DNA from: Olsenella uli DSM 7084
Lineage (GTDB): Bacteria; Actinomycetota; Coriobacteriia; Coriobacteriales; Atopobiaceae
Length of the DNA stretch: 64,000 bases
Assembly: GCF_000143845.1 (NCBI RefSeq)
Contig: NC_014363.1
Coordinates: 1,721,186 to 1,785,185, forward strand
Direction: 5' to 3'
Shown here: piece after piece, positions 1 to 64,000 of the stretch
Numbering within the stretch: the stretch's first letter is position 1
Layout of the letters: every line of letters starts with the position of its first letter
Made by a program: the position numbers and the translations under genes
The notes under the pieces: model-generated
Seen by the model: only the letters and a program-made list of their open reading frames with translations
What the model was told of the DNA's origin: nothing
The model's database searches: none

Positions 1-558
1 GCTTGCGTTGCCCAGCTCCTCGGCCCTCAGCGCCAGGTCGTTCAAGGGGGCCATCGAGCGCCTCACGCGCCGCGTGTCATCCAGGCCACCCAGAAGGGAG
101 AGGGCCTGGGCCACGAGCACCACGACGTAGAGGGGCCAGGCGTCGAGCATGTCGGCACCCAGCGGAAAGCTACGCTCCCCCCCGCTGGGAGACGTAACGA
201 CGTACGTGACGCCGCGCAGGTCACCTGGGATGGAGGAGGGGCCGCCCACGCGTACCGTGGTGCCCGGCGCAGGGCGATACCAGTCCACGAAGGAGCCCTC
301 GGGCAGGGCCCGGTTGTAGCCGTGTAGGACCAGGGCAAGGGCCACGGCAAGCAGGACCACGTCGAGGGAGATGAAGCCGACCAGGCGGCGCCACCAGAAG
401 CCCCAGCTGATGGAGCGCGCAATGGACGAGATCCGCCCACGTCCGTGCAGACCGGGCGAATCACGTCTGCGCAGCTCACGTCCACGTGGCTTGCGACCCT
501 GGTGATCGGGCTCCCAATGCGCCTGAGCGAGGGACGCATCAGGATTCGCGGACGACAT
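1..558 (-). CDS. Sensor histidine kinase, N-terminal part (cut by window edge)
   Basis: This is the membrane sensor of a two-component system, paired with the response regulator just upstream. Only 186 codons are in the window, and the frame is still open at base 1. After a short basic, polar cytoplasmic N-terminus (begins MSSANPDASL) a first membrane segment appears at about residues 58-78 (VVLLAVALALVL). An extracytoplasmic domain follows, then a second membrane segment near residue 150 (LYVVVLVAQALSLLGG) and the start of a HAMP-like linker. The ATG at 558 lies inside the 3' end of the regulator gene (20-nt overlap), which suggests translational coupling. An ATG at 539 in another frame overlaps the regulator stop neatly but gives a peptide without membrane segments. 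The catalytic domains lie outside the window, so the stimulus cannot be guessed. Confidence 0.82.
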   Translation of the reverse strand, partial: MSSANPDASLAQAHWEPDHQGRKPRGRELRRRDSPGLHGRGRISSIARSISWGFWWRRLVGFISLDVVLLAVALALVLHGYNRALPEGSFVDWYRPAPGTTVRVGGPSSIPGDLRGVTYVVTSPSGGERSFPLGADMLDAWPLYVVVLVAQALSLLGGLDDTRRVRRSMAPLNDLALRAEELGNAS

Positions 559-1225
559 ACCCCACCCCACGGACCGTCGTAAGCAGCTTGATGCCAAAGC
601 GATCGTCGATCTTGGAGCGCAGGTGGGCGATGTGGACGTCGACGTTGTTGGTCTCGCCCACGTACTCGTACCCCAGCGCCTCGCTCGCCAGGCGCGCGCG
701 GGTGAGGACGACCCCCTTGTGCGCCATGAGGGCGTGCAGGACCTCGAATTCCCTGTTGGTGAGGGCCACTGGCTCACCTTGGACGAGGACCTCGTGACGA
801 TCTGGGTCGAGCGTGACGCCGCAGGCCGCAAGCGTGGCGGACGACGTCGAAGGCAGCTGGCCCGACTCACGGTGCTTGAGCGTCACGCGGATGCGTGCCA
901 GGAGCTCCTCGATGGCAAAGGGCTTGGTGATGTAGTCGTCCGCCCCGGCGTCGAGGCCCGCCACCTTGTCCATCACGGCATCGCGTGCGGTCAGCAGGAT
1001 GACCGGGGTGTCCTTCTGACGGCGCAGGCGGCGCAGGACCTCCATGCCGTTGAGCTGCGGCAGCAGCACGTCAAGGAGGACCAGGTCATAGTCGGACGAG
1101 AGGGCCGCCTCCACGCCAGAGCGCCCGTCCGCGGCCTTGTCGACCTCGTAGCCCTCGTGACGGAGCTCGAGCTCGACAAAGCGCGCGATCTTCTCTTCGT
1201 CCTCTACGACCAGGATCCTAGTCAT
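539..1225 (-). CDS. OmpR/PhoB-family response regulator
   Basis: Transcription regulator of a two-component system, 228 residues, the normal length for the family. The N-terminal receiver domain (about 1-115) begins MTRILVVEDEE, with acidic residues near 8-9, the phosphoacceptor Asp in LVLLDVLLP, Thr in LLTARD and Lys in YITKPF. The C-terminal winged-helix DNA-binding domain shows NREFEVLHALM and ends in TTVRGVGYVV. The start is the ATG at 1225, because the receiver motif begins there and it overlaps the DUF4342 gene stop by 8 nt. The downstream kinase gene overlaps its 3' end, so the three genes form one leftward operon. Target genes are unknown. Confidence 0.95.
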   Translation of the reverse strand: MTRILVVEDEEKIARFVELELRHEGYEVDKAADGRSGVEAALSSDYDLVLLDVLLPQLNGMEVLRRLRRQKDTPVILLTARDAVMDKVAGLDAGADDYITKPFAIEELLARIRVTLKHRESGQLPSTSSATLAACGVTLDPDRHEVLVQGEPVALTNREFEVLHALMAHKGVVLTRARLASEALGYEYVGETNNVDVHIAHLRSKIDDRFGIKLLTTVRGVGYVVRES

Positions 1226-1760
1226 TGCCGGTAAGGTCCCTCTTGATCGTCTCGGCGGCATCGGCCGCTTTGTCCATCGCGCCGTTGAGGTCCACGGTCA
1301 CGCTCCTCACCCCCTCGAAACGGTAGCGCAGGCCAAGGAAGAGGCCGATGATGACCAGCCAGATAGTCGCACCCCACAGCAGGATGCCCAAGAGCATGAC
1401 GAGCACGGGGACGGAGAGGACTTGCCTGCCGTTACGCTCGGCCACGAAGCTGGTTTCTACGCTCTTGCGCAGGAGGTCCTTGATGACCCCCATCGCCGAG
1501 TGCACGTGCTCCCAGAAGTCGGTCCGCTTGGCGGATTCCTGGTAGGCCTCCTGGGCTGCGCGCATCTCGTCCGAGACGGGCTGCTGCGCCGTGGAGTTGG
1601 TGGAGCAGTGCGCACTCTGGGTCCTCGCCTTGCCGGAGCGCTCCAACCAGATGATCGCATCCAGCACGTCATCGCCGTTGGCGTCGAGCGCCCCCTTAGC
1701 GTCCTCATAGCTGACGTCGCACTTCTCGCGGATGAGTTCGACCTTCTCGAGTCTTTCCAT
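1218..1760 (-). CDS. DUF4342-like protein with UBA-like N-terminus and membrane segment
   Basis: A protein of about 180 residues. The N-terminus (MERLEKVELIREK, then YEDAKGALDANGDD) has the three-helix UBA-like pattern seen in DUF4342 proteins and EF-Ts. A polar linker follows, then a C-terminal region with one strong membrane segment (VLVMLLGILLWGATIWLVII). Two ATGs are possible, at 1766 and 1760. The AAGGGA ribosome site lies 3 nt before the first and 9 nt before the second, so 1760 is preferred. It is the first gene of the operon with the response regulator and kinase, and it may modulate that signalling pair or act in envelope stress. Family assignment is by motif only. Confidence 0.75.
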   Translation of the reverse strand: MERLEKVELIREKCDVSYEDAKGALDANGDDVLDAIIWLERSGKARTQSAHCSTNSTAQQPVSDEMRAAQEAYQESAKRTDFWEHVHSAMGVIKDLLRKSVETSFVAERNGRQVLSVPVLVMLLGILLWGATIWLVIIGLFLGLRYRFEGVRSVTVDLNGAMDKAADAAETIKRDLTGND

Positions 1761-1851
1761 GGCCATGGGTCCCTTCGGTGCCGCGGGGCGCCCCTCGCCC
1801 CTGTCGCGTCGTATGGTCTCACTCGCAGATTAAGCGCTCCTTGCGCCCGGG

Positions 1852-2751
1852 TTAAGCCTTGCCGGAGTTTGCATGCACGCTCGTGCCCGAGCCGCCCGCA
1901 CCCGAGCCGTCCCTACCCGCACCCCCGAGGGGATTCGCCAGGGCCAACTGGTGCAGGCCCCGCAGCGTGAGCGTGGGGTCGACCGCCACCTCGTGGGACA
2001 CCAGACCTGCAAGCTCCCCCGCATACTCCCCCGTCACGACCACCGGCGCCTCGTAACCCAGGCTGCCGAACACGCGGTCGAGCAGGCCATCGATGCGTGC
2101 GACCTCGCCGAGCACCACGCCTGACTGCATGGCCTCGCGCGTCGAGCGGCCGACGACCTCGCGCGGTGGTCGAATCTCGATCATGGGGAGCCGTGCCGCG
2201 GCCTGGTCGAGCGCACGCGCGCACAGGGCGAGGCCCGGTGCGATGATGCCCCCGGCAAAGGTGCCGGAACGGTCCACGACCTCCATGTTCATCGTCGTTC
2301 CGAAGTCAACGACGATCACGGGCGCGCCGTAGCGCCTTCGGGCGGCAAGCACGTCGGCCAGGCGGTCCGAACCCACCTCGGAGGGGTCGCGGTAGCGCAG
2401 TGCGATGCCCGTGCGCACCCCTGGGCCGACCACGAGCGGACGTGGGCCTCCCAGCCGGTCGAGCGCAAGGCGCCACGGTTCCATCAGCACGGGAACCACG
2501 CAGGAGAGGACCGCGCGGACGGGCGGGGCGCCCGTCTGGCCACAGAGGCCCGTCAGCACATGGATGGCCTGCAGGTAGGCCTCGTCGGACGTGAGGCGCG
2601 CCGGGGTCGTCAGCGTAAGCGTCGAGAGGGGCTCCGCCTCCGCGGCCGCCGAAGCGGCGAAGAGGCCGAACCCCGTCGTGGTGTTGCCCACGTCCACGGC
2701 AAGCACCTGCCAGGGCCCATCCCGCACGACCCCGCCTTCCGCAACGGCCAT
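1852..2751 (-). CDS. coaX: Type III pantothenate kinase
   Basis: Catalyses ATP-dependent phosphorylation of pantothenate, the first step of coenzyme A synthesis, in the cytoplasm. The ASKHA-fold motifs are present: DVGNTTTGFG near residue 21 (phosphate 1 loop), GSDRLADVLAARR in the middle (substrate Asp/Arg) and DFGTTMNMEVV (usually DFGTATTFD). At 299 residues it is slightly longer than usual, with a Gly/Ser-rich C-terminal tail. The start was set at 2751 because the GGGAGG ribosome site touches an ATG at 2760 but sits 9 nt before the ATG at 2751. It diverges from the OPT transporter across 139 bp. Confidence 0.93.
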   Translation of the reverse strand: MAVAEGGVVRDGPWQVLAVDVGNTTTGFGLFAASAAAEAEPLSTLTLTTPARLTSDEAYLQAIHVLTGLCGQTGAPPVRAVLSCVVPVLMEPWRLALDRLGGPRPLVVGPGVRTGIALRYRDPSEVGSDRLADVLAARRRYGAPVIVVDFGTTMNMEVVDRSGTFAGGIIAPGLALCARALDQAAARLPMIEIRPPREVVGRSTREAMQSGVVLGEVARIDGLLDRVFGSLGYEAPVVVTGEYAGELAGLVSHEVAVDPTLTLRGLHQLALANPLGGAGRDGSGAGGSGTSVHANSGKA

Positions 2752-2890
2752 GGACACCATCCTCCCTCGCCCGCGCCTGCGCCTCCGCCTGCCTATACTG
2801 TAGCAAGTTCGCCGTGCCCGTCCGACGCGGCGGACGTCCGGTAACCCGACTCCCCACAAGGGGGAGCGGATATACGTTAGGAGCACGCAC

Positions 2891-4582
2891 ATGGACAAAC
2901 CCTCCGGCCACGCCTCGTGGCGTGGTCAGCTCACGTTGCGCGGTGTCGTCATCGGCTGCATTGGCTGCGCCATCATCACCGCCTCCTCCGCCTATACGGC
3001 ACTGCGCCTGGGAGCCCTCCCCTGGCCCATCGTCTTCGCGGCAGTCGTCTCGCTGTTCTTCCTCAGGCTGCTGGGAAACGCCTCGCTGAGCGAGGCGAAC
3101 GTCACACATACCATCATGTCCGCGGGGGCCATGGTCGCTGGCGGGCTGGCGTTCACCATCCCCGGCGCCTGGATGCTGGGCTACGTCGACCAGGTTGGCA
3201 TGGCCCAGATGCTCCTGGTCGCACTTTCGGGCACCCTCATGGGCCTGGTCTGCACGGCGCTCATCCATCGCCACTTCATCGAGGACTCCCAGCTGGAGTT
3301 CCCCATGGGCACCTCCGCCGCCGAGACCCTGCGTGCCACCGAGGCCGGCGGCAGGACCGGACGGCAGCTGTTCGCATCCATGGGCGTGGCGGGACTCTAC
3401 TGCGCGCTGCGCGACGCCCTCGGGGCCATCCCCACCATGCTCTGCGCGCTTCCCATCCCAGGCGTGGGCTTTGGCATCTACAACTCGCCGATGATGCTCT
3501 CCGTGGGCTTCTTGGTGGGAAGCACGGCCGTGGCCTTCTGGTTCGCGGGCGGCGTCCTCGCCAACTTCGGCCTCGTCGTGGGAGGCGGCGCACTGGGCCT
3601 CTGGGACGCGGCGGGCGCCCAGGGCATCGTCAAGTCCCTGGGCATGGGCCTCATGATGGGCTCGGGGGCGGCAGTCGTCCTCAAGGACATCCTCCCCCAG
3701 GCCAGGGCCATCGCATCCGGCCTGAGGTCGGGCGATGAGGGCGCGGCCACGTCGCTGGTGTCGGGCAGGCTGCGCGCGGACGCCGGAATCCTGGGGCTGG
3801 CAACGGCCGCCGTCGCGGTCATGGCGTGCCTTGGCCTGGGTCTGGGTCCCCTGCCTTCGATCGCCGTCGTCCTCCTCAGCTTCGTGACCACGATCATGAG
3901 CGCGCAGTCCTGCGGGCAGACCGGCATAGACCCCATGGAGATCTTCGGTCTCATCGTCCTTTTGCTGGTGGCCGCCTTCGCGCAGCTTGCCCAGGTCAAG
4001 CTGTTCTTCGTGGCCGGCATCGTGGCCGTGGCCTGCGGGCTTGCCGGCGACGTGATGAACGACTTCCGCGCCGGGCACATCCTGGGGACCGACCCGCGCG
4101 CACAGTGGCTGGGACAGGCCATAGGCGGCGTGCTGGGCGCCCTCGTCGCGGCGGGCGTGATGGTCGCGCTCGTCACCGCATACGGTCCGGATGCGTTCGG
4201 GCCTGGCCGGATGTTCGTCTCGGCCCAGGCGTCCGTCGTGGCCGCCATGGTCGCGGGCATCCCGAGCGTGCCCGCCTTCGTGGCAGGCTTGGCGGCGGGA
4301 GTTGCCCTGTACCTTGCGAAGCTTCCGGCCATGATGGTTGGACTGGGTGTCTACCTGCCCTTCTACATGACGCTCACGGCATTTCTTGGATCAGTGGCCA
4401 AGCTGGCGTGGGACCGCGTCGCGAGGGCGCGCAGCACGGGCCTGTCAGATGGAGAGCGTACGCGGCGGGAGGCCGACGCCCGGGAAGGTGCCCTGGTGGT
4501 GGCCTCAGGCGTCCTGGGCGGCGAATCCATCGTGGGCGTCGTCATCGCGTTCGCGTCGGTCATTGCGAGCCTGATAGGATAG
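2891..4582 (+). CDS. OPT-family oligopeptide/metal-chelate transporter
   Basis: A polytopic membrane protein of 563 residues with about 14-16 predicted helices, belonging to the OPT superfamily, which imports oligopeptides or metal-chelates by proton symport. Supporting features are the N-terminal LTLRGVVIGCIGCAIITASS, the hydrophilic loop followed by EFPMGTSAAETL (a typical OPT motif) and glycine-rich helices throughout. The start is the ATG at 2891, preceded by TTAGGAG. It is followed 31 bp downstream by a nitroreductase gene on the same strand, so the two are probably cotranscribed. Substrate cannot be inferred from the sequence. Confidence 0.9.
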   Translation: MDKPSGHASWRGQLTLRGVVIGCIGCAIITASSAYTALRLGALPWPIVFAAVVSLFFLRLLGNASLSEANVTHTIMSAGAMVAGGLAFTIPGAWMLGYVDQVGMAQMLLVALSGTLMGLVCTALIHRHFIEDSQLEFPMGTSAAETLRATEAGGRTGRQLFASMGVAGLYCALRDALGAIPTMLCALPIPGVGFGIYNSPMMLSVGFLVGSTAVAFWFAGGVLANFGLVVGGGALGLWDAAGAQGIVKSLGMGLMMGSGAAVVLKDILPQARAIASGLRSGDEGAATSLVSGRLRADAGILGLATAAVAVMACLGLGLGPLPSIAVVLLSFVTTIMSAQSCGQTGIDPMEIFGLIVLLLVAAFAQLAQVKLFFVAGIVAVACGLAGDVMNDFRAGHILGTDPRAQWLGQAIGGVLGALVAAGVMVALVTAYGPDAFGPGRMFVSAQASVVAAMVAGIPSVPAFVAGLAAGVALYLAKLPAMMVGLGVYLPFYMTLTAFLGSVAKLAWDRVARARSTGLSDGERTRREADAREGALVVASGVLGGESIVGVVIAFASVIASLIG

Positions 4583-4613
4583 ACGAGAGCACGCGAACGA
4601 GAGGAGCGCCCGT

Positions 4614-5297
4614 ATGGACGTCACGCAGGCAATCGAGCAGCGCCATTCGGTGCGGCGCTTCACCGACAAGCCCATCGAGGGAGAGGCGCTTGCCGCCCTC
4701 GAGGATGCCATCTCCCGGGCAAATGCCGCCTCGGGTCTGCATCTTCAGCTGGTCCGTGACAGTCCCGGGGCGTTTAGGGGCCTCCTGGCGCGCAGAAGGT
4801 TCGACAACGTGCAGAACTACGTCGCCTGCATCGGCCCCAAGTCGCCCGACCTGGATGAGCTCTGCGGTTACTTCGGCGAGAAGGTCGTTCTTGCGGCGCA
4901 GCAGGCGGGCCTTTCCACCTGCTGGGTTGGCGGGACCTTCGGCAAGCGCAAGGTCAAGGCGGACATCGCCCCGGGAGAGAGGCTCGTGATCGTCATCGCC
5001 GTGGGCTATGCCGCCGCCGAGGGATGTCCGCATCGCTCGAAGCCGCTGTCCGAACTCTCGCACACCCACGGCCCCGAGACGCCCGACTGGTTCAGGCGCG
5101 GCATGCGTGCGGCGGCCCTTGCGCCCACCGCCATGAACCAGCAGCACTTCCTCTTCACGCTCGGCGCGGACGGCGAGACCGTCACCCGCCGGTCGACGGG
5201 CGGCTTCTTCAGCAACGTCGACCTGGGCATCGTGACGCTCCACTTCGAGCTGGCGTCGGGTCACAGCGTCTCGGGGACCGTCCTCGACCGGCGGTGA
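4614..5297 (+). CDS. Nitroreductase-family flavoprotein
   Basis: An NAD(P)H-dependent FMN oxidoreductase of 227 residues, cytoplasmic. The N-terminal signature IEQRHSVRRFTDKPI provides the Arg residues that bind the FMN phosphate. The middle has LAAQQAGLSTCWVGG, and the C-terminal half contains AALAPTAMNQQHF, the usual FMN/substrate pocket segment. The start follows GAGAGGAG with good spacing. It is 31 bp downstream of the OPT transporter and convergent with the FHA gene. The physiological electron acceptor is unknown. Confidence 0.88.
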   Translation: MDVTQAIEQRHSVRRFTDKPIEGEALAALEDAISRANAASGLHLQLVRDSPGAFRGLLARRRFDNVQNYVACIGPKSPDLDELCGYFGEKVVLAAQQAGLSTCWVGGTFGKRKVKADIAPGERLVIVIAVGYAAAEGCPHRSKPLSELSHTHGPETPDWFRRGMRAAALAPTAMNQQHFLFTLGADGETVTRRSTGGFFSNVDLGIVTLHFELASGHSVSGTVLDRR

Positions 5298-5334
5298 CCG
5301 CACGCCCGACCTCGTCGGCGCACTTGCCCCGAGC

Positions 5335-6564
5335 CTACTCCACGAGGAAGTCGTCGCCCGCAACCGTGAAGTGGCCGCCGCGGTCGACGTGCACGCTGCC
5401 CTGGGGCGCGAGGCGCGAGCCCGCCACGTAGGTGCCGTTCGAGGAGCCGAGGTCCCTGATCGTAAGCCCATCGGCATCGGGGCTCACCTCCAGGTGGCGC
5501 CTGCTCATGCCGAGGTTGCCGCCAAAATGGAGGTCGCATGTCTCAGACCTCCCGAGCACCGCAGGCTGTCCCGGGACCTGCAGGCGCAGCCCGTCGCGCA
5601 GTCGCCTGACAGAGACTGCCGGCGGCGAGGCGATCGCAGGGGCTCCGTTATCGGCCGCAGGAACGGGCCGCATGGCGTCCTGCCGCGTGCCCAGCGAGCC
5701 AGAGCCGAGGCTCGACGTGTCGCCCGAGACGGACGGCCGCTCGACCTCATGGGGCACGACTTCGTAGGTCGCCCGGGAGATGCGCCTCGCCATGGGACGG
5801 GGAGCCCTCCCCTGGGCGTTTACGCCGAAGAGGTCGAGCGGGTCGAGGGTCGCCCCGTCACGCCCCTGGGCGGCCCGTTGCCCACGGCCAGACTTGGCCG
5901 CCTCCGCACAATCATGGCAGCCGCGGCCCAATGGGCTGGAGTCCGACAGTGTGCTGGGGCCCGGCGAGCCTGGGCCTGCCCCAGGCCCAGGCACAGGCGT
6001 GCGCTCGTACTCCCCATCGAGGAAGCGGCCGAACTTCTGGGGGGAGAAGACGCTCTGGCGCCGGGCCCAGTCGCCTACCGCGCTCACGTGACGGTGGCTC
6101 TCCCCCACGGCCATGCTCACGTGAGCCGACGACCCCAACCACCCGATAAGCTCGAGCGGCGTGGAGTGCTGTGCCTTGACGTAGCCCGAGACGGGGACGA
6201 GGACGAAGCGGAGCCTGCCCTCTGGCGTCACGAAGACCCCCTCGGGATCGAACCAGAGCCCGGAGGTGGGGACGTCCTGCGAGACGCACAGCGCCACGAC
6301 CGAGCAGAGCTGGCGCAGAAGCGACTCGTACTGGGCGGACGAGAGCGGGGCCTTCACGAACTGCGGGAGCTGGACCAGGCCCAGCACATCATAGTTGAGG
6401 GTGGCGCCCTTCTCGCACCCCTGGTACCTGAAGGGGAGAAGGCCCTCGCCCGGGCCCTCTGCCAGCCACTCGGAGCGAACGTAGTCAAGGTGCTCCCCGC
6501 TGCCAAGCGTCAGGGTCAGCAGCCTGAGTCCACCCTTGAACGACTTCCTGAGCCTCTCCTTCAC
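5335..6564 (-). CDS. FHA-domain protein with EssB/DUF6382-like N-terminus (T7SS-type)
   Basis: A protein of about 409 residues. The N-terminal 170 residues form an alpha/beta domain resembling the DUF6382 region found before FHA domains, which is related in pattern to EssB pseudokinase domains. A low-complexity Pro/Gly/Ser linker follows (about 180-310), then a C-terminal FHA domain with GRSETCDLHF, MSRRHLEV and DLGSSNGTYV, which bind phosphothreonine. The likely start is the GTG at 6564: AGGAGG straddles the stop codon of the EsaB-like gene just upstream. No membrane segment is evident. The FHA domain could read phosphorylation by the Ser/Thr kinase at 40.8-42.5 kb (inference). Confidence 0.75.
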   Translation of the reverse strand: MKERLRKSFKGGLRLLTLTLGSGEHLDYVRSEWLAEGPGEGLLPFRYQGCEKGATLNYDVLGLVQLPQFVKAPLSSAQYESLLRQLCSVVALCVSQDVPTSGLWFDPEGVFVTPEGRLRFVLVPVSGYVKAQHSTPLELIGWLGSSAHVSMAVGESHRHVSAVGDWARRQSVFSPQKFGRFLDGEYERTPVPGPGAGPGSPGPSTLSDSSPLGRGCHDCAEAAKSGRGQRAAQGRDGATLDPLDLFGVNAQGRAPRPMARRISRATYEVVPHEVERPSVSGDTSSLGSGSLGTRQDAMRPVPAADNGAPAIASPPAVSVRRLRDGLRLQVPGQPAVLGRSETCDLHFGGNLGMSRRHLEVSPDADGLTIRDLGSSNGTYVAGSRLAPQGSVHVDRGGHFTVAGDDFLVE

Positions 6565-6571
6565 GTTCCTC

Positions 6572-6853
6572 CTACACCAACGCCACACGAGTCCCGTTCG
6601 CGAGGACTCCGAAGGCGCTCAGCGCTCGTATTGTCTCGTTTGGGTTGAGCAGCTCGCCGGCATCCTCGGCCCCGAGGTCGCAGAGCATGAGGTCCTCCTT
6701 GCCGGTCGCCCTCCAGAGTGCCGGCTCCTGTCGCTCCAGGAGGCGCGAGACGAGCGTGGCGGCCTCGGCCACCGTAAGGTCCAGCGGAACCCTGAAGGTA
6801 TATGCCGCGTGCGTGGGCGCCAGCACCACCTGGAGCTCGATCTTCTCCTTCAT
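6572..6853 (-). CDS. EsaB/YukD-like ubiquitin-fold protein
   Basis: A small cytoplasmic protein of 93 residues, begins MKEKIELQVVLAPTHAAY. The pattern of short strands, one helix (VAEAATLVSRLLERQ) and the closing strands NETIRALSAFGVLANGTRVALV fits the ubiquitin-like EsaB/YukD family, a standard but non-channel component of Firmicutes-type T7SS. The start is the ATG at 6853 after GGGAGAGG. Its stop codon lies 7 nt before the start of the FHA gene, so they form a two-gene operon. The operon lies 24 kb from essC, so the T7SS accessory genes are split across the region. Confidence 0.78.
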   Translation of the reverse strand: MKEKIELQVVLAPTHAAYTFRVPLDLTVAEAATLVSRLLERQEPALWRATGKEDLMLCDLGAEDAGELLNPNETIRALSAFGVLANGTRVALV

Positions 6854-6930
6854 GCCTCTCCCCTCCCCGCGCCCCCATGTAGACCCGACGTACGGCGGGC
6901 ATGAGCACGTCATGGCGAGCAGAACCCGTC

Positions 6931-7045
6931 GCGGACCGCATGGGGCAGACCAGCCCATGCGGCCCGAAACGGCCCGCATGGACCGAGCGCGGCCCGAATG
7001 GCTTGAAACGACCCGCATGGCCTGGACGAGCACGGCCCATAGACC
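6931..7045. repeat. Degenerate 19-20-bp tandem repeat
   Basis: At least four recognisable units begin at 6966, 6985, 7005 and 7025 (spacing 19, 20, 20 bp), with core CGGCCCGCATGG. Two weaker units lie to the left. The array sits just upstream of the EsaB-like gene within a gene-free stretch (6854-7624). I see no convincing coding frame. The stretch between this array and 7180 contains nothing I can name. Confidence 0.65.
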
Positions 7046-7180
7046 TGAACATACTCTTGAATATACTCTGGGGTACGGCCGTGATGCCCCTGGGACGCAG
7101 TTGCGACCGTCATTTTACCTTGCAAGGCCCCAACGAGTGGTGTGGGACAGGCTTTTGGCCGCCTTAGGCAAGGAGGGGCT

Positions 7181-7492
7181 GGTCATCGTGAGTGCCGCGC
7201 AAGGCGAAGGGCACCACTCGAGGCGAACTCACAATAACTCGCTTGTCGTCCATTTTTGGGCAGCCCTTGGATGGGAGGGGAACTGTTGTGAGCCTCTTGG
7301 AGCGGCAGCTCACAGATATTCCCCTCCCGTCCATCTTTTAGGTGCATCGGGGATACGAGACGAACTATTGTGAGTCTTGCTTGATAGGTCACTCACAATA
7401 GTTCTCCTGCTGTCCTTGAGGCCTCGGAAAATGGATGTGTGACGAGTTATTGTGATCTGACCCCCGGCACCGCTCACAAAACTTGCTGTCCC
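7181..7492. repeat. Four palindromic hairpin units around ATTGTGAGT/ACTCACAAT
   Basis: Four imperfect inverted repeats at about 80-90-bp spacing: arms near 7181-7192/7228-7239, 7273-7293/7308-7328, 7363-7375/7391-7403 and 7441-7457/7472-7484. The third is perfect over 13 bp (AACTATTGTGAGT, 15-nt loop). The second has a GGGAGGGGAA arm matched by TTCCCCTCCC. Right arms are usually followed by CTGTCC or CCGTCC. The cluster lies between the divergent EsaB-like operon and the TetR gene. It could be multiple operators, REP-like elements or structured RNA. Confidence 0.8.
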
Positions 7493-7530
7493 GTCCAGTC
7501 ATATTCTGCAAGACAGTCTCGACGCCAAAT

Positions 7531-7547
7531 ATATACTAGTGGTATAT
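7531..7547. promoter_or_regulatory. Candidate operator/promoter palindrome before tetR
   Basis: A perfect 6-bp inverted repeat, ATATAC and GTATAT separated by TAGTG, in an AT-rich patch 78 bp before the TetR start. It may contain the promoter and an autoregulatory site. Evidence is pattern only. Confidence 0.4.
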
Positions 7548-7624
7548 ACTGCCGGTATGTAAGGTATTGCCAGCGTGTGCGCGCCAGCTCGGCATGAGTG
7601 CACCAGTCCGTGGACGGGGGACGA

Positions 7625-8239
7625 ATGGACCGAACGGAAACCCAGGCAAAGATCCTGGAGGTCGGGAAGCGGGAGTTTCTCGAAAAGGGCTTCAAGGATG
7701 CCTCCCTGAACAGGATCGTCGCCGAGGCCGGCTTCACGAAGGGCGCGTTCTATGGCTACTACCCGGACAAGGCGGCCCTCTTCGAGGACATCGTCGGGGA
7801 GGCGGCAGACGGGCTCGTGAGCCAGTTCAAGGCCGCACAGGACGCCCACTTCGACCTGATCCCGGATGACAAGACGAGGGACAGCCTTGCCTTGTCCACG
7901 CACTACCTCCGCTCCTTCGTGGAGTACCTGTACGCCCACTTCGACGAGTTCAGGCTGATCCTGTGCTGCTCGGAAGGCACGAAATACGCCTCCTTCATCC
8001 ATGACCTCGTCGAGCTGGAGGTGGAGAGGTCGGAGGAGTACTACGGCATCCTCCGCGAGAGGGGAAAGCTGAGCGGCAGGATGTCCAGGCAGCTGCACCA
8101 CATGATCACGAGCGCCTATTTCACTGCCGTGTGCGAGACCATCGTCCATGCCATGCCGAAGGACGAGGCCATGCAGTATGTCGAGGAGCTCGCGAGGTTC
8201 TTCAGCTCGGGTTGGGAGGGGCTCCTTCGACTGGAGTAG
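7625..8239 (+). CDS. TetR/AcrR-family transcription regulator
   Basis: A DNA-binding repressor of 204 residues. The N-terminal helix-turn-helix has the TetR pattern: ILEVGKREFLEKGF, then SLNRIVAEAGFTKGAFYGYY. The C-terminal ligand-binding part is all-helical. The start is the ATG at 7625 preceded by GGGGGAC; an upstream in-frame ATG at 7598 lacks a ribosome site and would add nine unrelated residues. It is the first gene of the rightward ECF/ABC cluster and very likely controls it. The ligand may be the transported compound (inference). Confidence 0.9.
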   Translation: MDRTETQAKILEVGKREFLEKGFKDASLNRIVAEAGFTKGAFYGYYPDKAALFEDIVGEAADGLVSQFKAAQDAHFDLIPDDKTRDSLALSTHYLRSFVEYLYAHFDEFRLILCCSEGTKYASFIHDLVELEVERSEEYYGILRERGKLSGRMSRQLHHMITSAYFTAVCETIVHAMPKDEAMQYVEELARFFSSGWEGLLRLE

Positions 8240-8246
8240 GGCGCTC

Positions 8247-8336
8247 TCCGGAAAGGTCGGTTCGTCCGGAGCAAGGCGCTCGTTCCGGAGCGGGACGTCC
8301 ATCCGGAGGAGGGCGCTCATCCGGAGCGGACGCTCT
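8247..8336. repeat. 18-bp tandem repeat, five units
   Basis: Units starting with TCCGGA at 8247, 8265, 8284, 8302 and 8320 (spacing 18, 19, 18, 18). The consensus is TCCGGAGNNGGGCGCTC. TCCGGA is itself a palindrome, so the array can fold. It fills the gap between the TetR gene stop and the promoter region of the ECF genes. Confidence 0.8.
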
Positions 8337-8367
8337 TTTCCACAATAAGTTAGCTGAAGCTTACAAA

Positions 8368-8383
8368 CCAACGTATCGTTTGG
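8368..8383. promoter_or_regulatory. Candidate TetR operator before the ECF operon
   Basis: An imperfect palindrome, CCAACGTATCGTTTGG (12 of 16 positions symmetric), immediately before and overlapping the TTTGGAGG ribosome site of the S-component gene. The AT-rich stretch 8340-8365 in front could hold the promoter. Pattern only. Confidence 0.35.
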
Positions 8384-8392
8384 AGGCGAATC

Positions 8393-8995
8393 ATGAGCAA
8401 GACGGGTTCGGTGAGGCTGGAGACGAGGGACTTCATCTCCGTCGGCATCTTCTCGCTGATCTACGCCGTGGTGGCGTTCGTGGTCGGCGGCGTGGCGCAG
8501 ATGACGCCTGTCACGTTTCCGTTCATGCCGATGATCGTGGCCCTGTTCACGGGGACGGTCTTCATGCTGTACGTGGCCAAGATCCCGAAGAGGGGCGCCC
8601 TTTCCATCCTCGGCGTCATCGCCGCGATCCTGCTGTTCGTCACGGGCATGTTCTGGATGATGTCCGCGTTCTTCCTGGTATTCGGGATCATGGCGGACGG
8701 AATCTGCGCATCGGGGGGCTTCAGGTCGTTCAGGAAGAACCTGGCCGCCTATTGCGTGATGGCGCTTGCGCCTCTCGGCGCGTATGTTCCCATGGTCGTC
8801 ATGCCTGAGCAGTTCGATGCCTTCATGAGGAGCAAAGGGGATGTCGCCTCCTTCGAGGGAGTCATCCATGCCATCGGGGGAACGTGGTGGATCCTTCCCG
8901 CGCTGGTCGCCGGGACCCTCGTCTGCGCGCTGATCGGGGGCTGGATCGGCAAGAGGCTTCTGAGGAAGCATTTCGAGAAGGCGGGGATCGCGTAG
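8393..8995 (+). CDS. MptD-family ECF transporter S component
   Basis: The substrate-binding membrane subunit of an energy-coupling-factor importer, 200 residues with about six helices. The sequence (begins MSKTGSVRLETRDFISVGIF, with the VTFPFMPMIVALFTG segment) matches the MptD/Trep_Strep family of S components, whose substrates are mostly undefined. The ribosome site is TTTGGAGG. The EcfT gene starts directly after its stop codon. In family terms it should dock to EcfT and the double ATPase that follow, so this is a dedicated (group I type) ECF system. Confidence 0.88.
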   Translation: MSKTGSVRLETRDFISVGIFSLIYAVVAFVVGGVAQMTPVTFPFMPMIVALFTGTVFMLYVAKIPKRGALSILGVIAAILLFVTGMFWMMSAFFLVFGIMADGICASGGFRSFRKNLAAYCVMALAPLGAYVPMVVMPEQFDAFMRSKGDVASFEGVIHAIGGTWWILPALVAGTLVCALIGGWIGKRLLRKHFEKAGIA

Positions 8996-9694
8996 ATGGG
9001 GCTCGATCCGCGCACGAAGCTCCTGATTCTGGCGATCACGAGCGTTTCCGTCTTTCTGAACAGGAGCATCGCCGTCGAATGCGCGTATGCGGGCATTCCG
9101 CTTCTGATGCTTGCGACGTCGGGACAGCCGAAGAAGGCGGTACAGTACGGCTCGTTCTTCGTCCTGCTTCTAGTGGTGCAGCTGTGCGCGGTGCCCCATC
9201 TTCCGGTGGCGGCCGGCGGGGTCGTCTACATGTTCGCCGTGTACATCCGGAAGCTTCTGCCCTGCTTCATGCTGGGGAGCTACCTGGTCTCCACGACGCG
9301 TGTGAGCACGTTTTTGGCCGCCCTCGCGAAGCTTCGGCTGCCCAAAGGCCTGACGATCGCCCTCGCCGTCACGCTCCGATACCTTCCCACCCTGGCCGAG
9401 GAATGGGCCGCCATCCGAGACGCCATGGCGCTTCGCGGCCTATCGGCCTCGGTAGGCGGGGCGATCCGCCATCCCGCGCAGACGACGGAGCATGTGTACG
9501 TCCCCCTGCTCGTATCCGCGTCGAGGATATCCGACGAGATCACGCAGGCCGCGATCACGCGTGGCATCGAGCATGCGCACGAGAGGACCAGTCTGGAAGA
9601 ACCCTCCTTTTCCGCCGTCGATGCGGCGGCGGTCCTTGCCTACGCGGCCTTGGTCGCAGTCATGGTCTTCGCGAACGCGAGGGGGGTGTTCTGA
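8996..9694 (+). CDS. ecfT: ECF transporter transmembrane coupling protein EcfT
   Basis: The energy-coupling membrane subunit, 232 residues, begins MGLDPRTKLLIL, the typical EcfT opening. It has four to five membrane helices and two Ala-x-Arg-Gly type motifs (AMALRG near 140 and AAITRG near 185), the coupling helices that contact the ATPases. It starts directly after the S-component stop and its own stop overlaps the EcfA start (TGATG). It is part of a tightly coupled operon. Confidence 0.92.
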   Translation: MGLDPRTKLLILAITSVSVFLNRSIAVECAYAGIPLLMLATSGQPKKAVQYGSFFVLLLVVQLCAVPHLPVAAGGVVYMFAVYIRKLLPCFMLGSYLVSTTRVSTFLAALAKLRLPKGLTIALAVTLRYLPTLAEEWAAIRDAMALRGLSASVGGAIRHPAQTTEHVYVPLLVSASRISDEITQAAITRGIEHAHERTSLEEPSFSAVDAAAVLAYAALVAVMVFANARGVF

Positions 9695-11235
9695 TGATCG
9701 AGATGCAGGATGTCTCTTTCGCGTATCGGACGACCTTCTCCGGGGAAGGGAGGGAAGACGACCTGGGCCGCGCGAAGGACGGCAGAGGCGGCGGAGGCGG
9801 CAAGGACGATGGAAGCGGCAGGGGCGGCGTGCGCGGGCTGTCCCTTCGCATCGCTCGTGGAGAATGCGTCTTGCTCTGCGGTGCATCGGGCTGCGGGAAG
9901 ACGACGGTCGCCCGGCTCGTGAACGGGCTGATTCCCCATTTCTTTGAAGGAAAGCTCGCGGGAACCGTATGCGTGGACGGCATGGATTCCCAAGAAACGG
10001 AGATCGCCGCGTTCTCCGATGCGGTGGGAACCGTATTCCAGAATCCACGGACCCAGTTCTTCAATGCCGATGTCGACAGCGAGATCGTGTTCGGATTGGA
10101 AAACAGGGGAATCGCGCGGGCGCAGCTCCGCGCTCGACTGGATGATGTCACCGAAGAGCTGCACCTCCAGGCGCTGAGGGGAAGAAGCGTGTTCGAGCTT
10201 TCCGGCGGGGAGAAGCAGAAGATCGCATTCTCCAGCGTCTATGCCTCCGACCCGGATGTGCTGGTCTTCGACGAGCCGTCCTCCAACCTGGACATGAGGT
10301 CCATCGAGGAGCTTGCGAAGCTCATGCGGACGGCGAAGGAGAAGGGGAAGACGATCCTCGTCGCCGAGCATCGCATCTGGTATCTGATGGACATCGTGGA
10401 CCGCGTGATCTATCTGCAGGATGGGGCGGTCGTTTCGGACATGCCCATCGAGGATTTCAGGAAGCTTTCGGCAAAGAATGTGCACAGCAGGGGTCTGCGT
10501 TCCCGCGACCTTGCCGCCCTGCAGCCCGAGGCGACGGCGTGCCCGAGCGCTTCCGGCAACGTCCTCTCCCTCGAGAACCTGAGCGTCCGACTTGGCGGCG
10601 CAGAGGTGTTGAAAGGCATCTCGTTCCAGGCGAATGCCGGCGAGATCATCGCGATCGCGGGGGCGAACGGGGCAGGGAAGACGACGCTTGCACGGGCGAT
10701 CTGCGGGCTTGCGAACGATGCTTCGGGAACCGTGCGATGGAACGGGCGCCCCTTGAGCCGTCGCGTGCGGCGCAAGAAGGCCTATATGGTCATGCAGGAC
10801 GTCGGTCACCAGCTCTTCTCCGACAGCGTTATGGAGGAATGCCGCCTGGGCATCAAGGATCCCGATAGAGACGTCATCGAGTCGGCGCTTCGCAGGGTCG
10901 ATCTGCTGGCGTGCAAGGATCGCCACCCTCTTTCCCTGTCGGGGGGACAGATGCAGCGGCTCGCCGTCGCGGTCAGCGAGGTCTGCGGGAAGGATCTGCT
11001 GGTTTTCGATGAGCCTACCAGCGGCCTGGATCTTCGAAGCATGGAGGAGGTCGGCGGGCTGGTGCGGGTTCTTGCGGACCAGGGAAAGATCCTTCTGGTC
11101 ATCACCCATGACGTCGAATTCATGATGCGCATCTGCACCCGCATCCTCGTTCTCGAAGACGGATGCGTGGCCGCGGATCTTTCGGGCGGGAAACGAGGTC
11201 TGATCGTCGATCTGATGCGAGGTGGGAAGCGATGA
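9694..11235 (+). CDS. Double-domain ECF ATPase (EcfA1-EcfA2 fusion)
   Basis: Cytoplasmic ATPase of the ECF importer, 513 residues with two ABC domains. Domain 1: Walker A GASGCGKTTVAR, signature LSGGEKQKIAF, Walker B VFDEPSSNLD. Domain 2: Walker A GANGAGKTTLAR, signature LSGGQMQRLAV, Walker B VFDEPTSGLD. Both sites look intact. An unusual Gly/Arg/Lys-rich low-complexity insert of about 30 residues interrupts domain 1 before its Walker A motif (9750-9830). The start ATG overlaps the EcfT stop, and the stop overlaps the next ATG. Confidence 0.93.
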   Translation: MIEMQDVSFAYRTTFSGEGREDDLGRAKDGRGGGGGKDDGSGRGGVRGLSLRIARGECVLLCGASGCGKTTVARLVNGLIPHFFEGKLAGTVCVDGMDSQETEIAAFSDAVGTVFQNPRTQFFNADVDSEIVFGLENRGIARAQLRARLDDVTEELHLQALRGRSVFELSGGEKQKIAFSSVYASDPDVLVFDEPSSNLDMRSIEELAKLMRTAKEKGKTILVAEHRIWYLMDIVDRVIYLQDGAVVSDMPIEDFRKLSAKNVHSRGLRSRDLAALQPEATACPSASGNVLSLENLSVRLGGAEVLKGISFQANAGEIIAIAGANGAGKTTLARAICGLANDASGTVRWNGRPLSRRVRRKKAYMVMQDVGHQLFSDSVMEECRLGIKDPDRDVIESALRRVDLLACKDRHPLSLSGGQMQRLAVAVSEVCGKDLLVFDEPTSGLDLRSMEEVGGLVRVLADQGKILLVITHDVEFMMRICTRILVLEDGCVAADLSGGKRGLIVDLMRGGKR

Positions 11236-13028
11236 GCAATGCAGGACAGAGTGCGGCGTCCATCCTGATGGGCTTCGCGCGGCCGTGCAAGGGGATGCTT
11301 GCGGAATCGGTCGCGCTGGCGGTGCTCGGGGCGTTGTGCGGCATGGTTCCGTACATCGCCGCGTCGCGAGGCATCATCATGGTCTGCCGCGGAGACTACG
11401 ACTTCGGCGGATTCGCGCTGCTTGCGGGAATCGCGCTCGTCGGGTATCTGGGGCAGGTGTGGCTCGGCACGTTCTCTACGATGAGAAGCCACGAGGCCGC
11501 CTTCACGATTCTGGGGAACATCCGCACGGCGATCGCGGGAAAGCTCTCCCGCGTCCCTATGGGGACGATCCTCGACACGCCTTCGGGCACGTTCAAGACC
11601 ATTGCGGTCGACACCGTCGAGAAGCTCGAGCTGCCGCTGGCCCACATGGTGCCGGAGCTGACCGCCAACACCCTGATCCCCGCCATGATGCTTGCGTACC
11701 TGTTCGTCCTCGATTGGAGGATAGCCCTGATATCCCTTGCGACCATCCCGGTCGGGATCTTCTGCTACATGGGAATGCTGAAGGACTACGAGCGCCGATA
11801 CAAAAGGGTGCTGACGGCGGGGAAGCGCATGGATGCCGCGACGGTGGAGTACATCGGCGGCATCGAAGTGGTGAAGACCTTCAACCAGGGTGATCGTTCG
11901 TACAAGAAGTACGCGGACGCCGTGGCCGAGAACAGGGCGTCGAAGGAGACGTGGTTCAGGCAGACCAACGGCTACTACGTGGTGGGGCTTTCCATTCTGA
12001 CGGCAACGCTCACGGGCGTCCTGCCGCTGGGAAGCTGGCTGTTCATGGACGGGAGCATAGGGGCGGGAACGTTCATCACCTGCATCGTCCTTGCGCTCGG
12101 CCTGGTGAAGCCCCTGATCCAGGCGCTTCAGTACACCGACAGCCTTGCCATGGTGGATTCCACCGTGAAGGAGGTCAGGGCCCTGCTCGACCTCCCCGAA
12201 CTCTCAAGGCCGGACGAGGCGATCCCGCTGGTCGATGCGCACGTCTCCTTCGAAGACGTCACCTTCCGATACGAGGGCGCGCCTTCCGGCGATGGAGGAG
12301 GGGACGGCTCGGAGCGCAACGGCACGGAGGTGTTGCACGGCGTCTCCTTCGATTGCCCCAAGGGCGGCATGACCGCGATCGTCGGGCCTTCCGGCTCCGG
12401 CAAGTCCACGATCGCGCGACTGATCGCCTCGTTCTGGGAGGCGGAGCGCGGCTTCGTCCGCATCGGCGGCGTCGACGTGCGGAAGATGCCGCTGTCGCAG
12501 GTGATGGAGCTCGTTTCCTATGTGTCGCAGGACAACTTCCTGTTCCATCTTTCCGTTCGGGAGAACATCCGCATCGGCAAGCCGGATGCGACGGATGCGG
12601 AGGTCGAGGATGCGGCGCGAAAGGCGAGCTGCCATGATTTCATCCTCTCCCTTCCGAAGGGATACGACACGTTGGCGGGCGACGCAGGAAGCCACCTTTC
12701 CGGAGGCGAGCGCCAACGCATCGCGATCGCGCGAGCGATCCTGAAGAACAGCCCGATCGTCGTGCTCGATGAGGCGACCGCATTCACCGACCCGGAGAAC
12801 GAGGCCGCGATACAGGCGTCCATAGCTAAGCTCGTGGTGGGAAAGACCTTGATCGTGATCGCCCATAGGCTCTCCACCATCGTCGATGCGGACAAGATCC
12901 TCGTGATCGATCGGGGCCGCGTCGCCGCCGAAGGGACGCATGAGGAGCTGGTCGCGGAAAGCCCGCTGTACGGGCAGCTCTGGAATGCTCACGTCGCGAG
13001 TCGCGATACCGCAGAGGAGGTGGCGTGA
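11232..13028 (+). CDS. ABC exporter-fold half transporter, first of pair
   Basis: A 598-residue protein with an N-terminal six-helix ABC type I exporter domain and a C-terminal ATPase: Walker A GPSGSGKSTIAR, signature LSGGERQRIAIAR, Walker B VVLDEATAFTD. The ATG overlaps the EcfA stop as ATGA. It pairs with the following gene as a heterodimer. Such pairs next to MptD-type ECF genes occur in heme or siderophore uptake loci, where IrtAB-like exporter-fold proteins can act as importers. Direction of transport and substrate are not shown by the sequence. Confidence 0.92.
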   Translation: MSNAGQSAASILMGFARPCKGMLAESVALAVLGALCGMVPYIAASRGIIMVCRGDYDFGGFALLAGIALVGYLGQVWLGTFSTMRSHEAAFTILGNIRTAIAGKLSRVPMGTILDTPSGTFKTIAVDTVEKLELPLAHMVPELTANTLIPAMMLAYLFVLDWRIALISLATIPVGIFCYMGMLKDYERRYKRVLTAGKRMDAATVEYIGGIEVVKTFNQGDRSYKKYADAVAENRASKETWFRQTNGYYVVGLSILTATLTGVLPLGSWLFMDGSIGAGTFITCIVLALGLVKPLIQALQYTDSLAMVDSTVKEVRALLDLPELSRPDEAIPLVDAHVSFEDVTFRYEGAPSGDGGGDGSERNGTEVLHGVSFDCPKGGMTAIVGPSGSGKSTIARLIASFWEAERGFVRIGGVDVRKMPLSQVMELVSYVSQDNFLFHLSVRENIRIGKPDATDAEVEDAARKASCHDFILSLPKGYDTLAGDAGSHLSGGERQRIAIARAILKNSPIVVLDEATAFTDPENEAAIQASIAKLVVGKTLIVIAHRLSTIVDADKILVIDRGRVAAEGTHEELVAESPLYGQLWNAHVASRDTAEEVA

Positions 13029-14785
13029 TGATACGTCTGTTCCAAAGGCTGCTCGCGTTTGCGGGTAACCAGAAAGGCCGGATCATACGATCGTTCCTTG
13101 CATATCTCGTCAGCTCGTTTTTCGAGATGCTTCCCATCATGGCGATCCTCGTCGTGCTCTCGGGCGTCTTGGCGTCGCTTGACGGCAGCGGCATGCCCGC
13201 AGACACGATCTGGATCTCGCTCGGCATCATGCTGGTCTCGATCGTCGGCAGGATCGCGTTCGTAGGCCTTTCCGCGAACGCGAGGACGCTCGGCAGCTTC
13301 GCGTTCGGCGCCGAGAAGCGCATGGAGATCGGCGAGCGCCTGAAGAAGGCGCCGATGGGGTATTTCAACGAGAACAGGCTGGGCGACATCACGGCGGCTG
13401 TGACCACCACGCTGGGCGACCTCGAGCAGCAGTCCGTCGCGATCATGGAACACGTCGCCGGGGGATTCATCCATGCCGTCGTGATCGGCACCTGGCTTCT
13501 GGCCTACGAATGGCGCATCGGGCTTCTCTCCCTTGCAGGGCTTGCCGTGGCGCTCGTCGTGTACGCCTTCATCGGCAAGGTCGGCACGAAATACGCGCCT
13601 CGTAGACAAGCGGCTCAGGCGGGCCTGGTCACCTCCATGCTCGAATACGTGCAGGGCATGGGGGTCGTGAAGGCCTTCGGCCTGGCGGGCAGGTCCGAGA
13701 AGGCCGTGGACGCCGCGATCGGAGAGAGCAGGGATGCGAATACCGTCTTGGAAAAGGCGTTCTCGAAGATGACGGCGCTCTATCAGACCGTGTTCAAGTT
13801 CGCGCGCGCGGCGATTCTCGTCTTTGCTCCCTACCTCCTGATCGGAGGGGAGATCACGGCTGAGAAGTGCCTTCTTCTGCTCGTGGCGAGCTTCATGATC
13901 TATGCCACCGTCGAAGTGGCGGGCAGCATGTCGTCCGTCGCCCGCGCGGTCGAGGCATCGCTTGACAGGTTGGATGTCGTGACCCATATGCCGTCTTTGG
14001 ACGAGGGCGGCGCGGATTTGGATCCCGATACGTTCACCATCGAGGTCAAGGACGTTTCCTTCGGATACGACCGCACGGAGATCCTGCATCATATCGACCT
14101 GACCGTGCCGGAGAGAAGCACCTGCGCCATTGTTGGCCCGTCAGGTTCCGGCAAGACGACCCTGTGCTCCTTGATCGCCCGTTTCTGGGATGTGGATGCG
14201 GGGCAGATCCTGGTGGGCGGCAGGGATGTGCGGGAGTATACGAGCGACAGCCTCCTGAAGAACTTCGCCATCGTCTTCCAGAACGTCTATCTGTTCGAGG
14301 ACACCATCGCGAACAACATCTGCTTCGGACGGCCGGAGGCGACCGAGGAGGAGATGGTCGCCGCCGCGAAGAAGGCCTGCTGCCATGACTTCATCAGGGC
14401 GCTTCCCGACGGCTACCAGACGCATATCGGCGAAGGGGGGTCGAGCCTTTCAGGCGGCGAGCGCCAGCGCATCTCCATCGCGCGCGCCATCCTGAAGGAT
14501 GCTCCCATCGTCATCCTGGACGAGGCGACGGCAAGCGTCGACCCGGAAAACGAGCAGGAGCTCCAGAAGGCGATCGCCGAGCTGACCAAGGACAAGACGA
14601 TACTCATGATCGCGCATCGCCTGGCTACGGTGCGCATGGCGGACCAGATCGTCGTGCTCGACGGCGGCAGCATCGTGCAGCGGGGCACGCACGACGAGCT
14701 GATGGCGCAGGAAGGGATGTACCGGCGATTCGTCGGCATGAGGAGCCGGGCCATCGGCTGGCGCCTCGCGAAAGGGGAAGCGTGA
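13028..14785 (+). CDS. ABC exporter-fold half transporter, second of pair
   Basis: A 585-residue partner of the preceding gene: six membrane helices, then an ATPase with Walker A GPSGSGKTTLCS, signature LSGGERQRISIAR and Walker B VILDEATASVD. The ATG at 13028 overlaps the upstream stop (TGATG) and lies 7 nt after GAGGAGG. A GTG one codon earlier is possible. It is the last gene of the TetR-led operon. Beyond it the sequence changes to insertion-sequence debris and the variable T7SS zone. Confidence 0.92.
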   Translation: MIRLFQRLLAFAGNQKGRIIRSFLAYLVSSFFEMLPIMAILVVLSGVLASLDGSGMPADTIWISLGIMLVSIVGRIAFVGLSANARTLGSFAFGAEKRMEIGERLKKAPMGYFNENRLGDITAAVTTTLGDLEQQSVAIMEHVAGGFIHAVVIGTWLLAYEWRIGLLSLAGLAVALVVYAFIGKVGTKYAPRRQAAQAGLVTSMLEYVQGMGVVKAFGLAGRSEKAVDAAIGESRDANTVLEKAFSKMTALYQTVFKFARAAILVFAPYLLIGGEITAEKCLLLLVASFMIYATVEVAGSMSSVARAVEASLDRLDVVTHMPSLDEGGADLDPDTFTIEVKDVSFGYDRTEILHHIDLTVPERSTCAIVGPSGSGKTTLCSLIARFWDVDAGQILVGGRDVREYTSDSLLKNFAIVFQNVYLFEDTIANNICFGRPEATEEEMVAAAKKACCHDFIRALPDGYQTHIGEGGSSLSGGERQRISIARAILKDAPIVILDEATASVDPENEQELQKAIAELTKDKTILMIAHRLATVRMADQIVVLDGGSIVQRGTHDELMAQEGMYRRFVGMRSRAIGWRLAKGEA

Positions 14786-14802
14786 GGACAAGGATACAAG
14801 CC

Positions 14803-14822
14803 GGTGTCATCCGGGTGACGCC
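14803..14822 (+). terminator. Possible stem-loop after the ABC operon
   Basis: GGTGTCA and TGACGCC form a 7-bp stem (one G-T pair) with a 6-nt loop, 18 nt after the last ABC gene. There is no T-run, so an intrinsic terminator is uncertain. Confidence 0.3.
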
Positions 14823-14833
14823 AGGTGAGCTGA

Positions 14834-15211
14834 GGGCTCTCGTTGCCGAGGGGTGACGGGGGCAGGAAGGGCGGCTTCCGCGATGACCAGTGCGCCGGCG
14901 TCCAGCCCGTCGAGCTGCCCGCCGCGCAGGCGGAGGCGGCGATCGCGCGGCTGGAGCCGACTCCGACGAAGCGGGGGTCCGAGAAGTTCGGCCTCGGGAG
15001 GTGGGCATGATGGCAACCGATGCCGCCGCCCCCGCCGCGCCCGGGCGCGCCCTCCCCTACCTTGCCGAGAAGCACCACGACCGGGTCATCGGGACGATGC
15101 CCGGGCTCAGCAGGCCGCCGCAGAAGGCCCCGAAGACCCTCGGCGGCTTCGACTCCGGCCGCATCCGCGGCCGCGACGCGGCGGCGCTCAGGAGGCTGCC
15201 CTCGCTGTCGG
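14834..15211 (+). pseudogene. IS21-family istA/istB remnant
   Basis: The first frame (to the stop at 15008-15010) reads like the C-terminus of an IS21 IstA transposase, ending EKFGLGRWA. An overlapping ATGATG then opens an IstB-like frame at 15007: PYLAEKHHDRVIGTMP, then APKTLGGFDSGRIRGRDAAA, ending LPSLS. In intact IstB an AAA+ Walker A site follows shortly after this point. Here the frame is cut at 15211, exactly where the large duplicated segment begins. The istA stop/istB start overlap is the usual IS21 arrangement. Assignment is from motif memory. Confidence 0.6.
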
Positions 15212-15366
15212 GCCTCCCCGCAAGGGACTCCCCCAGCCTCCTTCGCGCGACTGCAGCGTCAGCCAGCCTGCCGACCTCCACGAGGGCCACGGCCCACCTC
15301 TGCATGAGGACCGCCTCGACCCGGGTGTAGCCGCACCGCGGCATCCGGATGCCCAGGCCGAGCTCG
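15212..15366 (-). pseudogene. N-terminal remnant of the helical membrane-protein family
   Basis: The minus frame reads ARGDELGLGIRMPRCGYTRV and continues to RRRLGESLAG. This matches the middle of the intact 369-residue paralog (16137-17246) from its residue ~95 onward. The first membrane segments are absent, and the rest is lost at the IS21 remnant junction. The same truncated start is present in the right copy (23214-23834), so the 5' truncation predates the duplication. Confidence 0.65.
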
Positions 15367-16085
15367 TCACCCCTCGCCGCCCACGCGCACGCCCAGGCCG
15401 TCTATGACCTGCCGGAGGGTGAAGTCCGAGGGGTCCACGCCGGCGGCGGAGAACAGGGCCCGCACGTCCATGCCCTCGTAGCACCAGACGTAGCAGGTCC
15501 CCCCTTCGCAGGGCACCTCCCGCACCCACGTGGGGGAGGCGCCCCCGACGGTCAGGTCGCGCACGGCCGGGTCGACGGACACGCCGAACGCGACGGGGCG
15601 ACCCGACGTGAGGCAGGCCGCGAGGGCGTCGGCGACGACCTCGGCCGTGGTGTAGTCGTACAGGGGCTCGAGCGGGCCCGACCTCTCGCCGGGCCTCGCC
15701 ACGCTCGCGCCCCAGAGGCCAGTGGCGGCGTAGCGCCCGCCCACGCGGGCGTACGTGACCATGCGGACCGCCGGGCACTTGGGCGACCCCGAGGGCTGGA
15801 CCACGAGCGCCTCGCCCGCGTCGGGGAAGTCCTCGACCACCTCGACGTCCGGGTCGCCCTCCGCGTAGGCGGAGGCCGCCTCGCCTATCGTGTCGCGCCA
15901 CCCCGCGTCGTCCGGCACGACCGTGGCGTCCCCGAGCGCCGCATCGGACCTCTCCCCCACGGACTGGGGCAGGTCGGCCGGGGAGGACGGGACGAAGGCG
16001 CAGGAGTACACGCATCCGCCCACTACCAGGGCGGGGATGGTGACGGCGACGATGGCCGCGATGGCGAGGGCGGCGCGCAGCCGAC
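15212..16085. repeat. Left copy of an 874-bp duplication
   Basis: Matches 23702-24575 at a constant offset of 8,490 bp, and every line compared was identical. It covers almost all of a membrane-protein gene plus the 5' end of a broken copy of the neighbouring helical-protein gene. The match ends abruptly at both sides. Confidence 0.9.
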
Positions 16086-16143
16086 CCTTCCGAGGGGGCC
16101 TGGCCGCCCGGGGGGAGGCGCCTGACGGAGGGGGCGCTACCAT
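15367..16143 (-). CDS. Membrane-anchored protein, left copy; candidate immunity
   Basis: A 258-residue protein with a short basic cytoplasmic start, one membrane segment (LRAALAIAAIVAVTIPALVV) and a large exported domain containing paired Cys residues (CEGGTCYVWC). From residue 20 on it is identical to the 259-residue protein at 23857-24636. The ATG overlaps the stop of the upstream 369-residue gene. I do not recognise the family. Its position behind Rhs tips in both copies and its single-anchor topology suggest immunity against a membrane-acting toxin (inference). Confidence 0.78.
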   Translation of the reverse strand: MVAPPPSGASPRAARPPRKGRLRAALAIAAIVAVTIPALVVGGCVYSCAFVPSSPADLPQSVGERSDAALGDATVVPDDAGWRDTIGEAASAYAEGDPDVEVVEDFPDAGEALVVQPSGSPKCPAVRMVTYARVGGRYAATGLWGASVARPGERSGPLEPLYDYTTAEVVADALAACLTSGRPVAFGVSVDPAVRDLTVGGASPTWVREVPCEGGTCYVWCYEGMDVRALFSAAGVDPSDFTLRQVIDGLGVRVGGEG

Positions 16144-17246
16144 CTCACGACCCCGAGGGCCACGAGGACGTTGAGGACGATCGTGGCGGCCACCAGCGCC
16201 AGGATGACGACGAGAAACACCTTACCGAACGTCGCGAGCACGTGCCGCAGGCCACGGGGGTGGCCCGCGAGCGCCTCGGCGGCATCGGCGTCGAGGGCGG
16301 CGGGATGCGGATCGACCGCAGGGTCCTGCACGAGCGAGGCATATAGTCCAGTGCCGGACGGGGCCTCCCCCGAGGAGAGCCGCCGGAGAGCCTCGGCAGC
16401 CAGCGCGCCGGCGCGGACGGACGGCGCAGCCATCGACGCACCGGCGAGCAGGAGCAGCTCTGCCTCCCGGTCGCCCGCGAGGGAGGCCTCCCGGGCGAGG
16501 GCGAGCCTCGCCTCGGAGGCGAGCCTGCGTCCCATGGTGCCACGGGCCTCGAGGTCCCTGACTTCCCTCTCGGAGAAGCCCGGCCCTCCGGAGGCGCGCC
16601 CCGGCGCGAAGAGCGCGAGGGCCGTGTCGATGGACACGGTTCCCACCGTCTCGAGAGCGCGCCAGGCGCGACCCGGTTCGGAGTGGGCGAGCGCGTCGCG
16701 GAACAGTTCCGCGTACGCCGCGGCGGCCTCCCCGTCACCGAGCCTGGCGGAGACGTCGGCGAGAAGCATGCACAGCGAGGCGCCATAGGGGGACCTGCCC
16801 GTGCGGCGTCTCCTCGCGAGCGACTCCTCCAGCCTCCTGCGGGCGGCCGCAGCGTCGGCGGCCCTGCCGACCTCCACCAGGGCCACGGCCCACCTCTGCA
16901 CGAGGACCGCCTCTATCCGGGTGTAGCCCCGTTTCGGCACCGGATCGGCCAGGCCGAGCTCGTCGCCCCTCGCCGCCAGCGCCGCCGGGTCGCAGGAGAC
17001 ATCGAGCAGCCTCTCGGCGGAACCGACGAGGGAGACATAGCGGAACGCCATGACCAGGAGTGCGGCCACGCAGATCGCAAAGGGAACCCATATCAGCACG
17101 TAGCCGAGCGGCGAGTGGTTGACGGCCGCATCCAGCCCAGGGCAGACGGCGCTGACGGCAATGAGGGTGACCACGTAGGCGAGGAAGAGCGCCCCAGGCA
17201 CCCGACCCCACCGACGGCATGACACAAGCACGCTTACCTTCGTCAC
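16137..17246 (-). CDS. Helical (TPR-like) membrane protein, intact member; candidate immunity
   Basis: A 369-residue protein. Two N-terminal membrane segments (about 17-35 and 48-68) precede a long cytoplasmic helical region rich in Ala/Arg/Glu, with repeat-like pairs such as QRWAVALVEVGRAADAAAAR. A C-terminal membrane segment (VFLVVILALVAATIVLNVLV) ends GVVRW. The start is the GTG at 17246, 7 nt after GGAGGTG. A short upstream frame ending RLLLEVF overlaps this start and may be the tail of a deleted gene. A truncated paralog and a remnant exist nearby. Function unknown; the location after the orphan Rhs tip suggests immunity. Confidence 0.72.
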   Translation of the reverse strand: MTKVSVLVSCRRWGRVPGALFLAYVVTLIAVSAVCPGLDAAVNHSPLGYVLIWVPFAICVAALLVMAFRYVSLVGSAERLLDVSCDPAALAARGDELGLADPVPKRGYTRIEAVLVQRWAVALVEVGRAADAAAARRRLEESLARRRRTGRSPYGASLCMLLADVSARLGDGEAAAAYAELFRDALAHSEPGRAWRALETVGTVSIDTALALFAPGRASGGPGFSEREVRDLEARGTMGRRLASEARLALAREASLAGDREAELLLLAGASMAAPSVRAGALAAEALRRLSSGEAPSGTGLYASLVQDPAVDPHPAALDADAAEALAGHPRGLRHVLATFGKVFLVVILALVAATIVLNVLVALGVVRW

Positions 17247-17281
17247 TCAGAACACCTCCAGAAGGAGCCTGTCGCCCCTGG

Positions 17282-18109
17282 TCAGCCGCATGTACTGGAA
17301 AAGGACGGAATCATGGCGAAGATGAGACCACCAGCACCAGCACCAGCGAGCCCACCAGCACCAGCAGCGATTAATGCCTCTACTATCTCTCCACCAAAAA
17401 CCGAGATCACGACTATGGCAGCCGCAAGTGCCGTGTTGACGTGTGCGTCTGTTTGATCATGCGTTACAACGCCATTGTCATCAGTCGTGTTGTGAGACAA
17501 TCGAACGCCGCTTTGGGGGATACCCGCCGAGACACCAAGTCCCCAGTTGTTATCAGACTTCCCGCCTTGAGCGTCGAGGTCGAGAGACAGACCATACTGA
17601 CCCATCCCGAGCTTGGCACTTATGCCAACCGTATACCCGCCGTAGTTTCCTCCCCCCAGAGACACCGTCAAGCCGTTGTTCCAGCCTATGCTGACGACCC
17701 CCGGTATCCTTATGCCGCCTCCAGTGACCTTACCGTCGGTGATGTTCGTGTAGAGCCACCTGTCGCCCCCGGTGGAGACGGTCTTCGTCTGCGATGGCGT
17801 GATGCCCCACCAGCTACCCATGCAGCTTCCAGGTATGGTGGTCGTGGTGACCGAAGTCGCCGCGTGGTCATTCCACCACTTGCCCACGTCGTTTGCCCGG
17901 TCGCCGATCCACTTGCCCACGTCAGGCCAGCCGCCGTCGACGTCCACGAGGTTCACGGGGTCGCCGAAGCAGCACGCCCAGCGGTTGAGGGTGCGGGGCG
18001 AGGTCGCGTGGCCCCGCCTCGGGTCGGGCGCGAGCGACATAGAGTCGGCCACCGACAACACCTTCTGGTCCGCCTGGATCCTCGCTATGTCAGCGCATCT
18101 GCAGGCTAT
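17282..18109 (-). pseudogene. Orphan Rhs C-terminal tip fused to a helper-gene 5' end
   Basis: The frame starts after AGAAGGAG with ATA-GCC-TGC, encoding ACRCADI, the same residues as the helper at 29878-30237 (MACRCADI) but with ATA in place of ATG. About 18 helper-like residues follow, and the frame then joins the Rhs core end (PDPRRGHATSPRTLNRW, GDPVNLVDVDGG). The core DNA 17930-18030 is nearly identical to 25360-25460. After the core a different tip follows: Gly/Ser-rich beta-like sequence, then an Ala/Gly hydrophobic C-terminus. Internal GTG (18061) and ATG (18040) starts exist. The tip has lower GC than its surroundings. It is probably silent and could serve as a donor for recombination into the full Rhs gene. 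Confidence 0.72.
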
Positions 18110-18190
18110 CCAATCATCTCCTTCTGACGACGTTGGCGAAAGGCGATGGGCCGTTGGCCCTCTGGGAACGCCGGGGATGCCCGTCGCCGC

Positions 18191-18553
18191 TCACTCCCAG
18201 ACACTGGGCTCACCCGTCTCCACGGGCCCGGCGCGCCGCGCGCGCCCCCTGGCGTCCGCGAGGGCCCCCTCGAGGCGCGACTCCTCGCGGGCCTGGCCGG
18301 CCTCCAGGGCGTCGTACGCCGCCCCCGCTTCGTCGGCCGCCGCGGCGAGCATGCCGAGCGACTCCTCCACGCGGCGGTTGCCGGGGTTGAGGGAGAGGTA
18401 CTCGAGCATCCCGGCACGGCGCGACGCGACCTCCCCCTCGGCCCGCAGCCGGGCCGCACGGGCGCGCAGGCGCGCCTCGGCGAGGTCGTCCATCAGACGC
18501 TCGACCTCGCGCACGCCCGGCCTATCGGCGTCGCCACAGCAGCCCGCACTCAT
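18191..18553 (-). CDS. YwqH/DUF5082-like small helical protein
   Basis: A 120-residue, almost entirely helical protein beginning MSAGCCGDADRPG, with a Cys pair near the N-terminus as in the helper at 29878. The long charged helices (VERLMDDLAEARLRARAARL) fit the DUF5082/YwqH type of T7SS toxin partner. The ATG overlaps the stop of the preceding WXG-like gene (ATGA), so the two are coupled. Such partners normally bind the N-terminal helical domain of an LXG/Rhs toxin. The cognate toxin here survives only as the orphan tip downstream. Confidence 0.65.
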   Translation of the reverse strand: MSAGCCGDADRPGVREVERLMDDLAEARLRARAARLRAEGEVASRRAGMLEYLSLNPGNRRVEESLGMLAAAADEAGAAYDALEAGQAREESRLEGALADARGRARRAGPVETGEPSVWE

Positions 18554-18888
18554 TCGCGCCTCCCCCCGACGAGGCCCCAGCTCGCCGCCGACGAGGCATC
18601 GGCGGCGCCCAGAGCCGCGTCGGCCTCCGCTATGGCCCCCGAGAGGTCGCTCACCAGCCCCCTCCACGCGCTCAGGCCCGCCGCTATGCCCGCGGAGGCG
18701 TCGTCGTGCGGGCCCGCCCCCTGCGCGTCGCTCGTCCCCGAGATGGCCCTGCTCCTGTACGTGCAGTAGCCGTCGAGGCCCTTGCGCATCTCCCACGCCT
18801 CCTGGCTCGCCGCGGCGCTCAGGCTCCTGATCCTCCCTCCCCCGACTCCTCCGGGGTCCCCGCTGGGCGCGCTCGTCGTCGATGACAT
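18550..18888 (-). CDS. WXG100/YwqI-like small protein
   Basis: A 112-residue protein with a helical hairpin pattern. The first half has SAAASQEAWEMRKGLDGYC, and the second SAWRGLVSDLSGAIAEADAAL. Length and the helix-W-x-G-like turn region fit the YwqI/DUF5344 class of WXG-like helper proteins in LXG toxin operons. The ATG at 18888 follows AGGAG. It overlaps the next gene by 4 nt. The exact family is uncertain. Confidence 0.6.
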   Translation of the reverse strand: MSSTTSAPSGDPGGVGGGRIRSLSAAASQEAWEMRKGLDGYCTYRSRAISGTSDAQGAGPHDDASAGIAAGLSAWRGLVSDLSGAIAEADAALGAADASSAASWGLVGGRRE

Positions 18889-18949
18889 CAGTGACAGCTC
18901 CTCTCGTGCCTGCGTCTCCCACTCCGTGCGGCGGCCTCGCGGCCGCCCG

Positions 18950-19486
18950 TCACTCCCCCCGCGCCCACCTCTCGCCGCGCTCGCGCGCCCAGCGGACCGA
19001 CGGGACGGAGCACGCTATTTCGGCCTCGGTCTCCCCGGCCTCCAGCCTGCGCGCCCACTCGCCGGACTCCCTGAGCCCGCGCAGGGACGCCGACACGACC
19101 GAGGGGTCAGCCCCGTCGAGGACGCCCAGGTCGAGCTCCCTCCTGGTCTCCCCGGGCAGGCGCGGCCCGACGGAGACCCTCACCCTCGTGGACGAGGAGA
19201 ATATCCCGCTCTCGCTCGTGTAGGCGACGCCGGGGACGGAGGGGGCGGGGTCGTGGCGCTGGCCGCCGGGGCGCTCCCACGAGGCGACCCTATCGCGCCC
19301 CCAGCCGGAGGCGGCGAGCACCTCCACGGGAAGCGACAGGAGCGACAGGACGACCGCCGCGAGGACGAGCGCCGCCTCGGCGGTGCCCTGCGCACGCACG
19401 AGCCCCGACAATATCCACGCGACCACCGCCACCGAGACCGCCCTGCCCAGCGCCCTGCGCAGGGACGCCCTTGTACGTCTATCCAC
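18950..19486 (-). CDS. Membrane protein of unknown function
   Basis: A 178-residue protein with two N-terminal membrane segments (VSVAVVAWILSGLV and AALVLAAVVLSLLSLPVEVLA), then an exported or cytoplasmic domain ending in a charged tail. The start is the GTG at 19486, 5 nt after GGGAGGG; it overlaps the upstream gene end by 8 nt. It is the third of a tightly coupled set (20614-18950). I do not recognise it. The set may be structural or immunity genes of a second, partly deleted T7SS effector module. Confidence 0.62.
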   Translation of the reverse strand: MDRRTRASLRRALGRAVSVAVVAWILSGLVRAQGTAEAALVLAAVVLSLLSLPVEVLAASGWGRDRVASWERPGGQRHDPAPSVPGVAYTSESGIFSSSTRVRVSVGPRLPGETRRELDLGVLDGADPSVVSASLRGLRESGEWARRLEAGETEAEIACSVPSVRWARERGERWARGE

Positions 19487-19904
19487 GATGCCCTCCCAAG
19501 CACACGGATTCCAACACCGACCGCACGGCGCGGGCGGCGGAGCCGCCGGAGCCGGCCTCCACCCTGCCGAAGAGGACCAGGAGCCCCCCGGGGACCGGGG
19601 CCACCTGCGCCATGCCGCGGGCACCGCCTGGCAGCGAGCACCCGGCGGAGACGCCCGACATGCCGTCGGCGTCCGGGCCAAGCGCGCGCTCCCACCCGAC
19701 CCCGTCGGCCTGCGAGCCGATGGCCGCCTCGAGGCAGGCGAGGAGCTCGGGCGGCGTCACGCGGGCCGTCGAGAGGGAGGCCGCCACCGACCAGCCCTCC
19801 CCCGACACGACCACGCCCTCGCCGGCGCCGGCCGGCAGCGGGCGCGCGGTCGCGCCGTCCGGGACCGCGAGCCCCGCGCCGCCGAGCCCGACCGTCCCGC
19901 TCAC
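19479..19904 (-). CDS. Unknown 141-residue protein in T7SS module
   Basis: Begins with GTG (MSGTVGLGGAGLAVP) overlapping the upstream stop as GTGA. It has no signal peptide or membrane segment. The residue pattern (short strands, then the helix PELLACLEAAIGSQADG and a closing helix AARAVRSVLESVCLGG) suggests a small alpha/beta domain. The middle segment VAPVPGGLLVLFGRVE resembles lipoprotein-sorting or secretion-chaperone folds only loosely. No family is assigned. It is translationally coupled to genes on both sides. Confidence 0.58.
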   Translation of the reverse strand: MSGTVGLGGAGLAVPDGATARPLPAGAGEGVVVSGEGWSVAASLSTARVTPPELLACLEAAIGSQADGVGWERALGPDADGMSGVSAGCSLPGGARGMAQVAPVPGGLLVLFGRVEAGSGGSAARAVRSVLESVCLGGHRG

Positions 19905-20614
19905 GATCCCTCCTCCTCCCCGACCCAGGTGGAACCCATGCTCCAGCCCAGGTACGAATCCTGGTCGAAGTGGCCCATCACCTCGCCGGTGGTCCCGTCC
20001 ACGAGGTCGACGGAGAGCGAGAAGCCCTCGCCGCCGGTGGCCTCGACCTGCAGGTCGGCCGCCCCGGGGAACGCGCGGGAGATACCGTAGGCGAGGTCCT
20101 GCCTGTTCGCCCCCTCGCCGACTGTGAGCGTGACCGAGCGGAAGTCGCCCGACACCTCCAGGGCGATGCCCCTCCCGGCGAGCCACTCCCTGGCCGAGTC
20201 CAGCTCCCCGGAGACCCTGCGGACGTTCTCCTCCGACTGCGCCTGCGTCTGCCAGATGTCCACCGTGCCGTCCCCGTTGGCGTACGCGGCCTCGCAGACC
20301 CTGGGCGAGCCCTCGAGGAGGTCGCGGGCGTAGGCCTGGGCGCTGGCGACGCTGCCGCCCGTGAGCACCCCGGGGAGCCTCACCTGCCTCGTGCCCTCCG
20401 GCGCCACGCGTTCCGGCTCGGGGACGATGCCGGATCCGCCGTCGCCTCCGGGCGACGTCCCGCCGCCCTGCCCGGCGGCCTGGCCCTGCTCCTGCCCCTG
20501 CTCCCGGCCGCCCGTCCCGGCCGGGGCCAGGGCGAGCCACGCCCCCGCCGCCACGGCGGCGGCGAGCAGCGCGGCCAGCGCGAGCGGCCCGTGCCTCCCC
20601 ATGAGGTCCCTCAT
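19901..20614 (-). CDS. Exported/anchored protein of unknown function
   Basis: A 237-residue protein with an N-terminal membrane anchor or signal (LALAALLAAAVAAGAWLAL). A Gly/Gln low-complexity spacer of about 35 residues (GQEQGQAAGQGGG) follows, then a folded alpha/beta domain of about 170 residues. The ATG at 20614 follows GGGAGG by 6 nt. It is the first gene of the coupled trio with 19479 and 18950. It may be an envelope component of the accessory T7SS module. No recognised domain. Confidence 0.62.
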   Translation of the reverse strand: MRDLMGRHGPLALAALLAAAVAAGAWLALAPAGTGGREQGQEQGQAAGQGGGTSPGGDGGSGIVPEPERVAPEGTRQVRLPGVLTGGSVASAQAYARDLLEGSPRVCEAAYANGDGTVDIWQTQAQSEENVRRVSGELDSAREWLAGRGIALEVSGDFRSVTLTVGEGANRQDLAYGISRAFPGAADLQVEATGGEGFSLSVDLVDGTTGEVMGHFDQDSYLGWSMGSTWVGEEEGS

Positions 20615-20688
20615 CTTGACCCTCCCTGTCCTGGCGTCCCGTCGTACTTGTGACCCCCTTGCCCTGGCGTCCCGTCGCGCGCCCCCGG

Positions 20689-21588
20689 CTAGGGGGCGAG
20701 GGCCCCCGCGAGCGCGCCGGGCGGCCCGGCGAGCGCGAAGCCCGCCAGGGCCTTCAGCGCCTTGTAGGCCACGACGCCCACGACGACGGTGCCTCCCACT
20801 ACCACCGCGCCCTCACCGACCTCCTGGGCGTCGGGCAGCCGCACCGCGTTCGTGTGCGTGGACGGCGCGGGGGACGTCGAGGCGGACGGCATGAGCACGC
20901 CGTCGAGCCGCACGCCCGTAACAGGGTCCTTTACGCCCCACTCCAGCGTCTCCGTGTCCGTCACGGAGGCAGAGGCCGCCCCGACGTCCTTTGAGACCGT
21001 GGCCGTTGCCCTTACCGCGCTGTAGCCACCTACCGGCTGCCACGCAAGAAGCACCTGGGACTCTCCTTCTATCCCATCGCCCGCAGGACCCTTAATCCCA
21101 ACTCCCGCCCACGTTTTCTTACCATCACTAACAAGAACGGGTCCAACTGAATCATCTCCAGTCAAATCAAACGTAAGCGACCCGGGCACCAGCCTCCCAT
21201 GGGAGTCCTTCCGGACCTCGGTCGAGAGCGGGGCGTCCCCGCTGCGGAGCGCGGCGTACCCCACGCCCATCGACGAGAGAGCCCTCCTGCGGCGCTCGAC
21301 CTCGCCCTCCAGCATGTCAAGGAGGCGCGCGACCTTCTCGTCCTCGCCCGATAGGGCCACGTCGCCCACCTGGGGCAGGGGCGAGAGCAGGCCGAGCAGC
21401 TCGGAGCCCAGGTCGATCGCGTAGATGCCGAGCTCGTCGGCGCCGTGGTCGCACGCGAGGGAGTAGACGACGGTGCCGAGGAACCCCTCCGCCCCCGACC
21501 CCACGGCCCCGTAGACCACGGCGTTGCCCTCCCTCGAGAGCGGAAGCGTCAGCGGGCGCTTCCCCTGGCGGGCCGGTCGACGGCGCGC
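20689..21588 (-). pseudogene. Truncated essC fragment fused to a tip-like tail
   Basis: The frame opens right after an upstream stop with RPARQGKRPLTLPLSREGN, which is the inter-domain segment of EssC; the DNA over about 55 bp matches 31690-31745. It continues as a second EssC ATPase domain of a different allele (GSGAEGFLGTVVYSLAC, IYAIDLGSELLGLL, then PQVGDVALSGEDEKVARLL). That homology stops near 21225. The remaining 180 residues are unrelated, include an AT-richer stretch (21050-21185) and end in a hydrophobic Gly/Val/Ala segment (VVVGGTVVVGVVAY) like the Rhs tips. The only plausible internal start is the GTG at 21519. Confidence 0.7.
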
Positions 21589-22948
21589 TCACTCGGCGCT
21601 ACGCGCGGGCACGAGCCCGTCGTCGCCCGGGCGCCCGAGGTCCTTGAACGCGGGCGCCAGGGCCCAGGAGCCGGAGGCGTCCACGAGGCCCCAGAGGCCG
21701 CCCTCCGGGTCGCGGGCGAGCGCGAGGCCGGGCGCGAGGTCGGCCAGCCAGGAGTAGGAGGGGGCCACCGCCCACTCCCCCGTCGAGGCGTCGGCCGCGC
21801 CCCAGAGGCCGCCCTCGGGGTCGGCGACGGAGACCAGGCCGGGGCCGAGGCCGCCCAGGGGAATGGGGTAGCGGTCGTCGCCGCCAACGTCCCACCGGGG
21901 CTCCACCACCCACGAGCCGTCCCCCGGCGAGGCGGTCCCCCACAGGCCGCTCTCGGGGTCACGGGCGAGCATCGGGCCCGCGGAGGGGGGGGGCGGGGAA
22001 GGACACGCGGGCCGACCACCGCGGGGAGACCTCCCAGCCGGAAAGGTCGCCGGAGAGGGTGCCCCACAGGCCGCTCTCGGGGTCCTCGGCGAGCCAGAGG
22101 TCGGCGTCGGCGAGGCGGTCCACGCCGCCGTAGGCCGCCGGGACCGCCACCGAGCCGTCCTGCGCGAGCGCGCCCCAGAGCCCGCCCTCCTCGAAGCCCG
22201 CGAAGAGGCCGCCGTGGCCCGCGACGAAGCGCTCCATGCCGTCGTAGCGGGGCCCCACGACCCAGGAGCCCGAGGCGTCGGCGACGCCCCAGCTCCCCTT
22301 GAAGTGGCCGGAGGATGCGGAGGCCACCAGGAGGCCCGCCTCGTTCGGCTCGTCGTAGAGGCGGTCCATGACCTCGCCCCTGAAGCTCGGGGCCATGAGC
22401 CACGAGCCGTCCAGGGAGAGCGCGCCCCAGCCGCCCTCCGACGCGCGGGCGAAGGCGTAGGGCTCGCCGAACAGGGCGTCGGCCGGGCGGAAGGGGCACG
22501 CGTCCTCGAACGTCTCCTCCCCCGCGGGGGCGAGCCTGCGTCCGTCCGTGCCGTAGTAGGCGAGGGCCTTCGAGTGGCCCTCCCAGTCCGCGTCGACCGC
22601 GAAGGCGCCCTGGGAGAGGGCGCAACCGTAGTCGCCGGCGATGGGGTCGAACGCCATCTCGCCGTCCCGCCCGAGCAGCCCCACGAGGGGCGGGTCGGCC
22701 TCGGTGGCGCCGGCCGGGTCGCCGTGCTGGACCAGCGAGAGGCCGCCCACGGACCCCCTTGCCTTGTGCCAGCGCGGGGGCCGGGCCCACGCGCCGGACA
22801 TGTCCGCGAAGCCCCAGAGCCCCTCGGTGGATTCCGGCTCCCCCTCCCAGGGGTGCCCCCGGCCCCCCTGCGGCCCGCAGCCGGAGAGGACCGCCGCGCC
22901 GGCCAGGGCCGCCGCCCCCAGGAGCTGCCTCCTCGTCAGTGCGCGCAT
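21589..22948 (-). pseudogene. WG-repeat lipoprotein, frameshifted at a C9 tract
   Basis: The ATG at 22948 follows GGGAGG and begins a lipoprotein signal (RRQLLGAAALAGAAVLSGC; lipobox LSGC). About ten WG-type repeats (GLWGxxDxSGxW spacing) follow, likely forming beta-propeller-like folds outside the membrane. On the coding strand a run of nine C (21985-21993) shifts the frame into an early stop at 21959. Removing one C restores a continuous frame to 21589 through further WG repeats, about 450 residues in total. The cause may be a fixed mutation, slippage-based phase variation or a sequencing error. Role unknown; it sits after immunity-like genes. Confidence 0.75.
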
Positions 22949-22959
22949 GCCTGCCTCCC

Positions 22960-23220
22960 TACTCCTTGCGCTCCGTGATCGTGCAGCCGGAGCTGTATGC
23001 CTCGTATCTCGTCGTCGATTCGCCCACCGAGACCGAGTTTCCATCTCGATCCCAGACCAACGACTTATCGGGCAGCTCGTCGTCGAGCCACTCCATGAAC
23101 CCGTCGGGGGCACCGCTAGTATGGCACCTCGCCGATCATGGCGCACCACTCAGCGCCGTCGGGCGCAGCCGCGGCGGCCCCGACCGTCCAGTGGGTGGGG
23201 CCCAACGGGGGCACTACCAT
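22960..23220 (-). pseudogene. Small broken gene (about 86 residues if repaired)
   Basis: The ATG at 23220 overlaps the preceding stop (ATGGTAG, as at 16143). It reads THWTVGAAAAAPDG and CAMIGEVPY, then stops. In the adjacent frame the sequence continues SGAPDGFMEWLDDELPDKSL to GCTITERKE and stops at 22960, just before the lipoprotein ribosome site. The two halves look like one small cytoplasmic protein split by a frameshift near 23116. No family is recognised. It could be a decayed immunity gene. Confidence 0.45.
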
Positions 23221-23834
23221 CTCACGACCCCGAGGGCCACGAGGACGTTGAGGGCGATCGTGGCTGCCGCCAGTGCCAGGATGACGACGAGAAACGCCTT
23301 CCCGAACGCCGCTAGGGCGCGACGCAGGCCCCAGGGCCTGCCCGTGAGCGCGCCGGCGCCGAGGACGGCGGGGTGCGGGTCGACCGCAGGGGTCTTCGCG
23401 AGAGAGGCGCAGAGCTCGACCGTAGGTGCCTCCGCCCCCGAGGAAAGCAGCGGGAGGCCCTCGGCGGCAATCGCCCCGGCTCGGACGGACGGCGCGGCCA
23501 TCGACGTACCGGCGAGCAGGAGCAGCCCCTCCTCACGATCGCCCTCGAGCGTGCGCCGGGCGCGACCCGGCACGAAGCGGGTGAGCGCGTCGCTGAACAG
23601 CGCCGCGTACGCCACCGCGGCCTCCCCGTCGCCGAGCCTGGCGGAGACGTCGGCCAAGAGCATGCACAGCGATGCACCGTAGGGGGACCTGCCCGGGCGG
23701 CGCCTCCCCGCAAGGGACTCCCCCAGCCTCCTTCGCGCGACTGCAGCGTCAGCCAGCCTGCCGACCTCCACGAGGGCCACGGCCCACCTCTGCATGAGGA
23801 CCGCCTCGACCCGGGTGTAGCCGCACCGCGGCAT
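23214..23834 (-). pseudogene. 5'-truncated paralog of the helical membrane protein
   Basis: A 206-residue frame similar to residues ~100-369 of the protein at 16137-17246, including the conserved C-terminal membrane segment (AFLVVILALAAATIALN) and the ending GVVRW. The N-terminal membrane segments are missing, and about 50 residues in the middle are deleted. The first ATG (23834) has no convincing ribosome site. Upstream of it the frame runs into the neighbouring gene's 3' end. It is probably a decaying copy, though translation by coupling to the upstream gene (22-nt gap) is possible. Confidence 0.6.
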
Positions 23835-24575
23835 CCGGATGCCCAGGCCGAGCTCGTCACCCCTCGCCGCCCACGCGCACGCCCAGGCCGTCTATGACCT
23901 GCCGGAGGGTGAAGTCCGAGGGGTCCACGCCGGCGGCGGAGAACAGGGCCCGCACGTCCATGCCCTCGTAGCACCAGACGTAGCAGGTCCCCCCTTCGCA
24001 GGGCACCTCCCGCACCCACGTGGGGGAGGCGCCCCCGACGGTCAGGTCGCGCACGGCCGGGTCGACGGACACGCCGAACGCGACGGGGCGACCCGACGTG
24101 AGGCAGGCCGCGAGGGCGTCGGCGACGACCTCGGCCGTGGTGTAGTCGTACAGGGGCTCGAGCGGGCCCGACCTCTCGCCGGGCCTCGCCACGCTCGCGC
24201 CCCAGAGGCCAGTGGCGGCGTAGCGCCCGCCCACGCGGGCGTACGTGACCATGCGGACCGCCGGGCACTTGGGCGACCCCGAGGGCTGGACCACGAGCGC
24301 CTCGCCCGCGTCGGGGAAGTCCTCGACCACCTCGACGTCCGGGTCGCCCTCCGCGTAGGCGGAGGCCGCCTCGCCTATCGTGTCGCGCCACCCCGCGTCG
24401 TCCGGCACGACCGTGGCGTCCCCGAGCGCCGCATCGGACCTCTCCCCCACGGACTGGGGCAGGTCGGCCGGGGAGGACGGGACGAAGGCGCAGGAGTACA
24501 CGCATCCGCCCACTACCAGGGCGGGGATGGTGACGGCGACGATGGCCGCGATGGCGAGGGCGGCGCGCAGCCGAC
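23702..24575. repeat. Right copy of the 874-bp duplication
   Basis: See the left copy at 15212-16085 (offset 8,490). The left boundary falls inside the truncated helical-protein gene; the right boundary falls just inside the N-terminus of the membrane-anchored protein gene. Same orientation as the left copy. Confidence 0.9.
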
Positions 24576-24636
24576 GCCGCGGGCCCCTCGCGGCCCCCTG
24601 CCTCGTTCCGCCGCCCATCTGCATACGTCCCCCCAT
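23857..24636 (-). CDS. Membrane-anchored protein, right copy; candidate Rhs immunity
   Basis: A 259-residue protein, identical from residue ~22 to the left copy at 15367-16143. Only the cytoplasmic N-terminus (MGGRMQMGGGTRQG) differs. One membrane segment is followed by an external domain with a CEGGTCYVWC motif. The ATG at 24636 follows GAGGAGGG. It is the first gene downstream of the complete Rhs toxin (87-bp gap), the usual place for the immunity gene. The Rhs tip ends in hydrophobic segments, so an envelope-located immunity protein would make sense. This role is inferred from position only. Confidence 0.72.
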   Translation of the reverse strand: MGGRMQMGGGTRQGAARGPRRRLRAALAIAAIVAVTIPALVVGGCVYSCAFVPSSPADLPQSVGERSDAALGDATVVPDDAGWRDTIGEAASAYAEGDPDVEVVEDFPDAGEALVVQPSGSPKCPAVRMVTYARVGGRYAATGLWGASVARPGERSGPLEPLYDYTTAEVVADALAACLTSGRPVAFGVSVDPAVRDLTVGGASPTWVREVPCEGGTCYVWCYEGMDVRALFSAAGVDPSDFTLRQVIDGLGVRVGGEG

Positions 24637-24723
24637 GGGACCCTCCTCTCAGGTACGGCGCACATGACACAGAGGATGCGTCCTGAGGCCGTCTGGCATT
24701 CCAACACAATGGCAGAGCACAGC

Positions 24724-27700
24724 CTAGCCCGCGCATGCGGCAGCGAAGGCCGGCGCCGACAGAAGCTGCCGTAGGATGTAGACCCAGCCGGCTGCCGCAG
24801 GAGCCTCGTCGACCCCCTCGACGCCCACTGCATTGTCGGCAACCGCCGCAATGACCACGACCGTCATGCCAGCCAGAGCGGCCGCGTAGCCGATCTGCGG
24901 CCAGCTGAAACCCTCGCCGACACTGGTCCGTGTCCCAATCGTAGTTCCTACGATATTCGGGAGTTTTGAGGAAACCGAGCACTTCACCCCTACGCCGGAG
25001 TGGGAAACCTCCCCTCCAAATGAAGACGTAGGTCCATCGCCACTCGTATAGTTAGTGGAACCTGAAATGCCCCATTTCTCTCCCCAACGAAGAGACACCG
25101 ATGTAGACAGCTTTATCTTCGTTCCAGGTATGGAGATTGACGGCGTGTTCAGGCTAATGCCAGTGGTGGAACCAGAGGCGTCCTGCTGCATCACGATCAG
25201 ACCGCCACCAGTATGCTGGTAGATTTCCGTACTCCCCTTGACGCCGTTGGCCTCAACGCTCTGCGTGCTCCGGGTCCTATCAACTCCATACACCTGCTTG
25301 TCCCAGAACTCCCGCGCGTCGTTTGCCCGGTCGCTGACCCAGCCGCCCACGTCCGGCCAGCCGCCGTCGACGTCCACGAGGTTCACGGGGTCGCCGAAGC
25401 AGCACGCCCAGCGGTTGAGGGTGCGGGGCGAGGTCGCGTGGCCCCGCCTCGGGTCGGGCGAGCAGAACCTCCGCGCGGAGGGGTCGTAGTCGCGCAGCCG
25501 CGCGTGGAGCAGGCCCGTCGCGGGGTCGGGCGCGTAGCCCGCGTAGCCGAACGCGAGGCCGTCCCAGCTTCCCCGCCCGAAGGGGTCCTCCAGGAGCGTC
25601 CTGGCGAGGTCCGACGTGGTCGCCAGCGGCGTGCCGTTGGCGTCGCTCACGAGGCAGGTGCCGCTCGACCACAGGGGCATCGCCCCGTCCGCGAGGGCGG
25701 GCCGCAGGTCGCCCCCGCGCCCCCAGGCCAGGGTGTTGCGCGTCTCGCGGAGCGGGTCTACCGCCCAGCGGAGGCTGCCGTCGGGCCCCTCCTGGGAGAC
25801 GCGGTTGCCGAGCGCGTCGTAGCCGTAGGTGGTGGCGCCGCGCTCGCCCGTGGACGAGACGAGCCTGTCGGCCGCGTCCCAGGAGAGCTCGAGGACGGGC
25901 GCGCCCTCGCCGTCGGTCACGCGCGAGAGGCGCGAGCGCGCGTCCCACTCGTAACGCCTGGAGCCCTCCGGGCCCTCGGAGCCCGCCATCCTGCCGGCCG
26001 CGTCGTAGGTGTAGGCGGTGGTGCCGCGCGGCGTGCTCGCGCGGAGCACGTTGCCCAGGGCGTCGTATTCCCAGGCGTCCCGCTCCCTGCCGTCCTCCGA
26101 CACGGAGAGGAGCCTGCCAGCCCCGTCGTACGAGTAGGCGAACTCACTCGTCGCTCCGTCGCGGGTGACCGTGCGCGCAACCCTCCTGCCGAGGCGGTCG
26201 TAGGCGTAGCCCTCGGACAGGGCGTCGTGCCCGTCGGCATCCCTCGCCACGAGCGAGGCCAGCCTGCCCCGCCCGTCGTAGGCGTAGGAGACGCTCGTGC
26301 CGTCCGAGAACTCCCTGCGCGCGACCCTCCCGGCGTCATCGTAGGCGTAGCGGACGCCCATGTCGCCCTGCGTGATGGCCGAGACCCTGTCGGCCCCGTC
26401 GTAGGCATAGGTGACCTTGGGAGCCTCGGAGTGGGCCACCGAGAGCAGCCTCCCCGCCCCATCGTACTCGTAGTCGACGGTCATACCGTCGCCCATGTCG
26501 GCGCGGACGGGGCGCCCCAGCCCGTCGAAGCTGACCGCCACCGACGCGCCGCCGTCACGCACCGTGGCGTGCCGCAAGTCGCGGGAGAGCGAGCCCTCCC
26601 AGACGGTCCCGTCCGGCCTGGCGACGCGCACGCTCCGGCCGTCCGCGCCCACCTGCGACGTGGTGGTGCCCAGGGCATCCTCGTGCGAGCGCAGGCTCCC
26701 GTCCCGAGCCCACCTGAAGGACTCCGTCCCGAGGGGTCCCTCGATGCGGCTCAACCGGCCGCCCTTGGTGTACGTGTAACGCTCCTCGAGGAGGGTGGGC
26801 CCTCCCTCTCCCTCCGAGACGGAGACGGCGCTCGCGCGCCCCGCGGCGTCACGCGAGACGGAGGCGCTCACGCCGTCGGCCGCCACGCGCACGATCCTGC
26901 CCGCCCAGTCGCACTCGAAGGATGCCCTCTCGCCCACGGCGTTGGTGGTGGAGACGACGTTGCCGCTGGCGTTCCGCCTGGCCTCGAGCAGGAGCCCCTC
27001 CCCGTCGAAGGAGGCGGTGACCCTCCCGAGCGCATCGCGCGCCACGCTGACGTCGCCCGCGCGGTTGTCGGAGACGGACCTCACCCTCCCGTCGAAGCCA
27101 TACTTGATCGACTGGGACGTCCCCAGACAGTCCGAGACCCCGACGACCCTGCCCGCCCCGTCGTAGTCCCACGCGACCCACCCGCCCTTCGCGTCGGTGG
27201 CGCGGCGCAGGCGCCCCTCCTCGTCGTACTCGCACGCCAGCGTGCGGCCGTGGGAGTCCTCGGAGAACGTCATGCGCCCCGCCTCGTCGTAGGCGGCGCT
27301 CATCCACTGCCCGTCGTCGAGCTCCGCCCTGACGACGCGCCCGGCCTCGTCCCGCTCGACGCTCAGCCGATGCTCCCCCTCGGTCACACGAGCGAGGTCG
27401 CCACGGGCGTCATAGGCATAGGTCCGCGGAGCTTCGCCCTCGGCCTGCTCGGACGTGAGCCTGCCCTCCGCGTCCCAGCCATAGCGAACCGTCCCGGATG
27501 GCGTAACGACGCGGGTGGGCCTCCCGAGGGGGTCGCGCTCGACCCTCGTCTCCCCCTCGCCGGGCGTCTGGAGCGATATGGGCTCGCGCGAGGCGTTGAG
27601 GGCGATGGACGTCCGGGTGCCGTCCGGGTTGGCCACGGAGAAGCCGCTCCCGTCCTTCTCCCAGGTGACCGCGAACGCGTTGCCCTCGCCATCCGTCACG

Positions 27701-29442
27701 GAGGTGGGGAGCCCGTCCTCATACGCGACCGAGAGGAGGCGCCTGCCGGCGACCGTCACCCCGCTGACCCTGCGGCCGTCCCTCTCGATGTCCACGCCGG
27801 CTCCGCTCGGGAGCTCCATCCTGCTCACGTCGCCCGCGGCGTCGTAGCCCCAGCGCGTGCGGGCACCCGCGCCGTCCAGGCGCCCCTCCCAGAGGTTCCG
27901 CTCCGTGTAGGCGTAGCGCTCGGAGACGGCACCCCTCCTGACCTCCGTGGTCCTGCCCTGCTCGTCCTGAACGAACGCCTCGCGCCCGGAGCGTGCCGAC
28001 TCGTGCGTCGTGCTGCCGGTGGTGTACGAGAAGACGTCCTCGCCCTCCCCCGCCATCTGCTGGCGCACGACGCGGCCGTGGGCGTCGTAGGACTGCTTGA
28101 GCCTCCACCTGCCCGCCGGGTCAACGACGCCGCACAGGCGACCCTTCCCGTCGTAGGCGTAACCCCAAGTGGCGCCATCCGGTCTGGTGACGGACGCCAG
28201 GAGGTCGCCCTCGTAGGCATAGCTCACCTCGCGGCCGATATGGTCGCGGACGAGCACGACGTGCGTACCGGCGCAGGTAATGTCAGCATGCCTGCTACCA
28301 CCGCCGGTCTCGAGGCGGACGGGACGCCCGGCCCCGTCGCGCCGCACGATGGCGGTGACGCCCAAAAGGTCGCGCACCTCGGCGAGTCTGCCGGTCCCGT
28401 CGAAGACCCGGCTCGTGCCGTCCGGGCGCTCGAGGACGTAGGAGTCCTCCTCCCTCGTGATGGTCTCCTCCACCTCGTCGACCGTCTTCCACACGTCGCC
28501 GTCACCGGAGGGCGCGAAGGCGCGCCGCCTGCCGTCCGGACGCAGGTGGGTGACGAGGGCACCATCGAACGCCAGGCACTCGTCGAGCGTGCTCGACCAG
28601 CCGAGGCCGAAGAGGCCGACCTCGGGGGAGTCCGAGTTGTACATCCTTTCCACCGAGGCGCCCGGCGCCCCACCCAACCTGAGGTCGAGCTCCGGGTAGA
28701 TGAAGTTGCCCGTAACCATGTTGACGGGGTCGCCGCCGTAGGCGCAGCTGCTGGTGGCGAGGCCGCGCATGGCTGCTGCCGCCCCCGTGGCTCTGGCATA
28801 GTTCGCGACGGCCTTGGCCATGGCGTTCTCCCTCATCGCCAGCTCGTTCGGGTCGAGCTTGGACATGCCTGCGGTGATCTTGTCCACGAGGGAGGACACG
28901 CCGCTGAGGTAGACGTCCCAGTCCCCCGAGAACGTCTCGAGCTTTCCCTTGGCGTCCTTGACCGCGGCCTCCGCGGCGTCGTCCACGCTGAGGGAGCAGG
29001 TCCTGAGCTGAGAGAGGATGCCGCGTATGTCCGCGATCGCTGGCTCCACCCTGCCCAGCGCCTCCCCAAGGGTCGTCACGTCGCCCCTCACGCCGCCGGC
29101 GGCACCGTCGTCAAGCACGAGCCTGGCGCCGCCGGAGTCCCCCGAGCCACCCAGGGAGGCGGGGAGCGCCTCGGCCTTGCCGCGCAGCGCCCTGGCGCCC
29201 TGCGCGACGTCGTCAAGCAGGTCCCCCACCGAGGAGATGTCGTCGGCCACGCCCTGCTCGACTTGGTTGGCGACGATGTCGATGCGGTGTGTCCACTCAT
29301 CGGCAGCGGTGCCCTCCCAGGCACCCTTGAGCTCTCCGCTCGCGCTGGTCAGCCTGTCCTTCTGGCTGGCGACCCCCCGGGCGACGCTGTGGTACCTGCT
29401 CGCGGCGCTCTCGCACTCGCCTATGGTCAACCTGATGCCCAT
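24724..29442 (-). CDS. WXG-Rhs polymorphic toxin (T7SS effector)
   Basis: A 1,572-residue protein. Residues 1-230 form a helical WXG/LXG-like secretion domain (AWEG near 42). A DUF6531-type entry segment follows at about 245 (GDPVNMVTGNFIYPELDL), then more than 25 YD/Rhs repeats to about 1,320, which form the encapsulating shell. The core ends with DPRRGHATSPRTLNRW and GDPVNLVDVDGG (about 1,330-1,362). The last 210 residues are a variable tip: lower GC, Gly/Ser/Thr-rich beta pattern (SISIPGTKIKLSTSVSL), then hydrophobic helices at the C-terminus. This suggests a membrane-acting toxin (inference). The ATG follows GAGGAGG. Upstream genes encode WXG partners; downstream is a candidate immunity gene. 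Confidence 0.9.
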   Translation of the reverse strand: MGIRLTIGECESAASRYHSVARGVASQKDRLTSASGELKGAWEGTAADEWTHRIDIVANQVEQGVADDISSVGDLLDDVAQGARALRGKAEALPASLGGSGDSGGARLVLDDGAAGGVRGDVTTLGEALGRVEPAIADIRGILSQLRTCSLSVDDAAEAAVKDAKGKLETFSGDWDVYLSGVSSLVDKITAGMSKLDPNELAMRENAMAKAVANYARATGAAAAMRGLATSSCAYGGDPVNMVTGNFIYPELDLRLGGAPGASVERMYNSDSPEVGLFGLGWSSTLDECLAFDGALVTHLRPDGRRRAFAPSGDGDVWKTVDEVEETITREEDSYVLERPDGTSRVFDGTGRLAEVRDLLGVTAIVRRDGAGRPVRLETGGGSRHADITCAGTHVVLVRDHIGREVSYAYEGDLLASVTRPDGATWGYAYDGKGRLCGVVDPAGRWRLKQSYDAHGRVVRQQMAGEGEDVFSYTTGSTTHESARSGREAFVQDEQGRTTEVRRGAVSERYAYTERNLWEGRLDGAGARTRWGYDAAGDVSRMELPSGAGVDIERDGRRVSGVTVAGRRLLSVAYEDGLPTSVTDGEGNAFAVTWEKDGSGFSVANPDGTRTSIALNASREPISLQTPGEGETRVERDPLGRPTRVVTPSGTVRYGWDAEGRLTSEQAEGEAPRTYAYDARGDLARVTEGEHRLSVERDEAGRVVRAELDDGQWMSAAYDEAGRMTFSEDSHGRTLACEYDEEGRLRRATDAKGGWVAWDYDGAGRVVGVSDCLGTSQSIKYGFDGRVRSVSDNRAGDVSVARDALGRVTASFDGEGLLLEARRNASGNVVSTTNAVGERASFECDWAGRIVRVAADGVSASVSRDAAGRASAVSVSEGEGGPTLLEERYTYTKGGRLSRIEGPLGTESFRWARDGSLRSHEDALGTTTSQVGADGRSVRVARPDGTVWEGSLSRDLRHATVRDGGASVAVSFDGLGRPVRADMGDGMTVDYEYDGAGRLLSVAHSEAPKVTYAYDGADRVSAITQGDMGVRYAYDDAGRVARREFSDGTSVSYAYDGRGRLASLVARDADGHDALSEGYAYDRLGRRVARTVTRDGATSEFAYSYDGAGRLLSVSEDGRERDAWEYDALGNVLRASTPRGTTAYTYDAAGRMAGSEGPEGSRRYEWDARSRLSRVTDGEGAPVLELSWDAADRLVSSTGERGATTYGYDALGNRVSQEGPDGSLRWAVDPLRETRNTLAWGRGGDLRPALADGAMPLWSSGTCLVSDANGTPLATTSDLARTLLEDPFGRGSWDGLAFGYAGYAPDPATGLLHARLRDYDPSARRFCSPDPRRGHATSPRTLNRWACCFGDPVNLVDVDGGWPDVGGWVSDRANDAREFWDKQVYGVDRTRSTQSVEANGVKGSTEIYQHTGGGLIVMQQDASGSTTGISLNTPSISIPGTKIKLSTSVSLRWGEKWGISGSTNYTSGDGPTSSFGGEVSHSGVGVKCSVSSKLPNIVGTTIGTRTSVGEGFSWPQIGYAAALAGMTVVVIAAVADNAVGVEGVDEAPAAAGWVYILRQLLSAPAFAAACAG

Positions 29443-29532
29443 GCACGCCTCCTCGCACTTCGTGGTGACCGTCTCCTGGGCTAGCCCCTACCCCACCGGT
29501 ATGAGCCGCCCGCCTCCGTCCGAGCCGAGCGG

Positions 29533-29832
29533 CTACTCGGACTTCATGGAGCTCGCCGCCTTGTCGTCCGCCTCCCTGTACGTCTCGTTCGACTTTGCGA
29601 TCGACCCCGACTCCGCCCGGAGAATCCGCGCGGCCGCCCGTGTGAACCGCACGAGCGTGTCCGAGGCGGTCGAGAAGGAACTCCGGCCGTCCCCCTCCCA
29701 GGCGCCGAGCAGCGCGCTCGAGGCGTCGCTCAGAGACCCGGCCTGGCCGTCCATGCCATCCGCCAGCGTGCCCAACTTGTGCGAGGCCGCGCTCAGGGCC
29801 CCGTGGTCGACCACTATCGTCTTTCCCGCCAT
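29533..29832 (-). CDS. WXG100-family T7SS protein
   Basis: A 99-residue helical hairpin with the WXG motif in LLGAWEGDGRSSFSTASD, the standard length of the family. It begins MAGKTIVVDHGALSAAS. The start follows GGAGG by 7 nt. It lies between the helical partner (29878) and the Rhs toxin gene (90 bp downstream). It probably forms a targeting complex with the toxin's N-terminal helical domain for EssC recognition. Confidence 0.88.
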   Translation of the reverse strand: MAGKTIVVDHGALSAASHKLGTLADGMDGQAGSLSDASSALLGAWEGDGRSSFSTASDTLVRFTRAAARILRAESGSIAKSNETYREADDKAASSMKSE

Positions 29833-29877
29833 ATCAAATCCTCCGCTTTCTCGGCTGTTGGAACGCAGGGCGACCGG

Positions 29878-30237
29878 CTAACCGCCGTTCCCTTCCTGCT
29901 TCCTCTGCCTCTCCTCCGCTGCCTTCCTGTCCTGTTCGGCGTGGTAGGCCCTGTCCTCCTCCTGGTACGCCTTGAGCGTGGCCTGCAGGTCCGCCCGCTT
30001 GGCGCGGACGTCGGACGCGATCTTGCCCCGTGCGTCGCGCACGCCCTTCGAGTAGATGTCGCTCGAGACGCCCGCCATGGAGACCTCCACGGCCGTGCCG
30101 ACCGCGCTCGCAAGGCTCCTCGTCGCCTCCTCTACGCCCGAGGCGGCGGTGTCGAGGGCGGCAAGCCTCCCCTCGGCCTGCGCGAGTGTGTTGAGGTCCA
30201 CATTGACGTTCCCGATGTCAGCGCATCTGCATGCCAT
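29878..30237 (-). CDS. Helical T7SS toxin-partner protein (MACRCADI family)
   Basis: A 119-residue, highly helical protein with a Cys-rich start (MACRCADI). A first helix pair (LNTLAQAEGRLAALDTAASG) is followed by a long charged C-terminal coiled coil (KAYQEEDRAYHAEQDRKAAE). In position and shape it matches DUF5082/YwqH-type LXG partners. The ATG follows GAAGGGA. It is the first gene of the partner-WXG100-Rhs module, 85 bp after essC. Its first eight codons recur at the orphan tip locus (18109). Confidence 0.75.
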   Translation of the reverse strand: MACRCADIGNVNVDLNTLAQAEGRLAALDTAASGVEEATRSLASAVGTAVEVSMAGVSSDIYSKGVRDARGKIASDVRAKRADLQATLKAYQEEDRAYHAEQDRKAAEERQRKQEGNGG

Positions 30238-30322
30238 GTCGTCCGTCCTTCCCTTGTCGTGCCGCCTACTGGCACCTTGCTGCCCCGCCTTCCCGAGGCA
30301 CTGCCCCCCGTGCGCATCCCCG

Positions 30323-33300
30323 CTAGGGGCCCCACTCGCCGTCGGGGGCCACCGCGAACTTTGTCGGCCTCGCCTGGGCGTCGCGCACGTAGAAGCCCCC
30401 GCCCTCGCCCAGGCCGTTCCTCAGCTGGGAGGCGGGCGTGGCCACCTGGAGCGCGTAGGCGTTCGCCAGCCCCGGGCCGACCCAGACGACGCCGCTGCGG
30501 AACATCAGCCTCTGGCCCCACTGGCTCGACTGCAGGGCGGTGAGGTCGGAGGCGGACGCCGACGCGAGCAGCAGCGTGCCGTCGTGCCCGCCGTCGCACA
30601 CGATGGCGGCCAGCTGCGCCCCATCCGGGCCCTCGAACGCGTCCCGCGCGCCCGGCGCGAGCACGAGGCGCCTCCCGCCGTCCCCCTCGCACGAGCCGAG
30701 CACCACGCCCGCAGGGCCCGAGACCGCCCACCACGGCACGGCGCCCAGGACCCCGGCCGGGTCGAGGACGATGACGTCCCACCCCCGCTCGTGGGCGGCC
30801 GTCGCACACGCCAGCATGAACGGGACGCACTGGAACGCCTGGGTGGCGCACACGAGGTGGGCGCGGTCCCCCGCCCCGCCCAGGGAGACCGGCGTGAAGT
30901 CGTCGCCCGCGATGCCGACGGGCAGCCCGCCACCACCCTCGCCCCCGGGCAGGAGGCCCGGGGTGAGGACCTCGGGCAGGGAGGGCACGCACCTCGTGGG
31001 GGCGCCCCACCTGCCGACCTCCTCCGCGACGCGCGCGGCGATCGCCGCCTGGGCGGGAACCCCCTCGTCGGCCACGTAACAGCACTGGAACATGTAGAGG
31101 TCGTCGCCCTGCCTCACGAGGCCGCGCCCGCGCCCCTCGGGGAGCGCCGCCCCGCGCACGCTGCCGAGCACCGCGGGGTAGTCCGCCTCGTCGGCGAGCG
31201 CCATCACGAGGGAGAGCCCGACGCTCGCGCGCATGCGGAAGCGCACGTCGCGCAGGGTGTCGGCGAAGAGCGCGAAGTGCATCCCGTAGCGCGGCCCCTC
31301 ACGCAGGAGCGAGGCGAGCCGCTCCTCTATCGCCGGTACGAGCTCGAGGAGCTCCGCGACCCCGTTGAGCACGACCACGACGGGGCACATCCGCCCCGCG
31401 CCGTCGTGGCGCGCGTTGTAGTCGGCCAGCCCCGCGTAGCCCCGGGCGAGCGCGGTGCGCCTGTCCGACATGACCTTGGCCAGGTACTTGAAGAGGTCCG
31501 ACACCCTCCGCGCGTCGCTGGCCGGCATCGCGTCGGGGACCTGCGGCGCGCCGCCAAAGGCGAGCAGCCCACCGGTGCCGGCGTCCACGACGTAGGCGCA
31601 GGCCTCCTCCGGGCTGGCATCAAGCATGTTCCAGACCAGGGAGAGCGCGAGGTCCTCCCTGCCCGACGACGCATGGCCGTACACCGCCACGTTGCCCTCC
31701 CTCGAGAGCGGAAGCGTCAGCGGGCGCTTCCCCTGGCGGGCCGGGTCGTCGAGCTCGCCCACGACGGGGTCGAGCTCCCAGGGCGCGTGGCCGGCGCGCG
31801 CGTCGGGGTAGCGGGCCCTCAGGGCCGCGACGGTGGGGTGGGCCTCCAGCGGCGGCAGCCACAGCCGCCTCGCCTCGCGGCCGCCCGCCGCGCGGCAGAC
31901 CTCGGCGAGCACCGCGTCCAGCTCGGTGCCCGCGGCCGGCCCCCGGGCCCCGGGCCTCGCCGAGGCGAGCTGGGCCCCGCAGGCGTCGCAGAGCTCCACG
32001 GACAGGTCGCGGGAGGGCGCGGCGCCCCCGCCCGGCGCGCAGGGGGCGCCGGCCCAGGCGGCCTGGCCCAGGACGTAGCGCTCGTCGTAGCCCACCAGCA
32101 AAAGGAAGCGGCCCGGCCCCTCGAGCGCCGCCGCGTCCGGGCGGCGTATCACCTCCCTGGAGTCGGCGGCGTCCGCCACCCTCAGGCACACGCGGAAGCG
32201 CGAGTTGGCCTGGATCTGGTCGGAGACCACGCCCGTGGGCTTCTGGGTGGCCAGCACCAGGTGGACGCCGAGCGAGCGGCCTATGCGCGCCGCCGACACC
32301 AGGCCGTCCATGAACTCGGGCTCCTGGGCCTTGAGCTCGGCGAACTCGTCGGCCACGACGAAGAGGTGCGGCATGGGCTCGGAGAGCTCGCCGGCGGCGA
32401 AGTGCCTCTGGTAGGAGGAGACGTCCATCGTGGCGTCTCCGGTCGTGCGCTTGGCCCCGGCGAGCAGGGCCTGCCTGCGCACGAGCTCGGCCCGGAGCGA
32501 CGCCAGCGAGCGCGCCACCTCCGCCCCGTCGAGGTTGGTGACCGTGCCCGCCAGGTGCGGCAGGCGCAGGCCCTCGCGGGAGAAGGCGTCGGCGAGGCCG
32601 CCGCCCTTGTAGTCGATGAGCACGAAGGCGGCCTGCTCCGGCGGGAAGTGCATGGCCGTGGAGAGGATCCAGGTGACGAGCAGCTCGCTCTTGCCCGAGC
32701 CCGTGGTGCCCGCGACGAGGCCGTGCGGCCCGTCGAAGGCCTCCTGCGGGTCCAGCACGGCGAGGGCCCCGCGGGAGTCGAGGCCGATGGGCGCCGCGAG
32801 GCTGCGCGAGGAGTCGGCCTGGGCCCAGAGCCCCTCCACGTCGAGGTCCGCCACCGAGCCCGCCCGGAACGTCTCGAGGAAGCCGAGCGACGCCGGCAGC
32901 TCGAAGGCCGCCTCGTCGCCCCCCAGGTCGAGGCGGGAGAGCCGGGAGGCGAGGCGCGCCATGCCCACGGCGGCCACGGGCGGGTCGGCCTCGAAGGGCT
33001 GCTCGCTGCCGGCCACGTCGGCGCGGTCGTAGAGGCGGGAGCCCTCTCCCTCGCCCGAGCCCAGCTCGAGCACGCGCAGGCACTCGCGCGGCAACTCGTC
33101 CACCGCATCCGCCATGAAGAGCAGCGAGAAGCCCCGGTTGCCCTGGAGGTCCATGAGGCGCGCCAGCGCGTCCGAGGGGTCCACGAGCTCGCGGTTTGCG
33201 CAGAGCACCAGGTAGTAGGTGCCATAGTCGGCAACCTGGCGCTTCGCGGCATCGCCCGAGCGGCTTCCCAGCTCACGTGCGAGGTAGCCCGAGAGCTCGC

Positions 33301-34876
33301 GCATCGACGCCTCGTCGCTCGCGATGAGGCGCGTGTGGCCGCCGTCGGCGAGCGCATGCGGCAGCGCGAAGAGGAACTCCCATTCCTCTCGCTCGTCCTG
33401 CCCCACCACGGCCGCCACCTTCACGTCGTGGAAGCCGTAGAGCGTGGCCACCTGCGCGACGAGCGCGCGCACGAGTCCCCAGCGCCGGCCACGCTCGCCC
33501 ACCAGGCCCGTCACCCAGGAGGACATGAGATCGAGCGCGATGGGGGCGCCCTCGAGCACCGGCGGGCGCTCCGAGAGGCTGCGGGCCAGGTCCAGGAGGT
33601 CGTCCTTGTCCATCGTGAAGCGGCGCTCGGGCCACCTGAAGTCGGCCTCGAGCGGCAGCGTGCCCGTGCCCACGCGCAGCTGCATGAAGTCGGCCTCGAG
33701 CGGGCTGCGACTCATGAGCCTGGGGTCGAGTGCCTCCGCCCTGCGCAGGCACTCGGCGGCGCTCACGCGGTTCTCGGCGAGTATGGAGGCCTGCTCGTCA
33801 CGCTCGCGGCGGAACTCCATCTCGAGCGAGGCGAGGTAGTCGGAGTAGGCGCTGCGGCGGCGCTCCTCGTCGCGGGCCGCCTTCCTGCGCTCGTAGCGGC
33901 GCGTGATCTGGGGCCAGATCATCATGCCGCCCATCATGGAGACGCACATGGCGATGGAGGGTGCCGTGCTGAGCGCGTCGGCTCCACCCGCGATGCGCGA
34001 GACCGCGTTGGCGCCCATGAATATCGAGCTCATGGCCATCAGGAAGGACGGGCCCATCTTCACGATGGCGGGGGTGTCGTCGGGTTCCTTCGCGCGCGGC
34101 GGCTCCTCGACGTTGTAGGCCTTGCGGTGGACCGTGCGCATGAGGCGCGGCGCGGGCCAGAACGGGTGCGCGTCGGGAAGCTGGTCGTCGGGCGTCGCCT
34201 CGGGGGCGCGGGCGACGAGCTCGTCGTGGTCGATGGGCACGGCCGCCTCCCCGAGCCGCTCCGCGAGGCCTCTGGGGGCGTTCATGAGCAGGACCCTCTT
34301 CCCCGCAAGGATCGTGAGGTCCATGACCTGGACCACGTCGCCCGGCGCGAGGGCCGCGGGGACGTGGGGGGTCAGGGCCTGCCCGTTCACGAAGGTCCCG
34401 TTGGCGCTCCCCAGGTCGCACACGGAGAGCGACTCCCCCTCCAGCTTGAGCTCGGCATGGCGGGCCGAGACCCACCGCGTGTCATACGCAAGCTCGCAGG
34501 ACGCGTCACGCCCTATCACGACCGAGCCGTCGCGCACCAGGGCGAGCTTGCGGTAGTCGGCCAGGCCCACGGTGGCGCTGCGCACGAAGACGCTCGCACC
34601 GCCTGCGGCGCGTCCGCCCTCGAGCGTGAAGGCCTGGGTGCCCGTGCCGGTGAGGGCTGCACGCTCCAGCTCCTCGCCCGCCTCGTCGGCCAGGCTCGCC
34701 CCTCCCATGGGGCGCAGGAAGACCCCCTCCTCGCCGCACGAGACGCTTGCCACGGCATGGCTGCGCCCCTCTCCCGTGCCATCCGTGAGATGGCGGATGC
34801 CACGGGAGAGGGTGCCTACGGTCGTGACGTAGGCGTTTCCGTCGATTACGACGGTGATGAGCAGGCTGGATGTCAT
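30323..34876 (-). CDS. essC: T7SS membrane ATPase EssC (FHA + FtsK/SpoIIIE)
   Basis: The T7SS motor, 1,517 residues. The N-terminal FHA region (about 1-205) includes VIGRDASCELAY, VSARHAEL and DLGSANGTFVNG. Two membrane segments lie at about 268-315 (MAMSSIFMGANAV, IAMCVSMMGGMMIW). The first ATPase domain is intact: Walker A GTTGSGKSELL near 722 and Walker B-like LFVVADEFAEL near 840. The second (GHASSGREDLAL near 1,065) and third (ATQAFQCVPFM near 1,344) have lost the Walker lysine. Order and domain layout are those of Firmicutes-type EssC. It follows the esxA-like gene by 69 bp. A fragment of another essC allele lies at 20689-21588. Confidence 0.95.
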   Translation of the reverse strand: MTSSLLITVVIDGNAYVTTVGTLSRGIRHLTDGTGEGRSHAVASVSCGEEGVFLRPMGGASLADEAGEELERAALTGTGTQAFTLEGGRAAGGASVFVRSATVGLADYRKLALVRDGSVVIGRDASCELAYDTRWVSARHAELKLEGESLSVCDLGSANGTFVNGQALTPHVPAALAPGDVVQVMDLTILAGKRVLLMNAPRGLAERLGEAAVPIDHDELVARAPEATPDDQLPDAHPFWPAPRLMRTVHRKAYNVEEPPRAKEPDDTPAIVKMGPSFLMAMSSIFMGANAVSRIAGGADALSTAPSIAMCVSMMGGMMIWPQITRRYERRKAARDEERRRSAYSDYLASLEMEFRRERDEQASILAENRVSAAECLRRAEALDPRLMSRSPLEADFMQLRVGTGTLPLEADFRWPERRFTMDKDDLLDLARSLSERPPVLEGAPIALDLMSSWVTGLVGERGRRWGLVRALVAQVATLYGFHDVKVAAVVGQDEREEWEFLFALPHALADGGHTRLIASDEASMRELSGYLARELGSRSGDAAKRQVADYGTYYLVLCANRELVDPSDALARLMDLQGNRGFSLLFMADAVDELPRECLRVLELGSGEGEGSRLYDRADVAGSEQPFEADPPVAAVGMARLASRLSRLDLGGDEAAFELPASLGFLETFRAGSVADLDVEGLWAQADSSRSLAAPIGLDSRGALAVLDPQEAFDGPHGLVAGTTGSGKSELLVTWILSTAMHFPPEQAAFVLIDYKGGGLADAFSREGLRLPHLAGTVTNLDGAEVARSLASLRAELVRRQALLAGAKRTTGDATMDVSSYQRHFAAGELSEPMPHLFVVADEFAELKAQEPEFMDGLVSAARIGRSLGVHLVLATQKPTGVVSDQIQANSRFRVCLRVADAADSREVIRRPDAAALEGPGRFLLLVGYDERYVLGQAAWAGAPCAPGGGAAPSRDLSVELCDACGAQLASARPGARGPAAGTELDAVLAEVCRAAGGREARRLWLPPLEAHPTVAALRARYPDARAGHAPWELDPVVGELDDPARQGKRPLTLPLSREGNVAVYGHASSGREDLALSLVWNMLDASPEEACAYVVDAGTGGLLAFGGAPQVPDAMPASDARRVSDLFKYLAKVMSDRRTALARGYAGLADYNARHDGAGRMCPVVVVLNGVAELLELVPAIEERLASLLREGPRYGMHFALFADTLRDVRFRMRASVGLSLVMALADEADYPAVLGSVRGAALPEGRGRGLVRQGDDLYMFQCCYVADEGVPAQAAIAARVAEEVGRWGAPTRCVPSLPEVLTPGLLPGGEGGGGLPVGIAGDDFTPVSLGGAGDRAHLVCATQAFQCVPFMLACATAAHERGWDVIVLDPAGVLGAVPWWAVSGPAGVVLGSCEGDGGRRLVLAPGARDAFEGPDGAQLAAIVCDGGHDGTLLLASASASDLTALQSSQWGQRLMFRSGVVWVGPGLANAYALQVATPASQLRNGLGEGGGFYVRDAQARPTKFAVAPDGEWGP

Positions 34877-34945
34877 GTCGTATCCCCCGGCACGGGGTGC
34901 CCGTGCGACCCGTGGGCCGTACGGGCACCATGCAGACGTCCCCCG

Positions 34946-35239
34946 CTAGCCGCGGAACTGGCTCGCGATGTTGGCGTCGGTCTCCTCCAACGACTGCGCG
35001 GTCGCGTCGAGGGAGCTGGCGATCTCGGTGATGAGGTCCTGGGCCGCGACGAAGCTCGGGCGCAGCTCCTGGAACCTGCCGGCGTAGGCGGTGGCGGCGC
35101 TGCCCTCCCACTCCTCCTGCAGGGCGGCCAGCAGGCTGTCCATCTTCGAGATGACCTGGCCGACGTTCTCGGCCTCGGTGCGATACTCGCCTGCGCGCAT
35201 GCGCATCTGGTCGGGGGTGATCCTGATCTGTCCTGCCAT
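34946..35239 (-). CDS. esxA: EsxA-like WXG100 protein
   Basis: A 97-residue secreted helical hairpin, begins MAGQIRITPDQMRMRAGEY, with the WXG motif in LQEEWEGSAATAYAGRFQEL. Helix 2 ends in LEETDANIASQFRG, the usual length and ending of the family. The ribosome site is AAAGGATG. It lies directly upstream of essC, as in Firmicutes T7SS loci, and is probably the core secreted component needed for EssC activity. Confidence 0.92.
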   Translation of the reverse strand: MAGQIRITPDQMRMRAGEYRTEAENVGQVISKMDSLLAALQEEWEGSAATAYAGRFQELRPSFVAAQDLITEIASSLDATAQSLEETDANIASQFRG

Positions 35240-35298
35240 GTCTCATCCTTTCTGCCGTGTGCCCGCAGGCACTCCTCCATGGCCCTGCCTATCCATGC

Positions 35299-35316
35299 GC
35301 TCCGCTGTCACGGAGC
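35299..35316 (-). terminator. Stem-loop between surface protein and esxA genes
   Basis: GCTCCG and CGGAGC form a perfect 6-bp stem with a 6-nt loop, 21 nt after the surface-protein stop. There is no U-tract, so it may be a partial terminator or processing site separating the long surface-protein message from the abundant esxA message. Confidence 0.4.
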
Positions 35317-35336
35317 TTGCATGCGCTCGTGTGGCG

Positions 35337-38300
35337 CTAGTGGCCGAACGGGTTCCTCGTTCCCTCGCTCATGCGGTGATGGCGCACCGCCGCCGCCAAG
35401 GCTATCGTCGCCAGGCCCGCCGTCGCGATGGCGCCACCCACCACGGCGAAGAGCGCTCCGGGGTTGTTCAGCAGGTACTGCCCCCAGTCGGCGGCGACCA
35501 TCACGTCTCGCACCTCCTGCGTGCGCACGTTGCCCGCCCGGTCCCGCACCGCGATCGTCAGGTCGTGGGGGTGGGCGTCCGCCGGCACCACGAGCGACAT
35601 CCGCCCGGCCTCTGCCTGCCCGGCATCGTAGCGCACGGGCTCGCCGCCATCCATCGAGACCTGCACGTCCCCCAGCGCCATGTTGTCGGAGGCCCTGGGC
35701 AGCGCGTCGCGATCGGGGCCAAAGTAGACGGCACCCTGCGTGACGCCCACGAAGCCGCCGGTGGGGGCGGTCCCGTCGACCGCGAACTCGACGGAGGCCA
35801 CGCCGCTGCGGTCCGCGTCCTTGCCGTCCATCAGGTTCTGCGAGAGGTTGCCGGCGAGGTCGTGCGAGCTGAGCAGCAGCCGATAGTAGGCGTCGTCAGA
35901 GAACTCGGCCGCGGGGATGGTGTAGGTGGTGGCGTCCCAGCCGTCGTCGTCCGACTTCTCGACCCGCACGTCCTCGCCCAGCGCCAGGTCGCGGACCTCG
36001 TCGTTCACCACCAGCTCGGCATGGGTCTGCGTGTCGTCGAGACCCGAGACGTTGATCTCGGTCACCGAGACGTCCTGCGGGACGCGCAGGTACGTGCCGC
36101 GCAGGGCGGCCGTGGCGTCCGAGTAGACGTAGTTGGAGCCAAAGCGGTTGACCGAGAAGGTCCGCTCCTCCCTCACGCTGTTGCCGGCAAGGTCGGTGGC
36201 CTGCGCGGCGAGCGTGTAGACGTCGTCGTAGGCGAGCTTGTGCTCGAAGTCCGCGTACGTGACGCTCTCGCCGGTGTCCGTGCGCTCCCTGCTCATGCCG
36301 GGCAGGTAGTCCCGCTCGCCCGCATGGGCCCCCACCAGGCTGACCTTTGACTCGGACAGGCTGTAGTTGGTGTCCCGCATGCTCACGCGCGGTGCGATCG
36401 TCCCGGCGTAGGCGGTGCGGTCCGCGACGTCCTCGATGTCTATCGCAGGGCTGGTCATGTCGATGACGAACTCGGGGACCTCGTAGGTCACGGCGGCATT
36501 GCCCGCCAGGTCGGTCATGGAGGCCTGGAGCGTGTAGTGCAGCTCTTCGCCAAAGTGCACCGTGCTGGCCTGCGTGTACTGCTCGCCGGTCGGAGACCAG
36601 CCCGACGCGCCGGGGGCGCTGGCCGCGGTGCCCGAGGCATCGGCGGCCGACGCCGTCACCGACGCCAGGTCGGGCGAGAAGTTCCTCTCGCAGGCCCTGA
36701 CGGTCGCCATGCGCGGCCTGTTGTAGTAGAAGCCGTTCCTGGCGTCGTCGTTGTCGAAGCTCACCGTCATGACGGGCGCCACGGTGTCGACCGTGAACGA
36801 GGCGCTGACCTCGTTCGACGCGTGGCCCACTACGTCGGTGTAGCGTGCGCTCACGTCCCAGTCGCCGTCCTGGGTGGCATCGATGGCCGCCACCCAGGTC
36901 CTGCCGTCGCCCGACGGGTTCTGGAAGTCGCCTGCCGTGAGCACGGACGTGCTCCCGTCGTGGGTGACGGTCGCGACCTGGAGCTGCGAGTCGTTGGCCC
37001 TGACGAGGTCGAAGGTGGACTCCGCCAGGGTGAGCGTCCCCGTGCGCCCGGCGTTGTAGTAGCGGCCGTTGCGCACGTCGTCGTTGTCGAAGGAGAGCGC
37101 CAGCACCGGCGCCTCGGTGTCCACGACGACCTCGGTGGCCGAGGGGTCGACGTTGGACCTGCCCGCCTGAACCAGCCTGAGGAAGTCCAGCAGGGTGCCG
37201 TCGGCGTCGGTGGCCACGTTGCCCGCGAGGTCCGACACCGTCATGCTCGACCGGTCCAGCACCAGGCGGTCGTTGTCATCGGGAAGGTCGACGAGGAGGC
37301 GGCCGCTCGCCGAGTCGAAGCGCGCCGCCCTCCCCCCGTCGGGGACGAGCGAGGCACGTGCGCTGTCCGGGTCCACGCCCGAGACGATGTCGCTCGCCGT
37401 GCGCGCGATGCGCATGGGCCTGCTGTAGAAGAGGATACCCCAGCGCTCGACCGGGCCACCCGGGTCCTCGATGGTGGCCCCGGGCACCGACAGCTCCAGG
37501 TCGCCGAGGATCGGCGGCTGGGAGTCCAGGACGAAGGAGCCCACCGGCGAGACGGCGCTGCCATCGAGCCAGTTGTGCGTGGCGCTGTAGCGGTACACGC
37601 CCTGTGGCAGGCTGGTGTCCGGCAGTGAGACGGTCGCGGCCCAGCCCTTCGTGACCGAGCCGTCCGCATTGGTGACGGTCGTTGGCAGGTAGCCGCGCAC
37701 GTCACGCTGGAAGGTCTGCGTCCCGCCCCTGCAGTCGTCGCAGTCGAGCACGAGCCGGTCGGTCGCCGCGGTCGTGCTGTGCTGGTAGAGGTCCAGGTAC
37801 GGATCGCCGGTCACCGTCACCGTGGCCACCATGCTGCCGCGGTGGTAGCCATCGCGGACCGCAGGCACGCCGTCCTCGGCGTCGCTCACGCTGACCGTCA
37901 CCCGGGGATCCATCTGCCACGCGTCCATGCGGACGACGGTGGTGAGGTCCCGCACGCCGTCGACTGCGGTGGGGAGGAACGGCCCCAGGTCATGGGCGGT
38001 CCTCACGCCGAAGGGGTCCGTCACGCGCACCGTGGCATGCGAGAGGTCGTACTCCCCGGCTGTGGGCGGCACCACCTCGTAGAGGTCCCGCGAGCTGCCG
38101 CGCCTGGCGGACAGGGGCGTCGCGAGGTCCTGCCACGCGTCCCCCTCGGCCTCGCGCCACCGCACGCCCTCGACCGTCACCTCCTGCTCGCCCAGGTTCC
38201 ACGGCAGAAGGCCGTCCATGGGGTTGGGGACCGTGAGCCTCACCACCGGCGAGTAGCTCACGAAGTCCGCATGCGCGGCCGTGTCGCCGTCGGCGTCATA

Positions 38301-40292
38301 GCGGGCGACGAAGGAGGGCACCCCGGCGGCGGTGGCGACCTTCACGTCCACGAGGGACGACCCGCCCGTCCCGTAGAAGACGGTCCACGACCTGGACGCG
38401 CCGCGGTAGCTGACGTCGATGGCATACTTGCCCGGACCCCTGTCGAGCGTGATGGCCCGCCCGTGCCGACCTCTCGGGAGCGCCGAGAGGGCGTCGGCGG
38501 CATAGGTCACGGGCCCGGTGGCCGCACCGCCGGGGTCGGTGTAGGTCAGCGTCACGACGGCAGGCCTTGCCTGCAGGTAGCCCGAGAAGAAGTCGAACAG
38601 GCCGGGATCCCGTACCCATGCCGTGATGGTGGGCGCGGACGCGCCCCCACCCGTCGTCACCATGAGGGTGTCGGCGACGCCCGTGACGTCGGTCCATCTC
38701 CCGCTGCCCTTCGTGACCCCCAGGCGCGTGTCCGCGCTTTTCGGGAAGTCGTCGCAGAGCAGCGCGTCAAAGCTGGACCCCTCGACGGCGCAGCTGGCGT
38801 GCACCCCCGAGCCGAGCGCGTTGCCCGCACGGTCGCTCGCCGTGAAGGCGAGCTCGTCCAGAAGGTAGATGCCGTCGGGCAGCGTGACGACGTACTCGTC
38901 GCCCCCCGCCCACTCGATGCCGCTGCCAAGGCTGAGGGTGCCGCCCTGTGGGTTGCCCATGGTCGCGTCGCGGCGCTGGTATGACAGCCGCAGGGTTGCG
39001 GGATCCAGGCCGGAGCCGCCAGCGTCGTCGGCGACGCCGACGACGAGCCTGTTGCCGGCGTTCACGAGGTAGTCGACGACCGTGCCGCCCTCCGTCGTCT
39101 GGCTCTGGACCTCGGGCGTGACGCCAGCGTCGGGAAGGCGCAGCACGGGCACGCTCGCCTGCGAGAAGGACGTGTCGTAGAGGACGCGGTAGGTGGCCGT
39201 GGTGGTGGCGGGGCCCGCGCCGAAGCCGTACACGCCGCTGAGGTCGTGGTGGTAGGCCAACGTGTAGGTGTGGGCCCCCTCGGAGGGCGGCGACGCCACC
39301 TCCGTCGTCCACGCGTCACCGCCAGCCGCCGTGAGGGACGCGAGCGGCAGGCTGGTCGATGAGAGCGTCGTGCCGTCGGAGGCGCGCAGCTCCACCGAGA
39401 GCGCCAGCGACCCCAGCGCGGCGTGCACGTTGGTGCCGGGCGCGTCCAGCAGCAGCTGGGCCACAGGGTCCGTGACGGCGGCCGTGCCGGAGAGGGAGCT
39501 CAGGTAGTTGGTCGCGCCATCCGAGGCGAGCGGGGCGGTCCCGTTGCGCAGCGTCACCGAGCAGCCTAGGCCCTCGTCGACGAACGAGATGCTCGTCAGG
39601 GGAACCCGTATGATGCCCAGAGGCGTCATCGTGCTGCTGCCGAGCGTCGAGAGGTCTGTCGAGGAGACCGTCCCGTATGTGGGATCCACCGAGAAGGTGA
39701 GGCGCGTCACGTCGAGCAGGGACGAGGCGGAGGCCCTGGGGGCGATGGTCACCTGGTAGCATCCTGCCGCGGCCGACCACGTGGCCGTGTGGGCCTGGAG
39801 GCTACCGCCCATCACGGCGCCCACCTGGACGCTGGGTACCGTTGCACCGGTGACGGCAGCGCCGCTGCCGTCCCTGAGCGTGAAGCCGAGGGTGACGCCC
39901 GTCTGTGTCCCCACGTACAGCGTGGTGCCGTCACCGCTCAGCAGCTCGTTGGCAACCTCCTCGGAAGAGCCAGGCTCCTGGATGGCGACGTCGGTCACCG
40001 CGTAGTCCATGGACCTAGGTGCCCCGGGCGCGGGCGCGGCATCAGGCGCAGCCGCCGGCGTGGGCGCGGCATCATGCGCAGCCGACGGCACGCCCTCGTC
40101 CGTAGACGCGGGCGTGGCCACAAGCGCAGGCTCGGCTGTGGATGCGGGCTCGTCTGCGGCAAAGGCAGCCACCGATCCTCCGCACAGGGCCAGCGTCCCC
40201 GCCACGAGCGTCGCAAGCAGGAGCGGCCAAGGTGCCTTCCCCCTGCTCCGGTCCTTCCGGTCCTTCTCCCTGCCTTCGATGCGTCCCGTCAC
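35337..40292 (-). CDS. Large Ig-like surface protein in the T7SS operon
   Basis: 1,651 residues. A basic start and signal peptide (PWPLLLATLVAGTLALCGG, cleavage near AFA-AD) lead into an Ala/Pro-rich spacer. A long chain of bacterial Ig-like beta domains follows. Several carry the repeat VDTxAPVxxxSFDNDDxRNG and the phrase DLAGN. The C-terminus has one membrane helix (ALFAVVGGAIATAGLATIAL) and a short basic tail, with no LPxTG motif. The GTG start overlaps the stop of the preceding gene (GTGA). Lying between the kinase and esxA, it may be a cell-wall-spanning part of the apparatus, perhaps in place of the missing EsaA. Confidence 0.82.
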   Translation of the reverse strand: MTGRIEGREKDRKDRSRGKAPWPLLLATLVAGTLALCGGSVAAFAADEPASTAEPALVATPASTDEGVPSAAHDAAPTPAAAPDAAPAPGAPRSMDYAVTDVAIQEPGSSEEVANELLSGDGTTLYVGTQTGVTLGFTLRDGSGAAVTGATVPSVQVGAVMGGSLQAHTATWSAAAGCYQVTIAPRASASSLLDVTRLTFSVDPTYGTVSSTDLSTLGSSTMTPLGIIRVPLTSISFVDEGLGCSVTLRNGTAPLASDGATNYLSSLSGTAAVTDPVAQLLLDAPGTNVHAALGSLALSVELRASDGTTLSSTSLPLASLTAAGGDAWTTEVASPPSEGAHTYTLAYHHDLSGVYGFGAGPATTTATYRVLYDTSFSQASVPVLRLPDAGVTPEVQSQTTEGGTVVDYLVNAGNRLVVGVADDAGGSGLDPATLRLSYQRRDATMGNPQGGTLSLGSGIEWAGGDEYVVTLPDGIYLLDELAFTASDRAGNALGSGVHASCAVEGSSFDALLCDDFPKSADTRLGVTKGSGRWTDVTGVADTLMVTTGGGASAPTITAWVRDPGLFDFFSGYLQARPAVVTLTYTDPGGAATGPVTYAADALSALPRGRHGRAITLDRGPGKYAIDVSYRGASRSWTVFYGTGGSSLVDVKVATAAGVPSFVARYDADGDTAAHADFVSYSPVVRLTVPNPMDGLLPWNLGEQEVTVEGVRWREAEGDAWQDLATPLSARRGSSRDLYEVVPPTAGEYDLSHATVRVTDPFGVRTAHDLGPFLPTAVDGVRDLTTVVRMDAWQMDPRVTVSVSDAEDGVPAVRDGYHRGSMVATVTVTGDPYLDLYQHSTTAATDRLVLDCDDCRGGTQTFQRDVRGYLPTTVTNADGSVTKGWAATVSLPDTSLPQGVYRYSATHNWLDGSAVSPVGSFVLDSQPPILGDLELSVPGATIEDPGGPVERWGILFYSRPMRIARTASDIVSGVDPDSARASLVPDGGRAARFDSASGRLLVDLPDDNDRLVLDRSSMTVSDLAGNVATDADGTLLDFLRLVQAGRSNVDPSATEVVVDTEAPVLALSFDNDDVRNGRYYNAGRTGTLTLAESTFDLVRANDSQLQVATVTHDGSTSVLTAGDFQNPSGDGRTWVAAIDATQDGDWDVSARYTDVVGHASNEVSASFTVDTVAPVMTVSFDNDDARNGFYYNRPRMATVRACERNFSPDLASVTASAADASGTAASAPGASGWSPTGEQYTQASTVHFGEELHYTLQASMTDLAGNAAVTYEVPEFVIDMTSPAIDIEDVADRTAYAGTIAPRVSMRDTNYSLSESKVSLVGAHAGERDYLPGMSRERTDTGESVTYADFEHKLAYDDVYTLAAQATDLAGNSVREERTFSVNRFGSNYVYSDATAALRGTYLRVPQDVSVTEINVSGLDDTQTHAELVVNDEVRDLALGEDVRVEKSDDDGWDATTYTIPAAEFSDDAYYRLLLSSHDLAGNLSQNLMDGKDADRSGVASVEFAVDGTAPTGGFVGVTQGAVYFGPDRDALPRASDNMALGDVQVSMDGGEPVRYDAGQAEAGRMSLVVPADAHPHDLTIAVRDRAGNVRTQEVRDVMVAADWGQYLLNNPGALFAVVGGAIATAGLATIALAAAVRHHRMSEGTRNPFGH

Positions 40293-40768
40293 CTTCCGTC
40301 ACCCTCCTTGGGCGTGTCGTCCCCCTCGAGCAGGATGGTCTTTGACTCGTCGGCAGACCATGCCCCTGTGGATTCCGTCCCTGCCTCCATAAGCGTAGTC
40401 ACGGCCTCGTCCACGGCGTCACGCGCCGGGGTCACCAGGGTGGTCACGGCCTCGTCCATCTCGGCGGTCGTCGCCTCTCCGCGCCCGAGCTGCGGGGTCA
40501 TCACGCGCAGGTGCAGGCTCCCGCCGCCCTCTCCCTCCGGGGCATCGGTGCCGTCGGCGGTGAGTCGGCGCGCCACGGTCTCACGATGGCGGCGGGTGGC
40601 CCAGGTCATGCTCCTCATCTGCGCGATGGCGGCCGCCGCAGTGCGCCCGGTGAGCTCGTTGCGCACGCTCGGGATGTGCAGGGCGAAGAAGAGGATCACC
40701 GCCACCAGCACCAAGAGGCCTGCCAGCACGAAGCCTGCCGTCGATGCCACGCCAAGCACGTTCGTCAT
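40289..40768 (-). CDS. Small membrane protein of the T7SS operon
   Basis: A 159-residue protein with one N-terminal membrane helix (AGFVLAGLLVLVAVILFFAL), then a basic stretch (MRSMTWATRRHRETVARRL) and an acidic Thr/Glu-rich cytoplasmic tail. It overlaps the kinase gene by ATGA and the surface-protein gene by GTGA, so all three are coupled. The Thr-rich tail (AVTTLVTPARDAVDEAVTTL) could be a substrate for the kinase and a ligand for FHA domains (inference). Size and topology recall EssA, but no similarity is claimed. Confidence 0.7.
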   Translation of the reverse strand: MTNVLGVASTAGFVLAGLLVLVAVILFFALHIPSVRNELTGRTAAAAIAQMRSMTWATRRHRETVARRLTADGTDAPEGEGGGSLHLRVMTPQLGRGEATTAEMDEAVTTLVTPARDAVDEAVTTLMEAGTESTGAWSADESKTILLEGDDTPKEGDGR

Positions 40769-42495
40769 CCCTCATCCCTCCCCACGTCCACGAAGGAGTC
40801 GCTTATGGCCTGGGTGGCCAGAGGGTAGTTTCGCTGGGCACGAGCCTTCTCGGCATCCTCCGCGTCGGAGGACACATCCACCGACGCGGCCAAGCGCCCG
40901 GCGTCGTCCGCGAGGCCCTGAAGCTGCCCCTCGGCGATGCCGTCCGCGCGGAATTTGCGGGCATAGGCCCTGAGGGAGTCGAGCACCAGGTTCGACGCGT
41001 CGAGCCGCACCACCGCGTTGTCGCTCGAGCCGACCGACCACATCAGGTCCGACAGCTTCTGGAAGTGCGGAGCGTACAGGCCCGCGTCGGTGCCCTCGGT
41101 GATGTTGGGCACCACGTCCATCTCGAAGTCGGCTATCTCGGCGTAGGCTGCGGCGAGGCCTCGGTTCTCGAAGTCCGGCACCTCTGCGGCGCTGTGCATC
41201 CAGCTCGAGGCGGCACGCATGCGGGAGTAGCTCTGCCCGGCGCCGAAGCTGCCAGGCGCAGCCCCGCCGGACGCGTCTTTCCCTCCGGAGACGTCGTAGT
41301 AGTACCAGTAGAGCTTGCCCACGTCGTACGAGAGGCTGCCCCATGTCCGGCTGTCGGCCCTCAGCTCGCTCAGCGCCGGGGTCACCGTCTGCTCGAACTG
41401 CAGCTCCTCGTCGGCGGAGAAGACGCCGTCCTGCCGGTACAGGGATAAGAGCCCCTCGTAGGGCCTGATGTCTCCCGGAAGGATCGACGCCGCCCTGACG
41501 TAGGCCGCCCTGGAGTCGTCCTGGTCGACGGACTGCCGGGCGACCTGCATCCAGTAGTCGAAGTCCGACGAGAGGGCCACGTTGCGGGCAACCATGCAAC
41601 CGATGCCGACGGCAAGGCACACGCCCGCCGCGATGACGGTCCCCATGAATGCATGCCACCTGCGCTGCAGCCCCCTGCGATGGAGATCGTCGTCCACCTT
41701 GTATCGCTCGAGCGCATAGGCCATCTCGGCCGCGCTCTGGAAACGTTCGGCGGGATTGGGCTCCATGGCCTTGGAGACGAGCGACTCCATGCCCAAGGAC
41801 AGCTCGGGCCTCAGCTGGCGCAGCGCTGCGTTGCGCTCCGCCTCCGCAGAGGGCCTGTCGCCCGTGAGCAGCGCGTACATCGTGGCACCGAGGCCGTAGA
41901 CGTCGGTGCGGCGGTCGATGTCTGCACCTCGGCACTGCTCTGGCGACGCATAGCCCCTGGTCCCCAGGTGGCGCCCGTCGCGCTCCGCCTTGTGCGCGGC
42001 GTGCTCCTCACGCGCGATGCCGAAGTCTATGAGGCGCATCGTACCGTCCGGACGCAACATCACGTTTGAGGGCTTCATGTCGCAGTAGACGATGGGAGGG
42101 GTGCGCTGGTGCAGGTAGTCGAGCACGTCGCAGAGCTGGACGGCCCAATCCGCCACGTCATCCTCGTCCTGTGGCCCCTCCTCCGCGAGCAGGGACTCCA
42201 GCGTCCTTCCCTCCACGTAGTCCATGACCACGTAGAGGATGCCACCCTCGTCGACCAGGTCGACGATGCGCGGGATCGCCGCATGGTCGAGCTGCTTGAT
42301 CAGGTTGGCCTCGGAGACCAGGCTCTCTGCCACCATCTCGCGCGCAGCGGGGTCGTCGGAGAGGCGAATCTCCTTCACGGCCCACTGCTTGCCCAGCGTC
42401 TCGTCCATGGCGAGCCACACCGTGGACATCCCGCCGCGCCCGACCACGCTCAGAAGCTGGTACCTGCCGCCAACCACATCCGACTCGTCCGCCAT
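40765..42495 (-). CDS. Membrane Ser/Thr protein kinase (PknB-like)
   Basis: A 576-residue protein. The kinase domain (about 8-270) has the Gly loop VGRGGMSTVW, Lys in AVKEI, a catalytic loop YCDMKPSNVML (HRD changed to YCD, catalytic Asp kept), DFGIA and GTRGYASPEQ, so it is probably active. One membrane helix (GTVIAAGVCLAVGIGCMV) follows, then an external helical domain of about 260 residues without PASTA repeats. The start is the ATG at 42495 after TAGGGGG. It is the first gene of the T7SS operon. The kinase-TM-helical layout parallels EssB, and it may phosphorylate targets of the FHA domains in EssC and the 5335 protein. Confidence 0.88.
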   Translation of the reverse strand: MADESDVVGGRYQLLSVVGRGGMSTVWLAMDETLGKQWAVKEIRLSDDPAAREMVAESLVSEANLIKQLDHAAIPRIVDLVDEGGILYVVMDYVEGRTLESLLAEEGPQDEDDVADWAVQLCDVLDYLHQRTPPIVYCDMKPSNVMLRPDGTMRLIDFGIAREEHAAHKAERDGRHLGTRGYASPEQCRGADIDRRTDVYGLGATMYALLTGDRPSAEAERNAALRQLRPELSLGMESLVSKAMEPNPAERFQSAAEMAYALERYKVDDDLHRRGLQRRWHAFMGTVIAAGVCLAVGIGCMVARNVALSSDFDYWMQVARQSVDQDDSRAAYVRAASILPGDIRPYEGLLSLYRQDGVFSADEELQFEQTVTPALSELRADSRTWGSLSYDVGKLYWYYYDVSGGKDASGGAAPGSFGAGQSYSRMRAASSWMHSAAEVPDFENRGLAAAYAEIADFEMDVVPNITEGTDAGLYAPHFQKLSDLMWSVGSSDNAVVRLDASNLVLDSLRAYARKFRADGIAEGQLQGLADDAGRLAASVDVSSDAEDAEKARAQRNYPLATQAISDSFVDVGRDEG

Positions 42496-42642
42496 GCTGC
42501 CCCCTACCCTGTAAATGCGCCACACGGGTGTCGCAGGGGCCACGCGGATGCAGCGCGTATTCAGGCTTTCGTTCAGGCTCTTTCCAGTGTAGGGTTAACG
42601 AGGCCCACATGGAGCGAGAAAAACCACCCTGAAACAATCGGG

Positions 42643-42688
42643 CGACGGGGTGGGGCGTGCGCAATGGGACGACGGGGTGGGGCGTGCG
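42643..42688. repeat. 19-bp direct repeat upstream of the kinase gene
   Basis: CGACGGGGTGGGGCGTGCG occurs twice, at 42643-42661 and 42670-42688, 27 bp apart start to start. It sits between the probable promoter region of the T7SS operon and the 21-bp array. Possible binding sites; nothing further can be said. Confidence 0.7.
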
Positions 42689-42730
42689 AGCGGTGGCCGC
42701 CACAGGGACGTGCAAATTACCTCTGCGCCT

Positions 42731-42998
42731 GAAGTAAGTGCCTTAGCCTCAGAAGTGAGCACTTCCGCGCATGAAGTGAGCGCCTCTGCCTCAGAAGTGT
42801 GTACTAGTACACACTTCCGGAAATCTCAGCAGTCCTTGTACCTGCGACGATGCCGAGAGGGCCTCGCCTGCCGGGCGCCAAAGGGCCAAGAAAGTGCACA
42901 CTTCTCGCGGTTGGGTGCACACTTCTCGCGGTTGGGTACTCACTTCTCGCCGCCGAGTACTCACTTCTTACAGTCGAGCGCACGCCTCTTGCCCCAAG
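42731..42998. repeat. Flanking element L1: two opposed 21-bp arrays with palindrome and core
   Basis: The left array has GAAGT at 42731, 42752, 42773 and 42794 (exact 21-bp period). The right array has units starting at 42894, 42915, 42936, 42957 and 42978 (exact 21-bp period) in the opposite orientation, the first two identical (GTGCACACTTCTCGCGGTTG). Between them lies a perfect 24-bp palindrome at 42794-42817 (half-site GAAGTGTGTACT), then a core with GCAG, TGTACCTGCG and CCGAGA. The core and palindrome recur at 47021-47215. No coding frame is seen. The rest of 42496-43117 has no gene. Confidence 0.85.
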
Positions 42999-43117
42999 GA
43001 CGTCGCCAAGGACGCAGCCAGGGGCGCCAGAGCCGGGCGAGATACCGGTGACGACGAGAGGCGGGGCCATGTCGGCGTGATCATCAGAGACGCAGGCGGC
43101 AGCCATCGACGCCCTGC

Positions 43118-44785
43118 CTATCCCAAGATGCCGTCGAGCTGTGACGCCGCCGCCGAGACGTTTTCCGCCACTCCGCCCATGGCGGATGCGTACTCAGCAT
43201 CGTGTCCCCATGCCGCCGCGAAGGCGGCCTCGATGCGCGCCCTCGAGACCCCGTTGATGTCTATCTGCTTGCGGAGGTACTCGTTCATGTTGTCGGCGTA
43301 GCCATCCACGTTGAGCCAACCCATGAGGTCCTCGAACCGGTAGCGGATGTCCCAGCGCGTGACGTCCCACCACGCCTCGGAGTCAACCTCGTCGACGATG
43401 GCGAGGAGCTCCTGCCTTCTGGCCTCGGTCCAGTCCCTGACCTCCCCCTGCAGGACCTGCACGGCCTCGGCCTTGCGGACGCCGCTTCTGATGTCATCCT
43501 CGGTCGATTTGACGGCGGAGTCGAAGCGCGCAAGCCACTCGTCGTCCACCTCGACCCCAAGGAACGTGCTGAGGAACCACTGCAGCACGACGGGACGGGC
43601 CTCGTCGTCTTTCAGCAGCAGGAAGACCGCATCTATGCCGAGGTTCGCAATGCCCGCTACGGAAACCCCCTTGACTTCAAGGACGTCGATGAGGCCATCG
43701 AAATCGATGTCGGTTCCGGCAAGCTGCTTCACGAGCTCTGGGGCACGCGGGTATGCGAGAACGGACCCGACGAGAGCGCCCGGCCACTCGGGATGGTCCC
43801 TGATGAACTCAGCGATCTTCTGCCTTTTCCTTCCTCCGTCTCTTTCCTTTGATGCGGCATTGATGCAACCCGTGATGAAGGAGACCATATCCCTCTGCCT
43901 GCCCTCGGGGACGTTGCCCATGATCCATCTGGAGAAGCCGTTGATGGTCTGCCAGTAGTCGCTCGGCCTTGACGCCGCATCGAGCGTCAGGTCGTCATTG
44001 CCCACGAAGAGCGAGATGGGGGCGTGGTTCTTGGGAAGGAAGCTCCCATCACCTCGTAGGAGCAGATTAAGGATGCCCCCAACGGTCGAGTATCCCTGAT
44101 TAGACTTGGTGAAGTTGACGTCGTCGGTGGGCAGGCGCAGCAGCGGGCTCACGAAGTCCCCCTCGTAGTTGTACGAGTGGATCTTGTCCCTGTTTGCGGC
44201 AATCTGGGCCACGTACTTGTTGAAGAAGTAGTTGCTGAAGCCCTGCCCGTCGAATGAGTAGCACTCATCGACGTGGGAGTTGGTGACGGCTGCGTACATG
44301 GCCTTGTTGCCACCCTTGGAGTGGCCGGAGACCACCACCTTCCAGTCATCCCCGCGCCCCTCCATCATCCTGTCGACGTAGTCGCTCGCGTTCCTCTGGG
44401 CTGCGGTGTCGTAGGTGTAGAGGCCCTCGAAATTGTCCCTCCACTCGTCACCATTCTCCGTGCCCTTGAAGATGACGTACATCTCCTTCTGCTCCGAGCC
44501 AGTGCTGACGAGGGTGAGGTTTTGCCCTGTCTGGCCGACGTTGTCCCCAGGCATCGAAAAGTCCTCGATGCTCAGGCTAGTCACCGCCTCGTTTGAGGAG
44601 AGCTCCCGCACGAGGTTGGCACACTGCTCGTCGCTTATCCAGCTGTCGTGAGCCTCTCCGCTGGTCTGCATGCTCCGCAGTATGGTCCCAAGGTCTTTCT
44701 GTTTACTACGATCGACCGCCTCCCTGAATCCCGGTTGGTAGACGAGGGTATTGAGCTGCGCGAGCTCGTCTGCCCCAAGAGACAT
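43118..44785 (-). CDS. Lipase/DUF2974 effector with C-terminal helical domain
   Basis: A 555-residue protein without signal peptide. Residues ~60-290 form an alpha/beta-hydrolase lipase domain like Mbeg1/DUF2974: MYVIFKGTENGDEWRDNFEG provides the oxyanion region, and VVVSGHSKGGNKAMYAA the nucleophile Ser156. The C-terminal ~150 residues are helical and end SAMGGVAENVSAAASQLDGI, like a reversed LXG/ESAT-6 domain. This N-lipase/C-LXG layout is that of the staphylococcal T7SS phospholipase TslA. Three small helical partners and a lipoprotein are encoded just upstream. Probably secreted by the T7SS to attack membranes of rivals (inference). Confidence 0.82.
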   Translation of the reverse strand: MSLGADELAQLNTLVYQPGFREAVDRSKQKDLGTILRSMQTSGEAHDSWISDEQCANLVRELSSNEAVTSLSIEDFSMPGDNVGQTGQNLTLVSTGSEQKEMYVIFKGTENGDEWRDNFEGLYTYDTAAQRNASDYVDRMMEGRGDDWKVVVSGHSKGGNKAMYAAVTNSHVDECYSFDGQGFSNYFFNKYVAQIAANRDKIHSYNYEGDFVSPLLRLPTDDVNFTKSNQGYSTVGGILNLLLRGDGSFLPKNHAPISLFVGNDDLTLDAASRPSDYWQTINGFSRWIMGNVPEGRQRDMVSFITGCINAASKERDGGRKRQKIAEFIRDHPEWPGALVGSVLAYPRAPELVKQLAGTDIDFDGLIDVLEVKGVSVAGIANLGIDAVFLLLKDDEARPVVLQWFLSTFLGVEVDDEWLARFDSAVKSTEDDIRSGVRKAEAVQVLQGEVRDWTEARRQELLAIVDEVDSEAWWDVTRWDIRYRFEDLMGWLNVDGYADNMNEYLRKQIDINGVSRARIEAAFAAAWGHDAEYASAMGGVAENVSAAASQLDGILG

Positions 44786-44787
44786 CG

Positions 44788-45666
44788 CTACTCATCCCCC
44801 TGAAAGTTGCCGAGCGCATGCCATGAGTAGTCCGCGTCGCGCGACCACTCCATCGTAAACTCAGCGCCGTCGAGCGGCTGGGTTATCTGGTCGACGCTCC
44901 AGTAAACCCGCATGTCGAGCGCGTCGAGGGCCTCCCGCATCCTCGCGACGCGGGCGTCGAAGTCCTCCTCGGCGAGCTGGTTATCGGGGGAGATGGAGAC
45001 CCACAGGTATCCGTCGACGAACACCCCCGCCTCCTCGAGGGTGGCGAAGGGCGGGACCTCGTGCCACGCGCCCTGCGGGTCGCTGGCCACGTTCGGGTAC
45101 TGCCAATCGAGCATCCTGGCCTCCATCACCCACGACCCCTCGGGCAGGTCGCCGAAGGCCCCCTGCGCAACCTCTGTGAGCCTTCGCTCGTACTCCTCGT
45201 GGAGCCGCAGGTAGGGGTAGTCGTCCGCCCAGCGGGGTTCGTCCTCGTAGAGAAACGACGCCACGCAGGTCTCCCCGGCGTGCCCGCCCGTCTCCACGGC
45301 GCAGGTCACGGTGTGGGGATCGCGCATCAGGCCGAATGAGAGCCTCGCCTCAGTGGCACGGAACCTCTCGCCGTAGCGCGCGGCGAGGTGGTCCTCGACG
45401 AACTCCGCGTAGCGGACATTGTCCTTCGATCTCGCCGAGGGCCACGCACCGCCCCGCATCGCGGCGACCACGTCCATGGGCGCGCCCAGGCTCTGCGCCA
45501 CCTCGAGGTCGCGCTCCGTGATCTCGTCGTCCATGTTAAGGACCTCCCTCGCAGCCCCGTCGTCGTTCGTCTTCGTCGCCGGCCGCGCGAGGCAGCCCGG
45601 CATGGTGGCCAGCGAGAGCGCCAGCGCACACGCGGCCATCGCCCTGGGGACCCGTGCCCTCACCAT
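44788..45666 (-). CDS. Lipoprotein; candidate immunity to the lipase
   Basis: A 292-residue protein with a lipoprotein signal (RAMAACALALSLATMPGC; lipobox MPGC) and an exported alpha/beta domain. The ATG at 45666 lies 6 nt after GGAGGTGG and overlaps the upstream partner gene. Only 2 nt separate its stop from the lipase start, so both are made together. Surface lipoproteins protect against T7SS lipases in the TslA/TilA system, and position and localisation here suggest the same job. I see no sequence family match. Confidence 0.78.
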   Translation of the reverse strand: MVRARVPRAMAACALALSLATMPGCLARPATKTNDDGAAREVLNMDDEITERDLEVAQSLGAPMDVVAAMRGGAWPSARSKDNVRYAEFVEDHLAARYGERFRATEARLSFGLMRDPHTVTCAVETGGHAGETCVASFLYEDEPRWADDYPYLRLHEEYERRLTEVAQGAFGDLPEGSWVMEARMLDWQYPNVASDPQGAWHEVPPFATLEEAGVFVDGYLWVSISPDNQLAEEDFDARVARMREALDALDMRVYWSVDQITQPLDGAEFTMEWSRDADYSWHALGNFQGDE

Positions 45667-46022
45667 CCGGGGCCACCTCCGCAACTCGATCTTGAGACGC
45701 CTCCGACGTTCGACCCACCGCCAGAATGCCCCACGCCAATGCTGGCGAGCCTTGACGCCTCCCCGAAGTCGGCACCCTCGTACTCGGCCCTCGCCTGCTC
45801 AACGCGGTCCGCCGTGCGCGCGATTAGGGTGGAGAGCCTTGTCGCGAAGTCATTCACCGCGGTGCCTGCGCCCACGAGCGCCGCTCCGCCGGAGCCTGTG
45901 GTGATCGCGAGGGCGTAGTCCGTTCCCGCGATGCTCTCAGCAGACTCCGTAAGTGACCGCAGCTTGCTGATGACCTCGTCCACGTTCTTATATACGACGC
46001 GGATCTCCCCGTCTGTCGCCAT
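45660..46022 (-). CDS. Helical partner protein 3 of the lipase module
   Basis: A 120-residue protein: MATDGEIRVVYKNVDEVISK, then a helical hairpin (LTESAESIAGTDYALAIT; TRLSTLIARTADRVEQARAE) and a Gly/Ser-rich C-terminus. The size and two-helix pattern fit the Lap/WXG-like partners that bind LXG domains. The start is the ATG at 46022. It overlaps the lipoprotein gene by 7 nt. Confidence 0.68.
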   Translation of the reverse strand: MATDGEIRVVYKNVDEVISKLRSLTESAESIAGTDYALAITTGSGGAALVGAGTAVNDFATRLSTLIARTADRVEQARAEYEGADFGEASRLASIGVGHSGGGSNVGGVSRSSCGGGPGW

Positions 46023-46097
46023 CGTCCCCTCCCGCAGCCCTCGTCTCCTCGTGCATTGGCCCACATTGGCTTGCGCCACTTTAGCTAGCGCCACTTC

Positions 46098-46376
46098 CTA
46101 GTCGAAGTCTTCGTCGTCTGCGTCCAGATTCTGAATGAACCGGTTCGTCTGAGGCGCCAGCGAAGCGACCGCCTCCCCAAGGGCCGCGCACGCGGCGATC
46201 ACCCTCGAGGGGACGTCGGCCACTGCAGCCGAGACGCGGCTTGACTGGATGCCCGTCGCCAGGAGCGCCTGCAGCGCATGGTTGTATTCGACGGCGATCT
46301 CAGCCAGCTGCTCGGTGCTCTTGCGCGCCAGATCCACCCGGTACGCAAGCTCGTCGTCGGAAACCTTGAGATCCAT
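46098..46376 (-). CDS. WXG100-like partner protein 2 of the lipase module
   Basis: A 92-residue helical hairpin: KVSDDELAYRVDLARKSTEQ forms helix 1 and RVIAACAALGEAVASLAPQT helix 2, with an acidic tail DADDEDFD. There is no W-x-G at the turn (ALLATGIQSSRV), so it is a divergent member. It begins 3 nt after the stop of partner 1. Likely a T7SS targeting partner for the lipase. Confidence 0.68.
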   Translation of the reverse strand: MDLKVSDDELAYRVDLARKSTEQLAEIAVEYNHALQALLATGIQSSRVSAAVADVPSRVIAACAALGEAVASLAPQTNRFIQNLDADDEDFD

Positions 46377-46379
46377 GCC

Positions 46380-46829
46380 CTACCGCCTTCCCGATCGACG
46401 GGCGGCCTGTTCGGCCTGGCGGGCGGCTTGCACAACCTGTTCGCGGGCCCGCTCGGCCCTGATCCGCTCCCTGATCGAGGTGAGGCGGGCAAGCTCCTCA
46501 TCAAGCTCCTCATCAAGCTCCTCGTCGACACGGATCGTGGCCGCAGCCGCCTGTGCGTCGACCTCAGCGAAGTCATAGGCCATGTTCCGTCCGAACTCGC
46601 CCGTAAGGTAGCCCACCGTCTTCTCCGCGTACTTCTTTGCGAGCCTGCCCGAGAGGTCAGACGCCCTGTACGCCCGCCTCACCTTGTCGTCCAGCTGACC
46701 CTCGAAGTCAGCGCGTGCGACATTCACCTGGTTTCGGAAGTCCGCGAGAGAGTCGAGGACGCGCACGAGCTCGTCGACACGCGACTGGCAGTCCATCTCC
46801 TGCGCATACAATGCCGCCATCTCTGACAT
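46380..46829 (-). CDS. YwqH/DUF5082-like partner protein 1 of the lipase module
   Basis: A 149-residue protein, begins MSEMAALYAQEMDCQSRVDE. It is almost fully helical, with a long charged C-terminal coiled coil containing the repeat EELDEELDEELA and an Arg/Gln-rich end. The ATG at 46829 lies 5 nt after AGGGAG. It is the first gene of the lipase module and probably stabilises or targets the toxin. Similar in shape, not obviously in sequence, to the helper at 29878. Confidence 0.68.
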   Translation of the reverse strand: MSEMAALYAQEMDCQSRVDELVRVLDSLADFRNQVNVARADFEGQLDDKVRRAYRASDLSGRLAKKYAEKTVGYLTGEFGRNMAYDFAEVDAQAAAATIRVDEELDEELDEELARLTSIRERIRAERAREQVVQAARQAEQAARRSGRR

Positions 46830-47020
46830 CGGAACTCCCTTGCAAGAGGGGTGCCCTGCACCCAGCCAGGGCACCGCGACACAGCTGATGCACCGCATGT
46901 ATGCCGATGCACCGCATATTGTAAGTGACAATATGCAACTTGCGGCAAAACACGGCCCCGATTATCGGCAATGTGTGCCGATCCGAATGCGCGGGCCGGC
47001 TGTTAGAGGTTGCCGGCCGC

Positions 47021-47215
47021 CAGAAGTGTGTACCGACTACTAGAAGTGTGCACCAGTGCACACTTCTAGTAATTTTTGCAGGGCCTGTACCTGCGGAGAT
47101 ACCGAGAAATGCAACTCTACCGAACACCACAGGCCCCGAATGGGCCCAAAAAGTACTCACTTCTCATTTCTGGTGACTCCTCGCTCCTACTCACTCCTAG
47201 TGACTTCTCGCTTCT
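47021..47215. repeat. Flanking element L2, second copy of the L1 type
   Basis: GAAGTGTG occurs at 47023 and 47043. The second begins a 28-bp palindrome at 47041-47068 (13-bp arms, half-site TAGAAGTGTGCAC). A core with GCAG, TGTACCTGCG and CCGAGA follows at the same 24-bp distance from ACTTC as in L1. Downstream, 17-bp tandem units start at 47159, 47176 and 47193 with ACTTCT/ACTCCT cores. L2 has the same orientation as L1, so the two form direct repeats around the lipase module. Confidence 0.82.
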
Positions 47216-47346
47216 GGGTGATCAAGAAGCCGGTCCGCCGGAGGCACGGGGCGCGCCACAGTACGCTTGCGGACACGCCACGGCACGCTTGCGGGGGCGC
47301 TTTCGGGCGCACTTGCGGACGCGGCGCCGTACGACCCGCCGTCATG

Positions 47347-48564
47347 CTACGCGCGCCTCTCGAAGGCCTCGACGACCTTGTCGCCCATGGCCGAGGTGCC
47401 GAGCACGCGGTCGGCGGGAGTCGATGCGTCAGCGATGTCTGCCGTGCGCCAGCCGGCGTCCAGGACATCCTCCACGGCTGCAGCGACGGCATCGGCCGCC
47501 TCGTCCATCTGGAAACTGTAGCGCAGCATGAGCTCGACGGAAAGGATCTGTGCGAGCGGATTGGCGATGCCCCTACCCGCGATGTCGGGCGCGGAGCCAT
47601 GGCTGGGCTCGTAGAGCGCGGTCCCCGTGCCAAGCGACGCGGAGGCGAGCATGCCGAGCGACCCGGTGAGCATGGAAGCCTCGTCGGAGAGAATGTCGCC
47701 GAAGGTGTTCTCCGTCACGATGACGTCGAACTGCGCAGGGTTGGCCACCAGCTGCATGGCACAGTTGTCCACCAGCATGTCCTCGCCCTCGACGTCCTTG
47801 AACTCCTCGTTGAGGCGGTGGTTGACCTCACGCCACAGGCGTGAGGTCTCGAGCACGTTGGCCTTATCGACCGAGGTCACCACCTTGCTGCGCCGCGCGG
47901 CGGCCTCGTAGGCCCAACGCACCACGCGCTCGATCTCGTACTCGGAGTACTCCATCGTGTCGCGTGCGAAGTCGCCGGTGAAACCGCCAGTGGTGTCGCA
48001 TGCGAGGTCGCCGGGAGCGCAGGTCGCACCGGGAGCGCCGGGAGCGCAGGTCGCACCGTCCATGCCAGCCCCCACGACGCCCTCCTGGCGCTCGTGGGCG
48101 CCAAAGTACAGGCCGCCGGTAAGCTCGCGCACGATGAGCAGGTCCACACCGTCCAGACGCTCGGGGCGCAAGGGCGACGCGTCGCGCAGCGCTTCGTAGA
48201 TGCGGACGGGTCGCAGGTTGAGGTAGAGACCCAGACCCTTGCGGATGGCAAGGAGGCCTTGCTCGGGACGGACGGCCCCCGGTGCGGTGTCGTCCCACCT
48301 GGGGCCACCGACTGCGGCGAGAAGGACCGCGTCAGCCTCCCTGGCAGCCGCGAGCGTGGCCGACGGGAGCGCCGAGACCTCCCCGCCCGCGGCTCGGGTG
48401 GCATCGATGGCGCAGCCGCCTATGAGCTGGTCCTCGCAGACGAAGTCGACGCCGCTCCTCTCGCCCACGGCCGCAAGGACCTTCTTGGCCTCAGCGATGA
48501 TCTCGGGTCCTATGCCGTCGCCCGGAAGCGTACAGATGCGATAGCTTGCAGATGCCATGGCCAT
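47347..48564 (-). CDS. leuB: 3-isopropylmalate dehydrogenase
   Basis: The third enzyme of leucine synthesis, oxidising 3-isopropylmalate with NAD. Family motifs: LPGDGIGPEIIAEAKKVL at the N-terminus, ELTGGLYFGAHE, DKANVLETSRLWREV, and EPSHGSAPDIAGRGIANPLA near the C-terminus. At 405 residues it is about 45 longer than usual: a low-complexity insert (GATCAPGAPGATCAPG and after) lies between YFG and DTMEYS, encoded by tandem repeats at 48010-48060. The start is the ATG at 48564 after AAGGGG; 48558 is an alternative. It lies 4 nt after leuD. Confidence 0.93.
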   Translation of the reverse strand: MAMASASYRICTLPGDGIGPEIIAEAKKVLAAVGERSGVDFVCEDQLIGGCAIDATRAAGGEVSALPSATLAAAREADAVLLAAVGGPRWDDTAPGAVRPEQGLLAIRKGLGLYLNLRPVRIYEALRDASPLRPERLDGVDLLIVRELTGGLYFGAHERQEGVVGAGMDGATCAPGAPGATCAPGDLACDTTGGFTGDFARDTMEYSEYEIERVVRWAYEAAARRSKVVTSVDKANVLETSRLWREVNHRLNEEFKDVEGEDMLVDNCAMQLVANPAQFDVIVTENTFGDILSDEASMLTGSLGMLASASLGTGTALYEPSHGSAPDIAGRGIANPLAQILSVELMLRYSFQMDEAADAVAAAVEDVLDAGWRTADIADASTPADRVLGTSAMGDKVVEAFERRA

Positions 48565-48568
48565 GCGC

Positions 48569-49078
48569 CTACCCCTTTGCCTGCCTCTGGGCCATGGTGC
48601 GCTTGGTGCGCGCCACGAGCCCCCCCTCGTTGATGATCTCCTGGATGAAGGGCGGGAACGGCTGGGCCTGGAAGGTTGCGCCCGTCGTCTCGTTGGTGAT
48701 GAGGCCCGTGTCGGCGTCGACCCGGACGACGTCCCCGTCGGAGATGGCATCGCAGGCCTCGGGACATTCCATGATGGGAAGGCCGATGTTGATGGCGTTG
48801 CGGTAGAAGATGCGCGCAAAGCTCTTTGCTATGACCACGCTCACGCCGGCTGCCTTGATCGCCACGGGGGCGTGCTCGCGCGAGGAGCCGCAGCCGAAGT
48901 TCTCGTCGGCCACGACGATGTCACCGGTCCGCACGCGCCCGACGAAGCTGGCGTCAAGGTCCTCGAGGCAGTGCCTTGCCAGCTCCGCAGGGTCCGAGGT
49001 GTTGAGGTAGCGCGCGGGAATGATGACATCGGTGTCTATGTCACGGCCGTAGCGGAAGGCCGTTCCCTTGAATCGCAT
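48569..49078 (-). CDS. leuD: 3-isopropylmalate dehydratase small subunit
   Basis: The swivel subunit of isopropylmalate isomerase, 169 residues. Motifs: [30 protein letters not shown] (substrate-binding Ser/Arg) and [15 protein letters not shown]. The ATG at 49078 follows AGGAAGGGAGAG. Located between leuC (13 bp) and leuB (4 bp) in one leftward operon. Confidence 0.95.
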
Positions 49079-49091
49079 CGTCTCTCCCTTC

Positions 49092-50387
49092 CTAGTCGAG
49101 GTCGGATGGCAGGGCGATGTGTCCCGCGACGGCGGAGGCGGCGGCGACGGCCGGCGAGGCAAGGTAGACCTCGGAGGTGGGGTCGCCCATGCGCCCGACG
49201 AAATTGCGGTTGGTGGAGGAGACGCACCTCTCCCCCGCCGCAAGGATGCCCATGTAGCCGCCCAGGCAGGGGCCGCAGGTGGGCGTGGAGACCACGCAGT
49301 GGGCGTCGATGAAGACGTCCATGAGGCCCTCGTGCACGCATTGGAGCCACACGCCCTGGGTGGCAGGGATCACGATGCAGCGGACGCCATCCGCCACGCT
49401 GCGACCGCGCAGGACGTCGGCCGCGGCGCGCATGTCCTCGATGCGGCCATTGGTGCAGGAGCCAATGACGGCCTGGTCGACCGTGATGTGGCGGCTCTCG
49501 GCCACGGGATGGGTGTTGGAGGGGAGGTGTGGCCACGAGACGGTGGGGACGATGTCGGCCGCGTCGATCTTGATGACCTGCTTGTACTGGGCGCCCGCGT
49601 CGCTGTGGCACTCGGTCCAGGGACGCTCGGCGCGGCCTTCGAGCCACTTGCGCGCCACGTCGTCTACCTCGAAGAGACCGGCCTTGCCGCCCGCCTCGAT
49701 GGCCATGTTGGCAATGGTCAGACGCCCCTCGACGGAGAGGCCCTCGATCGTCGAGCCGGCGAACTCCATGGCGCAGTACAGGGCTCCGTCGACGCCGACC
49801 TGACCGATGACGTAGAGGATGACGTCCTTGGCGGAGGCGCCCTCGGGCAGCTTCCCGTCAATCTCGAAGCGGATGGTCTCGGGCACCTTGAACCAGGCGC
49901 GCCCCGTCGCCATGCCCACGCCCGCGTCGGTGGAGCCCACCCCCGTGGAGAAGGCCCCTATACCTCCGTAGGTGCATGTGTGCGAGTCCGCACCGATGAT
50001 GAGGTCGCCGGGGACGACGATGCCCCGCTCGGGGAGCAGCGCGTGCTCTATGCCCATGCAACCCTGCTCGAAGTAGTGGCTGATGCCCATCTCGTGGGCA
50101 AAGTCGCGCGTGACCTTGGTCTGCTCGGCGCTCTTGATGTCCTTGTTGGGCGCGTAGTGGTCGGGAACCAGGAAGACCTTGTCCTTGTCCCAGACACCCG
50201 CACCTATCTCGCGCACGGTCTTGATGGCGATGGGCGCCGTGATGTCGTTGGCGAGCACGCCGTCGAGGTCGCACTCGACGAGCTGTCCGGGGACGACCTC
50301 GTCGAGGCCGCCGTCGCCGATCGCGCCGTGGCCGGTCACGGCATGGCCGGCCAGGATCTTCTCCGCCATGGTCATGGGGCGAGCCAT
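49092..50387 (-). CDS. leuC: 3-isopropylmalate dehydratase large subunit
   Basis: The catalytic subunit, a [4Fe-4S] aconitase-family protein of 431 residues (archaeal/anaerobe-type LeuC length). Motifs: [34 protein letters not shown] (first cluster Cys), [16 protein letters not shown], and [17 protein letters not shown] with the CxxC pair. It heads the leuCDB operon, 570 bp downstream of leuA. Begins [15 protein letters not shown] after GAGGAG. Confidence 0.96.
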
Positions 50388-50959
50388 AGATGCATGCTCC
50401 TCTCGGGAGACCCGGCCTGAAGAGGCCGTCGCCTACAGGGGACATCCTCGGCTCTCATGATAGTCGGCGGGAAGCGGACCCTCGTGTGACTGCCGGAATC
50501 GGACCCCAGCCAGAAACAACCGTCGCCGGGCAGTTGCCCGACCGTCCAGACAGGCATCGAGTCCACTTTGCCCAGGCTCGGGCTGGAGTCGCCCGTCTCA
50601 GGCTGGAGTCGCCCGTCATGGAACCCATAGGGTCCTCTATATCCATAAAGGCCACGAGATAGAGGCCGCGGACGCCTCTGGGGCTAGCCTCGCGTGCACA
50701 CGTTTTGAAACTGGGTGCACGGGCACGACAAAACGCCAGGTCAGAAAATGCCCCGTGCATGCGATTTAAAATCGTGTGCACGGGGCAGTCTTGGGAGGCT
50801 GCCCCGGTGCAGCCCCGGCACTGTCCGGAGGGTGCCGCCCGGAGTGACGCACTGCGTGATCACCCATTCTTTCTCGCATGCGCAGTCTTTCTCGCGCCTC
50901 ACCCGCACGTGTCTCACCCGCACGCGCCTCACCCGCACGTGCCGACGTTCGCCTGCACC
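50388..50959. other. leuA-leuC intergenic region with several repeat motifs
   Basis: 572 bp without a convincing gene. Contents: a 17-bp direct repeat (GGCTGGAGTCGCCCGTC at 50581 and 50601). An 18-bp-arm inverted repeat at 50750-50786 (arms GCCCCGTGCATGCGATTT and its near complement, 16/18), with related GTGCAC motifs at 50700-50730. A GGGGCAG/CTGCCCC stem at 50782-50805. Three 15-bp units (CTCACCCGCACGTGT type) at 50898-50942, right behind the leuA stop. A terminator for leuA and a promoter for leuC are expected here, but I cannot place them with confidence. Confidence 0.7.
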
Positions 50960-52495
50960 CTACTTCCCTTGCTTGGAGCGGGTGGTCTGGATCATGCGGT
51001 TGATGGCGTTGACGTAGGCCTTGGCGCTCGAGACGACGATGTCGGTGTCCGAGCCACGCCCCGTGTAGAGCCTGCCGTCCCCGGCCACGATGCGCACCGT
51101 CACCTCGCCGATGGCGTCGATGCCGCGGGTGATGGCCTTGACCGCGAACTCCTGGAGGTCACCGTGGACGGAGACCACCTTGTCTATGGCCTTGTACGCC
51201 GCGTCGACCGGACCGGTGCCGGTGCAGGCGACGACATGCTCGCCACCGACCTCGTCGGTGATGTGGACCGTGGCGGTCGGGATGGCGGCGTCACCACAGA
51301 CGACCTGGACGGACTCCAGGGCGTAGATGGCCGTGACGTCGCGCTGGCGCTCCTGGACCATGGACTCGAGGTCCTCGTCGAAGACCTCCTTCTTCTGGTC
51401 CGCGATCTCGAGGAAGCGCTGGTACACGTCATCGAATTCGCTCTCAGGGAAGCTGTATCCTAGCTCGGAGAGGCGGTGCCTGAGGGCGGCGTGGCCGGAG
51501 CGCGCCGACAGGATGATCTCCGAGCCGGCGGCGCCCACGTCCGCAGGGTCGATGATCTCGTAAGTGCCACGGGACTTGAGGACGCCGTCCTGGTGGATGC
51601 CGGAGGAGTGCGCGAAGGCGTTGGCGCCGACGATGGCCTTGTTGGCTTGAACCTGCATGCCGGTGATGCGGCTGACCAGACGAGAGGCGCGCGTCAGCTC
51701 CTGGGTGACGACGTCGGTGTGGCCGTCGAGCTCGTCCCCGTGCATCCTGAGCGCCATGACGACCTCCTCGAGCGCGGTGTTGCCCGCACGCTCGCCCAGG
51801 CCGTTGATGGTGCACTCTATCTGCGTGGCGCCATTCTCGACGCCCGCCAGCGCAAGCGCCGTCGCCATGCCGAGGTCGTTGTGCGTGTGGACGGCGATCG
51901 TGACGTTCTCGATGCCCCGCACGTTGTCGCAGAGGCCCTTGATGCGCGCACCGAAGGCAGCCGGCATCTGGTAGCCGGTGGTATCGGGAATGTTCACGAC
52001 GGTCGCCCCGGCCTCGATGACGGCCTGGATGACGCGCTCGAGGAAACCCTGGTCGGCTCGTCCGGCATCCTCGGCGTAGAACTGGACGTCCTCGACGTAG
52101 CGCTTGGCGTACCTGACGCAGCGGATGGCCCTCTCGACGCACTCGTCCTCGCTGATGCGGAGCTTGTCGGCCAGATGCTGCGGGGATACGCCGAGGCCCG
52201 TGTGGATGCGTGGGCGCTTGGCGCATGAGAGGGCCTCGGCGGCACGGTCTATGTCCTTGTCCACCGCACGGGTGAGCCCCACGACCACGGCGTCGTCGCC
52301 GGCAAGCCGGCCGATCTCCTGGACGGAGCGGAAGTCCCCGGGGCTGGAGATGGGAAAGCCCGCCTCGATGACGTCCACGTGCATGCGAAGGAGCTGCTGG
52401 GCAACGATGAGCTTCTCCTCCGTGTTCATGGAGGCTCCCGGCGACTGCTCGCCATCGCGCAGGGTGGTGTCGAAGATGTCGATCTTACGTGTCAT
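50960..52495 (-). CDS. leuA: 2-isopropylmalate synthase
   Basis: The first committed enzyme of leucine synthesis (acetyl-CoA + 2-oxoisovalerate), 511 residues. The TIM barrel carries IFDTTLRDGEQSPGASM, VEAGFPISSPGDF, VHTHNDLGMATALALAG and NGLGERAGNTALEE. A C-terminal regulatory domain (about 385-505) for leucine feedback is present, with GVDAIGEVTVRI-type ending (AITRGIDAIGEVTVRI). The ATG at 52495 follows GAGAGGAG. It lies upstream of leuCDB on the same strand, separated by a repeat-rich gap. Confidence 0.96.
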   Translation of the reverse strand: MTRKIDIFDTTLRDGEQSPGASMNTEEKLIVAQQLLRMHVDVIEAGFPISSPGDFRSVQEIGRLAGDDAVVVGLTRAVDKDIDRAAEALSCAKRPRIHTGLGVSPQHLADKLRISEDECVERAIRCVRYAKRYVEDVQFYAEDAGRADQGFLERVIQAVIEAGATVVNIPDTTGYQMPAAFGARIKGLCDNVRGIENVTIAVHTHNDLGMATALALAGVENGATQIECTINGLGERAGNTALEEVVMALRMHGDELDGHTDVVTQELTRASRLVSRITGMQVQANKAIVGANAFAHSSGIHQDGVLKSRGTYEIIDPADVGAAGSEIILSARSGHAALRHRLSELGYSFPESEFDDVYQRFLEIADQKKEVFDEDLESMVQERQRDVTAIYALESVQVVCGDAAIPTATVHITDEVGGEHVVACTGTGPVDAAYKAIDKVVSVHGDLQEFAVKAITRGIDAIGEVTVRIVAGDGRLYTGRGSDTDIVVSSAKAYVNAINRMIQTTRSKQGK

Positions 52496-52659
52496 GGGGC
52501 GTGCTCCTCTCGTGTGCGTGGCATGTGCGATGAGACGACCGCCATTCCAGCGAGCGCCACAGGGGGACCCACATCAGGAGGGTGTACTCACTGTGCCACA
52601 GGGGGCGGGGCATGGCACGCGCGCGACGCGCAAAGGTTGCCCAACCGAAACATTTGTCT

Positions 52660-52704
52660 TGGTCACGTCTGCCGTGGTCACCTTTGCCTTGGTCACGTCT
52701 GCCT
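52660..52704. repeat. Three 15-bp tandem units at the end of trpF
   Basis: TGGTCACGTCTGCCG, TGGTCACCTTTGCCT and TGGTCACGTCTGCCT at 52660, 52675 and 52690. The trpF stop codon lies inside the last unit, so the array straddles the 3' end of the gene. It may be a slipped-strand expansion or part of a transcript end. Confidence 0.8.
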
Positions 52705-53367
52705 TGGCGTGGCCCCTCGCACCGCAGCGACCGCCGCACGCATCTTCTCGGGATCCTTGAGGCCATCCGTCTCCAGTCCCGAGCTCATGTCGACACCCCA
52801 GGGAGCAACCTCGGCTATGTCCCGCGCGACGCCGTCGGGCGTAAGCCCCCCGGAGAGCACGAACGGGCGGCACAGGCCCGGGAGGAGGGACTGGTCGGGC
52901 CTTCCGTTGGCATCACGGCCTATGTCAAGCAGGACGAAGTCCGCCTTGCTCTCGTTGGCACGTTCCACGTCCTCGCGCGTGCGCAGCTCGATGGCCTGGA
53001 TGATGGGGATGTCCACCAGCTCGCGCAGGAACGTGATGTAGGGGTTTCCCTCAATCCCGTGCAGCTGCACCACGTCGAGGACCTCGTCAGCAAGCTCCGA
53101 GACGTAGCCCAGCGGTTGGTCGACGAAGACGCCCACGGCCGGAATCGAGGGGTCGAGTCGCGAGACCAGGGCCCAAAGGCGGTCGCGGTCCACGTGCCGG
53201 TGAGACTTGGGGCGGTTCACGACGAAGCCGCACAGGTCTGGGGCGGCCACGTTCACGGCCTCGATGTCCTCCTCGCGAAACATCCCGCAAAGCTTCACGC
53301 GTGTGTAGGCGCTGTTGCTGTACAGGACGTCGTGCGTGATGATGGTGGTGATGCGGCGACCCAGCAT
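52693..53367 (-). CDS. trpF: Phosphoribosylanthranilate isomerase
   Basis: The tryptophan-pathway enzyme converting PRA to CdRP, 224 residues in a TIM barrel. Motifs: VKLCGMFREEDIEAVN (KxCG with the catalytic Cys), FVVNRPKSHRHVD, DVVQLHGIEGNPYI, FVLLDIGRDANG and LSGGLTPDGVARDI; the final DMSSGLETDGLKDP binds phosphate. An N-terminal extension of about 25 residues precedes VKLCG. The ATG at 53367 follows GAGGGGAG. No other trp genes are in view. It lies upstream of leuA on the same strand. Confidence 0.92.
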   Translation of the reverse strand: MLGRRITTIITHDVLYSNSAYTRVKLCGMFREEDIEAVNVAAPDLCGFVVNRPKSHRHVDRDRLWALVSRLDPSIPAVGVFVDQPLGYVSELADEVLDVVQLHGIEGNPYITFLRELVDIPIIQAIELRTREDVERANESKADFVLLDIGRDANGRPDQSLLPGLCRPFVLSGGLTPDGVARDIAEVAPWGVDMSSGLETDGLKDPEKMRAAVAAVRGATPRQT

Positions 53368-53639
53368 GTCAGTCTCCCCTCGCACAGGGCGCGCGGTGCG
53401 CCGTGAGGTGCCATCGTCCCACGAAGGCACACGACAGTGGAGCAAAGGGCGGCGAGGGGTCCCAGGCGTCGGCCACTGACACTGCCATGCGCCTGAGAGA
53501 GGCACCTGGGCGCGGTGCCCGGACGTGACGCCCGGGCGCCTGGGCATGGCGCTGGGGCTGACCGAGGCGCGGGAGCCGCAAATGGCACCTGCGCTACCAT
53601 GGACGCCATCGTCACCCCGCGAGAGACCCCGGAGGAACC

Positions 53640-54500
53640 ATGGCAGACTACGTCCTCGTCACCGAGTCGGGCTCGGACATCCACGCCGACACCGCACGAC
53701 GCCACGGCATCGTGGTCGTCCCCATGCACGTCAGCTTTGGCAACCTGTCACGCGATGACGACAGCTTCCCGCCCGAGGAGCTCTACGAGAGCTACCGCGC
53801 CACCGGCAAGTTGCCTCAGACGTCGGGCTGCTCGCCGCAGGACTTCATAGACGCCTTTGATCGCATCCACGGGCTCTATCCCACCGCGCAGATCGTCTAC
53901 CTGGCCTATTCCGCCGCCACGACCATCTCGTACCGCAGCGCCCACCTCGCTGCGGAGGGACGCGACTACGTCACCATGATCGACACCAAGTCCGTATCGT
54001 CGGCGCTGCGCCTCGTCGTCACCAACGTCGCACGCATGATCGAGGTCGACCCGGACGTCACGCCCGACGAGCTCCGCGCGTTCGTGGACGACCAGGTCGC
54101 ACGCATTCGCTTCTCGTTCATCCCCGGTGACCTCGACTACCTGCGCGCCGGCGGGCGGCTCTCGAACATTGCGTTTCTGGGGGCCACGCTCCTGCGCATC
54201 AAGCCCACGGTCGAGGTCCTGGACGGCAGGCTCGTGGCGACCACCAAGCGTCGAGGGCCCATGCTCAAGTGCGTGGCACAGCTGGTCGAGGACTACTGCA
54301 CGCGCGAGCCGATGGACCTCTCGCGCGTATCGCTCACCTACAGCGTTGGTGACGAGCCCGACCGGGCCCTGCGGGCCATCGTCGAGAAGATCCTGGTCGA
54401 CCATGGCGCGCAGGAGATCGAGTGGGTCAAGTCGGGCTGCGTCATCGCCAGCCATGCCGGGCCGGGGGCCTTCGGCATCAGCGCGTTGGCGGCCAAGTAG
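53640..54500 (+). CDS. DegV-family fatty-acid-binding protein
   Basis: A 286-residue cytoplasmic lipid-binding protein of the DegV/FakB family, which presents fatty acids to a fatty-acid kinase. Motifs: VTESGSDIHADTARRHGIVV, PQTSGCSPQDFIDAFDRI, LAYSAATTISYRSA and FSFIPGDLDYLRAGGRLSN (the conserved DxLxxGGR). The start follows CGGAGGAACC. Divergent from trpF across a 272-bp GC-rich gap that holds only degenerate CGGGCGCC-type repeats. Confidence 0.93.
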   Translation: MADYVLVTESGSDIHADTARRHGIVVVPMHVSFGNLSRDDDSFPPEELYESYRATGKLPQTSGCSPQDFIDAFDRIHGLYPTAQIVYLAYSAATTISYRSAHLAAEGRDYVTMIDTKSVSSALRLVVTNVARMIEVDPDVTPDELRAFVDDQVARIRFSFIPGDLDYLRAGGRLSNIAFLGATLLRIKPTVEVLDGRLVATTKRRGPMLKCVAQLVEDYCTREPMDLSRVSLTYSVGDEPDRALRAIVEKILVDHGAQEIEWVKSGCVIASHAGPGAFGISALAAK

Positions 54501-54530
54501 AACGGGGCCCCCCGATGCGGGCGAAAGTCG

Positions 54531-55376
54531 TCAGCGAGGCTCGCCACCACGGGCGAAGGTGGTGATCATGAGGTTGGTGAGGCTGGAGCTGTCCGACAGG
54601 TCGGACGGTATGTCAGCGCGGCTGACCCAGACGCCCTGCCTGAGTTCGCTGTGGTCGAGGTGGATGCCGGTCGGGCCCTCCACGTCACAGAAGAATCCCA
54701 GGAGCATGGTGTCGGTGAACGACCAGGGCTGCGAGCCAAAGTAGCGCAGGTTGGTGACCCTGAGGCCCACCTCCTCGGCCACCTCGCGGCGCACGGTGTC
54801 CTCGGGCCTCTCGCCTATCTCGCAGAACCCGGCGACAAGGGCATGGTTGGCTGATGCGCGCCCGGCGTACTTGGTCAGCACGATCCGGTCGCCGTCGGTG
54901 ATGCCCACGATGACGGCGGGACTGATCTTGGGATACACAACCAGGCCACACGCAGGACATGCCAGCTCGCGGCTCGTGGCAACGTGGCCCAGCTCGGCGC
55001 CACAGTGGCCGCAGTAGCGGTTGGCGTCGTACCAGTTGCGCAGTTGGTAGCCCGTGACGGCCGCAAAGCCCAGCCAGCGTGGCTCCAGAAAGCGCAGGCG
55101 ACTGACGGGCTCGAAGGCGAAGGAGCCGGGAGCACGCAGCTCGGCAGTCTCGTTCTCGGCGAGGAAGAAGCGCCTCTCGTCCACCTTGAACAGGTAGCGA
55201 CAGAGGAGCTGCTCGGAGGACATGCCCCAGTCCGAGAGGGTCGGCGGCCCGTGTCGGACCGTCCCCCGCGAAAGCAGGACCTGGCCCCTTCGGTACGAGA
55301 GCACATAGTCCGTGGCCTCGGGCTGGCAGGGCTCGTAGCCGTTGTCAAAGGCGTGATCGCCGATGTCCTGGATCAA
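54531..55376 (-). CDS. nudC: NAD(+) diphosphatase (Nudix, NudC type)
   Basis: Hydrolyses NADH/NAD and can remove NAD caps from RNA; 281 residues, cytoplasmic. A zinc ribbon (YCGHCGAELG, then ACPACG) precedes the Nudix box GFCEIGERPEDTVRREVAEE, which has the required Gly, Glu, Arg-Glu and Glu-Glu residues. The NudC-specific SQPWSF motif follows. The likely start is the TTG at 55376, 7 nt after AAGGGA; no ATG is well placed. A possible -10 (TATCAT) lies 33 nt upstream. Confidence 0.9.
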   Translation of the reverse strand: MIQDIGDHAFDNGYEPCQPEATDYVLSYRRGQVLLSRGTVRHGPPTLSDWGMSSEQLLCRYLFKVDERRFFLAENETAELRAPGSFAFEPVSRLRFLEPRWLGFAAVTGYQLRNWYDANRYCGHCGAELGHVATSRELACPACGLVVYPKISPAVIVGITDGDRIVLTKYAGRASANHALVAGFCEIGERPEDTVRREVAEEVGLRVTNLRYFGSQPWSFTDTMLLGFFCDVEGPTGIHLDHSELRQGVWVSRADIPSDLSDSSSLTNLMITTFARGGEPR

Positions 55377-55670
55377 ACACGCGTCCCTTCCCTTTGGGCT
55401 ACGGGCTATGATACGCCAGCACGGTCGGTGAGTCCGCGTGCCATGGACGCCACACGGGCGCACACCCGCACAACTGCGCACCCGCATGGGCGCACGCCCA
55501 CAGGCCTCCACACCATCCCTCACCGAAAACGGAGGCCCCACCACCTCCCGGGCCTGCGGGCGGGCCTATCCTGTAAGGGGGTCCGTTGTGGACCCGCGGG
55601 GGGCATCGTGGGCGGAATCGCCCGCGAGCGGCGCCGCCCGCGTCTGCCCCGCCGAGCGTTGGGAGGGACC

Positions 55671-56696
55671 ATGCCGCTTGAGACCCACGCCTTTGGAACC
55701 CTGGCCGACGGCCGCGAGGCACGGCTCATAGAGCTGCACAACGGCAACGGCATGAGCGTCGGGGTCACTGACCTGGGCGCCAGCCTGGTGAGCGTACGGG
55801 TGCCAGACAGGCGCGGCGGACGCCCCGACGTCACGCTCGGCTTCGACGGCGCCTACGGCTACCAGGACAACCCCTGGTGCTTTGGCACGACCGTGGGTCG
55901 CTGCGCCAACCGCATCGCAGGGGCAACGTTCGAGCTTGCGGGCACCACGTACCGCCTCGCGGCGAACGAGGGGGCCAACAACCTGCACAGCGGACCACAC
56001 GCCTACGGCGAGCGCCTGTGGAAGGTCATCGAGGCAAAGGGCTCCTCCGTCTCGCTCAACCTGCTGAGCCGTCCCGGGGACCAGGGATTTCCCGGGGCCC
56101 TGGACGTCACGGTGACCTATGCGCTGGACGAGGGCGACCGCCTGCGCATCTCCTACGAGGCCCTCCCCAGCGAGGCGACCATCGTCAACCTGACCTGCCA
56201 CGCCTACTGGAACCTCAACGGCCAGGCATCGGGCAGCGTCCTTGCCCATGGGCTCACGATCGCGGCGGATGCCTACACCCCGACGGACGGGCAGGGCATC
56301 CCCACGGGCGAGGTGGCGGGCCTGGGCAAGACGCCCCACGACTTCCGCACGGGAAAGCAGGTCGGTGCTGACATCTGGCGCGTCCCCAACGGTTACGACG
56401 TCAACTTCGTCCTCAGGGACGGCGAGGCGCACGAGAGTGCCGCGACACTGGTGGGCGAGCGCTCGGGCATCGCGATGGACGTGACGACAAGCGCGCCCGG
56501 CCTGCAGCTGTTCGTCCCCGGCGGGCTGGACTGCCGCGGCAAGGACGGCGCACGCTACCAGGCCTTCGACGCCGTGGCCCTCGAGACGCAGTTCTTCCCC
56601 GACGCCATCCACCACAAGGGCTTCCCCCAGCCCGTCTTCACCCCCGAGCATCCCTTCCGCAGCTGGACCGAGTTCGCCTTCAGGACCGTCGGCTAG
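55671..56696 (+). CDS. Aldose 1-epimerase (galactose mutarotase family)
   Basis: A 341-residue beta-sandwich enzyme interconverting alpha and beta sugar anomers. Motifs: TVGRCANRIAGATFEL, NEGANNLHSGPHAYGERLW, VNLTCHAYWNLNGQASG (catalytic His), and ETQFFPDAIHHKGFPQP with the catalytic Glu region. The ATG at 55671 follows GGGAGGGACC. No other galactose genes are adjacent. The 294-bp gap to nudC contains degenerate GGGCGCACACCC-like repeats and a possible -10 (TATCCT at 55567). Confidence 0.92.
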   Translation: MPLETHAFGTLADGREARLIELHNGNGMSVGVTDLGASLVSVRVPDRRGGRPDVTLGFDGAYGYQDNPWCFGTTVGRCANRIAGATFELAGTTYRLAANEGANNLHSGPHAYGERLWKVIEAKGSSVSLNLLSRPGDQGFPGALDVTVTYALDEGDRLRISYEALPSEATIVNLTCHAYWNLNGQASGSVLAHGLTIAADAYTPTDGQGIPTGEVAGLGKTPHDFRTGKQVGADIWRVPNGYDVNFVLRDGEAHESAATLVGERSGIAMDVTTSAPGLQLFVPGGLDCRGKDGARYQAFDAVALETQFFPDAIHHKGFPQPVFTPEHPFRSWTEFAFRTVG

Positions 56697-56743
56697 CCAG
56701 ACGGCGCTTCCCGCCTGCGCCGCGCGAAGGGGGCAGGGGCCTG

Positions 56744-58333
56744 TCAGGATGCAGGTGTGGAGCCGCCTGCCCGCGCTTCCCACCTGCGCCGTACGAGAAG
56801 GATGACCTTCGCCGCGCCCGTCACGACGAGCGTGCCGACCGCCGCCGCAAGCACGTAGCCCACATCGGGCACGAACGCCAACAGGTCGCGCCAGCGAGCC
56901 CCGAGGAGGGCGTCGGGGACCCACCACAGCAGCAGCGGCAGCCCCACGTGCACGAAGACGAGGCGCCAGAGGACCACGTCACGTGGGATGTCTCCCAGAC
57001 GGAGCCTCCAGCGGTGCAGCAGGGCGAGCGGCAGGAGCGCAAGGGCGGCAACCACGGCGAGCATGCGGTTCGCCTGTGCGTGCGCCTGTGCGCGAAGGCC
57101 CGCGTCCACGCCTGTCGCCCCTCCGCCCACGGCAAGGCTGACGATGTCGTTGGCCATCTGGAAGAAGGCGTCGTTGCCGCCAAAGTAGTCGCTCGCGTCT
57201 CCCAGGATGACGATGCCCATGTCACGTCCCGGAAGCAGGCACATGCGCGCCACGCCGTTCTCGACCTGGCCGTCATGCGACAGGACGAGCTCGCCGTCAT
57301 CCCAGTAGTACGAGGTCCAGCCCATCCCATAGAAGCTGTCCCCGCCAAGGTCGGGAACACGGTCGAAGAAGAGCGCCTCCACGCCCCCCTCCGAGAGCAC
57401 GTCCTCCCCCCCATTGAGATACATGGTCAGGTAGCGGGCCATGTCCAAGACGCTGGAGCGCACGTAGCCCGACGACGCCCCACCCCACGCGTCGGCTCCG
57501 TCCACATGCGCGTACCCGTCCGACAAGTTGAGCCCAAAGTAGTCGCGGTGCCCCAGGGCGTCCGCGCGGCCCGTCTCCCTGGCCGAGGAGTCATCCATGC
57601 CAAGGGGGCCGAAGACGTGCTGCTCCAGGTAGTCGGCATAGGACTGCCCCGACACGCACTCGATGACCTTGCCCAGGAGATCGTAGTTCGCGTTCGCATA
57701 CGAGAAGGACCCCAGGCTCTCCCCCGGCCATGCCTCGGACAGCGAGTCGTAGTAGCCAAAGCCGCTGGTCTGGTTGAGGAGCGAGCGCACGGTGACGACG
57801 TCAGGCTCGCGGCACTCGGGGACGTAGGTGCGGACGGGGTCGTCCAGATTGACCTTGCCCCCCTCCACGAGCTGCATGATCGCCACGGCAGTGAACGACT
57901 TGGAGAGCGACCCTATCGTGAACGTGGCGTGCTCGTCCTCGCAGTCACCCAAGGTCCTGAGGTAGCGTACGCCGTCCGAGTCGACGACGGCCACGGCCAC
58001 GCCCGGCACGCCGGTCTTGGGGAAGTTCTCGTCGAGGTACGCGTCGACACGCCGCCCGAGGGAGGCGTCCCCCGGCTCGGCGTCCCCCGGCTCGGCGTCC
58101 TCGGGGGCGGCGTCGACGTCCGTCAGGTCGCCATCGGCCGATCCGTCCACGTGGACGGCGTCCTCGCCGCCAACGGCATCTTCATAGCCGACGGTGCCGG
58201 GAAGCGTCCCCAGCCGCACGGCGCCGAGAAGCGCCACGGCGAGCGACACGGCAGCCACGACACCCACATGCAGAGCATCCTGCCACCAGGACCGCCGTGC
58301 CGCCCGGCCGCCTCGGGTCCCACGGGCACCCAT
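56744..58333 (-). CDS. Membrane-anchored serine hydrolase (class C beta-lactamase fold)
   Basis: A 529-residue protein. It has an N-terminal membrane anchor ([17 protein letters not shown]), an acidic spacer with [10 protein letters not shown] repeats, then an external beta-lactamase-related domain: SLSK (catalytic Ser-x-x-Lys) in [22 protein letters not shown] (Tyr-x-Asn) and [10 protein letters not shown] (HxG in place of KTG). Three or four C-terminal membrane helices follow. The fold is that of penicillin-binding/esterase-like hydrolases rather than a resistance enzyme. The ATG at 58333 overlaps the stop of the upstream binding-protein gene (TGATG), an unusual operon partner. Confidence 0.88.
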
Positions 58334-59547
58334 CAATTGTCACCCGCGACCGCACGGTCCTGCACGAGGTCCTCCGCGCGCTCCCTGAGCCCCTCGAAGC
58401 TCAGGTCCGCCAGCCCCCTGACCTCGTCATCACTGCAGGGAGGCCGATCGAGGAACGAGGCCTCGAAGGCCGCGTACCCCTCGGCGTCCGAGACGTGGAC
58501 GTGGGGCACGACGAGCTCGCGCCCGAGGTCGCCTTCGGAGACGATGAGCTTGCCAGTGACTGCCTGGTAGGTGAGGACGAGCGCGAAGAGCGGGTCGCAC
58601 AGGTCACCGCCTGCCGCCATCAGGACCTCCCCCGATGCCAGACGATCCGCAAGGTCATCGGGGAAGTCGCATGCGACGACCGAGACCTGGCCGACCCTGC
58701 CTGCGCGCTCCAGCCATCCAAGGGCACCGACAAGCGGGTCTCCGCCCCCTCCCGCCACGACGAGCGCATCCATGTCGAGATGGGCGTTGGCCAGAGACTC
58801 GACGGCACGCGCACCCCCACCTGCCGTCAGTCCCGCGTAGATGGGGTCGAAGAGCGTCGCCGTATCGTCCGGATGCGCCGCGTTCCACTCGTCAAGCGCC
58901 TGCTGCAGGCCACCAAGGCGCTGTTGGAAGGCAACGTCGCCCTCGACCCAGCCCACGAGCCCCACATGGCGCGCGCCGCCCCCGCTGGGCCCGCCCTTCT
59001 CGAGCAGCGCCTGCATCAGGGCGACACCGCACGCGGCCTCGTCCCCATGGACGGCGCCCACGTAGCGCCTCGAGGCCTCGGCGAGGGCACGGACGCCCGT
59101 GGGGCCCGCCTCTTGCCCATCCTCCCGTATGTGGCGGTAGAACTGCGTCACGTACACGTCGTTGTCATCACAGCTGCGTATGATCGACGCCATCTCGGCA
59201 TTGGTCGCATTGCAGACGACGATGCCGTCGCAGCCGGCGGCGGCCAGGGTCTCGACCGAGGCGGTGACCCTCTCGGGCACGTAGGCGTGATCCACCACCA
59301 CGACCTCCGCGCCCAGGGCGTTCGCCGCCTGCCTGATGATGTCGACGGAAAGTGCTCCCAGAGGGTCGGTCGAGCTCCAGATGGAGACGCCCATCTTCAC
59401 GCCGTCCGTCCCTGGGGCCTCGGCTGCCGTGGTGGCGGCGGGCGTCGTGGTGCCCGGGGAGCAGGAGGACAGGAGCGCCTGCGCGCAGATGCCCGCCGTG
59501 GCCAAGCCAGACAACCTGAGGAAGTCAGACCTCGTGAGATAGCCCAT
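58333..59547 (-). CDS. Sugar-type periplasmic-binding lipoprotein
   Basis: A 404-residue protein with a lipoprotein signal ([20 protein letters not shown] followed by Cys) and a type I periplasmic-binding fold similar to ribose/galactose binding proteins: [32 protein letters not shown], then [19 protein letters not shown]. The ATG at 59547 has GGAGGG 9 nt upstream; an earlier in-frame ATG at 59625 is less likely. No ABC permease or ATPase lies nearby. Coupling to the serine hydrolase suggests a sensing or cell-wall-fragment role rather than simple uptake (inference). Confidence 0.82.
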
Positions 59548-59757
59548 GTGCAGAAGCCCTCCTGGTATGACGCCGACAAGGGCGCGGCGCCATCCGCCGC
59601 GCGTCTGGCCATAGTTGTACCTCATGTGCCATCCTGGCGCAGCGGATGTTCATTTGGCAAAGGCGCACCTCGAGAGGGGCGGGCCGACCATGGCCACGAC
59701 GTTTGCCGTCATAATGCAAGCGGGCAAGCATCCGACCGGCCCGTCGAAGGGGGACGC

Positions 59758-61122
59758 ATGGCAATCACGTTCGAGGAGGTCGCCGAGGCCCTGGACATGG
59801 TGGCGAACCAGAACCTCGACATCCGCACCATCACCATGGGCGTCAACCTCGCAGGCTGCGCGGACGAGGACCTGGGGCGCATGTGCGCCAAGGTCTACGA
59901 CCGCATCACGGGCCAGGCGGAGCACCTGGTGCCCGTCGCGGAGTCGCTCGAGCGCGAGTACGGCATCCCCATCGTGAACAAGCGCGTCTCGGTCACCCCG
60001 ATCGCGCAGATAGCGGCCGCTTGCCCCGACGAGGACCTGGTGCCGCTGGCGCATGCCATGGACCGCGCCGCCAAGGCCCTGGGAATCGACTTCATGGGCG
60101 GCTTCTCGGCGCTGGTGCACAAGGGCATAGGAGACGGCGACCGCCGGCTGATCAACTCCATCCCCGAGGCGCTGGCGGCGACCGAGCGCGTCTGCTCGTC
60201 CGTCAACGTCGCCAGCCTGCGCGCCGGCATCAACATGGACGCCGTGCTGCTGATGGCCGACCGGGTCCTCGAAGCTGCGCGGCTCACTACCGGCATACAG
60301 TGCTACGGGGCCGCCAAGCTGGTCATCTTCTCCAACATGGTCGAGGACTCGCCGTTCATGGCCGGCGCCGTGCACGGGACCGGCGAGGCCGACGCCGTCA
60401 TCAACGTGGGGGTCTCGGGCCCGGGTGTCATGGCGGCCGCCCTCGAGGAGCTTCCCGCAGACGCCAGCACGATGGAGGTCGCCGAGCGCATCAAGCAGAC
60501 CGCCTTCAAGATCACCCGTGCCGGAGAGCTCATGAGCCATGAGGCGGCGAGCCGCCTGGGCGTCGAGAAGGGCATCGTCGACCTCTCCCTGGCACCGACT
60601 CCCGCCGTGGGCGACTCCGTCGCCCGCATACTGGAGATCATGGGCGTCGGCACCTGCGGCGGCCCCGGCACCACCTGCGCCCTCGCCCTGCTGAACGACG
60701 CCGTCAAGAAGGGTGGCGTCATGGCCACCTCGAGCGTCGGGGGGCTGTCCGGCGCCTTCATCCCCGTGTCCGAGGACGCCGGCATGATAGCCGCCGCAGA
60801 GGCGGGCGCGCTTTCGCTCGAGAAGCTCGAGGCCATGACCTGCGTCTGCTCGGTCGGCCTGGACATGATCGCCATCCCCGGCGACACCCCGGTCGAGGCC
60901 ATAGCCGGCATCATCGCCGACGAGATGGCCATCGGCGTGATCAACAACAAGACCACGGCCGTCCGCCTGATCCCTGCCATCGGTCGCAAGGAGGGCGACG
61001 TACTGGACTTTGGCGGGTTGTTCGGCAGCGCCCCGGTCATGCATGTCAACCCCAACGCCGGGACCGTGCTCGCCCATCGGGGAGGGCGCTTCCCCGCACC
61101 GCTCAACTCCCTCAAGAACTAG
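59758..61122 (+). CDS. PFL-family protein (UPF0210/DUF711)
   Basis: 454 residues, cytoplasmic, matching the UPF0210 family: [55 protein letters not shown], and [20 protein letters not shown]. It is distantly related to pyruvate formate-lyase folds but lacks the glycyl-radical site; the exact reaction is unknown. The usual small ACT-domain partner gene is not adjacent. The ATG at 59758 follows GAAGGGGGAC. A downstream hydrolase gene starts 14 bp after its stop. Confidence 0.92.
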
Positions 61123-61136
61123 GGGGAGAGGGACCA

Positions 61137-64000: not shown

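Follow-up and report, generated by a model that had tools for sequence, protein, structure and literature searches.

An orphan Rhs tip joined to the start of a helper gene beside a type VII-linked Rhs locus in Olsenella uli

The analysed window is a stretch of 64,000 nucleotides from Olsenella uli DSM 7084 (NC_014363.1, positions 1,721,186 to 1,785,185). It contains a type VII island in which the genes for an EssC-type ATPase, a small helper, a WXG100-like protein and an intact Rhs protein follow one another (Table 1). LrhA-type loci are marked by DUF6531 and RHS repeats in the Rhs protein and, ahead of rhs, by genes for an EssC-type ATPase, a WXG100-like protein and small helpers; on this basis the Rhs protein here is predicted to be a type VII-linked toxin that is exported. 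Downstream of the intact gene, at 17282–18109 on the minus strand, lies a single open frame of 275 codons that begins IACRCADIARIQADQKVLSVADSMSLAPDPRRGHATSP and whose first codon is ATA. This orphan frame occurs once in the genome (2.05 Mb, one contig).

Table 1. Features of the orphan frame, the genes behind it and the active Rhs locus.
Feature	Position	Strand	Basis or remark
Fragment of a further imm369-family gene	15213–15374	-	Sequence comparison
3′ homology arm, 874 bp	15212–16085	-	Exact match to 23702–24575
c258a, one N-terminal hydrophobic segment	15367–16143	-	Copy of c258b, which adjoins the active Rhs gene
imm369, three hydrophobic segments, GTG start	16137–17246	-	Candidate immunity to tip B
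Linker and tip B, hydrophobic stretch at the end	17282–17924	-	Frame, GC, comparison with the active tip
Rhs core end (5′ homology arm)	17925–18030	-	DNA comparison; 106 bp identical to 25355–25460
First ~24–25 codons of the MACRCADI helper, start ATA	18034–18109	-	Helper alignments
Ribosome site left from the helper gene (AAGGAG)	18110–18131	-	Sequence; homologous to the G120 helper leader
imm206, shortened imm369-family gene, two N-terminal hydrophobic segments missing	23214–23834	-	Sequence comparison
c258b, directly after the active Rhs gene	23857–24636	-	Candidate immunity to tip A
Intact Rhs: weak N-terminal WXG100 match, DUF6531, RHS repeats, tip A	24724–29442	-	Domain matches
WXG100-like protein	29533–29832	-	Match below curated cut-off
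Intact local helper MACRCADI	29878–30237	-	Sequence; in secretion operon
EssC-type ATPase of the type VII system	30323–34876	-	TIGR03928, E = 4e-208, below curated cut-off

In the orphan frame, a helper start runs into the final ~35 residues of an Rhs core, after which comes an unrelated C-terminal tip of full length (tip B). AAGGAG stands 8 nt upstream of the ATA at 18109. An initial annotation of this DNA had read the frame as a ribosome site and MACRCADI helper start with an ATA first codon, followed by an Rhs core end and a new tip. Each of these elements was confirmed: the helper homology lies above chance (see below), residues 27–82 match the intact Rhs protein at 45 of 56 positions, and tip B is open to its stop, with no stop or frameshift across ~250 codons. 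The length of tip B after the core motif is about that of the active tip (tip A). Its GC content is 0.58, compared with 0.72–0.76 in the flanking DNA, and that of the active tip is similarly low (0.59). As in known orphan modules, a short conserved piece of Rhs core precedes the tip and the delivery part is absent, and the frame lies downstream of a full-length rhs gene on the same strand with core homology usable for recombination. The frame has no normal translation start, as is usual for such modules; in-frame GTG 18061 and ATG 18040 are weak alternatives, as reading of the sequence found no good ribosome site ahead of either. A sequencing error at the ATA is conceivable; translation from it is plausibly low.

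We compared the helper piece with intact helpers. Residues 1–21 matched the helper of G120, a genome of another genus within the same family, at 71% (E = 2e-5), and the DNA of the ribosome site and start matched at 78% over 63 bp (E = 2e-7). The local alignment scored 59, and the maximum in 300 shuffles was 27. The local helper, 12 kb away, clearly matches over the first 23 bp only (91%), and the helper comparison (IACRCADIARIQADQKVLS versus MACRCADIAKIQTDQRLLS) places the G120 helper closer to the orphan piece than the local one. The weld lies at about 18031, from where the orphan frame and the intact rhs gene share CGCCCGACC. The helper start and the Rhs end stand in the order and on the strand of an intact module, which is the remainder expected of an internal deletion. 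The internal deletion of a helper-WXG-Rhs module suggested in the initial annotation is therefore supported by piece order, strand and helper homology, with the correction that the helper piece belongs to the G120 type rather than to the local one. These matches indicate that the lost module had not been copied recently from its neighbour.

The borders of the cassette were mapped in the related genomes. The gene before the orphan frame (18191 on) has conserved counterparts in G039 and G120 as far as 18242, at which point its end departs from theirs. The DNA that separates the helper leader from about 18242 had no relative among the five genomes searched. The right border lies just past the tip stop: imm369 and its leader are conserved from 17278 on in G039 and G038, with another gene in front there. 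These borders indicate that the tip cassette is lineage-specific among the genomes compared.

The weld might instead be a working short toxin, in which the helper N-terminus serves as a new type VII export tag for the tip; the fusion is in frame, ~24 helper residues are kept, and the intact helper sits in the secretion operon. We consider this extremely improbable, since one fifth of the helper is left, the WXG-like start of Rhs is gone, and the frame starts with ATA, whereas ATG is the start codon in all four intact helpers found (G120, G039, G038 and the local one).

In regards to the core end, the two identical 106-bp segments lie 7430 bp apart on the same strand. About 100 bp of shared core at a distance of 7.4 kb had been noticed before and judged able to recombine; the exact identity of this arm bears both points out, but not a special tie to the neighbouring gene. 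Counted across the first 110 core-end positions, the orphan frame agrees with the intact local Rhs gene at 109 positions, with that of G120 at 107 and with that of G039 at 104; the intact local gene and G120 agree at 108, and the core ends of three genera are identical at 103–109 of the 110 positions. Near-identity across genera means that the core end does not prove descent of the orphan from its neighbour. An origin of the cassette from the local intact module by tandem duplication and deletion would account for the 109/110 match and for the exact 3′ arm described below. It is nevertheless very unlikely, because the G120 core end is about as identical, the helper start and ribosome site are nearer to G120 than to the local helper, the tip is unrelated to the active tip and the gene order behind the tip differs; a recent local duplication was rejected on the helper match.

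The DNA identity between the local and G120 Rhs genes was ~60% in the N-terminal half, ~95% over residues 1000–1375 and ~60% in the tip. The difference at fourfold sites was 0.08 in core residues 1000–1375 and 0.63 in the N-terminal half, compared with 0.38 in rpoB, which was used as the divergence control. An ABC transporter was dropped as a control, as it had no clear orthologue (best 41–45%). The core value below that of rpoB suggests that the Rhs core was exchanged between genera after the genus split, and the tip border appears to be one edge of the exchanged segment. Both Rhs genes (24727–29442 here; L009 10622–15334 in G120) are mosaics of a divergent N-terminal half and tip with near-identical core DNA.

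Tip B was searched in several collections, with one genome per species and the class sampled in part. It gave no significant match in Pfam, NCBIfam, PADLOC or PDB sequences and none at all in plasmids or viral contigs; a profile comparison that left out the core detected no relation to tip A. Tip B was not found on a full Rhs protein among 140 genomes of the family, 396 of the class or in pattern scans of 84,980 species. The occurrence of this tip on a full Rhs gene in a relative, which had been put forward as a check, was thus negative in every collection searched, and no tip switching was seen. The sole other trace was a ~60-residue remnant in G117, an Olsenella metagenome-assembled genome (L008 9680–9907, minus strand; also L040), with no Rhs match nearby. 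This remnant suggests that tip B decays elsewhere. In the dN/dS comparison of the two, synonymous sites were saturated over 56 codons. When the structure of tip B was predicted with tip A supplied as a second row, the mean pLDDT was 30, and the model was discarded.

The start of imm369 is 35 nt behind the tip B stop, and c258a follows; this gene order differs from that after the active tip. Judging from sequence, imm369 is the best candidate for immunity to tip B and c258 for immunity to tip A. The imm369 homologues are 90% identical in G039 and 89% in G038. No tip precedes either of them and c258 adjoins, so the tip and imm369 may be chance neighbours. All four genomes have a c258 homologue behind rhs, although ~1.6 kb separates the two in G038. 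The dN/dS values between genomes for imm369 and c258 were about 0.6–1.1, with no sign of strong constraint. For c258 (23860–24636; L010 11030–11803) dN/dS is near 1.1 between genera with intact frames, which points to relaxed or diversifying selection.

The 3′ arm beyond tip B matches the DNA behind the active tip without a mismatch and spans most of an immunity-like gene; c258a equals c258b from about residue 21 onward. The initial annotation had the core arm right but missed this much longer homology. The exact 874-bp match suggests a recent exchange with the active locus and is a stronger sign of exchange than the core arm. In G039, the Rhs-linked and imm369-linked c258 genes differ at their N-termini and at three bases elsewhere, and the c258 pairs of G038 and G120 show full identity in their final ~240–300 columns but differ ahead of these. 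Copies from one genome group together in the c258 tree for O. uli, G039 and G120. The imm369-linked copy of G038 has a front close to G039 and an end equal to the Rhs-linked copy of G038 itself. A recent duplication could explain the O. uli pair but not G038, because the G038 copy is a mosaic; the pattern is consistent with repeated gene conversion between the loci. The conversion-like tracts in G038, G039 and G120 show that such loci exchange DNA; the tracts in paired immunity-like genes, taken over the four genomes, point to such exchange between active and spare loci. The tracts in G038 and G120 lie at L011 3260–4039, at L029 19453–20000 with L030 1–226, and at L009 8148–10493.

We propose, with a probability of about 0.7, that this orphan cassette of Rhs tip and immunity genes is what remained of a second helper-WXG-Rhs module after an internal deletion and that tip B is a spare that is scarcely translated. 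The second module, with a G120-type helper and a different tip, would have stood at the type VII island. A single deletion of ~4.5–5 kb would have removed most of the helper, the whole wxg gene and ~1320 codons of rhs, and would have left helper codon ~24 abutting the end of the Rhs core, in frame by chance. The start codon would have turned to ATA before or after the deletion. Tip B has neither a delivery part nor a normal start and would therefore be translated little or not at all at present, when imm369 and c258a probably give immunity.

The same origin could have left a dead relic, with the tip a plain pseudogene fragment kept by chance in a decaying island where the immunity genes alone, or no genes at all, still matter. 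The ATA start, the tip B remnant in G117, neighbours under no strong constraint and the many truncated pieces around (imm206, the imm fragment at 15213 and an EssC-like fragment at 21166–21567) agree with such decay, which we hold to be a serious possibility though short of probable; the full-length tip frame and the recent exchange marked by the exact 874-bp arm speak against it. Salmonella orphan Rhs is reported to act as a toxin-antitoxin pair inside the cell (PMC7043789). A tip B made intracellularly from GTG 18061, ATG 18040 or weakly from the ATA, and paired with the closely following imm369, would be a comparable case, but the poor ribosome sites at 18061 and 18040 make it improbable.

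If tip B is a spare as proposed, it could in principle be used, given flanking DNA identical to the active locus. Homologous recombination could move it onto the active Rhs: with a crossover in the 106-bp core arm, 7430 bp would be lost and Rhs would carry tip B, followed by imm369 and c258a. Such a cell would retain probable protection from the old tip, because c258a is identical to c258b outside the first ~20 residues. That the cassette is a built-in switch, in which a spare tip and immunity are held between two arms (106 and 874 bp) and one crossover swaps the weapon and keeps the former immunity, seems unlikely to us. The 106-bp arm is short relative to the Salmonella case. There, orphan rhs-CT fuses to main rhs via 522 bp at 95% identity, and the fusion loses the main immunity gene unless the locus was duplicated beforehand (PMC3967940).

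Contact-dependent inhibition (CDI) systems use two-partner (CdiB) export and have no Rhs shell. Their orphan cdiA-CT/cdiI modules (named in PMC7043789) resemble the present locus in having spare tip and immunity genes behind an intact delivery gene. The orphan rhs-CT/rhsI modules of Enterobacteriaceae (Salmonella STM0292; PMC3967940, PMC7043789) have, as here, core homology to the main gene that allows fusion. Those modules are type VI-associated, whereas the Olsenella cassette is linked to type VII. Its core homology is shorter and exact, the start of its frame comes from a helper gene, and its tip is backed by a second exact arm that contains an immunity-like gene. Switching has been demonstrated in Salmonella; for the Olsenella cassette it is a hypothesis. 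Salmonella orphan tips are reported on full-length Rhs in relatives, which is a frequent companion rather than a strict requirement.

At the T7SSb loci of Listeria seeligeri, truncated lrhA genes carry differing tips and have been proposed as tip donors or a reservoir (PMC10327511). Listeria belongs to a different phylum. These loci share with Olsenella a T7SS-linked Rhs that contains DUF6531, WXG100 and small helical partners encoded between essC and rhs, and shortened copies without the N-terminal part and partner genes that differ in their tips. The Listeria immunity protein LrhI has ~260 residues and one N-terminal transmembrane segment (PMC10327511), and c258 resembles it in size and segment. 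The truncated lrhA genes retain Rhs repeats; the Olsenella cassette retains only ~35 core residues and the start of a partner gene. Orphan Rhs tips are thus already known from Salmonella and Listeria T7SSb, and the present cassette is distinguished by its unusual weld to a helper start and by its two exact homology arms. If our proposal is true, the Salmonella principle of silent spare Rhs tips would also apply where type VII secretion is used, within a high-GC actinobacterial (Olsenella-related) family.

A second weld was observed in the island at 20692–21567 (minus strand), where the EssC-like fragment is joined to the end of a gene conserved in G039 and G120. The fragment is 37% identical to residues 1048–1171 of the local EssC.
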